In this document: piece by piece, positions 1-47,869 of the stretch
How the letters are laid out: every line of letters starts with the position of its first letter
Numbering within the stretch: position 1 is the stretch's first letter
From: Actinomycetota bacterium
GTDB lineage: Bacteria; Actinomycetota; Actinomycetes; S36-B12
DNA length: 47,869 nucleotides
Reading direction: 5' to 3'
Assembly: GCA_947449035.1 (NCBI GenBank)
Contig: CANFQC010000015.1
Location: forward strand, 1-47,869
Translations under genes and position numbers: made by a program
The notes under the pieces: generated by a model
What the model was told of the DNA's origin: nothing
Databases searched by the model: none
Seen by the model: only the letters and a program-made list of their open reading frames with translations

Positions 1-70
1 CGACCGGCTTCGTGCTCATCAGGACGTCATCGGCGAAGCTCGCGTCGGTGACCTTCTTGGTTGCTCCCAT
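1..70 (-). CDS. trxA: Thioredoxin, N-terminal part (runs off the window)
   Basis: Only the first 23 codons are inside the window. The peptide starts MGATKKVTDASF and continues to ..STKPV, which matches the start of actinobacterial thioredoxins just before the WCGPC active-site segment; that segment lies outside the window. A good ribosome site (AAGGAG) sits 7 bases before the ATG. It is the last visible gene of the minus-strand operon and directly follows trxB, so TrxB is expected to reduce it with NADPH electrons in the cytoplasm. The identification rests on the short N-terminus plus the trxB neighbour. Confidence 0.8.
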   Translation of the reverse strand, partial: MGATKKVTDASFADDVLMSTKPV

Positions 71-123
71 GGCTTTCTCCTTCTGTGTGGTCTAGAGGGT
101 ACGGGTCAAGCGTGCGAAAAGTG

Positions 124-1056
124 CTATTCGGATGCGGCGAGGAAGCGCTCGGCGTCGAGGGCTGCGGCACAACCGGAGCCTGCGGCGGTGATTGCCTGGC
201 GGTACGAGTGGTCGATGAGATCGCCACAGGCGAAGACACCCTCGAGGTTAGTAAGCGACGTGCGGTTCTTGACCAGCACGTAGCCCTCGGCGTCGACGTC
301 GATCTGGCCATTGACGAGCTCAGAGCGCGGGTCATGGCCGATGGCAATGAACAGGCCAGTGGCGGGAAGTTCACGCTTCTCGCCAGTGACGGTGTCTTCG
401 AGAACCAGCCCTGAGACCTTCTGATCACCGAGAACGTCGACGACCTGCGAGTTCCAGGCGAACTTCATCTTCTCGTTGGCGAGTGCGCGCTCCTGCATGA
501 TCTTGCTGCCGCGCAGCTCGCCGCGACGGTGCACGAGCGTGACTGACTTGGCGAAGCGCGTGAGGAAGGTGGCCTCCTCGAGTGCGGAGTCACCGCCACC
601 CACGACGGCGATGTCCTGATCACGGAAGAAGAAACCGTCGCACGTTGCGCACCACGAGACACCACGGCCGGAAAGGCGCTTCTCGTTCTCGAGACCGAGT
701 TCGCGATAGCCGGAGCCCATCGCGAGAATGACGGCACGTGCCTGATGAGTGTTGCCCGAGCCATCAGTGACAACCTTGATCGGGCCGGTGAGATCAACAC
801 TGACGATGTCGTCGGTGACGATCTCTGAGCCGAATCGCACTGCCTGAGCGCGCATGTTCTCCATCAATGCCGGGCCCATGATGCCCTCGGTGAAGCCGGG
901 GAAGTTCTCGACCTCGGTGGTGTTCATCAGTGCACCGCCGGCGGTGACAGAACCTTCGAAGACAAGGGGCGACAGCTGTGCGCGAGCTGCGTACACGGCG
1001 GCCGTGTATCCGGCCGGGCCTGAGCCGATGATGATGACGTTACGGATGTCGCTCAC
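124..1056 (-). CDS. trxB: Thioredoxin reductase (NADPH)
   Basis: 310-residue cytoplasmic FAD enzyme that passes electrons from NADPH to thioredoxin. It has the FAD-binding GSGPAG at residues 11-16, the redox-active CATC (Cys136, Cys139) followed by DG, the NADPH-binding GGGDSA at 153-158, and the C-terminal FAD motif ending in CGD. Length is normal for low-molecular-weight bacterial TrxB. I chose the GTG at 1054-1056 because AAGGAA lies 5 bases upstream and family homology begins there; the open frame extends 9 codons further. It is preceded by a SigR-type promoter (1113-1138) and followed by trxA. Confidence 0.97.
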
Positions 1057-1112
1057 TGAATTCCTTAGTTGGCCTTCGGGCACGGATCAGCACTGCAATC
1101 CGTAGTCGGTAG

Positions 1113-1138
1113 AACGATTCTAGGGCGTCGGCTATTCC
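1113..1138 (-). promoter_or_regulatory. SigR/SigH-type promoter for trxB-trxA
   Basis: On the minus strand the sequence reads GGAAT, exactly 18 bases, then GTT, about 57 bases before the trxB start. This matches the -35/-10 consensus of the disulfide-stress ECF sigma factors (Streptomyces SigR, mycobacterial SigH), whose best-known target is trxBA. The match is seen directly; use by that sigma factor is inferred, and SigM encoded just upstream is an alternative. Confidence 0.65.
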
Positions 1139-1172
1139 GCGCTCACGCCAAGGAGTGCGTGCCGAAAACCGA

Positions 1173-1976
1173 CTACCAGTCGACGGATACCGCGAGCGGC
1201 TCTGTGCCCTCGGGGTTCATCACGGGTGTGCACGTGGGATCGACGATCCAGACTGCGAGGTCACCCTTGGGGGTTGCGACTAGAGCCGACGGCGTGACCA
1301 TTGACGGCATGTTGTGATCCCAGGTCGAGATCACGATCAGACCGGCGGGTTGACCGTGGAAGGTGCCTCGATCTACCACTAAGGCATGACCATCAGGAGT
1401 GCCGGCGAGGGTCTGAACGCAGGTGCGCAGACTGCTCATATCGGACATGAAGTCGTCACCGGCCATTGCCGCAATCGCCTGTCGGGGCATTGCGTCAACG
1501 TCGGCGGCCTTGGCGACACCCAGCTTGTCGCGGAACAGCGAGGTGATTTGCGATCCGAGGGAGGTCGCGGAGTAATCCGTGCCACTGGCCATCAGGCGCG
1601 ATGTGGGCGGCTCGGCTGACGACTTCATCATGGCGGCGGAATCGGAGGCGGGCGCCTGTTCAGCCCCAGCGATCGGGGCGGGGGCCTGCGAGGTATTGGT
1701 GACCAAAAGCCCGCCGACCACCACGACGGCGGCAGCTGCCGCGACACCTGCGACCCAGCGGGCACGATGAGAGCCCTGAGCTCGCCGTTCACGGTGATTG
1801 GCCAGGGGCACCACCACTCGCTCTGCCTCGAGAGCATTCTCGAGACGGGTCCAGACTTCGGGCGGCATCGCGATGTCAGGGGTGTCAGCCAGGGAATCGG
1901 TGCTCTCACGGAGGAGATCAGCCACCCAGCCGTCGTCGGCGTTGTCGCCGGAAAGATCAACAACGTTGTCAGCCAT
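1173..1976 (-). CDS. Membrane-anchored anti-sigma-factor-like protein (SigM regulator)
   Basis: 267 residues with an acidic cytoplasmic N-terminal part (1-73), one membrane helix (about 74-93, Ala/Val-rich) and an extracytoplasmic C-terminal domain of about 170 residues. It overlaps the end of sigM by 8 bases, the classical arrangement of an ECF sigma gene with its regulator, and occupies the place of the SigM anti-sigma factor in mycobacteria. The N-terminal region has no Cys, so it is not a zinc-type (HxxxCxxC) anti-sigma. The role comes from position and topology, not from a recognised motif. Confidence 0.7.
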   Translation of the reverse strand: MADNVVDLSGDNADDGWVADLLRESTDSLADTPDIAMPPEVWTRLENALEAERVVVPLANHRERRAQGSHRARWVAGVAAAAAVVVVGGLLVTNTSQAPAPIAGAEQAPASDSAAMMKSSAEPPTSRLMASGTDYSATSLGSQITSLFRDKLGVAKAADVDAMPRQAIAAMAGDDFMSDMSSLRTCVQTLAGTPDGHALVVDRGTFHGQPAGLIVISTWDHNMPSMVTPSALVATPKGDLAVWIVDPTCTPVMNPEGTEPLAVSVDW

Positions 1977-2658
1977 CTGTGTGGTTCCCCCCCTTCGGGT
2001 GCCGGTCGGATTCGTGGTCAGAGCGTTCGGAGTTCGAGGCAGCCCCAGGCGGCGCCAGGGGTATGACGGTTGATTCGGGGCCAGGGTTCCGCAAATAGGA
2101 AAGTCGTATAGCTAACTTTGCTCGTCCCCGTGAGCACCGACTCTTGACGGTGCCGGCCGGGCAGCCGAGCATCAAGGCTGCCTGATCGATTGACCAGCCC
2201 TCGATATCAACAAGGGCCACCGCTTCACGTTGATCCTCCGGCAGCTCTGCCAGGGCAGCGGCTATGTCGAGTTGGAGCTCGCGGCGGGCAATCCGGTCCT
2301 CGGGGTCCGGGAGCGGTATTCCCGTCTCCTCCTCGACCGGCAGGGGCACGGTCGGGCGGGTGTTGCGTCGGCGCATGCGGTCGAGGCAGGCATTGACCAC
2401 GATCCGGTGCAGCCAGGTGGTCACCTGGGAGTCTCCGCGAAACTGCGAGGCCCGCCGGTAGGCCGAGATGAGGGCGTCTTGCAGGGCATCGGCGGCGTCC
2501 TCGGGATCACCCGTGGTCTTGAGCGCCACCGCCCACAGCCGATCGCGGTGGCGACGCACGATCTCGGTGAAAGCATCAGGGTGACCGGCGACATGGGCAG
2601 CAAGCAGCTCGCCGTCGTTCGCGAATTCGAGGCTAAGCACCTCGGGTCCATCGGTCAC
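1969..2658 (-). CDS. sigM: ECF RNA polymerase sigma factor SigM
   Basis: 229-residue ECF sigma factor. Region 2 lies around residues 20-95 (DALQDALISAYRR and TTWLHRIVVNACLDRMRRR) and the region 4 helix-turn-helix around 135-185 (LPEDQREAVAL, then CPAGTVKSRCSRGRAKL). It should direct RNA polymerase to envelope- or redox-stress promoters and be held by the membrane protein encoded in the 8-base overlap downstream. I chose the GTG at 2656-2658 because TAGATT (2665-2670) lies exactly 6 bases before it, the leaderless spacing seen elsewhere here; a GTG two codons upstream is the alternative. The open frame ends in a charged tail of no known role. Confidence 0.93.
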   Translation of the reverse strand: MTDGPEVLSLEFANDGELLAAHVAGHPDAFTEIVRRHRDRLWAVALKTTGDPEDAADALQDALISAYRRASQFRGDSQVTTWLHRIVVNACLDRMRRRNTRPTVPLPVEEETGIPLPDPEDRIARRELQLDIAAALAELPEDQREAVALVDIEGWSIDQAALMLGCPAGTVKSRCSRGRAKLAIRLSYLRNPGPESTVIPLAPPGAASNSERSDHESDRHPKGGNHTDG

Positions 2659-2664
2659 GGACAC

Positions 2665-2670
2665 AATCTA
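2665..2670 (-). promoter_or_regulatory. Candidate -10 box, leaderless start of sigM
   Basis: TAGATT on the minus strand is followed by 6 bases and the GTG at 2658. No Shine-Dalgarno sequence is present. It would allow sigM and its anti-sigma to be transcribed apart from the murJ part of the operon. Confidence 0.45.
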
Positions 2671-2677
2671 GGGGTCA

Positions 2678-4141
2678 CTACGACCTGAATGTGACTTCCT
2701 TGAGCCCGCCCCTGTAACCAGTTCCAGAGGCAGGCAGTTTGGTGAACCACACCAGGACGTACCGACCGGTCACGGGTCGCGGAGATCGAATCTCGAGCTG
2801 CTCGCCGGCTCCGTCCACCGTCGCCACTGACGACCACAGCGCTGGGTCCGGCTGGATCTCATTCGAGACCCGAATCTGCGCGCTCGTTCCGATGCCGTCA
2901 AAGACGAGAAGCGCCGACTGGATCGGCCGGGGCTCGCCGAGATCGAAGACGAGGCCCACGCCGCCCTTGCCATCGAGGTCGGCGGTCTTGTACTTGGCGG
3001 TCTGCCAGCCGGTCTCGGGGTTTCCATCGATGGCGTTGATGGCGTCGACGTCATTCTCAGTGCCCTTGCGCTTATCCGGGCGTCCGTTGCCATTGTCGTC
3101 ACCAAAGGGGTCGTAACTGCGCACCGACTGGATCGGCCAGATCTGACCAGTGGGCGCTGAGTCTGTGGTGGGCGCAATCGATTCGGTGAGAATCGCTGTA
3201 TCGATCGTGACGGTTTCCCGTGCACTCGTCGATCCCCCGAATGACAGCAACTTCAGGCCCACGAATCCAAGGCCGATCACCAACACGATCGCGACGAGAA
3301 CCGCAACAACTGGCTGCCAGATGCGACGCTGGCGCTGCACGGCGTTGGTGCCAGGAGCAATCGGCGTGACTTGACCTCGAGCATTGCCCAGGATCGACAG
3401 GAAACCGTCGATGTCGGTCACGTTCATCACTCCACGCGGACGTTGCACGGACTGCACCGAACGGGCGATGACGTCATCGAGTGACCGTGGAACGCTGGCG
3501 CGCACACGCGAGGGCGACAGCACACGCGAACCCGCGCGCGGCGCAGACTCGATGTTGTCGAGCTCAGGCCCGGGCCACGTTCCGGTCAGCAGGAGATAGA
3601 GCAGGGATCCACAGCCATCAACGTCAGCAGCCTGCTTGCTGACGTCAGGATCCAAGACCCCCCAGAGCGCAGCGTCAACGGCTAGCCCGCGGACGCGAAC
3701 CTCACCCGCATCCGTCACGAAGACCGACGTTGGCCGAAGTCGACCGTGATTGACGTTCGTTGCCAAACCCGCTGATACGCCAAGCGCTACTTCTGTGATC
3801 AGTTCGACAGCTTCATCGGCCTTCACAGGGCCATCAGAGATGAGATCGACGAGTGAACGTCCGGTCGCCCACTCGCTGATGACCGCCACGTAGTCACGTC
3901 CGGCGTGACTGGTCTGGAAGATGTCGAGAACGCGGACGAGTCGACGATCCTCCACTCGCGCGGCTGCCTGGGCTGATCCAAGGAAGGCAGCAGCGCGCGG
4001 GTCACCGGCATCGAGGAGTCGTAATGAGACGAGTCGGTCGAGAACGGAGTCCTGCGCACGCCAGGTGGCCACAGCGCGATCGTCCACGCCGGGCTCGAGT
4101 TGCTCGAGCAACTCATAGCGGCCGATGTACAGCCCCTTCAT
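2678..4141 (-). CDS. MviN-type pseudokinase with extracellular discoidin-like domain
   Basis: 487 residues. The N-terminal part (about 1-235) resembles a Ser/Thr kinase fold but lacks the catalytic residues: the beta-3 Lys position reads VSLRLL, the HRD/N loop reads HGRLRPTS (132-139) and there is no DFG. One membrane helix spans about 274-298. The outer part (about 325-487) has a Ca-site-like DPFGDDNGNGRPD and a galactose-binding/discoidin-like beta fold. In mycobacteria the equivalent domains are fused to the C-terminus of MviN/MurJ, where the pseudokinase is phosphorylated by PknB and recruits FhaA. Here it is a separate gene overlapping murJ by 4 bases (ATGA). I infer control of the lipid II flippase. 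Confidence 0.8.
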   Translation of the reverse strand: MKGLYIGRYELLEQLEPGVDDRAVATWRAQDSVLDRLVSLRLLDAGDPRAAAFLGSAQAAARVEDRRLVRVLDIFQTSHAGRDYVAVISEWATGRSLVDLISDGPVKADEAVELITEVALGVSAGLATNVNHGRLRPTSVFVTDAGEVRVRGLAVDAALWGVLDPDVSKQAADVDGCGSLLYLLLTGTWPGPELDNIESAPRAGSRVLSPSRVRASVPRSLDDVIARSVQSVQRPRGVMNVTDIDGFLSILGNARGQVTPIAPGTNAVQRQRRIWQPVVAVLVAIVLVIGLGFVGLKLLSFGGSTSARETVTIDTAILTESIAPTTDSAPTGQIWPIQSVRSYDPFGDDNGNGRPDKRKGTENDVDAINAIDGNPETGWQTAKYKTADLDGKGGVGLVFDLGEPRPIQSALLVFDGIGTSAQIRVSNEIQPDPALWSSVATVDGAGEQLEIRSPRPVTGRYVLVWFTKLPASGTGYRGGLKEVTFRS

Positions 4142-5793
4142 CGTCTGAACTTTCTGCGCACCAATGCCACGGCCTGTCCGACCTCATGTACGCGAAGGAT
4201 CCATGCGCAGAGGAGATACACCGCGAGGCCAATCAGCGAGATCAGCACCACTTCCTCAAGAACGCCGAGCTTGGAACGCTCGTAGATCTTCACTCCACGT
4301 TCGAGCACATACGCATACGTGGCGAACATGGCACCGAGTGACACAAGTCCGGCTGCAATGAGCTTGACCAAAGTGACAACAGTTCGTCGGGTGTCGAGTC
4401 CGCCGAGTCGCCTGCCGAGAATGAACCACGAGACGATGAAGGCGATCCAATAGGCGATGCCGTATGAGAGCGCGAGCGATCCGACTTGGAAACCGCCGGC
4501 ACGCGAGGCATTGAATAGTGGAACAGCGATCGCAAGAAGCACGACGTTGAATCCGACGGTGATCCAAAAGGGAGTCTTGGTGTCTTCCAGTGCGTAGTAG
4601 CCGCGCAGCATCACGTAGAAGAGAGTGAACGGCAGCAGGCCGATCATGAAGACAGAGACGATCGCACCCATAATGCCCGCCTGCTGCGGGGTTGCGGCGC
4701 CGTAGCCGAAAAGCAGGATCGCGACTCCCGTGCCGATGCACATGAAAATTGCAGCAATCGGAACGATAAGCGCCGCAACAAGACGCATCGTGGCGCCAAC
4801 GTCGTCGCCCACCTTGCGCAGATTGCCGTCGTGGGCGACTCGGCTGAGCGCGGGAAGCATCGCTGTGACGATCGACACGGTGATCACGCTGTGCGGAAGC
4901 ATGAAGACGAGATGTGCCTTCTGGTACGTCGTAAGACCCGCCGCGGCAACGCCCGCAGCAGCAGCATCGACATTCGCCTTCGCGGCCAACCGGGTGATCA
5001 CGATGTAGGCGGCCTGATTCACGAACACCAGGCCGATCGTCCAGAGCGCAAGAGAACCGGTCTTGCCCAGGCCGGTGCCCTTCCAGTCAAAGCGCGGCTT
5101 CCAGCGGTAACCGCTTCGCACGAGTACGGGAATCAGGATCAGCGCCTGCACGATCACGCCGAGGGTTGTTCCGATGCCGAGAATCAGCACTTGTTGCGAG
5201 GTCAGGGTGCCATCACCTGCAGCAGAGGTGCCGGCGACTGCGATGAACAGCAAGAAGGTGGCAATCGCGACCACATTGTTCGCGATGGGTGCGAACATCG
5301 GAGCACCGAAGCGTCCTCGTGCATTGAGCACCTGGCTCAGCATCGTGTAGATGCCGTAGAAAAGAACCTGCGGAAGACACAGGCGAGCGAATGCAACCGC
5401 GAGGTCGTATTCGTTCGCAGGGTAGTTATCGGGCGTGTAGAGATCGACGATCAACGGTGCGCAGAGGACTGCCAGCACTGAGAACACAAGCAGGATCGAG
5501 CCCACGAGCGTGATGAGCCGATCGGCATAGGCACGACCGTCGTCGGCGTCCTCCTTCATGCGGCGCACGAGCTGCGGCACGAACACCGCGTTAAGCGCAC
5601 CTCCGATCACCAGGATGTAGATGACCGTCGGCAAAGAGTTGCCGAGCGAGAAAGCATCAGAAACCAGGAAGAAGCCCAGGGCCGCGGTCGCGGCAATATC
5701 GCGAAAGACACCCGTGATGCGCGAGGCGACCGTGCCGGCCGCCATCACGGCACTGGGCTTCATCAGCGAACGCGCTGATGCCGTATTGCTCAC
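4138..5793 (-). CDS. murJ: Lipid II flippase MurJ (MviN)
   Basis: 551-residue polytopic membrane protein of the MATE-like MurJ family, which moves the peptidoglycan precursor lipid II across the membrane. The N-terminal family signature is visible (GTVASRITGVFRD, then VIGGALNAVFVPQLVRR), followed by about 14 hydrophobic helices; length fits the MurJ core. The start overlaps the upstream DUF6049-like gene by 4 bases and the stop overlaps the pseudokinase gene by 4, so all three are translationally coupled. Unlike mycobacterial MviN there is no C-terminal kinase-like extension; that part is the next gene. Confidence 0.95.
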   Translation of the reverse strand: MSNTASARSLMKPSAVMAAGTVASRITGVFRDIAATAALGFFLVSDAFSLGNSLPTVIYILVIGGALNAVFVPQLVRRMKEDADDGRAYADRLITLVGSILLVFSVLAVLCAPLIVDLYTPDNYPANEYDLAVAFARLCLPQVLFYGIYTMLSQVLNARGRFGAPMFAPIANNVVAIATFLLFIAVAGTSAAGDGTLTSQQVLILGIGTTLGVIVQALILIPVLVRSGYRWKPRFDWKGTGLGKTGSLALWTIGLVFVNQAAYIVITRLAAKANVDAAAAGVAAAGLTTYQKAHLVFMLPHSVITVSIVTAMLPALSRVAHDGNLRKVGDDVGATMRLVAALIVPIAAIFMCIGTGVAILLFGYGAATPQQAGIMGAIVSVFMIGLLPFTLFYVMLRGYYALEDTKTPFWITVGFNVVLLAIAVPLFNASRAGGFQVGSLALSYGIAYWIAFIVSWFILGRRLGGLDTRRTVVTLVKLIAAGLVSLGAMFATYAYVLERGVKIYERSKLGVLEEVVLISLIGLAVYLLCAWILRVHEVGQAVALVRRKFRR

Positions 5794-6323
5794 GTGGCCA
5801 TGCTTCCCGATGCCGGAGGCTTTCGAGCGGCATGGGCCTTGCGAATTCGACGTGTCACGCCGACCACAACGAAAACCGCAAGTGCAAGGAAGGCCACGAG
5901 AACAACCCAGCCGGCAGCACGCGCATATGCGGCCGAGGCCAAGGTGACGGTGGCGGGGAGCGCAAGTCGCTTACCGGTCGGCGATGTCACGCGCACGGAG
6001 GCATCAAGAGGACCATCGCCGATGATGCGTGCATCGATCTCGACGCTGCTGCGCATTCCTGGATCGACGACGACATTGTCGATCGGATCAGAATCCAGAC
6101 GCGAGGACGGAAATCCGACCAGTTCAATGGAGAGCGTCACGGGAGCACCGCTGGTGTTCTCCACGGTGATCGGAACTCCGCCCGAGTCACCGGAGAAGGT
6201 GATGCGTCCGGTCGACAGCACGGTTATCGGGTAAACCAGGCGTGCGGCTTCGGCTGCATGCGCTGGGGCTGCAACGAGCATGAGAAGGGCCACTGCTGCC
6301 AGCAGTGCGCGACACAGGCGCAT
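5790..6323 (-). CDS. Short DUF6049-like secreted/membrane protein
   Basis: 177 residues: signal peptide (about 1-23, ending AHA), an Ig-like beta domain (about 25-130), a membrane helix near 135-157 and a basic cytoplasmic tail. It sits between the NUDIX gene and murJ, where other actinobacteria have a DUF6049 protein of about 700-800 residues (mycobacterial Rv3909 position). Only something like the membrane-proximal C-terminal end of that family is present here. It overlaps both neighbours (1 and 4 bases). No function is known; position suggests cell-envelope assembly. Assignment is by context and topology. Confidence 0.65.
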   Translation of the reverse strand: MRLCRALLAAVALLMLVAAPAHAAEAARLVYPITVLSTGRITFSGDSGGVPITVENTSGAPVTLSIELVGFPSSRLDSDPIDNVVVDPGMRSSVEIDARIIGDGPLDASVRVTSPTGKRLALPATVTLASAAYARAAGWVVLVAFLALAVFVVVGVTRRIRKAHAARKPPASGSMAT

Positions 6324-6760
6324 CAGTACTCGAGCAGCAGATCGGGAACGAGTGAGAGCAACTTGCGCTCATCGGCATAGCGCAGTCGCGAGCTCACTTC
6401 GTCCAGGGGAACCCAGGCAACCTCCACAACCTCGACATCGGCATCGGAGAGCTCGCCGCTCTCGGCCTCCATGAGGAAGTGATGGACGGTCTTGTGGATT
6501 TTGTGGTTGTCGGCCATGAACCAGAAGTCGATGGTGCCGAGTGGGGCCAGGACCTTCCCGCTGATGCCGGTCTCCTCGTGGACCTCGCGAATCGCGGCGT
6601 CCTCGGGGGTCTCGCCCTGCTCTAGGTGACCCTTCGGCAAAGACCAGATCAGGCGACCGCGCCGGTCTCGTCGGGCAATGAGAGCGGCCTTGGGACTGCC
6701 CGAGCGGTCAAGGATCAGGCCCCCGGCGGAGGTCTCCTCTACCGTCCGGGTGCTGGCCAT
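6323..6760 (-). CDS. NUDIX hydrolase (MutT4-like)
   Basis: 145 residues with a perfect Nudix box at about 59-81: GHLEQGE then REVHEETGI, matching Gx5Ex7REUxEExGU. The family hydrolyses nucleoside diphosphates linked to another moiety; the substrate cannot be told from sequence. It is the first gene of the murJ-sigM-trx operon, in the place of mutT4 in mycobacteria. I chose the ATG at 6758-6760 because homology starts there and a -10-like TATCCT lies 6 bases upstream. The open frame continues 139 codons upstream but is low-complexity and runs opposite to the divergent CCA-transferase gene. Confidence 0.9.
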
Positions 6761-6766
6761 GCTTCG

Positions 6767-6772
6767 AGGATA
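6767..6772 (-). promoter_or_regulatory. Candidate -10 box, leaderless start of the NUDIX-murJ operon
   Basis: TATCCT on the minus strand, 6 bases before the ATG at 6760. No Shine-Dalgarno sequence is visible. It would be the promoter of the whole NUDIX-DUF6049-murJ-pseudokinase operon. Confidence 0.45.
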
Positions 6773-6844
6773 ACCGCCCGGAGCCTCCGCGCCCCGTGGC
6801 TCCGCTCGCGCCCGATGCATTCGCCCGTGCAGGCCGGGGCTGGC

Positions 6845-6850
6845 TACGCT
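6845..6850 (+). promoter_or_regulatory. Candidate -10 box, leaderless start of the CCA-transferase gene
   Basis: TACGCT followed by 7 bases and the GTG at 6858; no Shine-Dalgarno sequence. Back-to-back with the NUDIX promoter in a 97-base divergent spacer. Confidence 0.4.
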
Positions 6851-6857
6851 GCACGGC

Positions 6858-8321
6858 GTGTCATCGATGAAGGCTGCCGAGACGGCGCTGGCCCCCCTCA
6901 TGGGCCTGCTGACCCGTCTAGGTGAGCGATTCACCGAGGCCGGGCACGAGATCGCCCTGGTCGGCGGTCCGGTGCGCGATGCCTTGCTCGGCCGCGAACT
7001 GGTCAAGGGCAATTCGGTCGGCGGGCACGAGCAGATCGACCTCGATTTCACGACAAGTGCCCGACCCGAGCAGATCTTGGCGCTCCTCGACGGCTGGGCC
7101 GACACCACCTGGGATGTTGGAATTCGCTTCGGCACGGTCGGAGCCAGGGTGCTCGGCCGCGAGTGCGAGATCACCACGTATCGCTCCGAGACCTACGACC
7201 CCGAGTCTCGAAAGCCGGAAATTGAATTCGGCGACACCTTGGCCGGCGACCTTGGCCGGCGCGATTTCACTGTCAATGCGATGGCGCTTCGGCTGCCCAG
7301 CATGGAATTCGTCGATCTCTTCGGCGGGTTCGCCGATCTCGACGCAAAGGTACTTCGCACTCCGGGCTCGCCGGAGATGTCGTTCAGCGATGATCCGTTG
7401 CGCATGATGCGTGCCGCGCGCTTTGCCTCGCAACTTGGCTTCGAGGTGGTGCCGGAAGTTCTCGTGGCGATGACCGAGATGAGTGATCGCCTTGCCATCG
7501 TGAGTGCCGAGCGCACTCGCGAGGAGTTCATGAAGATCGTGATGTCACCTGACCCGCGCACAGGTCTCACATTGTTGGTCGACACCGGTCTTGTCGAGTA
7601 CGTGTTGCCCGAACTTCCGTTGCTACGTCTGGAAGAAGACGAGCATCACCGTCATAAGGATGTCTACGAGCACACGTTGATCGTTCTTGAGCAGGCCATT
7701 GACCTCGAAACCTCGCACGAGCCAATGTCTGGGCCTGATCCGGTCTTGCGCCTAGCCGCATTGCTACATGACATCGGAAAGCCGCGCACGCGAAAGTTCG
7801 AAGGCGATGGTCGCGTGTCATTCCACCATCACGAAGTAGTGGGCGGACGCATGACGAAGAAGCGAATGAAGGAAATGCGCTTCTCCAACGACATGATTGA
7901 TGACGTCGCAACCTTGGTCGAGTTGCACTTGCGCTTTCACGGTTACGGCACCGGCGAATGGACGGACAGTGCAGTTCGCCGTTACGTGCGAGATGCCGGT
8001 CCGCTGCTCACTCGCCTGCACAAGCTCACCCGCGCTGACTCGACGACTCGAAATAAGCGCCGAGCTGCAGACCTTCAACGCGCATACGACTCGCTGGAAC
8101 AGCGCATTGAGGTTCTCGCCGCGGAAGAGGAGCTCGCCGCCATTCGCCCTGATCTCGATGGTGCGGCGATCATGCGCATCCTCGACATCCCGCCGGGTCG
8201 TGTCGTCGGCGAGGCCTATGAGTTCCTGCTCAACCTGCGACTAGATCGCGGACCGATGAGCGAGGAGATGGCGACAGAGGCACTTCGGGCATGGTGGGCG
8301 GCTCGGGCGGCCACTGAATAA
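6858..8321 (+). CDS. pcnA: CCA tRNA nucleotidyltransferase / poly(A) polymerase family with HD domain
   Basis: 487 residues. The nucleotidyltransferase head has GGPVRD (36-41), the metal-binding DLDFTT (61-66) and [10 protein letters not shown] (134-143). An HD phosphohydrolase domain follows, with LLHDIGKP around 302-309. This is the class II architecture of actinobacterial CCA-adding enzymes, which build or repair the CCA end of tRNAs in the cytoplasm. It is divergent from the NUDIX gene, as in mycobacteria. The GTG start is supported by leaderless spacing. The last codons and the stop lie inside the first copy of a 32-bp tandem repeat. Confidence 0.93.
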
Positions 8322-8389
8322 GCGAGTGGGCGGCTCGGGCGGCCACTGAATAAGCGAGTGGGCGGCTCGGGCGGCCACTGAGCAAGTGG
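8294..8389 (+). repeat. Three tandem copies of a 32-bp unit at the 3' end of pcnA
   Basis: Units start at 8294, 8326 and 8358 with period 32. Copies 1 and 2 are identical; copy 3 differs near its end (GAGCAAGTGG instead of GAATAAGCGA). Copy 1 contains the last 8 codons and the TAA of the CCA-transferase, so coding sequence plus stop has been duplicated into the spacer before the convergent membrane-protein gene. Each unit can form a small stem (CCACT with AGTGG of the next unit). It looks like replication slippage and might act as a convergent terminator. Confidence 0.9.
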
Positions 8390-8396
8390 TCGTCGT

Positions 8397-9635
8397 TTAC
8401 TCGACGATGACCACGATCTCCTCGACCTCGACGGCGTCCATCGTGGAGCCGATGAGCAGCTGAATGCCGGCGAACAGGCCAGCAGTCAACAGCACAGTCC
8501 AGATGACATGCCAGGGCGAGAGCACATCGCCGGAGACAAGGAGAAGCGCTCCGATTACCGAAGCAATGGTGCGCCACAGGTCCGCATGCGCAGCCATCGA
8601 ACGGGCAATCCCGCTCGAGGGAATCTCAGCACCGAGTTGCTCGAGACCACCAGCAAGCCAACGGCGAATCTTGGTTGCCGCACGCACGCGCGAGCCAAGC
8701 CAGCCGGCGATCGCGATCGTGATGCCAAGCAGGATCATCGACTGAATGCCGAGAATCAGGTACTTGAAGAAGGTGTCCCAGAAAGCTTGGGAGGCCGGAG
8801 CGAAGATGGTGCCGGCAAGCTGATCGGTGAACATCGTCTGCGCGTAATCGAGAATGAGCTTGGTCGCGCCGGTCATCACAACCAGGGCAACGCCGGTGGC
8901 GAGCACCATGCGGCCCTTACGGCGTGAAAGCCAGACGGCAAGTGCGAAGAGCGCCGCAAGCAAAAGCGGGAACCACGCCAGTACAGGCGAGGTCAGGCTG
9001 TAGAGGGTGCGAATCTGGGCGAGTGCTGGCGAATTGAACAGCACGATCTGCTTGTCGGTGGTGGGCAGCGGAATGTTGGCAGCGACGCTGACACCGCGAT
9101 CGACAAGGTTTTGCTGGACAGCACTAATGAGCGAGGAAACGTCGAGTACCACCTCATCGCCTTGCAGCGAGACCGGACCGCCGTCCTTGCCCTCGAGAAT
9201 CAGTAGCAAGCTCTTCTGAATGCCGGTGTTCAGCGTGATCCAGATTTGCTGGAAGGCATCGGATGCCACGAAGGCCGTAACGGCCTGGCCGATGAGACCG
9301 TTGATGCCTGCGGCGATCGGGCCGCTGAGCTTGTCTTGGATCGTGGGGTTCTTGACGATATTTCCGAGCAGACCACCGACGAGTTCATCCGTGTTGATCT
9401 GCGAAGTGATCGCGTTCGTCACCGCGGTGGAGATCGACTCTTGAACTCCGGGATCCGAGGCGAGCGGGCCGACGGTCTCCAGGTAGCGCGTGGTGTCGAT
9501 GACCGTGCGGTGACCCCAGTGACCGACAAGTGCGACCGGCGTGACGAGAACCGCGATGATGAAGACAAGCAGGGCTGCGACTGAGCGCACGCCAATCTTG
9601 CGCTGCTTCTTCGGTGTTGCAACTGCTGCGCTCAT
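8397..9635 (-). CDS. Integral membrane protein of unknown function
   Basis: 412 residues. A basic N-terminus and one membrane helix (about 17-38) are followed by a large extracytoplasmic segment (about 40-210) with repeated amphipathic stretches (VQESISTAVTNAI, IVKNPTIQDKLSG). Several more helices follow (about 215-260, 290-315, 355-375, 380-400), and the protein ends in an acidic tail. I recognise the general type of an actinobacterial conserved membrane protein but cannot give a function. It lies convergent to pcnA and between that gene and ino1, and is probably transcribed alone. Confidence 0.75.
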   Translation of the reverse strand: MSAAVATPKKQRKIGVRSVAALLVFIIAVLVTPVALVGHWGHRTVIDTTRYLETVGPLASDPGVQESISTAVTNAITSQINTDELVGGLLGNIVKNPTIQDKLSGPIAAGINGLIGQAVTAFVASDAFQQIWITLNTGIQKSLLLILEGKDGGPVSLQGDEVVLDVSSLISAVQQNLVDRGVSVAANIPLPTTDKQIVLFNSPALAQIRTLYSLTSPVLAWFPLLLAALFALAVWLSRRKGRMVLATGVALVVMTGATKLILDYAQTMFTDQLAGTIFAPASQAFWDTFFKYLILGIQSMILLGITIAIAGWLGSRVRAATKIRRWLAGGLEQLGAEIPSSGIARSMAAHADLWRTIASVIGALLLVSGDVLSPWHVIWTVLLTAGLFAGIQLLIGSTMDAVEVEEIVVIVE

Positions 9636-9734
9636 GGAATTCCCGTCCGGCCGTATCGAGGACTATCGAGGGGAGCCTAGGGCCCGACTGCCCCCGAATT
9701 CCACGAGCAGGTGAGAACTCCCAGGAATACATGA

Positions 9735-9773
9735 CAGAAACGGCCTCCACCCCAAGGGCGAAGGCCGTTTCTG
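9735..9773. terminator. Hairpin terminator after ino1
   Basis: Perfect 12-bp stem (9735-9746 with 9762-9773, CAGAAACGGCCT and its complement) with a 15-base loop, just past the ino1 stop on the minus strand. There is no strong U-tract, as is common in actinobacteria. Confidence 0.7.
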
Positions 9774-9783
9774 AAGGGAAGTC

Positions 9784-10863
9784 CTAGCGCTCGATCGCAC
9801 CGGAGATGAAGTCCTCGACCGCCTGCTTGGCCTGGCTGTCGTTGTACTGCACGGGCGGTGACTTCATGAAGTAGCTGGAAGCGGAGAGGATCGGACCGCC
9901 GATGCCACGATCCTTGGCAATCTTTGCCGCACGCACTGCATCAATAATCACGCCGGCGCTGTTCGGGGAGTCCCACACCTCGAGCTTGTACTCAAGGCTC
10001 AGAGGAACATCGCCGAAGGCGCGACCTTCAAGGCGCACGAAGGCCCACTTGCGATCATCGAGCCAGGCGATGTAGTCCGACGGACCAATGTGCACGTTGC
10101 GCTCGCCGAGATCATGGGAGAGTTGCGAGGTGACCGACTGGGTCTTGGAGATTTTCTTCGACTCGAGACGATCGCGCTCAAGCATGTTCTTGAAGTCCAT
10201 GTTGCCACCGACGTTGAGCTGGTAGGTGCGATCGAGGATCACGCCGCGATCTTCGAAGAGCTTGGCGAGCACTCGGTGCGTGATGGTGGCGCCGACCTGG
10301 CTCTTGATGTCATCGCCCACGATCGGCAGGCCTGCATCCTCGAACTTCTTGGCCCACTCGGGCGTACCGGCGATGAACACGGGCAGAGCGTTGACGAAGC
10401 CGCAGCCTGCGTCGATAGCGCACTGTGCGTAGAACTTCGCGGCATCCTCGGAACCGACGGGCAGGTAGCACACGACGATGTCGACCTGGGCTTCCTTAAG
10501 CGCCGCAACGACATCGACAGCAGGTGCATCGGACTCGGTGATGGTTTCGCGGTAGTACTTGCCCAGGCCATCGAGTGTTAGGCCGCGCTGCACAGTGATG
10601 CCGGTCTTGGGTACATCGCAGATCTTGATGGTGTTGTTCTCGGATGCGCCGATCGCGTCAGCGAGATCGAGACCGACCTTCTTGACATCAACATCGAATG
10701 CAGCAACGAACTTCACGTCGCGAACGTGGTACTCGCCGAACTGCACGTGCATCAGACCGGGAACTGCTGCTGACGGATCAGCGTCCTTGTAGTACTCGAC
10801 ACCTTGGACGAGTGAGGAGGCGCAGTTGCCTACACCGACGATCGCTACGCGAACTGAGGCCAT
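9784..10863 (-). CDS. ino1: Inositol-3-phosphate synthase
   Basis: 359 residues. It converts glucose 6-phosphate to 1D-myo-inositol 3-phosphate with bound NAD, the first step toward phosphatidylinositol and mycothiol. The NAD-binding loop VGVGNCASS (9-17) and the family stretches [23 protein letters not shown] and LNVGGNMDF are plain. Length equals the short actinobacterial type. It follows padR by 47 bases on the same strand, as in mycobacteria, so the PadR protein probably controls it. Confidence 0.97.
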
Positions 10864-10910
10864 GGGGGAATGCCTTTCATGTGGGGGTGGGGAATGCGCG
10901 GATGCGCGTG

Positions 10911-11516
10911 TTACTCGCTACCGACCAATTGATCGGCAGTGGGAAGTTCTTGTGTGTCACCGCTCTGCTCGAGGTGAATGAGTTCGGTGAGCCAGGCAAC
11001 CTCGCGTTCCGTGCCATCAAGGCCGTGCTGCTGGAGTTGCAAGGTGTAGGTGTCCATGCGCTCTCGGCCGAGCCGGATCGCATCGCGCATCGACTGCATG
11101 CGCTCCTCGAGTCGTGAACGTCGACCTTCGAGAATTCGCAGGCGCACCCGTGCCTCGGTCTTGGCGAAGAAGGCGAGATGGGCCGCGAAGCCTTCGTCCT
11201 CCCACGCCTCGGGGCCGGGCTGGGCGACCCACCCGCTGAAGGACTCACGGCCGCTGGCTGTCAGGGCATAGACGACGCGGGCGCGCTTGGCGGCCAGAGG
11301 GGGAGCGGCTGAACCCAGGGCCGGAGTGGTGTCGACGTTCTCGATGAGACCGCGTTCTTCGAGCCGGCGCAGAGCGGGGTAGAGGGAGCCGAAGGACAGT
11401 GCTCGGAAGGTGCCGAGCACCGCGGTCAGCCGCTTGCGCAGTTCATACCCGTGAAGGGGGCCGTCAGCGAGCATGCCGAGGACGGCGAACTCGAGGACAT
11501 CAGCCCGGCGTGCCAT
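10911..11516 (-). CDS. PadR-family transcriptional regulator
   Basis: 201 residues. The winged-helix DNA-binding domain (about 1-100) contains [19 protein letters not shown] and [15 protein letters not shown]; a helical dimerisation tail (about 125-190) follows. I chose the ATG at 11514-11516 because AAGGGG lies 6 bases upstream and the PadR fold begins there, although the frame stays open far upstream. It is transcribed with ino1 and divergent from the DUF5318 gene across a 99-base AT-rich spacer that probably holds its operator. It likely represses its own operon; the ligand is unknown. Confidence 0.92.
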
Positions 11517-11615
11517 GGATACCCCTTCAGGTGTCAGTAACTGCGTAACACGATATAACGAAAAAGCATATAAACAAAGTTCGCCCCACTGGGAAAGGCG
11601 ACGTAAGGTGAATTC
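11517..11615. promoter_or_regulatory. Divergent AT-rich promoter region between padR and the DUF5318 gene
   Basis: Far more AT-rich than its surroundings. On the minus strand GTTATATCG is a likely -10 region for padR. On the plus strand TAAGGT (11604-11609) lies 6 bases before the DUF5318 ATG. Repeated GTAAC and ATATAA elements could be PadR operator half-sites, but I see no clean dyad. Confidence 0.5.
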
Positions 11616-12128
11616 ATGGCCGAGCCACGGGGACGCACCGCGCTGCGCGGGTCTATTCCCAAGGGCGCCCGAAGCAGCTCCAAGCCGCGCCCGGAACTCG
11701 CCGAACCCGAGGTGGTGCGAGATCCCGCAGCCCCTAGGCGAGTCGTCGACCACGTGCTCGCTCGTCAAAGCGCCCTGTATTCCCTGTTCAACGGCGGTGC
11801 CCTCAGCTCTGAGTTCTGCGACGCCGACCCCTACCTGCTGAAGGCGGCCAAGAACCACGGCGAGCAGGCACCTGGCCCATGCCCGGTCTGCAAGAGCCCC
11901 GACTTCGTCCACGTCACGTATGTCTATGGCGATGAGCTCGGGCCGTACTCCGGTCGGATTCGCGCAACAGACGAACTCGCTCCGATGGCGACCAAGTTCG
12001 GTTCCTTCAACGTGTACGTGGTGGAGGTGTGCGGACGTTGCTCGTGGAATTTCCTCATCACCACATACGTCCTGGGCGACGGCGTGCCGCGCAAGGCGCT
12101 GCCTACTCCGCGTGATCTCCTTGACTAG
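11616..12128 (+). CDS. DUF5318 zinc-ribbon-like protein
   Basis: 170 residues. A basic, low-complexity N-terminus (1-40) is followed by the conserved DUF5318 region, which holds two Cys pairs (CPVC near 88-91 and CGRC near 137-140) likely to bind zinc. It has no membrane segment. Its position, divergent from padR and upstream of the class A PBP, is conserved in mycobacteria and relatives. Function is unknown. The start is supported both by AAGGTG and by a -10-like hexamer at leaderless distance. Confidence 0.85.
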   Translation: MAEPRGRTALRGSIPKGARSSSKPRPELAEPEVVRDPAAPRRVVDHVLARQSALYSLFNGGALSSEFCDADPYLLKAAKNHGEQAPGPCPVCKSPDFVHVTYVYGDELGPYSGRIRATDELAPMATKFGSFNVYVVEVCGRCSWNFLITTYVLGDGVPRKALPTPRDLLD

Positions 12129-12175
12129 CTGATCTCGGTCAGCCCTTCCCCATTGCCAGAAACACAAGGATGCCC

Positions 12176-14323
12176 ATGAGCCAGCAGAAGCCGGCGAAGA
12201 AGAGTGCGCGCACACGAAGTGCACATGCGCCGCGCAAGCGTCATTGGATCCGCAACACGATCCTGATTGCTGGCGGAGTCATTGCCGTGTGCATCATCGC
12301 CTTCATTGGCATTGTCTTCCTGACTCCAGTGCCCACGCCTAATGAGCTCGCCACCAGCCAGGCAACGATCGTCTACTGGAATGACGGCACAACAGAGCTC
12401 GGCCGACTGGGTGACTCCACTCGGCGAAGTGTCACGCTGAAGGACATTCCGGAGCAGACGCAAAAGGCAGTGCTCGCTGCGGAGGACCGCACCTTCTATG
12501 AGCATGGCGGCATCTCACCGCTGGGTATCGGTCGCGCTGTTATTAATAACCTGACCGGCGGATCAATGCAGGGCGGCTCCACCATCACTCAGCAGTACGC
12601 GAAGAACGCCTTCTTGACTCAGGAGCGCGCAATCTCGCGGAAGCTCAAGGAAGCAATCCTTGCGTTCAAGCTTGAGACCGTCGTGTCAAAGGACAAGATC
12701 CTCGAGGATTACCTCAACACCATCTACTTCGGCCGTGGTGCCTATGGCATCGATGCAGCCGCTCGCGCATACTTCAACGTGCCGGCCTCGGAACTGACAC
12801 TGGCTCAAAGCGCCATGCTCGCCTCGATCATCAAGTCACCCGGAGGCCTAGCCCCGGAGGAAAACCTTTCAGGTCTTCAGGCGCGCTGGACATACGTGCT
12901 CGACGCCATGGTGCAGCAGGGCTGGATTAGCCAGGCCGAAGCCAGTGATGCAACCTTCCCGGAGATCACCAAGCTCAAGGCCACCAACCGCCTAGGCGGT
13001 CAGACCGGCTATCTGCTCAATGCAGTCACCGACCAAATGCGCACCATCGGCTTCACGGATGCCGAGATCCAAAGCGGCGGACTTCGCATCACCTCCACGT
13101 TCAGTCAGGTGGCTGAGAAGGCAGCAATCAAGGCAGTTCGTAAAGCAGGTCCTCAGTCCAATACCGATGGCCTGCGTATCGGTCTTGCTGCCGTGCAACC
13201 GGGCACTGGTGAAGTTGTAGCGATGTACGGCGGCCGCGATTACATCGAAGACCAGATCAACAACGCGACCCAGCAATTCGCGCAAGCGGGCTCGACCTTC
13301 AAGCCGTTCGCGCTGGCTGCCGCGGTTGATCAACAAGTCTCACTTGCCTCGACGTACGACGGTTCATCACCGCAGACAATCAAGGGATACACACTCACCA
13401 ACTACGGCGACAAGTCATACGGTTACATCAGTCTTCTGAAGGCAACCGAGAACAGCGTGAACACCGCCTACGTCAACCTTGAGGATCAGATCGGTGTCGA
13501 TTCCGTCGCAGATGCAGCGCTTCGGGCGGGCATTCCGGAGGACACCCCGGGCATGAACCTCGACAATCTCGACCTCACCTTCGTGCTCGGTACGGCGTCA
13601 CCCTCTGGCCTGAATGTCGCGAATGCCTATGCGACCTTTGCCGCCAGCGGGATTCGCGCAACACCGACCGTCGTGAAGAAGGTCATGGGTAGCAATGGTG
13701 GCGTGCTCTACGAGTACTCGCCTGACCTGACCTCGCAGTTCACTGCTGACACTGCGAACACCGTCTCCTATGCCTTGTCGCAGGTCGTCACGAACGGCAC
13801 GGCATTCGCGGCCCAGGCCCTCGGCCGCCCGGCAGCAGCCAAGACCGGTACTACCGACGGAAACAAGAGCGCCTGGTTCGCCGGCTACACGCCGCAGCTT
13901 GCGACGGCCGTTCTCATGGCCAAGGAAGTCGACGGAGTGCCGGTGTCGCTGTCAGGAACCGGTGGTCTGGGCACCGTGACCGGTGGATCCTTCCCCGCAG
14001 CAATCTGGACGGCATTCATGAAGGCCGCTCTCGAGGGCAGTCCGGTGGCGGAATTCCCTGCGCCTCCTGCAGGAGTCAAGGTGCCGCAGAACTGCCCCAA
14101 TGTCTTGCCGCAGGACGGCACCGAAATCCCCATCGGCTGCCCGACTCCGGCGGCAATTGAGTTCGAGCCCTCGGCGATCCCGTCCGACCTCATCTCACAG
14201 GAGCCAATCCCGGTCGATAGTGCTCCCGCTGTCCCTGGAGATCCTGCCGTCACTCCCACGCCTACTCCGACTGTCACGGCCCCACCTGCCCAACCAGGCA
14301 TCGACGGTGCACCCGCGCACTGA
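12176..14323 (+). CDS. ponA: Bifunctional class A penicillin-binding protein (PonA1-like)
   Basis: 715 residues. It makes peptidoglycan by glycosyl transfer and peptide cross-linking outside the membrane. A basic cytoplasmic tail and membrane helix (about 27-49) lead into the GT51 domain, with EDRTFYEH (catalytic Glu103) and QGGSTITQQ (132-140). The transpeptidase domain has SxxK at Ser373 (STFK), SVN at 427-429 and KTGT at 556-559. The tail (about 630-715) is Pro/Thr-rich. I chose the ATG at 12176 because AAGGA lies 5 bases before it; another ATG at 12170 overlaps that ribosome site. Confidence 0.96.
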   Translation: MSQQKPAKKSARTRSAHAPRKRHWIRNTILIAGGVIAVCIIAFIGIVFLTPVPTPNELATSQATIVYWNDGTTELGRLGDSTRRSVTLKDIPEQTQKAVLAAEDRTFYEHGGISPLGIGRAVINNLTGGSMQGGSTITQQYAKNAFLTQERAISRKLKEAILAFKLETVVSKDKILEDYLNTIYFGRGAYGIDAAARAYFNVPASELTLAQSAMLASIIKSPGGLAPEENLSGLQARWTYVLDAMVQQGWISQAEASDATFPEITKLKATNRLGGQTGYLLNAVTDQMRTIGFTDAEIQSGGLRITSTFSQVAEKAAIKAVRKAGPQSNTDGLRIGLAAVQPGTGEVVAMYGGRDYIEDQINNATQQFAQAGSTFKPFALAAAVDQQVSLASTYDGSSPQTIKGYTLTNYGDKSYGYISLLKATENSVNTAYVNLEDQIGVDSVADAALRAGIPEDTPGMNLDNLDLTFVLGTASPSGLNVANAYATFAASGIRATPTVVKKVMGSNGGVLYEYSPDLTSQFTADTANTVSYALSQVVTNGTAFAAQALGRPAAAKTGTTDGNKSAWFAGYTPQLATAVLMAKEVDGVPVSLSGTGGLGTVTGGSFPAAIWTAFMKAALEGSPVAEFPAPPAGVKVPQNCPNVLPQDGTEIPIGCPTPAAIEFEPSAIPSDLISQEPIPVDSAPAVPGDPAVTPTPTPTVTAPPAQPGIDGAPAH

Positions 14324-14360
14324 TGCGCTCTGAGTCATCGGTCTCAGCCATGATGTGCCA

Positions 14361-15773
14361 ATGAGCAGCGCTGATCCCCGGGTTGTGCACCCGAGTGATG
14401 AGGACCCCGTCGCAATCGACGGGTCCGAGGTGTGGGGTGGGCCGATCGGTCGATACGCGCGAAGCGTCCGGTGGTGGATCCCGGTACGGATCCTCATCGT
14501 CGTCACTGCGATCACCTACGCGTTCGGCTACCTCCTCGATTCATCGTGTCGAGGAACCGGCTGGGCAGCGCCCGAGCGTTACGAGCACCTCTGCTACTCC
14601 GATATCCCCCCGCTGTATTCCTTGCGCGGATTTGCTGACGGCTACCTGCCGTACCTGCAAACTCCTCCGGGCGGTCAACCACTCGAATACCCGGTGCTCA
14701 CCGGCATCTTCATGCAGATCTCAGCGGTCATCACGAACATCGTGACCAATGTCGCGACATCACTCGACACAGCGCGCACTTTCTTCGACGTGAACGTGCT
14801 GCTGCTTTTCATTCCCTTGGTCATCACCGTCATAGCGACAGCCATGACAGTTCGCCGTCGCCCGTGGGACGCCCTGATGGTGGCCGCGGCACCGACGATG
14901 ATCCTTGCGGCCACGATTAACTGGGATCTGCTGCCTCTTGCCTTCAGTGGCGTGGCCTTCGTGCTGTGGTCGCGTAAGCACGAGTTCTCTGCCGGCCTAC
15001 TTCTGGGACTCGCGATCGCAGCGAAGTTTTACCCCCTGATTTTCCTCGCGGCCTTCCTGCTGCTCACGATTCGAACGGGCAAGTGGCAGGCCTTCGGACG
15101 CCTCGTTGTGGGCACGGCGATTGCCTGGCTCGTCGTGAACGTTCCGTTCATGATCGGTAACTTTGACGGCTGGTCGTACTTCTACACGTTCAGCAAGACG
15201 CGAGGCGAAGACTTCGGCTCTCCCTGGTTCGCGATGACCCAGTGGGGAATCCCCGGCATTCCGGCGGACTCGCTCAACACCGTTGCTATTGGCGCATTCG
15301 TGGTGCTCGCCGGCGCGATCGCAATCCTCGTGCTGGCCGCGAAGCGTCGCCCGCGTCTTCCTCAAGTTCTCTTCTTGCTCATCGCAGCGTTTGTCATCAC
15401 GAACAAGGTGTACTCCCCCCAATACGTGCTCTGGCTGATCCCGCTTGCTGTGCTCGCTCGGCCGAAGTGGCGTGACTTCCTGATCTGGCAGGTAGGCGAA
15501 CTCATGTACTTTGTCGCCATCTGGTGGTTCTTGGTCGGGTACGGGGTCGACAACACCAAGGGTCTAACTCCGCAGCTATATGCCACCGCCGTGTTCATCC
15601 ACATTGCCGCAACGATCTTCTTCGCGATCATGGTGATTCGCGACATTGTGCGACCTGAGCACGATCCGATTCGTACTGATGGCTTCGCTGACGACATGGA
15701 TGATCCCGCAGGAGGCGTGTACGACAACGCACCTGACGTATTTGTTCTTGGTGGAACTAGCTCAGCCCGCTGA
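14361..15773 (+). CDS. GT87-family polyprenyl-phosphate-dependent glycosyltransferase
   Basis: 470-residue membrane protein with about 10-12 hydrophobic helices, of the DUF2029/GT87 type (mannosyltransferases using polyprenyl-phosphate-mannose). The early loop has DIPPLYSLRGFADGYLPY followed by LEYPVLTG, the acidic and aromatic loop typical of the family; later LLLGLAIAAKFYPL and NKVYSPQYVLWLIP are characteristic. It follows ponA closely, as in mycobacteria. The exact acceptor cannot be told. The start could also be the GTG at 14355. Its 3' end overlaps the convergent racemase-like gene by 17 bases. Confidence 0.85.
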   Translation: MSSADPRVVHPSDEDPVAIDGSEVWGGPIGRYARSVRWWIPVRILIVVTAITYAFGYLLDSSCRGTGWAAPERYEHLCYSDIPPLYSLRGFADGYLPYLQTPPGGQPLEYPVLTGIFMQISAVITNIVTNVATSLDTARTFFDVNVLLLFIPLVITVIATAMTVRRRPWDALMVAAAPTMILAATINWDLLPLAFSGVAFVLWSRKHEFSAGLLLGLAIAAKFYPLIFLAAFLLLTIRTGKWQAFGRLVVGTAIAWLVVNVPFMIGNFDGWSYFYTFSKTRGEDFGSPWFAMTQWGIPGIPADSLNTVAIGAFVVLAGAIAILVLAAKRRPRLPQVLFLLIAAFVITNKVYSPQYVLWLIPLAVLARPKWRDFLIWQVGELMYFVAIWWFLVGYGVDNTKGLTPQLYATAVFIHIAATIFFAIMVIRDIVRPEHDPIRTDGFADDMDDPAGGVYDNAPDVFVLGGTSSAR

Positions 15774-16908
15774 TCACATCGAAGTGCGATGTAGTGAAGC
15801 GCACATCAGCACGGAGTTGATCACCGATAGTCGGAATGACCGCACCCCGCGGTAGCCAGATCATCGAGACCTGCGCATGCGGTGCCTCGGCAAACCAGCG
15901 CTGCTTGCCGTCGCAGACGAAGGGCGACATTGCACGCCCGGCCGCATCGAGTGCGCCAGTGCCCGCAGTGACCACGCGTTGGCGAACCGACGACGCGGGT
16001 GACGGTGCGGTGAGACCGATGCCGTGTGAGGTGCCACCGGAGACGATGACCAAGGTGCCGTCGCGTGGTCCGCTGCGCTGGCGATAGCCCACGTGGGTGC
16101 CATTGGGCAGGGGATGAACGGCAAGCACAGTGCCAGTCGCCTTGAGGGAACTTCGATCAAGCCAGAGCCGGGTGCCGATTCGAGGGCGAACAGTCAGCGT
16201 GGTGCATGAACTCACGACAGACGTGAGTTCTGCATCATCAAGATGCGAGACCCATAACGCAGCCGCCTCAGACCCACCAATGTGCTCGAGTTCCGCGGTC
16301 CAGATGCCGGCCCAACGCAGGGTCTCGCGTACCCGTGCCGTGCCGGTGTGGGCACCGCGCGGATTGACCTCGTCGGCTGGCTGTGCAATCGGGAGATGTA
16401 GGGCGAGTCCGCGAAGCAGGATGCGACCTTCGTTGATTGCAGCGCGCACACGTGAGTTGGCGAGTGCGGATAAGAGCTCATCAGAAGTGAAGCCGAAGCG
16501 TTGCATCGAGGTGCGGCCCTCGAGGATGACGCGCACCGGTCCGGGACCGTCGGCCAGCGCGAGGAGTGCTTCTGTCGAAGAGATTGTGCGAATGACCCGA
16601 TGACCGCGATCTGCGAGGAAGTGCCAGGCCTGCGCAGCAGCTACGTCGCGAACCTCAAATGGCTGGAGCACCACGATCTCGCCCGGATGAGCATCAAGCA
16701 TCTCGCCCAGTTCAAAGACGGTGCCAACCGCGACGGTTCCGAGAGCAAGTCGTGCGACTTCGTCGGCAAGGACGCTCTGCCCGAGTCCGTAGCCATTGCC
16801 CTTGATGACGGGAATCATCTCGCCGGCGCCAGTCGCAGCCACTGCGGCGACGACTGATGACTGATGCGCGCGCCAGCGATCGGCGTCAATGCTCAGGGTG
16901 AAAGACAT
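15757..16908 (-). CDS. Alanine-racemase-like PLP protein, catalytic Tyr motif not conserved
   Basis: 383 residues with the alanine racemase layout. The PLP lysine region is VIKGNGYGLG (Lys36) and the barrel carries EGRTSMQRFGF (130-140) and a conserved RIGTRLWL. In ordinary Alr the second catalytic base is a Tyr in a GYADG-type motif; here that region reads SGGTSHGIG (290-298) with no Tyr. It is coupled to femX (stop at 16917, AGGAG, then the ATG at 16908), so a role in making or handling the amino acid of the peptidoglycan branch is plausible. It could be a racemase using another base, or a PLP protein of different function. Confidence 0.75.
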   Translation of the reverse strand: MSFTLSIDADRWRAHQSSVVAAVAATGAGEMIPVIKGNGYGLGQSVLADEVARLALGTVAVGTVFELGEMLDAHPGEIVVLQPFEVRDVAAAQAWHFLADRGHRVIRTISSTEALLALADGPGPVRVILEGRTSMQRFGFTSDELLSALANSRVRAAINEGRILLRGLALHLPIAQPADEVNPRGAHTGTARVRETLRWAGIWTAELEHIGGSEAAALWVSHLDDAELTSVVSSCTTLTVRPRIGTRLWLDRSSLKATGTVLAVHPLPNGTHVGYRQRSGPRDGTLVIVSGGTSHGIGLTAPSPASSVRQRVVTAGTGALDAAGRAMSPFVCDGKQRWFAEAPHAQVSMIWLPRGAVIPTIGDQLRADVRFTTSHFDVISGLS

Positions 16909-16916
16909 CAGGTCTC

Positions 16917-18062
16917 CTAGCGACGTGACTGGTAGGCCTTGAAGGCGCGGACCCACACCGGACGCAGCGTGCGATCCCACTCTCCCACGTACTCCTGCGC
17001 GAAACCGCCCGTACCGACCTTGAACTGGACCAGGCCGTACAGGTGATTTGCAGGATCGAGGGTGTCGGAGATGCCGCGTAGGTCATAAACACTGCAGCCG
17101 GCCGCATGAGCATCGCTGATCATCCGCCACTGCAGGGCATTCGACGGCCGCACATCGCGATCGGCCGTGGTCGATGCGCCATAGGAATACCAGGAATGCT
17201 CGCCGACGATCACCATCAGCGTTGCTGCAGCCACATGTCCGTCATGGCGAGCGATGTACAGGCGAAGGCGATCAGGATCTATGCCGTTGAGCTCTGTCCA
17301 CATCCGCTGGAAGTACGCGAGGCCGCGCGGGGTGAAGTGATCGCGCTGTGCTGTCTCGACGTACACCTCATGAAATGCGGCGAGATCGTTGAAGTCACCG
17401 CGAGTGACCTCAACACCGGCTTTCTCTGCCTTGCGAATATTGCGCCGCCACAACTGGTTGAAGCCGGCGAAAACTTCGTCAAGTGTGCGATTGGCGAGGT
17501 CGATCTGGAACACGTAGCGAGGCTGCACATCACCAAAGCCCGCTCCGTCGGAGACCTCTTGCACCCATTCAGTGGCGCGCAGCGCATCGACAGCGGTTGC
17601 CGCAGCAGCGGAATGCCAGTCGGCCGGAATCTCGCCGATGCGTCCTGGAACTCCGGGCTCCCCAGCATGCGCCATGACCTCTTTGACGGTGTCTGCCTGC
17701 CACCGGCGAATGGCGACGGGCGGTCCCATCTTGATCTGGAATGCACCCTCGGCCTTGCAATGTGCGACGAGGGGATCAAGCCATTCGCGCAGCGGAACAT
17801 TCGGAAGTCGCTCGCGGAGCCAATCGATATCGGGGCCTTCGGGCAGATACGCCAACGATCGCGACTTAAGTTTCGGAATCGGTCGGTAGAGCACCAGCCC
17901 TGCGCCGACGAGAGTCGAGCCCTGGAACCAGCCGATCGATTGCGGGCGCCAGCCCGCTTTCACCTTTCCCCATTCCGGCAGTTGCAGGAAGGAGACTGAT
18001 GGGCGAGTGGCGATCCAGGCCCGGTGCTGATCGGCGCTGATGGCACGCACGGTCAAGGTCAC
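16917..18062 (-). CDS. femX: FemX/FemAB-type peptidoglycan branch aminoacyltransferase
   Basis: 381 residues with two GNAT-like subdomains. Conserved FemABX stretches include FLQLPEWGKVKAGW near the start, the central GFNQLWRRNIRKAEKAGVEV and, late, ALQWRMISDAHAAGCSVYDLRGI. The family adds the first residue (Gly or Ala) from aminoacyl-tRNA to the lipid II side chain, so cross-links here probably use a bridge. The GTG start overlaps the stop of the exonuclease III gene by 4 bases, and the racemase-like gene follows after 8 bases; the three form one operon. Confidence 0.92.
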   Translation of the reverse strand: MTLTVRAISADQHRAWIATRPSVSFLQLPEWGKVKAGWRPQSIGWFQGSTLVGAGLVLYRPIPKLKSRSLAYLPEGPDIDWLRERLPNVPLREWLDPLVAHCKAEGAFQIKMGPPVAIRRWQADTVKEVMAHAGEPGVPGRIGEIPADWHSAAAATAVDALRATEWVQEVSDGAGFGDVQPRYVFQIDLANRTLDEVFAGFNQLWRRNIRKAEKAGVEVTRGDFNDLAAFHEVYVETAQRDHFTPRGLAYFQRMWTELNGIDPDRLRLYIARHDGHVAAATLMVIVGEHSWYSYGASTTADRDVRPSNALQWRMISDAHAAGCSVYDLRGISDTLDPANHLYGLVQFKVGTGGFAQEYVGEWDRTLRPVWVRAFKAYQSRR

Positions 18063-18847
18063 GGGGCACCCGTGAGGTCGATGACGACAGGTGCGTGATC
18101 GGAGGCACCCTTGCCCTTGCGCTCCTCGCGATCGATCCAGCAGTCGGTGATCGCTGCGTCAAAGGGCGCATTCGCGTAGACGAGATCAATGCGCATGCCC
18201 CAGCCGCGACCGAAGGCGGCCTGGCGGTAATCCCAGAAGGTGTACGGCGCGCCCTTGAGTGCGCGGGGCATGTGATCGACGAGACCGATCGACTGGAGGT
18301 TTGTCAGTGCAGTGCGTTCTGCGGGCGTGACATGAGTTGAGTTTTCGAACTTCGCGATATCCCAGACATCTTCGTCAGTCGGCGCGACATTGAAGTCGCC
18401 GATGATCGCGAGCGGCAGCGCGGGTGATGCCTTCATCTCTGCATCGACAGTGGCCTGCAGTGCAGCGAACCACTCGAGCTTGTAGGCGTAATGGTCATGA
18501 TCAGGCTCGCGACCGTTGGGAACGTAAACACTCCACACCCGGACGCCATTGCATGTTGCGCCAATCGCACGCGGTTCGAGTGCGCCTTCGTACTCAGGCT
18601 GATCGGTGAGACCGATCGTGATGTCGGCAAGCCCAACCTTGCTCAGCAGTGCCACGCCATTCCAGCGACCGGTGCCCCAGGTCGCCACCTCATAACCGAG
18701 GGCCTGAATTTCCATCAGCGGGAAGGCGGCGTCGGTGCACTTGAGTTCTTGAAGGGCCAGAACATCAGGCTGGTGCAGTTCGAGCCACGCGAGCACTCGC
18801 TCGAGACGGGCGCCAATTGAGTTGACGTTCCAGGTGACGATCCGCAC
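18059..18847 (-). CDS. xth: Exodeoxyribonuclease III (AP endonuclease)
   Basis: 262 residues of the EEP nuclease family: MRIVTWNVNS at the start, metal-binding Glu in LALQELKC (about 34), GDFNVAP (about 150) and the catalytic SDHAP near the C-terminus. It cuts DNA at abasic sites and trims 3' blocked ends in base-excision repair. It is the first gene of the xth-femX-racemase operon. The GTG start lacks a Shine-Dalgarno sequence but has TAGTCT 6 bases upstream. Confidence 0.95.
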   Translation of the reverse strand: MRIVTWNVNSIGARLERVLAWLELHQPDVLALQELKCTDAAFPLMEIQALGYEVATWGTGRWNGVALLSKVGLADITIGLTDQPEYEGALEPRAIGATCNGVRVWSVYVPNGREPDHDHYAYKLEWFAALQATVDAEMKASPALPLAIIGDFNVAPTDEDVWDIAKFENSTHVTPAERTALTNLQSIGLVDHMPRALKGAPYTFWDYRQAAFGRGWGMRIDLVYANAPFDAAITDCWIDREERKGKGASDHAPVVIDLTGAP

Positions 18848-18853
18848 CTGACC

Positions 18854-18859
18854 AGACTA
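18854..18859 (-). promoter_or_regulatory. Candidate -10 box, leaderless start of xth
   Basis: TAGTCT on the minus strand, 6 bases before the GTG at 18847. It sits in the 30-base gap after vapC, so xth-femX would have its own promoter. Confidence 0.4.
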
Positions 18860-18877
18860 TCGGCGAAGCCTCTCGCG

Positions 18878-19288
18878 CTAGGCGACCGCGAGCCCGACCT
18901 CGGCGCATACCTCGATCATCCGCTGATCGCGAGTGACGACGAGATCAGCGCGCATGATGAGTGCGGTGGCGACATGAATGGCATCGAGGGTGCCGAGGTG
19001 CCGGCCGGGGATCTCACCGGCGACCTCGAGGGTGAAGTCGTCGATGGCAATGAGGTCGACGTCCTCGAGCACCTTGGCGACGGCTTCATCGAGATCCTCC
19101 TGAGCGGCCTCGGGAGGTAAGTTCCGATCGATGCCGCGAGTGACCTCGACTAAGGCCAGTTTGGAACTGAGTAAGAAATCTCCGCCGAGGGTCATTCGTT
19201 CGAGTTCGCGGCTGCAGGTTTCGCTGTCAGGCTCTTCGCGATAACGCTTGAGCAGAACGCTCGAGTCGCAGTAGATGCGCCGATTCAT
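18878..19288 (-). CDS. vapC: VapC-family PIN-domain ribonuclease toxin
   Basis: 136 residues with PIN-domain acidic residues Asp8 (YCDSS), Glu48 (LVEVTR), Asp102 (LGTLDAIHVATA) and Asp121 (TRDQRM), which bind the metal of the nuclease site. The family cuts specific RNAs when not bound by VapB; the target is unknown. Start overlaps the vapB stop by 4 bases (ATGA), the normal antitoxin-toxin coupling. All catalytic residues are present, so the toxin appears intact. Confidence 0.93.
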   Translation of the reverse strand: MNRRIYCDSSVLLKRYREEPDSETCSRELERMTLGGDFLLSSKLALVEVTRGIDRNLPPEAAQEDLDEAVAKVLEDVDLIAIDDFTLEVAGEIPGRHLGTLDAIHVATALIMRADLVVTRDQRMIEVCAEVGLAVA

Positions 19289-19557
19289 CGATCTCCGCGC
19301 ATCTCGCGGATCATCTCGGTGCTGTCCATGCTCCCTGGGGGTGGGGTGAAGCGCTCGGAGCGTGGGATGTGCCGATAAGGCCGCTTCGCCGGGGTCACGA
19401 GGTGGCGGACTTCCGGCGGATAGTGGCGCAGCTTGAAATCTCGGACGTAGAGCTCGATTGCCTCACGGATTGCCTGCTGCTGTGACTTGCCCAGCTCGGC
19501 AGACACCTGCCGAAGCTGCTCAGCAAGCTCTTCACTCATGCGCACGTTCACGGCCAT
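19285..19557 (-). CDS. vapB: VapB-type ribbon-helix-helix antitoxin
   Basis: 90 residues. An N-terminal ribbon-helix-helix segment (MAVNVRMSEELAEQLRQVS, then KSQQQAIREAIELYV) is followed by a basic, Pro-rich tail that should wrap the VapC toxin. I chose the ATG at 19555-19557 because the fold begins there and TACCGT lies 6 bases upstream; an ATG 16 codons upstream (19605) is an alternative. A strong inverted repeat at 19565-19584 overlaps that -10 box and is the likely autoregulatory operator. Confidence 0.88.
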   Translation of the reverse strand: MAVNVRMSEELAEQLRQVSAELGKSQQQAIREAIELYVRDFKLRHYPPEVRHLVTPAKRPYRHIPRSERFTPPPGSMDSTEMIREMRGDR

Positions 19558-19563
19558 GTCGAA

Positions 19564-19584
19564 ACGGTACCGCCTTCGGTACCG
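19564..19584 (-). promoter_or_regulatory. vapBC promoter with overlapping operator
   Basis: Inverted repeat CGGTACCG-N4-CGGTACCG at 19565-19584. The -10-like TACCGT (19564-19569, minus strand) lies inside it, 6 bases before the vapB ATG. Each arm contains the self-complementary GGTACC. A VapBC complex bound here would block transcription. Confidence 0.55.
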
Positions 19585-19777
19585 AATTGTCGAAAGTGTC
19601 GTCATCCCCTCACCCTGGAGTCCCAGTCCTCGAACGGGCAGGCCTTGGCCCGCACCTGGGGATAGGGGTGCGGGGTGTGGAGGAGCGGATTTCCCCTGCC
19701 CCCTCTGGGGCGGGTAACGTTGGCCCCCTGCCCACTGGCCCGAGTGGTTTTCGGTCCGACCGGCAGAACGCAGAAAC

Positions 19778-19821
19778 CCTCCTGTCACGGAAATGCCGTG
19801 ACCGATTTAGTCCGAAGGAGG
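19778..19821 (+). promoter_or_regulatory. S6:S18-type autoregulatory mRNA leader of rpsF
   Basis: Outer stem CCTCCT (19778-19783) pairs with AGGAGG (19816-19821), which is the ribosome site. It encloses a 7-bp hairpin (19784-19790 with 19796-19802, loop AAATG) and a 13-base 3' bulge containing CCGA (19812-19815). A two-stem structure with a CCG-bearing bulge is the layout of the known S6:S18 binding motif. Binding of the S6-S18 complex would hold the ribosome site closed. The structure is seen directly; the binding is inferred. Confidence 0.65.
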
Positions 19822-19831
19822 TGGGTTGTCT

Positions 19832-20122
19832 ATGCGTCACTACGAAGTCCTGATCATCCTTGATCCTGATCTCGAAGAGAAGACTGTTGCCCCCAGCCTT
19901 GAGACGTTCCTCAACGTCGTCAAGAAGGATGGCGGAACTGTCAACAAGGTCGATGTCTGGGGCAAGCGCCGTCTTGCATACGAGATCAACCACAAGTCCG
20001 AGGGCATCTACGCACTCCTCGACATGCTCGCCACCAAGGAAGCAGTCGCAGAGCTCGATCGCCAGCTCGGTCTTAACGAGGCAGTCATGCGCACGAAGGT
20101 CACCCTGGCAGGCAAGAACTAA
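19832..20122 (+). CDS. rpsF: 30S ribosomal protein S6
   Basis: 96 residues, starting [17 protein letters not shown], typical bS6; later [18 protein letters not shown] is diagnostic. It binds S18 on the 30S platform. First gene of rpsF-ssb-rpsR-rplI. The ATG at 19832 fits the family N-terminus and lies 10 bases after AGGAGG; a TTG two codons earlier is less likely. Its stop overlaps the ssb ATG by one base. Confidence 0.98.
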
Positions 20123-20601
20123 TGGCCGCCGGCGACATTGCAGTGACGGTTGTTGGCAATCTGACCAACGATCCGGAGTTGCGCTTCACCCCCAGCGGTG
20201 CAGCGGTCGCCTCGTTCACCGTCGCTTCAAGCTCACGCGTCCTCGATAAGACGACGAATGAGTGGAAGGACGGCGAGACGGTCTTCATGCGCTGCAGCGT
20301 GTGGCGTCAGTACGCCGAGAATGTTGCCGAGTCGCTCACCAAGGGCACTCGCGTCATCGTTTCCGGTCGACTGAAGCAGCGTTCGTATGAGACTCGCGAA
20401 GGCGAGAAGCGCCAGGTGATGGAGCTCGAGGTCGAAGATGTCGGCCCCGCACTTCGTTACGCGACCGCAAAGGTCACGCGCACTCAGAGCCAGGGCGGCG
20501 GCTTCGGCGGCGGCAATGGCGGCGGTGGCGGAGCGTCAGCACCGGCCGATGATCCGTGGGCCTCAAGCCCCGGCGCCGGCTTCGACGAGCCCCCCTTCTA
20601 A
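20122..20601 (+). CDS. ssb: Single-stranded DNA-binding protein
   Basis: 159 residues. The OB-fold (about 1-112) has [21 protein letters not shown] and the conserved [20 protein letters not shown] Gly-rich linker (about 125-140) and the acidic tip DEPPF, which docks replication and repair partners, follow. It coats single-stranded DNA at forks. Translationally coupled to rpsF (TAATG) and in the same operon as the ribosomal genes, close to dnaB. Confidence 0.98.
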
Positions 20602-20634
20602 CCAACTCTTTTCACAGACATCAGGAGAAATCAG

Positions 20635-20913
20635 ATGGCACCCCGAGAAAACACGAAGCGTGGGCCCAAGCCCACGGACAAGATGCCGAACCCGCGCGCA
20701 TGCCCCTTCTGCCGCGAGAAGTCCAAGAACCCCGATGCCAAGGGCATCGACTACAAGGACGTCAACCTGCTCCGCAAGTTCATCTCCGACCGCGGAAAGA
20801 TCCGCGCACGTCGCGTGACGGGCAACTGCACCCAGCATCAGCGCGATGTTGCTATGGCAGTCAAGAACGCCCGTGAGATGGCCCTGCTTCCCTACACCTC
20901 AACCGGACGCTAA
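20635..20913 (+). CDS. rpsR: 30S ribosomal protein S18 (zinc-binding form)
   Basis: 92 residues of bS18 with [21 protein letters not shown] and the C-terminal LLPYTSTGR region. It keeps the CPFC pair (about 23-26) and a later Cys-His (NCTQH), so this is the C+ zinc-binding version. AGGAG lies before the ATG. S18 pairs with S6 on the 30S subunit and probably takes part in feedback on the rpsF leader. Confidence 0.97.
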
Positions 20914-20925
20914 GGAGTCTGACTA

Positions 20926-21372
20926 ATGAAGCTCATTTTGACTCAGGAAGTCTCCGGACTCGGTATCGCAGGCGACGTCGTCACGGTGAAGGACGGCTAC
21001 GCCCGTAACTTCCTCATGCCGCGCAGCCTCGCGACCCCGTGGACCAAGGGCGGCGAGAAGCAGGTTGTTCAGATCAAGCGCGCCCGCAAGGTTCGCGAGA
21101 TCCGCGATCTCGATCACGCCCAGGAAGTTAAGGCCCAGCTCGAAGGCCTGACCATCACGCTGCCGGCCAAGGCCGGCGACGCAGGTCGACTCTTCGGTTC
21201 GGTCACCAGTGCCGATGTCGCCGCTGCCGTCAAGGCTGCCGGTGGCCCGGTGCTCGACAAGCGCAAGATCGAGATCACCAAGGCAATCAAGAGCGTCGGC
21301 AAGCACTCTGCAGTCGTGCAGATTCACGCCGGTGTCGTTGCCTCGGTCAAGTTCGAGGTTGTTTCCGCCTAG
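20926..21372 (+). CDS. rplI: 50S ribosomal protein L9
   Basis: 148 residues with the L9 N-domain signature ([30 protein letters not shown] in two parts), a long connecting helix and a C-terminal domain ([16 protein letters not shown]). Length is normal. AAGGAG lies 8 bases before the ATG. Last gene of the ribosomal operon; a strong terminator follows. Confidence 0.98.
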
Positions 21373-21385
21373 GAATCGACAACAT

Positions 21386-21425
21386 GAAGAAGGGGCACGC
21401 TCACATGAGCGTGCCCCTTCTTCTT
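21386..21425. terminator. Strong terminator after rplI
   Basis: Stem of about 16-18 bp (21386-21403 with 21406-21423, GAAGAAGGGGCACGCTCA and its complement) with a very small loop, between rplI and the convergent DUF4190 gene. It would work in both directions. Confidence 0.85.
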
Positions 21426-21432
21426 TGCCAGG

Positions 21433-21717
21433 TCAGTTGGACGAACTACCAGAGGCAACCACGATGATCGCGACGATGATGCCGATGATCGACAAGATGA
21501 CGCCGATCCACCCGAGCACAAAGCCGGCCTTAGCTGCGCCACGGTTGGTGGCCAGACCCTGATCGGCGCGATTCATGCCGATCTTGCCGAAGATGATGGC
21601 CAAAATCGCACCGATGGTTCCGAGGCAGAAGAACTGCAGGATGCCCAGGACGAGGGCAGCTGTGCCCATGCCGTTCTGGGGCTGGCCTCCGGTGGACACT
21701 GAATTCTGTGACGACAT
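21433..21717 (-). CDS. DUF4190 small membrane protein
   Basis: 94 residues: a polar N-terminus (about 1-16) and two hydrophobic helices (GTAALVLGILQFFCLGTIGAILAIIFG and WIGVILSIIGIIVAIIVVA). The linking loop IGMNRADQG..NRGAAKAGFVLG is typical of DUF4190. No known function. GGAGG lies 5 bases before the chosen ATG. It is convergent to rplI and divergent from the DUF805 genes. Confidence 0.85.
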   Translation of the reverse strand: MSSQNSVSTGGQPQNGMGTAALVLGILQFFCLGTIGAILAIIFGKIGMNRADQGLATNRGAAKAGFVLGWIGVILSIIGIIVAIIVVASGSSSN

Positions 21718-21902
21718 GCATTCCTCCTCGTAGAAACTATGGTCACGAACGTAGTGGTTCGCGGGTGAGGGGTCCAGGACTTCGGGTGAACGCGGACAGA
21801 TCGCCCTCGCTCGCCGTGGATCGGGTTTGAGAGAGGATTCCCGAACCTCAGCGACGTGCCGGTCGATAGAGTCGTGTGCCATAGGTCGCCTGAGGAGGAA
21901 AC

Positions 21903-22277
21903 ATGGGATTCGGAGAATCCATCAAGCACGTGTTCAGCAACTTGACCAATTTCTCGGGCCGCGCTTCGCGGTCGGAGTTCTGGTGGTTCTACCTGTTCAT
22001 CGTGATCGTGGGAACCATCTTGTCGATCATCACCAACGCCACCGGCGCGAACTCGAGTTCCGGTATTGGTGTCAATGTCGTGATGTTCGTCATTTACGTC
22101 ATCTTGGTCCTGGCATCACTGTCGGTGTCAGTGCGTCGCCTTCATGACAGTAATAAGTCGGGCTGGCTCGTGCTGCTCAACCTGCTCTGCTGCATCGGCC
22201 CGATCATCCTGATCATCTTCTGGGTGCAGCCGTCGACTGAGGGTGACAACAGTTACGGCCCGCGGCCGATTGCCTAA
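21903..22277 (+). CDS. DUF805 membrane protein (copy 1)
   Basis: 124 residues with the DUF805 hallmark near the start (NFSGRASRSEFWWFYLF), membrane helices, a central VRRLHDSNKSGW and the C-terminal GDNSYGPRP. GAGGAGG precedes the ATG. Function of the family is unknown. The next gene is a paralogue, so this is a tandem duplication; a hairpin terminator separates them. Confidence 0.9.
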   Translation: MGFGESIKHVFSNLTNFSGRASRSEFWWFYLFIVIVGTILSIITNATGANSSSGIGVNVVMFVIYVILVLASLSVSVRRLHDSNKSGWLVLLNLLCCIGPIILIIFWVQPSTEGDNSYGPRPIA

Positions 22278-22286
22278 TTCTTGACC

Positions 22287-22333
22287 AACACAACGAGGTC
22301 GAGGGCGAATGCCCTGGACCTCGTTGCTGTGTT
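22287..22333 (+). terminator. Hairpin terminator between the two DUF805 genes
   Basis: Stem AACGAGGTC (22292-22300) with GACCTCGTT (22317-22325), an inner stem AGGGC/GCCCT, and an outer AACACA/TGTGTT extension. Confidence 0.7.
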
Positions 22334-22384
22334 AGGTGATCATTGAGCCACAGGCTCGGGAGGGCCGCGTGGAATGGAGTCATT

Positions 22385-22801
22385 ATGGGTTTCGGTCAAG
22401 CAGTCGGCACGTGCCTGAGCAAGTACGGCACGTTCTCAGGTCGCGCCTCGCGCTCTGAGTTCTGGTGGTTCTACCTCTTCACGGCGCTCGTCAGCGGTAT
22501 CCCGATCTTCCTTGGCGGAATCTTCCTTGGTGTCTCCAGTGGTTCGTCGACCGATGGCAGCGCCGGTGGAGTCTCACTTGTCATTGCGGTTCTTCTGTAC
22601 ATCATTGGCGTGCTGGCCTCGCTTGCCTTCCTCATTCCTTCACTTGCGGTCGGCTGCCGTCGACTCCACGACCGTGGAACCTCGGGCTGGCTTCAGCTGC
22701 TCCTGCTGGTTCCGTGCGCCAACATCGTCCTGCTGATCTTCTGGATCCTCGCGGGCACCGAGGGCGATAACGTCTACGGCCCAAAGCCGACTAACGCGTA
22801 A
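22385..22801 (+). CDS. DUF805 membrane protein (copy 2)
   Basis: 138 residues, paralogue of the preceding gene: FSGRASRSEFWWFYLF, CRRLHDRGTSGW and GDNVYGPKP are shared, while the loop after the first helix is longer and Ser/Gly-rich. I chose the ATG at 22385 because the family start MGFG is shared with copy 1 and GGAG precedes it; the open frame extends 14 codons further. It probably has its own promoter because a terminator lies before it. Confidence 0.88.
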   Translation: MGFGQAVGTCLSKYGTFSGRASRSEFWWFYLFTALVSGIPIFLGGIFLGVSSGSSTDGSAGGVSLVIAVLLYIIGVLASLAFLIPSLAVGCRRLHDRGTSGWLQLLLLVPCANIVLLIFWILAGTEGDNVYGPKPTNA

Positions 22802-22804
22802 GCG

Positions 22805-23311
22805 CTACTTCGCCGCTTCGATTCGAGCGGGCAGCTCGCGGACAAGTCCGTCGACTGCCCGCTCGATCATGTCGAGCACCAGGTCGAACCCTTCCGGACC
22901 GCCGTAGTACGGATCCGGAACATCGAGTTCGGGATCAGGCTCGGTGATGTCAGCGAGTGCCGGGTCGAATGAACGCAGCATGCGCAGATCACTGTGCGAA
23001 TCGGACGCCGACATGAGCGCCTGGAGATTCGCGTAGTTACTTGTATCCATCGCGAGCACGAGATCGATCTGCTCGAACCACTCGTGCGTGATCTGGCGTG
23101 CGGTGTGGCTGATGTCGTAGCCGTTCTTGATCAAGGTCTCGATGCTCCGCGGGTCAGCGTTGTGGCCGATATGCCAGTCACCGGTACCGGCCGAGTCGAC
23201 CTCGACGAGATCCGCCAGCCCCGCCTTCTCGACCCGATCGACGAGTACGACCTCGCCGATGGGGGAGCGACAGATATTGCCCAGGCAGACGACAGTGATC
23301 CGGTAGGTCAT
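22805..23311 (-). CDS. Low-molecular-weight protein tyrosine phosphatase
   Basis: 168 residues with the active-site loop CLGNICRS (Cys9, Arg15) at the N-terminus and the general-acid DPYYG near residue 133, the complete catalytic set of the family. It removes phosphate from tyrosine (or arginine) in proteins; the target is unknown, and no tyrosine kinase is nearby. It lies convergent to the DUF805 gene. TATTCT 6 bases before the ATG suggests a leaderless message. Confidence 0.93.
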   Translation of the reverse strand: MTYRITVVCLGNICRSPIGEVVLVDRVEKAGLADLVEVDSAGTGDWHIGHNADPRSIETLIKNGYDISHTARQITHEWFEQIDLVLAMDTSNYANLQALMSASDSHSDLRMLRSFDPALADITEPDPELDVPDPYYGGPEGFDLVLDMIERAVDGLVRELPARIEAAK

Positions 23312-23317
23312 TCCGAG

Positions 23318-23323
23318 AGAATA
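23318..23323 (-). promoter_or_regulatory. Candidate -10 box, leaderless start of the phosphatase gene
   Basis: TATTCT on the minus strand, 6 bases before the ATG at 23311; no Shine-Dalgarno sequence. Confidence 0.5.
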
Positions 23324-23337
23324 CGGGGAAGTATTTT

Positions 23338-23476
23338 TCGTCCACAGCCTGTGGGTGAGAATCCCTCACGGCTTCTGATCCGCGGGGACAAATCGGGTGG
23401 GTGCTCCCCAGGCTGTCCCCAGGATCGCCCCCAGATTCACGGGTAAATCCCCACCTTGTCCACAGGCTCATCCACA
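23338..23476 (+). promoter_or_regulatory. DnaA-box-like sites upstream of dnaB
   Basis: Three sites fit the actinobacterial DnaA box (preferred TTGTCCACA): TCGTCCACA at 23338-23346, TTGTCCACA at 23456-23464 and TCATCCACA at 23468-23476. The last two are 12 bases apart in the same orientation, about one helical turn. They lie in the 261-base spacer before dnaB, so DnaA may regulate helicase expression. No AT-rich unwinding region is visible, so this is probably not an origin. Confidence 0.55.
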
Positions 23477-23572
23477 GGGCGCGTGGACACTGGGTGCGGG
23501 GGTCCCTAGGTTCGTCATACCCCCAGGAGAGACTGGGTAAGTCATGGGCAATCACGAGCGGGAGGGGCAGTC

Positions 23573-26182
23573 ATGAGCATTGCAGAACTCCACCCCGGTG
23601 ACCGCGAGCCCTACGACCGTGAGCCCGGGCAGGATCGCACTCCGCCCAATGACATCGCCGCTGAGCAGTCAGTTATCGGCGCCATGCTTTTGTCCAAGGA
23701 CGCCATTGCTGATGTCGTCGAACTCGTGCGCGAGGGCGACTTCTATCGTCCGAATCACCAGATCATCTACGGCACGATTCTCGATCTCTACGGCAAGGGT
23801 GAGCCCGCCGACGCAGTGACCGTTGCCGCTGAGCTCGGCCGCATCGGTGAGCTTTCGCGCATCGGCGGCGCCAATTACTTGCACACCCTCGTCTCGATGG
23901 TGCCCACAGCAGCAAATGCGAACTACTACGGCCGCATCGTGCGCGAGCAGGCGATTCTTCGTCGACTCGTCGAGGCAGGCACGCGCATCGTCAGCATGGG
24001 ATACGGCGGTCAAGGTGATGTTGACGAAATGGTCGATCGTGCGCAGGCCGAGGTCTACGACGTCACTGATCGCCGCACCGCTGAGGATTACGTTCCGCTG
24101 CGCGACATCATGGGTGATGCACTCAATGAGATTGAAGCGATTTCCAATCGCGGTGGCGAGATGGTGGGCGTGCCGACCGGCTTCACCGATCTCGATGCGC
24201 TCACTAACGGTCTTCATCCCGGTCAGCTGATCATTCTTGCTGCGCGTCCTGCTATCGGTAAGGCGCTTGCGCTCGATACCCCAGTGGCGACTCCGACCGG
24301 ATGGTCGACCCAGGGCGACCTGCGCCCTGGCGACTATGTCTTCGGTGCCAATGGCCGACCGACCCGCGTGGTTGCGGTGAGCGAGGTCTGGCGGGATCGA
24401 CCCTGTTTCCGGGTTACCTTCAATGACGGGTCGCAGATCATTGCCGACGCGGAGCACGAGTGGCTCACTGATACGCGAGCCTCTCGCCGCGCAACTCCCT
24501 CTATGAGGGCAGCTGGTCGCACGGTCGGAGCCCAAGCCGAGGTGCGCACGACATCCGAGATCGCGAACTCGGTGCGATGCTCAACCTCTGACAATCGACC
24601 CAACCACAGCGTTCGCATCGCTTCTGCCCTAGAGCTTCCTGCGATTGAGGCACCGATTGCGCCGTATGTTCTCGGCGTGTGGCTGGGCGACGGCACTTCC
24701 GCAGCAGCTCAGTTCACTTCGGCAGATCCGGAGATTGCCTTCCACATAGAAGCCGAGGGATACCTCGCTCCGTACTTTGGGAACATGCGTTACGGCATTC
24801 GTCTCGCTGACGACGTTAGTCGCTCAGAGCGCACCTGCCTGGTGTGCGGTGATCTGTACATGCCGAAGTCACCGGAAGTGCGCACCTGCGGTCGCTCGTG
24901 CGGCGGAAAGCTCACGACGATCGCCGATCCGATCGGTCCCGTGCTCTGTCCTGATTGCGGTGAGCCGACGACGGCTTTTATTCGTTGTGCGACATGCACG
25001 GCTGACCACGGTTCTGTCCAGGCGATCCTGCGCACGATGGGCGTTCTCGGCAATAAACACATCCCGGCCGAATACCTGCGGGCTTCTGTCAGGCAGCGTC
25101 GCGAGTTGCTGGCTGGGCTTCTTGATACCGATGGCACCGTGACATCGACCGGAAGCCCGCAGTTCACCACGACATCGGCGGCATTGGCCGAGGGTGTTCG
25201 CGAACTCGTGCTGAGCCTTGGCTATCGCTGCACAATCTCGACCAAGCGCGTTCGTGGCGCTACTGAGGCCTCGAGCATCGCGTACAACATCAATTTCACC
25301 ACCGATGATCAGGTCTTCCGACTCGAGCGCAAGAACCTTCTGCACAAGGAACGACTCTCAAGCAACGGTGCCGCACGACGCACTCATCGGCTCATCACGA
25401 AGGTCGAACCGGTGAAGTCCGTGCCGGTGCGCTGCATCCAGGTCGACAACGACTCGCACCTCTATCTCGCCGGTCGCGAGATGATCCCGACTCACAACTC
25501 CACCCTAGGTGTGGATATCGCGCGCACCGCGTCGATCAAGCACGGTCTCACCAGCGTCATCTTCTCCCTGGAAATGAGCCGCAACGAAATCGTCATGCGT
25601 CTTCTTTCCGCAGAGGCGCAGGTACCGCTGCATCACATGCGCGCTGGCACGATGAGCGATGCCGACTGGGCGAAGCTCGCGAACAAGATGGGTGTCGTCA
25701 GCGAGGCACCGCTATTCATTGATGATTCGCCGAACATGACCCTCATGGAAATTCGCGCGAAGTGCCGTCGCTTGAAGCAGCGTCACGATCTTCGCCTTGT
25801 TGTGGTCGATTATCTGCAGCTCATGACTTCCGGCAAGAAGGTCGAGAGCCGCCAACAGGAAGTTTCCGAGTTCTCGCGTTCGCTCAAGCTACTTGCCAAG
25901 GAGCTCGAAGTTCCGGTCATCGCAATCTCCCAGCTCAACCGTGGTCCTGAGCAGCGCACCGACAAGCGTCCGATGCTTTCCGACCTTCGTGAGTCAGGCT
26001 CCCTCGAGCAGGACGCCGACATGGTCGTGCTGTTGCATCGCGAGGATGCTTACGAGCGTGAGTCTCCGCGTGCAGGCGAAGCAGACTTCATCGTGGCCAA
26101 GCACCGTAATGGCCCCACGGCAACGGTGACCGTTGCCTTCCAGGGCCATTACTCGCGCTTCGTGGATATGGCGCAGATCTAG
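23573..26182 (+). CDS. dnaB: Replicative DNA helicase DnaB containing an intein
   Basis: 869-residue precursor. Removing the 412-residue intein (231-642) leaves a 457-residue DnaB of normal length. The N-terminal domain is residues 1-150 and the RecA-like helicase domain the rest. The intein splits the Walker A loop between Lys and Ser (RPAIGK / STLG). Walker B is VVVDYLQLM, followed by AISQLNRGPEQR and SDLRESGSLEQDADMV. Without splicing the ATPase loop would be broken, so splicing must be efficient. GGAGGGG lies before the ATG. DnaB unwinds DNA at the fork and works with Ssb, encoded upstream. Confidence 0.97.
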   Translation: MSIAELHPGDREPYDREPGQDRTPPNDIAAEQSVIGAMLLSKDAIADVVELVREGDFYRPNHQIIYGTILDLYGKGEPADAVTVAAELGRIGELSRIGGANYLHTLVSMVPTAANANYYGRIVREQAILRRLVEAGTRIVSMGYGGQGDVDEMVDRAQAEVYDVTDRRTAEDYVPLRDIMGDALNEIEAISNRGGEMVGVPTGFTDLDALTNGLHPGQLIILAARPAIGKALALDTPVATPTGWSTQGDLRPGDYVFGANGRPTRVVAVSEVWRDRPCFRVTFNDGSQIIADAEHEWLTDTRASRRATPSMRAAGRTVGAQAEVRTTSEIANSVRCSTSDNRPNHSVRIASALELPAIEAPIAPYVLGVWLGDGTSAAAQFTSADPEIAFHIEAEGYLAPYFGNMRYGIRLADDVSRSERTCLVCGDLYMPKSPEVRTCGRSCGGKLTTIADPIGPVLCPDCGEPTTAFIRCATCTADHGSVQAILRTMGVLGNKHIPAEYLRASVRQRRELLAGLLDTDGTVTSTGSPQFTTTSAALAEGVRELVLSLGYRCTISTKRVRGATEASSIAYNINFTTDDQVFRLERKNLLHKERLSSNGAARRTHRLITKVEPVKSVPVRCIQVDNDSHLYLAGREMIPTHNSTLGVDIARTASIKHGLTSVIFSLEMSRNEIVMRLLSAEAQVPLHHMRAGTMSDADWAKLANKMGVVSEAPLFIDDSPNMTLMEIRAKCRRLKQRHDLRLVVVDYLQLMTSGKKVESRQQEVSEFSRSLKLLAKELEVPVIAISQLNRGPEQRTDKRPMLSDLRESGSLEQDADMVVLLHREDAYERESPRAGEADFIVAKHRNGPTATVTVAFQGHYSRFVDMAQI
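24263..25498 (+). mobile_element. Class 3-type intein with LAGLIDADG endonuclease in dnaB
   Basis: 412 residues in frame. Residue 1 is Ala instead of the usual Cys/Ser, the intein ends His-Asn and the next residue is Ser. The class 3 triad is visible: Trp67 (block B, EHEW), Cys391 (block F, RCIQVDNDSHLYLAG) and Thr410 (block G, PTHN). In class 3 inteins the block F Cys starts splicing. A homing endonuclease is present with two LAGLIDADG motifs (LGVWLGDGT about 137-145, LLAGLLDTDGT 282-292), both with acidic residues. Between them lies a Cys-rich insert, with Cys192/195/209/213 and Cys229/232/242/245, like two zinc ribbons. Confidence 0.93.
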
Positions 26183-26187
26183 TAGTT

Positions 26188-26817
26188 CTAGTTCGCGCTG
26201 CCGGCTCCGACAAGTTCCTTCTTCGCAGGATCTTCCTTGACCACGCCCACCGGTCGACGCGTCTCGCGCTTGGCGAAATAACCGCGGGGAATCCAGCCGC
26301 GCGCAGTAAGCAGCAGCACAATGATTAACGTCACCGAGGCAATGAGCATGAGCGACGCAGGAACGAGTGCGTCAGTACCCGCCATCACATAGTGAGCTGT
26401 GGCCAGCGGCCAGGCCGCGTAAGCGATCAGGTGCGTGCGGTTGAACCAGGTCGCCCCGGCCTTGCCCATTCGCGCGCGCACTCGTGCCACGAGCTGCACA
26501 GGCACCATGAGGTAGGCGGCGATGATGCCTGCCGCGAGGGCCAGCGGCTTCCATGATGCGGTGAACGGGACGAGGGCATTGACCCACGTGAAGTGCAAAG
26601 TCGGATCAAGGAGAACCGTCACGAGGTGAATGCCCAAGGTCAGGAGCGCCAGTGACCCGAGGTACTTATGCAAACCCATCAGACGCATCGGTGACGCAGC
26701 TGGAAGCAGACGCGTGCGCAGCAGAAGGCCCCACATGATCGTGGCCGACAGCAAGGTCCAGGCCGTGATGCCACTGGCCCGCATCGCGAACCACATCCAG
26801 GGAAGGTTCGACGACAC
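26188..26817 (-). CDS. Ferric-reductase-like transmembrane protein
   Basis: 209 residues with about six membrane helices and several His in helices (HKYLG, GIHLV, THLIAYAAW, TAHYV) that could bind b-type haem, like the FRD/YedZ family. It has no flavin or NADPH domain, so an electron partner is needed. The GTG start overlaps the stop of the upstream 112-residue protein (TAGTG), indicating coupled translation. It might move electrons across the membrane with that partner; substrate unknown. Confidence 0.7.
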   Translation of the reverse strand: MSSNLPWMWFAMRASGITAWTLLSATIMWGLLLRTRLLPAASPMRLMGLHKYLGSLALLTLGIHLVTVLLDPTLHFTWVNALVPFTASWKPLALAAGIIAAYLMVPVQLVARVRARMGKAGATWFNRTHLIAYAAWPLATAHYVMAGTDALVPASLMLIASVTLIIVLLLTARGWIPRGYFAKRETRRPVGVVKEDPAKKELVGAGSAN

Positions 26818-27155
26818 TACGAGCCCTTCGTCTTAGCCTGGGGTGCAGGCGCATTCTGCGCAGGCGCCGTAACGGCTGCCTTCGCGGCCGAGCGCTGCGA
26901 TCCCGAGATCTTCGCGCTCTTGCCGACCTTGGCCTTGTAACTAGCGACCTGGGCGTTATAGCTGGCCTGAGTACCTGCGGCTGCGGTGGTGCTCGACGAG
27001 GAGCTCGAGTTGCCCGTGGCCGAACTGGCTGAGGCGACCTGCGCGGTCTGGAAGGCGAGCAGGCCAGCGATACCGGCCATGGCGCCTACTGCCAGGGCGG
27101 AGGAAACCACCTTGTCCTTGGTGGACGGGCCCTTGGCTCTGCGTGCGGCGCTCAT
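26817..27155 (-). CDS. Small membrane-anchored Ala/Ser-rich protein
   Basis: 112 residues: a basic N-terminus, one hydrophobic segment (about 17-42) that is a signal anchor or signal peptide, a Ser/Thr/Ala-rich stretch (SSSSSSTTAAAG) and a Lys/Ala-rich tail (SYNAQVASYKAKVGKSAKI). GGAGA precedes the ATG. It is coupled to the ferric-reductase-like gene, so the two are probably partners. I do not recognise the family, and no haem or FMN motif is visible. Confidence 0.6.
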   Translation of the reverse strand: MSAARRAKGPSTKDKVVSSALAVGAMAGIAGLLAFQTAQVASASSATGNSSSSSSTTAAAGTQASYNAQVASYKAKVGKSAKISGSQRSAAKAAVTAPAQNAPAPQAKTKGS

Positions 27156-27287
27156 GATCTCTCCTTCGTCTGGCCACCGTGCGTGACCTGTATTGCTCTT
27201 AGGTCAGTTATAGGTCGCCAGCCATTAGGTGAAACCCCAGCGAAGGCTAAGTCCAGGTAAGGAAGTCAGGAATCTCCAGAAGGGTCG

Positions 27288-27629
27288 TTACGGACCCGAT
27301 GGTTCGTTGGGCGTGGGAGGAGGTTGGAATCTACCTGCGTCTCCAAACAACCAAGCAAAAGGTGCATTCGCAGAGGTAACCCCACCGGCCACGAGATCAA
27401 GGTCTTCTTCTGCGAGCTCGCCAGTCGCGTTCATGACGGGGATGACGATGTGCAGGTGGCTGAGTGAATCGCGGTGAACGTCGATAACAAGGCCGGCCGG
27501 GAGCTCGCTTCCGACGAGCTCGGAGATCGCCGCGCGCGGGTTAGCGGTGAGGGTGTCAGCGAAGGAGGAATCGGTTGCGAGGCGATTTCTGATGAGCTGA
27601 TCGAACTCTGCGCGGGATGTTGCAGTCAT
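27288..27629 (-). CDS. NHLP-type RiPP precursor peptide, copy 1
   Basis: 113 residues. The leader (1-83) resembles the nitrile-hydratase-like leader peptide family: FDQLIRNRLATDSSF, NPRAAISELVG, ELPAGLVIDVH, HLHIVIP, then GELAEEDLDLVAGG, ending in the Gly-Gly (82-83) where such leaders are cut. The 30-residue core (27291-27380) has no Cys; it begins VTSANAPFAWLFGDAGRF and ends in a Pro-rich tail. TAGGAG precedes the ATG. It is the last of three tandem copies; leaders are nearly identical, cores differ. No modifying enzyme is nearby, so the product is unknown. Confidence 0.85.
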   Translation of the reverse strand: MTATSRAEFDQLIRNRLATDSSFADTLTANPRAAISELVGSELPAGLVIDVHRDSLSHLHIVIPVMNATGELAEEDLDLVAGGVTSANAPFAWLFGDAGRFQPPPTPNEPSGP

Positions 27630-27679
27630 GGTGTGGCTCCTAGGTGCGCATTTCGGGGCGGAATTGGCTTACGTGGTGA

Positions 27680-28003
27680 TCACGGCAGGGGAGTGGGGTC
27701 GTAGATCGGGTATTGATCTGCGCTGCAACCCACGCACCAAAGATGGGGCGTGCCGCCGCCGGCGACGAGATCAAGGTCGTCATCGGCGAGCTCGCCCGTC
27801 GTGTTCATGACGGGGATGACGATGTGCAGGTGGCTGAGTGATTCGCGGTGAACGTCGATAACAAGGCCGGCCGAGGGTTCGGTGCCGACGAGTTCGGAGA
27901 TGGCTGCATGAGGGTTCGCGGTGAGTGCATCAGCGAAGGAGGGATCGGTTACGAGGCGATCTCTGATCAGCTGATCGAACTCTGCGCGGGATGCGGGCGC
28001 CAT
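27680..28003 (-). CDS. NHLP-type RiPP precursor peptide, copy 2
   Basis: 107 residues. The 83-residue leader differs from copies 1 and 3 at few positions and ends ELADDDLDLVAGG. The 24-residue core (27683-27754) holds two Cys in CVGC (90-93), two Tyr and a tail DPTPLP. The CxxC could form a disulfide, thioether or azoline if an enzyme is present elsewhere. AAGGAG precedes the ATG. The gaps to the neighbouring copies are 50 and 48 bases, so all three are probably on one mRNA. Confidence 0.87.
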   Translation of the reverse strand: MAPASRAEFDQLIRDRLVTDPSFADALTANPHAAISELVGTEPSAGLVIDVHRESLSHLHIVIPVMNTTGELADDDLDLVAGGGTPHLWCVGCSADQYPIYDPTPLP

Positions 28004-28051
28004 GGTGTCTCCTTCAAGTGTGAATCTGGACGTGAAAGTGGATTTGCCGTC

Positions 28052-28381
28052 TTATTGGGGAGGGGTGATCCTCGCCACGTATGCGGCATCACATCCGACT
28101 ATGAAACTAAAACCTTGATCCAAGTTAGTAACTCCGCCGGCGACGAGATCCAGGTCGTCATCGGCGAGTTCGTCATTCGTGTTCATGACGGGGATGACGA
28201 TGTGCAGATGTGCGAGTGATTCGCGGTAAACGTCGATGACAAGGCCGGCCGGTAGTTCGCTGCCGACGAGTTCGGAGATGGCTGCATGAGGGTTCGCGGT
28301 GAGGGCGTCAGCGAAGGAGGGGTCGGTTGCGAGGCGATCACTGATGAGCTGATCGAACTCTGCGCGGGATGTTACGGCCAT
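28052..28381 (-). CDS. NHLP-type RiPP precursor peptide, copy 3 (first transcribed)
   Basis: 109 residues; 83-residue leader ending ELADDDLDLVAGG. The 26-residue core (28055-28132) has one Cys in FIVGCDAAY and ends ITPPQ. AGGAG lies 5 bases before the ATG. As the promoter-proximal copy it should carry the promoter of the cluster. Leader conservation with core change is the pattern of precursor families that share one broad-specificity enzyme, as in cyanobacterial ProcA peptides. Confidence 0.87.
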   Translation of the reverse strand: MAVTSRAEFDQLISDRLATDPSFADALTANPHAAISELVGSELPAGLVIDVYRESLAHLHIVIPVMNTNDELADDDLDLVAGGVTNLDQGFSFIVGCDAAYVARITPPQ

Positions 28382-28409
28382 GGTGACTCCTAGACGTTGA
28401 TGTCTCCAT

Positions 28410-28415
28410 AACGTA
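28410..28415 (-). promoter_or_regulatory. Candidate -10 box for the RiPP precursor cluster
   Basis: TACGTT on the minus strand, about 30 bases before the ATG of copy 3. TAGGCA, 17 bases further upstream, matches the -35 consensus at 4 of 6 positions. Weak evidence. Confidence 0.3.
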
Positions 28416-28515
28416 ACAACGGGATGAGAAATTGCCTACACAGAAGTTCTACAAGAAGGCACCTCGTTGCAATGGCTGATGGAATGCACACTTCGTTCAC
28501 TTTCCTTGGGGCCTG

Positions 28516-28521
28516 TACTCT
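28516..28521 (+). promoter_or_regulatory. Candidate -10 box upstream of the P-loop kinase gene
   Basis: TACTCT followed by 6 bases and a GTG at 28528. Transcription starting there would give a 26-base leader containing AAGG for the ATG at 28554. It could also give a leaderless 9-codon peptide whose TGA overlaps that ATG. Confidence 0.4.
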
Positions 28522-28553
28522 CGCCTCGTGATTCCTAGTGAAGGTGGCATGCG

Positions 28554-29183
28554 ATGACGCCCATTGATCAGACACTCGATCAGCTCGTCGAACGCGCCCG
28601 CTCCCTTGCAGTTCCGGGAACGCGCACCATCCTCGGCATCACTGGTGCGCCAGGGGCCGGAAAGTCGACGGCCTCGGAAGCGCTGTTGGCTGGGCTTGGC
28701 GATCTCGCGGTGCTCGTACCCATGGATGGCTACCACCTGGCGAATGAAGTGCTGCTTAATCTTGGCCGCCGCGATCGCAAGGGGGCACCCGACACCTTCG
28801 ATGCGGCCGGTTACGTCGCCCTACTCGAGCGGCTGCGCGATCAGAGCGATGAGGTGGTCTACGCCCCCCGCTTCCTGCGAGAAATCGAGGAGCCCCTCGC
28901 AAACTCGATCGCCGTGCACCGGTCAACCCCGCTGATCATCACGGAGGGCAACTACCTGCTCGTCAACGATGGTGATTTCGCCCGTGTGCGCCCGCTGATT
29001 GATGAGGCATGGTTCCTGGTGCCCGACGATGCTGTGCGCCAGGAGCGTCTCATCGCGCGGCACGTGGCGTATGGCAAGGATCCCGAAGCAGCACGCGCGT
29101 GGGCGCTGGGCACCGATGAAGCCAATGCACGCCTCGTTGCGGCGACGGCAGAGCATGCCGATCACGTGATTCGCGTCATCTGA
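28554..29183 (+). CDS. P-loop nucleoside/sugar kinase of the uridine kinase-like family (YggC type)
   Basis: 209 residues. Walker A is GAPGAGKST (about 32-40), then the family motifs PMDGYHLAN and RKGAPDTFDAAGY, which set substrate binding, and EGNYLL near residue 130. The family phosphorylates small molecules (uridine, pantothenate, sugars); the substrate is not clear. Divergent from the RiPP precursors across 172 bases and convergent with a lipoprotein gene. I see no specific link to the RiPP genes. Confidence 0.85.
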   Translation: MTPIDQTLDQLVERARSLAVPGTRTILGITGAPGAGKSTASEALLAGLGDLAVLVPMDGYHLANEVLLNLGRRDRKGAPDTFDAAGYVALLERLRDQSDEVVYAPRFLREIEEPLANSIAVHRSTPLIITEGNYLLVNDGDFARVRPLIDEAWFLVPDDAVRQERLIARHVAYGKDPEAARAWALGTDEANARLVAATAEHADHVIRVI

Positions 29184-29200
29184 ATGCAGCTCTGACATGA

Positions 29201-29239
29201 CGATCGGGCCGTTCCGTGACAACGGAAGCGACCCGATCG
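29201..29239. terminator. Bidirectional hairpin terminator
   Basis: CGATCGGG (29201-29208) pairs with CCCGATCG (29232-29239), with an inner TTCCGT/ACGGAA stem, between the convergent kinase and lipoprotein genes. Confidence 0.75.
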
Positions 29240-29255
29240 GCGTGCGTTCTGAGGC

Positions 29256-29705
29256 TTAGCTGGGGTTGACGGTGATCGCAACTCTCTTGATGCGCTTGCC
29301 GCCGTTCTCGACTGCATCGTTGTAGACCTTGACGATCGCGGTGCCCGGCCCGATGGCGCGGAAGGCGACCACTGAAGCATTGTCAGCTGGTAGTACTTCG
29401 ACCACGGCGGGATCGCTTGAGATTGCCGTGTAGTTGCCATTCTTCGCGTATTCGTATGCGGGGAACACGGCAATCTGGCCCGGGACCAGTTCAATGGACT
29501 TCGTCTTCTTCTTGACCATGATCGGTGACCAGGTTGCGGGGTCGCCACCGATGAGGGCCTCCGCTGAACTACTGGCGATAGCCGAAGCGGCCGGGGAGGC
29601 AGCTGTGGTTGCCTCGGACGTGCTCGAACCGCCGCAGGCCGCGAGAGTTGCCGTGGCGAGCAGCGCAACGGCTGAAGCTGAGATGAGCTTGGTGGGTGTG
29701 CGCAT
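29256..29705 (-). CDS. Lipoprotein with Ig-like beta domain
   Basis: 149 residues. Signal peptide with lipobox LAAC (Cys24) followed by GGSSTSEATT, a Ser/Ala linker, then a compact beta domain (about 60-149) ending RVAITVNPS, resembling a bacterial Ig-like fold (ISSDPAVVEVLP..FRAIGPGTAIVKV). It should be anchored on the outer face of the membrane. GAGGAG precedes the ATG. Function unknown; no coupled neighbour. Confidence 0.82.
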   Translation of the reverse strand: MRTPTKLISASAVALLATATLAACGGSSTSEATTAASPAASAIASSSAEALIGGDPATWSPIMVKKKTKSIELVPGQIAVFPAYEYAKNGNYTAISSDPAVVEVLPADNASVVAFRAIGPGTAIVKVYNDAVENGGKRIKRVAITVNPS

Positions 29706-29723
29706 TCGGGACTCCTCACGTCG

Positions 29724-29769
29724 GCCGCATGAACTGCGGCACTAGTCGAATGGTCCCCTGTTCACAGGG
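29724..29769 (-). terminator. Hairpins in the spacer after the DUF-type membrane gene
   Basis: Two hairpins, GCCGCA/TGCGGC (29724-29740) and CCCTG/CAGGG (29756-29769), lie after the stop at 29812 and before the lipoprotein start; likely termination of the hydrolase-membrane protein operon. Confidence 0.5.
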
Positions 29770-29811
29770 CCGCCCAGCGTGCGACACGCAGGCCTTTACC
29801 GAATGTGAACC

Positions 29812-30348
29812 TTAGTGAGTCATCCAGAGCTCGACGAGAAGGACGATGACGCCGAGGAGTGAGTAACCGATGCCGAAGACAAGTTGTCGGCCGAGCGGTA
29901 GCCGTGCGCGACGGCCCGCGTAGAACCCCCACCAAAAGAGTGCGAGCAAGAGCGAGATCAAGATGACCCAAGTGGTGAAACCGGCATCCCATCCAAACAG
30001 CGTCGCCACGAGCGCGAAGAGAACAGGCCCGATGCAGGGGTAGAGGTACTGCATGTTCACGACAAAGACATGGCGGCGGTCGTGCTTGTTGAGCCGACGA
30101 TGGAATCGAATCTGAAGATCGAGTGCTTCGGAGAATGCGTGAGCCATGGCAAGTGCAAAGAGTGGAGCGACGAGAACACCAGACGTGCGTCGAAACGTGC
30201 TCCACGTCATCTCGCCGCTGCCCTCATTGAACACAGTGAGGGCAGTGATCATGATGATGGTGGCGTAGATCGCAGCACGTGGATCGACGCGGATCGGACC
30301 GATGCGTAGGCGCGGATCCTCGTGCGGATTAGTGAATTCGTCAGGCAT
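29812..30348 (-). CDS. Small integral membrane protein of unknown function
   Basis: 178 residues: a polar N-terminus of about 25 residues, a first helix (IYATIIMITALTVF), an amphipathic region (FSEALDLQIRFHRRLNKHDRR) and three more helices near the C-terminus, including WAGFTTWVILISLLLALFWW-like hydrophobic stretches. The start overlaps the end of the serine hydrolase gene by 8 bases, so the two are co-translated. I do not recognise a family. Confidence 0.7.
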   Translation of the reverse strand: MPDEFTNPHEDPRLRIGPIRVDPRAAIYATIIMITALTVFNEGSGEMTWSTFRRTSGVLVAPLFALAMAHAFSEALDLQIRFHRRLNKHDRRHVFVVNMQYLYPCIGPVLFALVATLFGWDAGFTTWVILISLLLALFWWGFYAGRRARLPLGRQLVFGIGYSLLGVIVLLVELWMTH

Positions 30349-31156
30349 GTGAGCTGTACTCCCGAATGACGGTGTCGCTCAGGGGCGGCCAGTTCTCCAT
30401 GGCCCACGCCGCGAAATCTGTGTCGGAGAGACTGACGCAGGCCAGATCGTGAACGGGATCCACCCAGAGGAATGAACCGGACTGCCCGAAGTGGCCAAAG
30501 GTGTGCGGCGAGTTCAGGGCGCCCGTCCAATGCGGATCCTTCGAGCTTCGAATCTCAAAACCCAGGCCCCAGTCATTCGGGGTCTGGCGACCGTAGGAAG
30601 GAAGGATGCCTGCAACCCCTGGGAATTGAACCGTGGTGGCTTCGTCGAGCAGCGCAGGGTCAAGCACGTGCGGATCCAGGAGCTCGCGGGCGAGAAGCGC
30701 GAGGTCATCGACCGTGCCCGTCATGTCCTTGGCCGGGGAACCATTGAGCTCGGTGCTGTTCATGCCGAGGGGCACCAGGATGCGCTCGTGCACCCGCTGG
30801 GCGAGCGGCACACCGGTGCGCTGCTCGAAGAACTCCCCGGCTGTCTCGATGCCGCGGTTGGAATAGATGCGACGAGTTCCGGCCGCGGCTAGCTGCCGAT
30901 CATCGTCGAAGTTCAGCCCAGATGAATGGGCGAGGAGGTGGCGCAAGGACGAGCCTTCGGGGCCGGCCGGCTCATCGAGATCAAGTTCGCCCGAATGCAC
31001 GGCGTCGAGAATTCCGAGCACCGCGATCGGCTTGGTGACCGAGGCGAATCTGCGCACGACATCGGTGCCACTCGAGGAAGCCAGGGTGCCTGACGGACCA
31101 ACCACAGCGACCGCTGCCTGCACCGGCCAGGTGCCGACAATCGCATCAAGATCCAC
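30341..31156 (-). CDS. Beta-lactamase-family serine hydrolase (class C / EstB-like)
   Basis: 271 residues. SxxK is SVTK in RRFASVTKP (about residue 40), the YxN motif is YSN in RRIYSNRG, and the third motif region is HFGQSGSF. These are the family catalytic elements, but sequence does not separate a penicillin hydrolase from an esterase or peptidase. No signal peptide, so probably cytoplasmic. I chose the GTG at 31154-31156 because TATCGT lies 6 bases upstream; the open frame extends 21 codons further without a ribosome site. It is divergent from the aminotransferase gene. Confidence 0.85.
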   Translation of the reverse strand: MDLDAIVGTWPVQAAVAVVGPSGTLASSSGTDVVRRFASVTKPIAVLGILDAVHSGELDLDEPAGPEGSSLRHLLAHSSGLNFDDDRQLAAAGTRRIYSNRGIETAGEFFEQRTGVPLAQRVHERILVPLGMNSTELNGSPAKDMTGTVDDLALLARELLDPHVLDPALLDEATTVQFPGVAGILPSYGRQTPNDWGLGFEIRSSKDPHWTGALNSPHTFGHFGQSGSFLWVDPVHDLACVSLSDTDFAAWAMENWPPLSDTVIREYSSHA

Positions 31157-31162
31157 GGCTCG

Positions 31163-31168
31163 ACGATA
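31163..31168 (-). promoter_or_regulatory. Candidate -10 box, leaderless start of the serine hydrolase gene
   Basis: TATCGT on the minus strand, 6 bases before the GTG at 31156. Confidence 0.45.
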
Positions 31169-31234
31169 TCGCGAGAGTCGATGCACGAGATCGGTCGGAT
31201 CTTGATTGGATGGGCGCAACAGGAAAGAGGAGAG

Positions 31235-32593
31235 ATGACCACCATCGACCGTGGCCGACTGGCATCGCTACTCGACGAGGAGCGTGCCCTGCATCATCAG
31301 CGCACCCCGAAGTCGCGTGCGGCATTCGAGCAGGCTGATCACCTGCTTGGTGGCGTGCCCATGACATGGATGAACAAGTGGTCAGGTGGTTACCCGCTCT
31401 ACCTCGCGACCGCTCATGGCAATCGCGTCACCGACATTGATGGGCATGAGTACGTTGACTTCGCTTTGGGTGACACTGCGGCCATGGCCGGTCACTCGCC
31501 CGCACCGACTATTGATGCGGTAACTGAGCGCATCGGTGCTCAGGGCGGCATCACCACGATGATGCCGAGCCTGGATGCCGAGTGGGTAGGTGCCGAACTT
31601 ACTCGTCGCTTTGGCATGCCGCTGTGGTCACTGAGCCTGACGGCCACCGATGCGAATCGTTGGGCGCTGCGCCTCGCACGGATGGTGACCGGCCGGCCGA
31701 TTGTCGCCGCTTTCTCATACTGCTACCACGGTTCCGTTGACGAGACTTTTGTTATCACTGGGCCGAATGACACCACGGCCCCGCGCGGCGGAAATGTGGG
31801 ACCAGCTGTGCCGGTGAGCCAGACCTCTCGCGTGATGGAGTTCAACGATCTCGATTCCGTCGAGCGAGCCCTTTCGCCTCGCGATGTCGCGGTTTTGATC
31901 ATGGAGCCCGCGCTGACAAACATCGGCATAGTGCTTCCGGAAGCTGGGTTTCTTGAAGGCGTTCGTCGACTGTGCGATGAGTACGGCACCTTGCTGCTCA
32001 TTGACGAGACACACACGATCTCCGAGGGGCCGGGAGGATGCACGTCCGCGTGGGGTCTTCGTCCTGACATCTTCGTGATCGGTAAGAGCATCGGCGGTGG
32101 TATTCCTTGCGGTGCCTATGGAATCTCGCATGATGTCGCGGCGCGAATTCGTGCGAACGAAGAGGCTGATCTCGTCGACGTGGGCGGAGTGGGCGGCACC
32201 CTTGCTGGCAACGTACTTTCGACCGCCGCAATTAGAGCGACTCTCGGTGAGGTTCTCACTGATAAGGCGTTCGAGCACATGATTTCTCTGGCTACGCGGT
32301 ATCGCGAAGGCGTGGAGTCAACTCTTGCTGAGTTCGATGTGCCGTGGAGTATTGCCCAGCTCGGCGCACGCGCGGAGTACCGCTTCACTCGACCTGCACC
32401 ACGCACCGGCACGGAATCGGCGGCTGCGCACGATGATGACCTCGAGGAATACCTGCACCTGTTCATGTCGAACCGCGGCGTACTGATGACGCCCTTCCAC
32501 AACATGGCGCTCATGTGCCCAGCCACGACCTCGGCAGATGTTGATCTGCACACTGTGCTGTTCCACTCTGCAGTGGAAAGACTTGCGGTCTGA
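31235..32593 (+). CDS. Class III PLP aminotransferase (glutamate-1-semialdehyde aminomutase-like)
   Basis: 452 residues. The N-terminal segment HLLGGVPMTWMNKWSGGYPLY and the following DIDGHEYVDFALGD..AMAGH resemble GSA aminomutase; the cofactor-binding core has LLLIDETHTI and the Schiff-base lysine in VIGKSIGGGIPCG. The usual SGTEA motif is replaced by TATDANRWALR, so the substrate is likely not GSA itself but another amino acid or keto acid. GAGGAGAG lies directly before the ATG at 31235, which decides the start over an ATG 18 codons upstream. Single gene, divergent from the hydrolase. Confidence 0.9.
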   Translation: MTTIDRGRLASLLDEERALHHQRTPKSRAAFEQADHLLGGVPMTWMNKWSGGYPLYLATAHGNRVTDIDGHEYVDFALGDTAAMAGHSPAPTIDAVTERIGAQGGITTMMPSLDAEWVGAELTRRFGMPLWSLSLTATDANRWALRLARMVTGRPIVAAFSYCYHGSVDETFVITGPNDTTAPRGGNVGPAVPVSQTSRVMEFNDLDSVERALSPRDVAVLIMEPALTNIGIVLPEAGFLEGVRRLCDEYGTLLLIDETHTISEGPGGCTSAWGLRPDIFVIGKSIGGGIPCGAYGISHDVAARIRANEEADLVDVGGVGGTLAGNVLSTAAIRATLGEVLTDKAFEHMISLATRYREGVESTLAEFDVPWSIAQLGARAEYRFTRPAPRTGTESAAAHDDDLEEYLHLFMSNRGVLMTPFHNMALMCPATTSADVDLHTVLFHSAVERLAV

Positions 32594-32604
32594 TTCAGGC
32601 ATGC

Positions 32605-32637
32605 AGGAGGGGGGCGGTCAACGACCGCCCCCCTCCT
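32605..32637. terminator. Strong bidirectional terminator
   Basis: Perfect 15-bp GC-rich stem (32605-32619 with 32623-32637) with a 3-base loop and TTCT on the plus side, between the convergent aminotransferase and glycoside hydrolase genes. Confidence 0.85.
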
Positions 32638-32651
32638 TCTGCTTACTTCGA

Positions 32652-33908
32652 CTAGTTAGTAACGAGCACCGGGCCAGCAGTCTTGACGCTCTTTGCGCCG
32701 AGCGGCTTGCACGTGCCGTCGAGGCTGCATACCTGCGAGTACGAGGCGTTCAGCTTGATGGGCTTCTTTGAGCCACTGTCCGTGTAGACGACCTGGAACT
32801 TCCTGCCACCCTTGGTGAAGTTGCAGGTGACGTTGGTGCCCTTGGTGGGGCAGCCATTAAAGGTCGCGCCAACAATCCACTTCTGCAGGGTCTGGTACGA
32901 CGCTGCGCCCGGGGTGTTGTTGTACATCTGAATACCCCAAAGATCGTTGTAGGGCTCCCAGCGGTACCAGTAGACACGGCTGATGTTCAGGCGCAGGGCA
33001 TCGAGATAGGTGCGAGCGACCCAGTCAGCGGCCTTGGTTCCCTCGATATCAACATCGGGGTTCTGCGGGCCTGGGCCTTTGAGGCCGAAGTTGTTTTCGG
33101 TATCCCACAGCGGCTTCTTCGGAGCACCGGCAGCCGCGAGCGTGTTCTCCCACAGCGTTGCCAACTTGGCGCGATCAACCGGGGTGCCGAGGCTGGCCGG
33201 GTAGGTATGAGCGGCCCAGACGTCGACCGGCCAGTCGTAAGCCTTCAGTGCCGCCAGGTACTTCGGGTAGAACTTCTGGAACGGACCGCCGAGTCGGGTG
33301 CCGGTGCTCGGTGCCACAACGATTGCACTCGGGTCAATTCGCTTGATGATGTCGTAGGCATGCTTGGTGAGATCAGCCATGTCCTGAGGGCTGCCAGTCG
33401 AGAAAGTGGCGAGGTTCGCCTCATTCCACGGCTGGTATGCGGTGATCTTGCCCTTGTAGCGAGTGACGACCTGAGTGACCCAGTTATCCCACCAAGCCAT
33501 TTCGCGCGGCATGCCCGCTGCACCCGGTTGCGGCAGTGCCGTCGGCGACGGATCGTCAGTGGCCCAGGCAGGAGTCCCTGCGAGCACCATGAGGATGTCG
33601 TTGACGCCATGCGCCTTCGACGTTGCTACAGCGGTGTCGAGTGCAGTCCAATCGAAAACGCCCTGAGTGCGCTCAATGTTGGCCCAGGAGGTCTTGTTGT
33701 CCCATAGACGCAGGGTTCCGAAACCGATGGTGGGCCACTCGCCAACCTCGGCGTTGTAGACGTGCATACCGAAGAGACTGTCGTCAATGACGGTGCCCTT
33801 GGGAGTCTGGGAAACAGCCTGAGCCGGTGAAGCCAAACCGATTCCGGTGAGCAGGGTCGCCGAAGCGGCGATCAGGGCAAGTGCGCGAAGCGGGGTGCGT
33901 AATGACAT
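32652..33908 (-). CDS. Secreted clan A glycoside hydrolase (GH39/PslG-like)
   Basis: 418 residues. The signal peptide (about 1-31) ends SPAQA. A TIM-barrel follows with FGMHVYN, LRLWDNKTSW and the acid/base Glu in QPWNEANL; the likely nucleophile Glu is in PLWDTENNFG. A small C-terminal beta domain (about 335-418) has two Cys pairs (CPTKGTNVTC, CSLDGTC). The substrate is probably an extracellular polysaccharide, but sequence does not say which. The GTG two codons upstream is an alternative start. Confidence 0.83.
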   Translation of the reverse strand: MSLRTPLRALALIAASATLLTGIGLASPAQAVSQTPKGTVIDDSLFGMHVYNAEVGEWPTIGFGTLRLWDNKTSWANIERTQGVFDWTALDTAVATSKAHGVNDILMVLAGTPAWATDDPSPTALPQPGAAGMPREMAWWDNWVTQVVTRYKGKITAYQPWNEANLATFSTGSPQDMADLTKHAYDIIKRIDPSAIVVAPSTGTRLGGPFQKFYPKYLAALKAYDWPVDVWAAHTYPASLGTPVDRAKLATLWENTLAAAGAPKKPLWDTENNFGLKGPGPQNPDVDIEGTKAADWVARTYLDALRLNISRVYWYRWEPYNDLWGIQMYNNTPGAASYQTLQKWIVGATFNGCPTKGTNVTCNFTKGGRKFQVVYTDSGSKKPIKLNASYSQVCSLDGTCKPLGAKSVKTAGPVLVTN

Positions 33909-33923
33909 GTACACATCGTGCCA

Positions 33924-35447
33924 TTAATTCGTGAAAGCGATTGCCACCAGGGTGATGTCGTCGCGTGTCCAATTCGAGTTCTTCTCGCGCATGGAAGCAA
34001 GAATTCGCTCAAGCGTTTCTGACGGTTCACTTCGCAGTTCGGCGGGGATGGCGAGGAGCTCGACGAGCAGGTTCTCAGTCTCCAGAGATCGGCCGTCGTG
34101 TGTCATGCCCTCGATGAGGCCATCAGTAAAGGCGAACACTGCATCGCCATTGCGAGTCGTGGTCTGCATGGTCGACCATTGCCCGTCTAGAGCCGAGAGA
34201 AGTGGCCCGGTGGGGTCAAGTGCGGTCGTGACGTCGTCGCTACCGATCAGCAGCGCGGGGTGATGCCCGGCATTCGCCCAACGAAGGGTGCTTGATTCCA
34301 CATCAATCAACAAGATCGCAGCCGTGGCAAAGGTCCGTGAATGCCGAAGAGCCTGATGAGCAAGACGAAGGGCGGCATCAGGCTGTGCTCCGGATGCCAA
34401 GGCGGCGCGAAGAAGCGTGCGCACTTGCATCGCCATGATGCCGGCAGGTGCCCCGTGTCCGGCTACATCGCCGACGACCACAGCGAAGAGTCCGTGGGGG
34501 CACTCGATGACATCCCACCAGTCACCGGCAATCACGCCCTCGGCAGAGGACATGCGGCCGCTGAGGCGGACTCCGGCTGGAAGATCAATTGGTGCCGGAG
34601 TCATCGTCGATCGAAGTGAATCAGCGACGGGAGCATCCTGCGCAAGCCCCGACCGAGCTTCGCGAGCCTCGTCAATTTCTCGGACAAGACTGCGGCGCAA
34701 CGTCTCCGCATCAACGGCAACCGATTCGAGTTCCGGAGGTCCGGTCACTTCGATCGGATGAAGATGGCCGGGTTCTTCCGCTGCCATTTGCAGGTCACCG
34801 CGAATTCGCGTCAAGGGATTGAGCACCCAGCGCCGAAGTCCGAGGTAGTACGCCAAGAGCAAGCCCAGAAGGAGAAGCCCTGCCAGCAACAGCATCACGC
34901 CGAGTACGCGCAAGAAATCAAGAAGCGTGGTGCTTGCGTTGAGCCGCCGATCATCAACGGCGTCCTGCAGGTCCTGAGTCGCTTGAGTCATTGCCGCATA
35001 CGTTGTCCAGGCTGCCTTGGAGTCAGTAATCGTCTTGGCCTTGTCAGAATCACCTGCATCCATTGCCTTGAGTACTGGTGTCCCGTCAGCCGCAATCCAG
35101 GCATCTTGGGCACTTCGCGATTTCTCGGCGAGCGGACGGATTTCCGGGGCAGCATCGAGTCGTTGCACGATCTGGTCGAGTAGCACCTGCGCACGATCGA
35201 CTTGGCGTACGTAGTCCTTGCGGCTTGCGGCTCGATCGAGCAAGACGTAATCGGACAGTGATGCGGATGCGCTCACCTGAGCGAGCACGAGCGCCTCGAC
35301 CGCGTCGGAAGCCGGGGTGATGCGCGTACGGAGCGCGTTGCTCGTGGCGTAAGTGGCGCTGAATTGGCTCAGGACAATGCCCGTGGCAATCACCACGCCA
35401 AGCGCGCCGAGCAGAGCGGCGATGAGGGCGCGTCGTCTCAGGCTCAC
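33924..35447 (-). CDS. Membrane PP2C/SpoIIE-type serine phosphatase with extracytoplasmic sensor
   Basis: 507 residues. Helix 1 (about 7-29), an extracytoplasmic helical sensor (about 30-170, CHASE3-like), helix 2 (about 175-202), a HAMP-like linker (LNPLTRIRGDLQMA) and a C-terminal SpoIIE phosphatase domain with metal-binding GDWWDV, VVGDVAGHG and AFTDGLIEG, then RDDITLVAI. The family dephosphorylates anti-anti-sigma factors or similar proteins; the partner is not in the window. The GTG start has TACGGT 6 bases upstream. Confidence 0.9.
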   Translation of the reverse strand: MSLRRRALIAALLGALGVVIATGIVLSQFSATYATSNALRTRITPASDAVEALVLAQVSASASLSDYVLLDRAASRKDYVRQVDRAQVLLDQIVQRLDAAPEIRPLAEKSRSAQDAWIAADGTPVLKAMDAGDSDKAKTITDSKAAWTTYAAMTQATQDLQDAVDDRRLNASTTLLDFLRVLGVMLLLAGLLLLGLLLAYYLGLRRWVLNPLTRIRGDLQMAAEEPGHLHPIEVTGPPELESVAVDAETLRRSLVREIDEAREARSGLAQDAPVADSLRSTMTPAPIDLPAGVRLSGRMSSAEGVIAGDWWDVIECPHGLFAVVVGDVAGHGAPAGIMAMQVRTLLRAALASGAQPDAALRLAHQALRHSRTFATAAILLIDVESSTLRWANAGHHPALLIGSDDVTTALDPTGPLLSALDGQWSTMQTTTRNGDAVFAFTDGLIEGMTHDGRSLETENLLVELLAIPAELRSEPSETLERILASMREKNSNWTRDDITLVAIAFTN

Positions 35448-35453
35448 GCGATC

Positions 35454-35459
35454 ACCGTA
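35454..35459 (-). promoter_or_regulatory. Candidate -10 box, leaderless start of the SpoIIE-type phosphatase gene
   Basis: TACGGT on the minus strand, 6 bases before the GTG at 35447. Confidence 0.45.
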
Positions 35460-35507
35460 GCGTCAGAGAGTCGGTGCCCAGAAGGACGCGGTCTTGGCGG
35501 GGTCTAG

Positions 35508-35527
35508 GACGGGACGAAGGTCCCGAC
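35508..35527 (+). promoter_or_regulatory. Dos-box-like DosR/DevR operator upstream of cydA
   Basis: The palindrome GGGAC-N4-GTCCC (35511-35524), extended by one more pairing base on each side (CGGGAC..GTCCCG), matches the symmetric core of the DosR box (consensus GGGACTTNNGNCCC). It is 81-100 bases before the cydA ATG. A DosS-like kinase and a DosR-like regulator are encoded at the end of the same locus. I found no second copy in the intergenic spacers here. Confidence 0.6.
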
Positions 35528-35607
35528 AAGACCTGACTCTTGCCGCGTGTAATCGGTCGATGTCCCCATGAGGATGGAATCGCTGGATATCAACGAAGGG
35601 TCAGATC

Positions 35608-37014
35608 ATGGGCGCGCTAGATCTCGCACGCTGGCAATTTGCCATCACCACCGTCTATCACTTCCTATTCGTGCCGCTCACCCTCGGAACCGTCTGGTTC
35701 GTTGCGGGATTCCAGACGGCCTACTTCCGCACAGGCAAGGAGAAGTACCTCAAGCTCACGAAGTTCTTCGGGAAGCTCTTCCTGATCAACTTCGCGATGG
35801 GCGTGGTCACTGGCATCGTCCAGGAATTCCAGTTCGGCATGAACTGGTCCGAGTACTCGCGATTCGTCGGAGACGTCTTCGGCGCCCCGCTCGCCATGGA
35901 GGGCCTGCTCGCCTTCTTCCTCGAGTCGACGTTCATCGGTCTGTGGATCTTCGGCTGGGATCGACTTCCGAAGAAGGTGCATCTCGCGACGATCTGGGCA
36001 GCCGCAGTCGGCACCATGCTTTCGGCTTACTTCATCCTTGCCGCTAACGCATGGATGCAGCATCCGGTCGGCTACGAGATCAGCGCCACCACCGGTCGTG
36101 CTGTTCTGAACAACATCGGCCTCGTGCTGTTCCAGAACACCGCTGTCATCGCCTTCTTCCACACCATTTCTGCCTCTTTCCTGGTGGCAGGTTCGGGCGT
36201 CGCTGCCATCGGTGCGTGGATGCTCATGAAGGATCGCCAAGTCGACATCTTCCGCCCTGCGGTCAAGATCGGTGCGGTCGTCGTCCTTCTGTCAGCCGTG
36301 GTCGTCTCGATCACTGGTGATATGGACGCCAAGATCATGGTCAAACAGCAGCCCATGAAGATGGCTGCAGCCGAAGCTCTGTACAACACCACTGACAAGG
36401 CACCGTTCTCGATCCTCAGCATCGGCGACGTCTCAGGCTCGAGTGCAACTCCGGTGATCGAGGTTCCCGGCCTTACGTCGTTCATGGCTACTGGTTCCTT
36501 CGACGGCAACGTGCAGGGCATCAATGACCTTCAGGCCCAGTACGAGCAGACCTACGGTCCGGGCAATTACGCGCCGTACGTGCCGGTCAGTTACTGGGGC
36601 TTCCGCCTGATGATCGGTCTCGGCCTGATCGCCGCAGCATGGGCGCTGTGGGCGCTGTGGCGCTACCGCGGCGGCCGTAACCCTAAAGGCAAGTTCTTCA
36701 ACGTGATCAGCATGTTCATCACGCTCGGACCCCTTGTGGGTATCTCGGCAGGCTGGATCTTCACGGAGATGGGGCGTCAGCCGTGGATTGTGTTCGGCCA
36801 GCAGAAGACAGCAGATGCGGTGTCACCTCTTGTTTCGCCCGCTGAGGTCTGGATCTCCATGATCGGCTTCACGCTGGTGTACCTCGTGCTGGCCATCATC
36901 GAACTGCGCCTGCTTCTGCGCTACATCCGTGCGGGTGCTCCGGAGAACGTCATTGAGGACCCATATGACGACTCCAAGAACGATGCCGACAAGCAGCTCT
37001 ACTTCGCGTACTGA
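35608..37014 (+). CDS. cydA: Cytochrome bd oxidase subunit I
   Basis: 468-residue membrane subunit of the quinol:oxygen oxidoreductase that carries the haems. His18 (YHFLFVPLT) fits the haem b595 ligand position; the GLLAFFLESTFIGLW helix carries the conserved Glu. The region SYWGFRLMIGLG holds the likely Met ligand of b558. The Q-loop is short. AAGGG precedes the ATG. First gene of cydABDC; the DosR-like box upstream suggests induction at low oxygen or by NO. Confidence 0.97.
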   Translation: MGALDLARWQFAITTVYHFLFVPLTLGTVWFVAGFQTAYFRTGKEKYLKLTKFFGKLFLINFAMGVVTGIVQEFQFGMNWSEYSRFVGDVFGAPLAMEGLLAFFLESTFIGLWIFGWDRLPKKVHLATIWAAAVGTMLSAYFILAANAWMQHPVGYEISATTGRAVLNNIGLVLFQNTAVIAFFHTISASFLVAGSGVAAIGAWMLMKDRQVDIFRPAVKIGAVVVLLSAVVVSITGDMDAKIMVKQQPMKMAAAEALYNTTDKAPFSILSIGDVSGSSATPVIEVPGLTSFMATGSFDGNVQGINDLQAQYEQTYGPGNYAPYVPVSYWGFRLMIGLGLIAAAWALWALWRYRGGRNPKGKFFNVISMFITLGPLVGISAGWIFTEMGRQPWIVFGQQKTADAVSPLVSPAEVWISMIGFTLVYLVLAIIELRLLLRYIRAGAPENVIEDPYDDSKNDADKQLYFAY

Positions 37015-37035
37015 TCGAAAGACGAGGAATAGCTC

Positions 37036-38130
37036 ATGGAACTCGTAACTGTCTGGTTCATCCTGATCGCCGTACTGTGGATCGGATACCTCGTACTCGA
37101 CGGCTTCGACCTGGGTGTCGGAATGCTCCTGCCGTTTATCGGCAAGGACGACCTGCGCCGTCGAGTGATGATCAACACGATCGGCCCGGTATGGGACGGA
37201 AATGAGGTCTGGCTGCTTGTCGCAGGCGGTGCAACCTTCGCGGCGTTCCCGCTCTGGTACGCCACGCTCTTCAGCGGCTTCTACCTCGCACTCTTCCTGC
37301 TTCTTCTTGCACTGATCTTGCGCGGCGTTGCATTCGAGTACCGCAGCAAGCACGACTCAGTGAAGTGGCGGGCAGGCTGGGACAAGGCAATTTTCGTGGG
37401 GTCAGTTCTGCCACCTCTGCTGCTCGGCGTTGCCTTTGGCAACATCTTCGGCGGATCGAAAATCGGTCCGATCGCCGGGACCCCTGTTGACTTCCCGCTT
37501 GCCACTGACGCGGGGCCAATCAATTACCTGGGTAGCTTCTTCGACCTTTTGCTCAACCCCTTTGCCCTCGTCATCGGCGTCATGCTCGTGCTTGTCTTCG
37601 CCACTCACGGTGCGATCTTCCTGGCGCTCAAGACAAGCGGCGAGGTGCGCGAAGCCTCGCGTAAGGCAGCAGTGAAGGTGGGTGTCGCAGCCGCCGTCTT
37701 CGCGGTGGTCGGCCTGCTGTGGGCTCAGGCGTACTCCGGTCGAGTCGCGATCACGCTTCCGATCGTGCTGATTGCCGCGGTGCTCTGGCTCGCAGGCATC
37801 GGCATGACGCTCAAGGGACGCGACGGGTGGGCCTTCTTGTTCAGTGCCGGGACAATCGCTCTTGCTGTCACGGCATTGTTCGTGGGCGCTTTCCCGAACA
37901 TCATGCTCAGCAGCATTGATTCGGCCTTCAATCTCACGGTGCACAACTCGGCGAGCCAGTCGTACACGCTGACGGTGATGACCATCGTCGCGGTGATCAT
38001 GACCCCGATCGTGTTGATATACCAGGGCTGGACATATTGGGTCTTCCGCAAGCGCATCAGCACCGCGCAGATCCCGGCGCAATCAGCACCAGGCCGCGCG
38101 GATGATCGATTCGCACCAGCAAAGAGCTGA
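37036..38130 (+). CDS. cydB: Cytochrome bd oxidase subunit II
   Basis: 364 residues, about eight to nine membrane helices. The family start WFILIAVLWIGYLVLDGFDLGVG and PVWDGNEVWLLVAGG are typical. It pairs with CydA in the membrane. 21 bases after cydA, with GAGGAA before the ATG. The C-terminal tail is short and polar. Confidence 0.97.
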   Translation: MELVTVWFILIAVLWIGYLVLDGFDLGVGMLLPFIGKDDLRRRVMINTIGPVWDGNEVWLLVAGGATFAAFPLWYATLFSGFYLALFLLLLALILRGVAFEYRSKHDSVKWRAGWDKAIFVGSVLPPLLLGVAFGNIFGGSKIGPIAGTPVDFPLATDAGPINYLGSFFDLLLNPFALVIGVMLVLVFATHGAIFLALKTSGEVREASRKAAVKVGVAAAVFAVVGLLWAQAYSGRVAITLPIVLIAAVLWLAGIGMTLKGRDGWAFLFSAGTIALAVTALFVGAFPNIMLSSIDSAFNLTVHNSASQSYTLTVMTIVAVIMTPIVLIYQGWTYWVFRKRISTAQIPAQSAPGRADDRFAPAKS

Positions 38131-38152
38131 TCGAGAGTTCACAGCGCGTGCT

Positions 38153-38181
38153 CAGGCGAACGGGTCCCACTCGTTCGCCTG
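38153..38181 (+). terminator. Hairpin between cydB and cydD
   Basis: 10-bp stem CAGGCGAACG/CGTTCGCCTG with a 9-base loop in the 79-base spacer. No U-tract, so it may only reduce read-through or set the oxidase-to-transporter ratio. Confidence 0.6.
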
Positions 38182-38209
38182 ATCTCGTGTTCAAGGGGAG
38201 AATGACCAC

Positions 38210-39877
38210 GTGAGACCACTTGATCCGCGACTGATGCGGTACGCCCGCAGTACTCGTGGATTCATGATCGTGGCGATCCTTCTCGGAGTTGTCACGGCAA
38301 TTCTGGTCATCCTGCAAGCGCGGGCCCTCTCGACCGTCATCGTGAACGTCACTGCCCATGGATTCAACTTCGCCGAAGTAGGCGGACTCGTGTTCGCGGT
38401 AGCAGCCTTGATAGGTGCACGCGCACTTCTTGCCTGGGCCACTGAGATCGCGGCTTTTCGATCATCAGCGGCGGTGAAGGAGGAACTACGCACAGCGGCC
38501 CTCGCACACGCCCTCGCGCTTGGGCCTAATGGTCCAGCCGGAACCGATCCGGCGGGTGTCACAACGCTTGTTACGCGTGGCGTCGACGCCCTTGATGCCT
38601 ACTTCTCGCGTTATCTGCCGCAGTTAGTGCTCGCGGTCATCGTGCCCATCGCGATTCTGCTCACCATGCTCGGCCAGGACATCTTGTCGACGGTGATCGT
38701 GGCCATCACGATCCCCCTGATCCCGCTCTTCATGATCTTGATCGGCATGTACACCAAGAGCAGAGTCGATCGGCAGTGGAAAACCCTTGCGGTGCTCAGC
38801 GGTCACTTCCTGGATCTAGTCGCAGGCCTACCCACACTCAAGATCTTCGGACGTGCCAAGTCGCAGGCCGAGGCGATTGCTGCGGTCGGTGATCGATATC
38901 GAATGTCGACGATGGGCGTGCTGCGAATCTCATTCCTCTCCTCCCTCGCCCTGGAACTACTTGCGACCCTCTCTGTCGCCCTCGTCGCGGTTTCCGTAGG
39001 TCTACGCCTGGCCGAGGGGCAGATCGCTTACGGCATTGCCCTTTTCGTGCTCCTGCTGGCACCCGAGGCGTATCTGCCGCTCCGGCTTGTCGGCCAGCAC
39101 TTCCATGCAGCAGCGGAAGGGCTCGGTGCTGCCGAGCGGATCTTTGCCATCCTCGAGACACCGCTTCCCACGAGCGGCACCTCGGAGATGCCCGAGGGTT
39201 CGGTAACCATCGATGTCGACCATCTGGGTTATACGTATGCGGGATCTGAGGTTCCCGCACTCGCCCCCACGACCTTCACGGCACGTCCGGGCACTATCAC
39301 GGCGCTGGTCGGTCTTTCGGGTGGCGGGAAGTCAACCCTGGTCAATGTGCTTCTTGGTTTCCTCGCCCCCACGATGGGCGAAGTGCGAGTAAGCGAATGC
39401 CCTCTCGCCGACATCAGCACCGCTGTCTGGCGTTCGAGCATCGGTTGGGTGCCCCAGTCGCCTGTCCTCGTGTCGGCTGACCTCAACGTGAATCCGACCA
39501 TCGCGCAGGTTGTGCGAGTGGGCATGTCCGATGCCACCGATGATCACGTTCGGCGAGCACTGTCTGATGCAGGCATCCTCGATGAGGTCATGGCCCTCCC
39601 ACTCGGGATAGATACCGCATTGAATGCTGACGGAAGCGGCCTCTCCCGAGGACAGCAGCAGCGCATCGCGATAGCTCGTGCCTTAGTGCGCGAACCACGT
39701 GTTCTGGTGCTCGATGAGCCAAGCGCGGCGCTGGATATCGACTCCGAGGATGCAGTAGTCGCCGCAGTACGCGAAGCCGCGTCACGTGGATGCACCGTGA
39801 TCGTAGTCGCCCACCGGCCGGCACTTGTCGAGATCGCAGATCAGGTCGTGCGCGTCGGTACTGAGGTCCTCGCATGA
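38210..39877 (+). CDS. cydD: CydD, ABC exporter subunit for cytochrome bd assembly
   Basis: 555 residues: a six-helix membrane domain (about 15-300) and an ATPase domain with Walker A GLSGGGKST (about 365), signature LSRGQQQR and Walker B VLVLDEPSAALD. CydDC exports cysteine/glutathione-type reductants and is needed to assemble the bd oxidase; an actinobacterium would use mycothiol, so the cargo is uncertain. GGGGAG precedes the GTG. Overlaps cydC by 4 bases. Confidence 0.93.
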   Translation: MRPLDPRLMRYARSTRGFMIVAILLGVVTAILVILQARALSTVIVNVTAHGFNFAEVGGLVFAVAALIGARALLAWATEIAAFRSSAAVKEELRTAALAHALALGPNGPAGTDPAGVTTLVTRGVDALDAYFSRYLPQLVLAVIVPIAILLTMLGQDILSTVIVAITIPLIPLFMILIGMYTKSRVDRQWKTLAVLSGHFLDLVAGLPTLKIFGRAKSQAEAIAAVGDRYRMSTMGVLRISFLSSLALELLATLSVALVAVSVGLRLAEGQIAYGIALFVLLLAPEAYLPLRLVGQHFHAAAEGLGAAERIFAILETPLPTSGTSEMPEGSVTIDVDHLGYTYAGSEVPALAPTTFTARPGTITALVGLSGGGKSTLVNVLLGFLAPTMGEVRVSECPLADISTAVWRSSIGWVPQSPVLVSADLNVNPTIAQVVRVGMSDATDDHVRRALSDAGILDEVMALPLGIDTALNADGSGLSRGQQQRIAIARALVREPRVLVLDEPSAALDIDSEDAVVAAVREAASRGCTVIVVAHRPALVEIADQVVRVGTEVLA

Positions 39878-41664
39878 GCCCGGTCAGAGCACTGTGGAAG
39901 GCGATGTCAGCGCAACGTTCTGAACTCGCGATCGCGGCCCTCATCGGATTCCTCGCATCGGCCTGCGCCATCGCGCTACTCGGGACCTCAGCGTGGTTGA
40001 TCTCCCGAGCTGCGGACATGCCTCCGGTTCTCACCCTGAGCGTCGCCGCGGTCATGGTGCGAGCCTTCGCACTGGGTCGCGCAGTGTTCCGTTACCTGGA
40101 GCGTTTGCTCGGGCACGACGCTGCCTTCCGCGGTCTCTCGCAACTTCGAGTGAGCCTGTACGCAAGTCTCGAGGCCATTACCCCGAATGGACTTGCACGA
40201 TTCACTCGAGGTGATCTCCTTGCGCGCCTCGGTGCCGACGTCGACACCGCAGTGGATCTGCCGTTGCGCATCGTGCTGCCTTGGGCGCAGGCAATCCTCG
40301 TGTCGATCGGGACGATCGCCTTCCTCGTCTGGCTCCTGCCGGCGGCCGGTGTCGTAATCGGCATCATCGTCCTGCTTGCCCTGACCCTCATGCCCTGGCT
40401 TGTCGGTCGTACGGCGGCGCAGGCGGAGGCCCGACTCGCACCGGGCAAGGCAGCGTTGGCGAATGCTGCTCTCACGTCGCTGAGCGCCTCGCCTGACCTG
40501 CTGATGCTTGGTGCCGATGGGCGAGCGTTAGCAGCGTTGCGAAGTCATGACGACAAGGTCACTGTTCTCGGACGACGCGAATCATTCGCTCTCGGTCTGA
40601 GCGGAGGCACGGGCACGTTACTTCAGGGTCTCGCCATCATCGCGGCACTCGTCATAGCAATTCCGGCAGTAGTCGATGGCCGTCTCCCCTCTGTCATGCT
40701 CGCCGTGGCCGCGCTACTGCCGCTCGCTCTCTTCGATGTGCTGGCAACCCTCCCGGGTTCAGCGCTCTCCTTTCACCGACTTCGCGGTGCTGCCGCTCGC
40801 CTGGATGAGATCCATGCAGCATCGGTAGATGATGGCGCATCGCCGCTGGTCCAACCAGGTGCGTTCACCGGCCTGGTGGTCGACAACGTGCGGGCTCGAT
40901 GGTCCGGAGCACAATCGGACGCCCTAGCCGGTGTGTCGATTCGTATCACTCCAGGTGAACGCATTGCGATCGTCGGCCCCAGTGGCTCAGGCAAGTCAAC
41001 CCTGGCCACTGTGCTCATGGGATTCCTCAACTACCAGGGCGGCGCAGTCATCTGTGGTCACGAGATTCGTGCGATTGGCGGTGACGAACTGCGCGAGCGC
41101 GTAGGACTCATGGAGCAGAGTTCGCACATCTTCGACACGACCATTGCAGCGAATCTGCGACTCGGCCGTCTGGGCTCATCGGATGACGAAATCTGGACAG
41201 CACTGGAAGAAGCACAGCTCGCTGATTGGGTGCGCACCTTGCCCCTCGGAATCGAGACGGAGGTCGGGTCATTTGGCACCAGGCTTTCGGGTGGTCAGCA
41301 GCAGCGACTCGCCCTGGCACGGCTGCTGCTCGCGCAACGTGACCTCGTGATCCTCGACGAACCGACGGAGCATCTGGATGCGCAGACTGCTGAGCAGCTC
41401 GACCGCACATTGATCTCCGCCACGGCCTCGCGTACGGCCATCTTGATCACTCACCGACTCATCGGTCTTGAATCAACAGATCGAATTTACGTGCTCGATC
41501 ATGGCCGGGTTGTCGAGCACGGCACGCATGATGAACTGATGAGCGGCACCGGCTGGTACGCCACGAACCGGCGCCGTCAGGCAGAGCAGCGCAGCATGGC
41601 GGAATTGATTGACCGTCTTCCCGCTGGAATTGGTGTTGATGTGCCGCCTCTCGCGAGAGGATGA
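39874..41664 (+). CDS. cydC: CydC, ABC exporter subunit for cytochrome bd assembly
   Basis: 596 residues, partner of CydD. Membrane domain (about 15-300) with SAWLISRAADMPPVL typical of CydC; ATPase domain with GPSGSGKST, LSGGQQQR and LVILDEPTEHLD. The end extends about 40 residues past the ATPase fold. Only 3 bases separate its stop from the sensor kinase start, so kinase and transporter are co-translated. Confidence 0.93.
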   Translation: MSPVRALWKAMSAQRSELAIAALIGFLASACAIALLGTSAWLISRAADMPPVLTLSVAAVMVRAFALGRAVFRYLERLLGHDAAFRGLSQLRVSLYASLEAITPNGLARFTRGDLLARLGADVDTAVDLPLRIVLPWAQAILVSIGTIAFLVWLLPAAGVVIGIIVLLALTLMPWLVGRTAAQAEARLAPGKAALANAALTSLSASPDLLMLGADGRALAALRSHDDKVTVLGRRESFALGLSGGTGTLLQGLAIIAALVIAIPAVVDGRLPSVMLAVAALLPLALFDVLATLPGSALSFHRLRGAAARLDEIHAASVDDGASPLVQPGAFTGLVVDNVRARWSGAQSDALAGVSIRITPGERIAIVGPSGSGKSTLATVLMGFLNYQGGAVICGHEIRAIGGDELRERVGLMEQSSHIFDTTIAANLRLGRLGSSDDEIWTALEEAQLADWVRTLPLGIETEVGSFGTRLSGGQQQRLALARLLLAQRDLVILDEPTEHLDAQTAEQLDRTLISATASRTAILITHRLIGLESTDRIYVLDHGRVVEHGTHDELMSGTGWYATNRRRQAEQRSMAELIDRLPAGIGVDVPPLARG

Positions 41665-43368
<1,704 letters not shown>

Positions 43369-43381
43369 GAGTGCGTGGCTA

Positions 43382-43924
43382 CTAGCCGACTGGCTGCATG
43401 CGCTGTGCGATCTTGACCAGCTCGTTACCGCTGATGGCATGACCCTTCAGTGTTTCGATCCAGATCTGAGTGCCGCGCGGGTAAGGGTTAACCGCCGGGA
43501 AGATCACTGTGAGGTGCCCGCCCCACTTGGCGACATCCTTCAATGAGCAGCCATTTCCGGGCGGCGGACAGTAGGCCTGAACGGTTGCCTTGGCACCCTT
43601 GATGGTGGCCGTGTAGACGGTCGGCCCATTGCCGATGTCGCGGCAGATCGGATTGCCCTCAGTCACGGAGAACTGACGACCCTTGCTCGTGCCGTAATTG
43701 GTAATGAGTGCCTGCTCGGCATCGCAGTAGGCGTCCGGGATCATGTCACCGGTCGACTTCAGCTTGAGCCCGTTGGTGTACGTCGGCTGGTACACGGTGT
43801 ACGAGACGCCTACTTGATGATCGGCGTAAGGGTTACCGGAGCCCATAGCTTGGGCAGGACCAGCCGCGAGTGCGGTGAGTCCGAGGCCAGCGACGGCAGC
43901 AAGTGCGAGAACGCTCTTCTTCAT
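43382..43924 (-). CDS. Secreted protein of unknown function, coupled to the DosR-like gene
   Basis: 180 residues. Signal peptide (about 1-26) ending GPAQA, then a mature domain of about 150 residues with four Cys (Cys68, Cys94, and CPPPGNGC at about 119-126) that could form two disulfides. GAGGAG, which overlaps the regulator's stop, precedes the ATG by 4 bases, so the two genes are translationally coupled. I do not recognise the family. It may be an output or an accessory of the gas-sensing module. Confidence 0.75.
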   Translation of the reverse strand: MKKSVLALAAVAGLGLTALAAGPAQAMGSGNPYADHQVGVSYTVYQPTYTNGLKLKSTGDMIPDAYCDAEQALITNYGTSKGRQFSVTEGNPICRDIGNGPTVYTATIKGAKATVQAYCPPPGNGCSLKDVAKWGGHLTVIFPAVNPYPRGTQIWIETLKGHAISGNELVKIAQRMQPVG

Positions 43925-43932
43925 GATGCTCC

Positions 43933-44589
43933 TCAGTTGCGGTGTTCCGACTCGACGACCATCCGGGCGGCGAGGGCTGCTGCTTGGGTACGACGTTGCA
44001 TACCGAGCTTGGCCAGCATGCTCGATACATAATTCTTGACCGTCTTCTCGGCAAGATGCATGGTTTCGCCGATCTGGCGGTTAGTCAGACCCTCGCCAAT
44101 GAGTTCGAGAATTCGTCGCTCCTGATCGGACAGACCCTCTAATCGATCATCGTGCTGCTCCCCTTGACGGAGACGATCGAGAACGCGCTGGGTGGCTGCG
44201 GGATCGAGTAGTGACTTGCCTGCGGCAACCTGGCGTACGGCATCGACGAGATCGTTACCGCGGATGTCCTTGAGCACGTAGCCCGAGGCGCCAGCCATGA
44301 TGGCGTCGAAGAGCGCCTCGTCGTCGGCGTATGAAGTGAGCATCAGGCACTTGATATCCGGAAGTGCGGATCGGATATCGCGACACACCTCGACGCCCGT
44401 GCCATCAGGGAGGCGAACATCGAGTACCGCGACATCAGGGCGAGCGGCCGGAATGCGAGTCAGGGCCTCCGCCTTGGAGCCGGCTTCACCGACGACGATC
44501 ATGCCCTTCTCCATGCCGATGAGGTCTGCAATTCCTCGGCGCACGACCTCATGGTCGTCGAGGAGGAAAACGCGGATGTCTTCGGTCAT
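43933..44589 (-). CDS. DosR/DevR-like NarL-family response regulator
   Basis: 218 residues. The receiver domain (1-120) has the acidic pocket DD at 11-12, the phospho-accepting Asp57 (VLDVRL), Thr/Ser in LTSYAD and Lys in YVLKDI. The LuxR-type helix-turn-helix (about 150-215) contains [23 protein letters not shown] and [16 protein letters not shown], very like DosR. It probably binds the palindrome before cydA after phosphorylation by the kinase encoded convergently. It sits between the MDMPI-like and secreted protein genes, 14 and 8 bases apart, in one operon. Confidence 0.93.
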
Positions 44590-44603
44590 AGATTGATTGT
44601 GCC

Positions 44604-45383
44604 TCAGGGAGTCGTGGCAATGCTGGACAGAAGGCGCTCAGCGAGGTCAAAGTTTCCGTCGATGCGCACGTTTTCCCGCCAAGAAAGGTCATCGCTGCTG
44701 ACCCGGCCGCAGGCGCGCGCGAAGAATTGGGGCCAGGTCATGGTGATGACGGTCGGTGTCGGTGATTCACCAAGAACGATCGTCTCGCCGATGTCCGATA
44801 GCGCGATGTGCACGGAATCCAGCGGGCCGATCTCGAGTTGAGTCCAGGCGTGCTCCGCACCGTCAATCAGCTGACCACGGGTGACGCGTCCGGCGGCGGA
44901 GTCCCAGCCCTCATCGATGCCAAGTGCCATGCGCATGTCTTGCAGATGCACCCAGGAGTCGAGGATGCGACGACCCAACTGACGACCGATCGGAGTCTCC
45001 TTGCCGAAGAAGCCCGGGACAAGAGCATCGAGTTCATGCGGACCGGCGTCGATCTGTGCCATGCGGCGCTCGGTGGTCTCGCGCAGCTCGGCGATGACAT
45101 CAGCCTGCGCATGGCTCCTGCGGGCATCGACGCCGATCTCGGTGAAGCGACTCAGATCGCGATCCACCCAGGGCAATGAATCCCAGTCAGGCTCATGGTC
45201 GGGTCGGGGGTCGCCGAGCAGGTACTGCTCGATATCGATGAGGTGAGCGACCATGTCGGCAACTGTCCAGCCAGTGCAGGCGGTTGCTGTTGACCATTGC
45301 TCTGCGGTCAGGCCGTCGCCGAGGTCAGCTGCATCGTCCAGCACTCCGCGGTCAATGGCCACGAGTTCATCGAAAGTCGTCAT
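44604..45383 (-). CDS. Maleylpyruvate isomerase/DinB-like mycothiol-dependent protein
   Basis: 259 residues. The N-terminal four-helix DinB/MDMPI fold has [29 protein letters not shown] with His in [10 protein letters not shown], and a second His/Asp set in [14 protein letters not shown], likely metal ligands. The C-terminal part (about 170-259) resembles the MDMPI C-terminal domain. Such proteins conjugate or isomerise substrates with mycothiol; the substrate is unknown. I chose the ATG at 45381-45383, with TACTCT 6 bases upstream; the longer open frame runs over the divergent amidase gene. It leads the operon with the regulator. Confidence 0.85.
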
Positions 45384-45389
45384 GCCCTC

Positions 45390-45411
45390 AGAGTAGTTCG
45401 CGTCGTAGGCT
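45390..45411. promoter_or_regulatory. Divergent leaderless promoter pair in a 34-base spacer
   Basis: Minus strand: TACTCT (45390-45395), 6 bases before the ATG at 45383. Plus strand: TAGGCT (45406-45411), 6 bases before the ATG at 45418. Each -35 region would overlap the other promoter, so the two probably compete for polymerase. Confidence 0.5.
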
Positions 45412-45417
45412 CCTCGT

Positions 45418-46221
45418 ATGGCAACACGAGTGGCACTCATCCAGTTGCGCTGTGACTCGGCTGAGTCGCCAAGCGAGCGGATTGATCGTGCGTTCGCGAT
45501 GGTGCGCGAGGCTGCACCTCGAGCCGATCTCGTCGTACTTCCTGAGCTCTGGGCAACGTGCGCCTTTGACCTGCCCGCAGCTCGCGAGGGAGCACAGTCA
45601 ATAGATGGCTCCCTTGTTACCGGGCTGTCCGAGCTGGCTCGCGAACTCGGTATCTGGATCCACGGCGGTTCATTTTCCGAGCTCGTCGACGATGTGACTC
45701 GCCACAACACGTCAGTTCTCTTTGACCCACAAGGTGCTCGCGTAACGACCTATCGCAAGGTCCATCTCTTCGGCTTTGCCGAGGGTGAGCGCACGGTGAT
45801 GACAGGCGGTGAACAGTTGGTCATTGCCGAAACGCCATTGGGCACTACCGGCTTAGCCACCTGTTACGACCTACGTTTCCCAGAGCTCTTTCGCGCGCTG
45901 ACAGAAGCGGGCGCAACCGCTTTTCTCGTGTCATCCGGCTGGCCCCTATCGCGAATCGAGCACTGGGATGTTCTGACGCGTGCTCGTGCCATCGAGGATC
46001 AAGCCTGGGTCATTGCGTGTAATGAGGTGGGCACTCAAGGTGCTGATGGCGTGGTACTCGGTGGTCACTCGGTCGTCATTGATCCGCGTGGGGTCGTGAT
46101 CGCGCAAGCTGGTGACGTTGAGGAGATCCTGTACGCGGAGATTGATCCCGATGAACCTGGCCGCTGGCGCGCAGCATTCCCGGCACTGGGCGATATTCGA
46201 ATCGGTGTCGAGCTCGCTTAA
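45418..46221 (+). CDS. Carbon-nitrogen hydrolase (nitrilase superfamily amidase)
   Basis: 267 residues with the catalytic triad of the superfamily: Glu43 (LPELW), Lys114 (YRKVHLF) and Cys149 (TCYDLRFPE). Such enzymes hydrolyse amides, often damaged metabolites such as deaminated glutathione or omega-amides of keto acids; the substrate is not set by sequence. Cytoplasmic. It is divergent from the MDMPI-like gene and its stop overlaps the convergent YkuD gene by 4 bases. Confidence 0.93.
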   Translation: MATRVALIQLRCDSAESPSERIDRAFAMVREAAPRADLVVLPELWATCAFDLPAAREGAQSIDGSLVTGLSELARELGIWIHGGSFSELVDDVTRHNTSVLFDPQGARVTTYRKVHLFGFAEGERTVMTGGEQLVIAETPLGTTGLATCYDLRFPELFRALTEAGATAFLVSSGWPLSRIEHWDVLTRARAIEDQAWVIACNEVGTQGADGVVLGGHSVVIDPRGVVIAQAGDVEEILYAEIDPDEPGRWRAAFPALGDIRIGVELA

Positions 46222-47000
46222 CCGAGCGAAAGCGCCTGTGTACTGCCAATGACGATCACAGGTCGTTTCGTGATGTCCAGCCAGTCCATGATGTGCCGCA
46301 TTGCCGTCTCATTGATCGAGATGCATCCGGCGGTAGGTACACCTTTCGATACATGCAGGAAGATCCCGCCGCCTGCGCGGGTATTGGCGGGAACAGTCGA
46401 ATGTCGTACTCCTCGTTTATCGACCGTGATCGCGCCTCTCGGTGCGTTGTAGTCGAGAACGGCGACGTAGTCATACTGCCGGCCGAGCTTCCAAAGGTGC
46501 TCGACGTATCGCCCGTACGAACTCCAGTTCACTGGCGCCGACTGGAAGAGGTTGTAGGTGCTGGGCACGCGCGGGTTGTAGGTCCAGGCATCATTCGTAT
46601 CGATGTGCACGTAGGGAAGCGTTGTGCCCGGATTCGGCTTTCGCCCGAATGCTGACGTGATCGCGAACGTGCCGGCGGGGGTCGTGTTGGTGTCCTGACG
46701 GCGTTGCGCCCCCGCGACAATTCCACGAGCACCCACGAATGCCGGGATATCCGTGTCGATCGCGGTCCAGTGCCCGTCGGCTGACTTCTCGTATGCACTG
46801 AGGCGTGCCCGCGTGGAATGAAAATCTGTGCTGGTCACGACAATGACTTGCTCCGCGGATGCTGCACCGGGCAATTCGCCAGGTGTGGCGGCTGAAGCGG
46901 TGGGTGCGAGAGTGAGCACCGCGATGGCACTCGCAAGCGCCACGGCACCTCTAGCGAGTGTCACGCTCGGCCAGACGCGCCAGTCGATCGTTGTATGCAT
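46218..47000 (-). CDS. Secreted YkuD-family L,D-transpeptidase-like protein
   Basis: 260 residues. The signal peptide (hydrophobic about 17-33) ends TASA. The catalytic motif is His216 (FLHVSKG) with GCISI (Cys226), the HxnGC pattern of YkuD enzymes, which make 3-3 cross-links or trim peptidoglycan. The conserved AGTFAITSAFG precedes it. Start uncertain: ATG at 47000, ATG at 47012, or a GTG at the thirteenth codon after 47000 that directly precedes the signal peptide; all overlap the end of ctaG, so it is coupled to that gene. Confidence 0.85.
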   Translation of the reverse strand: MHTTIDWRVWPSVTLARGAVALASAIAVLTLAPTASAATPGELPGAASAEQVIVVTSTDFHSTRARLSAYEKSADGHWTAIDTDIPAFVGARGIVAGAQRRQDTNTTPAGTFAITSAFGRKPNPGTTLPYVHIDTNDAWTYNPRVPSTYNLFQSAPVNWSSYGRYVEHLWKLGRQYDYVAVLDYNAPRGAITVDKRGVRHSTVPANTRAGGGIFLHVSKGVPTAGCISINETAMRHIMDWLDITKRPVIVIGSTQALSLG

Positions 47001-47869
47001 TGAGCTCGGCATCTCCGTCGCGATCGGCCTGACGATCCTTGCGCTTGGCCTCGCGATCGTCACTGCGTGACCATTGGAAGGCAATGGCAAGCAGCACGAT
47101 CATGCTCGGAATCTCGGCGATGCCCCACGCCACCTGCCCGCCGTTCAATGAATCAGCAAGTGGATCGGTGATCCATTCGGGTCTCACGATGCCGTACCAC
47201 TCGGCAGCGATCGGGGTCGTGCCCATCATCAAGATGACGGCGAAGAAGGCATGCACGGACATCGACAACAAGAGCAGCATCAATCGGCCCCAGTACGGCA
47301 GCGGCCTCGGACGCGGATCGATGCCGATGATCACCCAGTAGAAGAGGTAACCCGAGAACAGGAAGTGCAGTTGCATGACGATGTGGCCAACATGGCTGCC
47401 CATCAGCCAGCCGAAAGCCGGCGTCAGATAGAGGCCATACAGGCCGAGCACGTACACGATGAAGACATAGAACGGGTTGGTCAGGATGCGTGTGACCCAG
47501 CTGTGCAGGAACCACATCAGCCATTCGCGTGGACCGCGCTCGGGACCAGTGGAGGGCTTGAGTGCGCGCAAGGCAAGAGTTGCGGGCGCACCCATGACCA
47601 GGAGGATCGGTGCCAGCATGGTGAGCACCATGTGCTGCAGCATGTGCATACCCACACTGACATTCGCATACATCGAGACACCACCGTTGGTGCACCACAG
47701 CACGACGATGAGGCCAAGGAACCAGCTGATCGAGCGCCCGATGGGCCACGCATCGTGACGCTTGCGCATCCGAATGATGCCGCCGAGGTAGAGCGCTCCG
47801 GCGATGAGTACGAACGCGAAGAAGAAGGGCTCGAGGTGGAAACCTCCGAGCACTGATGATGCGGTCGGA
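46951..47869 (-). CDS. ctaG: CtaG-type cytochrome oxidase assembly membrane protein (5' end outside the window)
   Basis: At least 300 residues, with about seven membrane helices and a charged C-terminal tail (KRKDRQADRDGDAELNAY). CaaD/CtaG family features: His-rich helices GMHMLQHMVLTMLAPILLVMGAP (split over one helix), HVGHIVMQLHFLFSGYLFYW and LLSMSVHAFF. The family helps put copper into cytochrome c oxidase. The frame stays open to the window edge (PTASS before a possible GTG at 47853) and no ribosome site precedes that GTG, so the gene probably begins upstream, perhaps fused to a CopD domain as in many actinobacteria. Confidence 0.88.
   Translation of the reverse strand, partial: PTASSVLGGFHLEPFFFAFVLIAGALYLGGIIRMRKRHDAWPIGRSISWFLGLIVVLWCTNGGVSMYANVSVGMHMLQHMVLTMLAPILLVMGAPATLALRALKPSTGPERGPREWLMWFLHSWVTRILTNPFYVFIVYVLGLYGLYLTPAFGWLMGSHVGHIVMQLHFLFSGYLFYWVIIGIDPRPRPLPYWGRLMLLLLSMSVHAFFAVILMMGTTPIAAEWYGIVRPEWITDPLADSLNGGQVAWGIAEIPSMIVLLAIAFQWSRSDDREAKRKDRQADRDGDAELNAYNDRLARLAERDTR

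Follow-up and report, generated by a model that had tools for sequence, protein, structure and literature searches.

Three tandem NHLP-type precursor genes in an actinobacterial draft genome without a recognised maturation or export system

A freshwater-type actinobacterium carries three adjacent genes for modified-peptide precursors in a nearly complete draft genome that reveals no recognised maturation or export gene. The window, which is the whole stretch of DNA analysed here, comprises 47,869 nucleotides (contig CANFQC010000015.1 of assembly GCA_947449035.1). The three open reading frames lie on its minus strand, begin with ATG and follow one another 5' to 3' in the order 109, 107 and 113 amino acids. 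The first gene (28052..28381, minus strand) encodes a leader at residues 1-83 and the tail VTNLDQGFSFIVGCDAAYVARITPPQ. It is followed by the second (27680..28003, minus strand), with a leader of the same extent and the tail GTPHLWCVGCSADQYPIYDPTPLP, and by the third (27288..27629, minus strand), where residues 1-83 precede the tail VTSANAPFAWLFGDAGRFQPPPTPNEPSGP. After the Gly-Gly pair that closes the leader, 26, 24 and 30 residues remain, respectively, and the predicted cores contain one, two and no Cys. The genes are separated by 48 and 50 bases, with a GGAG-type ribosome-binding site at the end of each gap. No promoter or terminator dedicated to the array emerged from a consensus scan, a method of little weight in this phylum. 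A previous sequence-only reading of this DNA had already reported three tandem frames of 113, 107 and 109 codons, a spacing of 48-50 bases and tails of 30, 24 and 26 residues. All of these figures are confirmed, and the strand, which it did not state, is added here.

The leader connects these proteins to a known family. The NHLP leader profile TIGR03793, composed of 77 positions, aligns to residues 6-83 in each copy and stops exactly at the Gly-Gly (residue 83). In transcription order, the three proteins are matched with E-values of 4e-14, 1.2e-10 and 5.2e-14 and with scores of 52.2, 41.1 and 51.9 bits. The curated cut-off of 50.9 bits is therefore passed by two of the three copies; the middle one falls below it, yet its match is significant. 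The NHLP-type leader suggested by the sequence-only reading, which had proposed this very profile as a check, is thus borne out. The three copies also constitute a paralogous group, one of the few in the window (BLASTP E 4e-46 to 3e-49), and this paralogy, together with the profile matches, excludes a chance resemblance. The array is accordingly described as three predicted proteusin-type (NHLP-leader) RiPP precursors, which are new members of a known family. A relationship to the alpha subunit of nitrile hydratase was considered and rejected, as it produced weak matches only and the Gly-Gly leader model is far better. When the PDB was searched with a profile of related leaders, the best matches were the proteusin leaders 9CJX and 8TB1 (E 7e-12 and 1e-8), nitrile hydratase alpha coming after these. 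The same two structures head the Foldseek results (best E 0.014) for a low-confidence AlphaFold model (mean pLDDT 55.8) that places helices within residues 6-39 and strands within residues 50-63.

The 83-residue leaders can be aligned without gaps and are identical in all three copies at 63 of 83 columns, pairwise identities reaching 82-87% for the proteins and 85.5-89.2% for the DNA. Between copies, dN amounts to 0.08-0.09 versus a dS of 0.24-0.41, and the resulting pairwise dN/dS of 0.23-0.32 shows that the leader is under purifying selection. The tails barely align at the DNA level, the observed scores being reached by 1, 9 and 27 of 300 shuffles. This combination of a conserved leader and a divergent tail, correctly perceived from the letters alone, is the usual pattern of RiPP precursors. 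To call the leader almost invariant was nevertheless somewhat strong in view of these identities, and the segment LPAGLVIDV, presented as common to the leaders, is found in two copies, the middle one having PSAGLVIDV. An L(X)4L motif, L72-(X)4-L77, is kept in all three copies. The three copies form a single clade with a support of 100/99, and duplication within this lineage is therefore the simplest origin of the array.

The array is located on an accessory island. Alignment of the window with the corresponding locus (L104) of the same-genus genome G002, by blastn and global alignment, delimits a segment of 1,303 bp at 27263..28565, with edges accurate to some tens of bases. Both flanks are syntenic in G002, where 74 bp occupy the interval between the positions matching window 27262 and 28566. 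The two neighbouring genes lie outside the island. The left one (26817..27155, minus strand) encodes a small protein rich in Ala and Ser, with a hydrophobic stretch at its N-terminus, and is found at the same place in G002. The right one (28554..29183, plus strand) is divergently transcribed and encodes a P-loop kinase similar to uridine kinase/phosphoribulokinase, 92% identical in G002. The other same-genus genome, G001, gives no match to an NHLP leader. With an empty site in one genome and no leader match in the other, the array comes and goes within the genus, either by gain in this genome or by loss in G002. The island edges share no direct repeat of at least 8 bases and present a single 8-base inverted repeat. 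Insertion of a mobile element was rejected on account of the missing direct repeat, and phage or plasmid cargo was rejected as well, with no relative in viral contigs and one distant Tistrella match only among plasmids.

Two other regions of the window deserve mention. The gene of the DnaB replicative helicase (23573-26182, plus strand) contains an in-frame intein-like insert at about 24263-25495 with a LAGLIDADG homing endonuclease, and this insert is absent from the DnaB of G002. The genes for cytochrome bd oxidase, cydAB-cydDC, form an ordinary set that extends, together with a downstream GAF/histidine kinase gene, over 35608-43368 (plus strand).

The host assembly is a draft of 2,358,139 bases (2.36 Mb) in 87 contigs, 97.7% complete. 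It was searched for named families of maturation and export proteins, namely Peptidase_C39, LANC_like, YcaO, radical SAM and ABC exporters. At E<=10, the host genome contains no match to Peptidase_C39 (PF03412), for which 8 of 14 control genomes were positive, and none to LANC_like. YcaO gives one fragment with an E-value of 0.075, below the cut-off. Nine radical SAM domain matches lie above the cut-off and all belong to housekeeping proteins (MoaA, MiaB, HemW, the TIGR03960 protein, CofGH twice, RimO, RlmN and LipA), and the cognate radical SAM profile A3, used for a SPASM-type maturase, matches nothing in this genome. Five ABC exporters are recognised by ABC_membrane: the window encodes CydD and CydC, contig C23 two MsbA-like proteins and contig C28 a third. 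None of them reaches the NHLM cut-offs. A C39-less NHLM exporter (TIGR03797) was also rejected, the host exporters scoring far below its cut-off. Nothing resembling a RiPP enzyme appears among 10 proteins examined around the array, nor among 10 located further out, in agreement with the earlier description of the genes as orphans in the window. The other part of that description, a single shared enzyme with a C39-type exporter, finds no counterpart in the draft genome: the search it had suggested for LanM, YcaO, radical SAM and C39 transporter genes recognised no such system, which is half of what it had named as speaking against itself.

The nature of the expected machinery can be approached through the relatives of these leaders. 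Only five other genomes among 166 of the order carry leaders close to those of the window (E <= 1e-6). In a scan of public genomes, a three-row alignment (A1) returned no relatives and a broader 17-row alignment returned 12 loci. Three leader copies are found beside YcaO, a sulfotransferase, DUF2332 and a radical SAM enzyme in G123, beside YcaO and a sulfotransferase in G087, and beside a radical SAM enzyme and DUF2332 in G071. In a gammaproteobacterial MAG (L105), a leader 55% identical is accompanied by a row of SPASM radical SAM, DUF2332, sulfotransferase-like and squalene-hopene-cyclase-like genes, the DUF2332 and sulfotransferase homologues being recognised by their likeness to locus L067 and not by profile. 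The radical SAM enzyme of these relatives possesses a SPASM domain and reaches none of the curated equivalog cut-offs. In G031, G041 and G045, NHLP genes of more distant kinship are near NHLM exporter genes. The kinship with ribosomal modified peptides, as claimed from the sequence, is supported by these RiPP clusters. Since the nearest leaders lie beside YcaO/radical SAM genes, the leader lineage of the window belongs with the YcaO/radical-SAM proteusins. Most cores of the relatives have C-W or W at their start and contain Cys, and the C-W-x-x-C-like pattern usual among them is absent from all three window tails; because of this absence, and of the one tail devoid of Cys, the chemistry may differ from that of the relatives. 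Within the genus, C39 is present in G001 and G002, and YcaO in G001. The absence of machinery is nevertheless recurrent: G009, also 96% complete, contains orphan leaders that belong to the same broad clade, and it too shows no YcaO, C39 or cognate radical SAM.

The best explanation, to which a probability of about one half is given, is that these genes encode precursors of a YcaO/radical-SAM proteusin pathway. As neither an enzyme of this kind nor a C39 exporter is present in the assembly, the cognate machinery would most likely sit in an unassembled or unbinned part of the genome, be carried by other members of the population, or have been lost recently. Tandem duplication within the lineage would have produced three precursors, each probably translated from its own ribosome-binding site, with a leader that may fold into a small helical/beta domain. 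A YcaO-type enzyme would bind the C-terminal L72-(X)4-L77 of this leader through its leader-binding domain and would then modify the short tail; a SPASM radical SAM enzyme may act as well, and a cut after the Gly-Gly would free the product. This explanation is favoured by the selection on the leader, the preserved docking motif and the machinery of sister genomes, and is weakened by the near completeness of the assembly and by the equally orphan G009.

Comparison with the MprE1-E10 precursors (PMC12455567; PDB 8TB1) is instructive with respect to docking. Their L(X)4L motif is required for the processing of MprE7 by the YcaO MprC (PMC12455567), and it is matched in place, at L70/L75 in MprE and L72/L77 here, in leaders of about 81-83 residues; the window leader is homologous to the solved 8TB1 chain. 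The difference is that the MprE proteins come with MprC, a YcaO, and MprD, an oxidase, whereas the host genome here has no detected YcaO and the cores are Cys-poor. A similar relation holds for the TIGR03793 NHLP/proteusin family at large, with which the array shares the leader profile, the Gly-Gly end and tandem copies with hypervariable cores, a trait already known for NHLP precursors (PMC4603692), but not a detected C39 NHLM exporter, LanC-like protein or YcaO, adjacent or genome-wide. In 2010, Haft et al. had already described species that carry NHLP genes but lack maturation enzymes (PMC2887384). The lack of machinery is thus unusual, not unprecedented, and to speak of an undescribed peptide system, as had been done, was too strong. 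The closest leaders obtained by profile scans are those of the clusters L067, L069, L072 and L105 (36-55% identical, with tandem triplets in three genomes), which differ from the array in having precursors beside their own enzymes. In prochlorosin-type systems, many unlinked precursors depend on one enzyme. They share with the array precursors apart from any enzyme, a conserved leader and varied cores (PMC10783134); LanM is present in those genomes, whereas no LANC_like match was found in the genome under study.

Two additional NHLP-like genes bring the host total to five NHLP-type genes on three contigs. The first, on contig C8 (L026:9111-9386), encodes an orphan precursor of 91 aa with the tail YNWTTPNHACAD, lies above the TIGR03793 cut-off and stands beside genes for an MmpL-type transporter and a phosphatase-like protein. 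The second, on contig C30 between rpoC and rpsL, is a distant and weakly matching gene of 101 aa whose leader ends in SGG, followed by a short tail with one Cys. No recognisable maturation enzyme is near either gene. The C30 gene adjoins (L027:8002-9114) a protein of 249-aa length that neither Pfam nor NCBIfam recognises. Homologues of this protein (35-36% identity) adjoin NHLP-like genes in G052:C5 (L045) and G003:C14 (L037), and gene and neighbour are possibly a new precursor-enzyme pair.

These five genes in a nearly complete genome, the company of the C30 copy, the purifying selection on the leader and the same orphan pattern in G009 all argue for the strongest of the rival readings, according to which other kinds of enzymes mature the precursors, e.g. 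an acyltransferase, MNIO, ATP-grasp, LanB-like protein or sulfotransferase, or else a maturase not yet recognised, while release depends on a protease that stands alone and on an exporter of general use. This is a minority possibility, since neither the window array nor the C8 copy has a candidate enzyme close by, the 249-aa protein accompanies a distant leader of another type, and the nearest leaders elsewhere sit in conventional YcaO/radical SAM clusters. It is likewise unlikely that maturation and release proceed in this lineage without YcaO, LanM, radical SAM maturase and C39, through enzymes and proteases of kinds new to NHLP leaders, or that the products are unmodified two-part proteins.

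The next reading in rank considers the genes as relics that linger under relaxed selection after the loss of their maturation cluster. The machinery absent from the host assembly, the two same-genus genomes without an NHLP leader match, one with an empty site, and the tails diverged past clear alignment are all consistent with it. It is rather improbable, as the three reading frames are uninterrupted and have ribosome-binding sites, the leader has been constrained between copies and has kept its docking motif, and a divergent tail behind a conserved leader is normal in working precursors. Last in rank and very doubtful is the idea that the leader-like domain itself is the functional protein, e.g. 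a regulator or binding protein of small size and folded structure, with a minor, uncut and unmodified tail. In its favour, NHLP leaders are stably folded (PMC12455567), no maturation enzymes were found in the host genome, and antibiotic activity in Pseudomonas is influenced by Os1348, a small NHLP-clan protein that forms a dimer in its crystals (PMC7726476). Against it, the switch from conservation to divergence is sharp and falls exactly at the Gly-Gly; Os1348, for its part, has candidate modification genes next to it, and the authors who described it interpret it as a precursor (PMC7726476).

RiPP leaders that are conserved and duplicated are clearly present here in a nearly complete genome that shows no recognised maturation or export gene, and a second related genome is alike. 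If closed genomes confirm this situation, it offers a test of whether NHLP leaders can work without known enzymes. For new chemistry, better targets than the window are the clusters of the relatives, which bring together YcaO, DUF2332, a sulfotransferase and the SPASM radical SAM enzyme that passes no curated cut-off. At L105:8001-13740, L067, L069, L072 and L088, NHLP precursors are combined in varying ways with SagD-type YcaO, SPASM radical SAM, DUF2332, sulfotransferase, squalene-hopene-cyclase-like and PhyH dioxygenase genes, and these clusters occur in actinobacterial and gammaproteobacterial MAGs.
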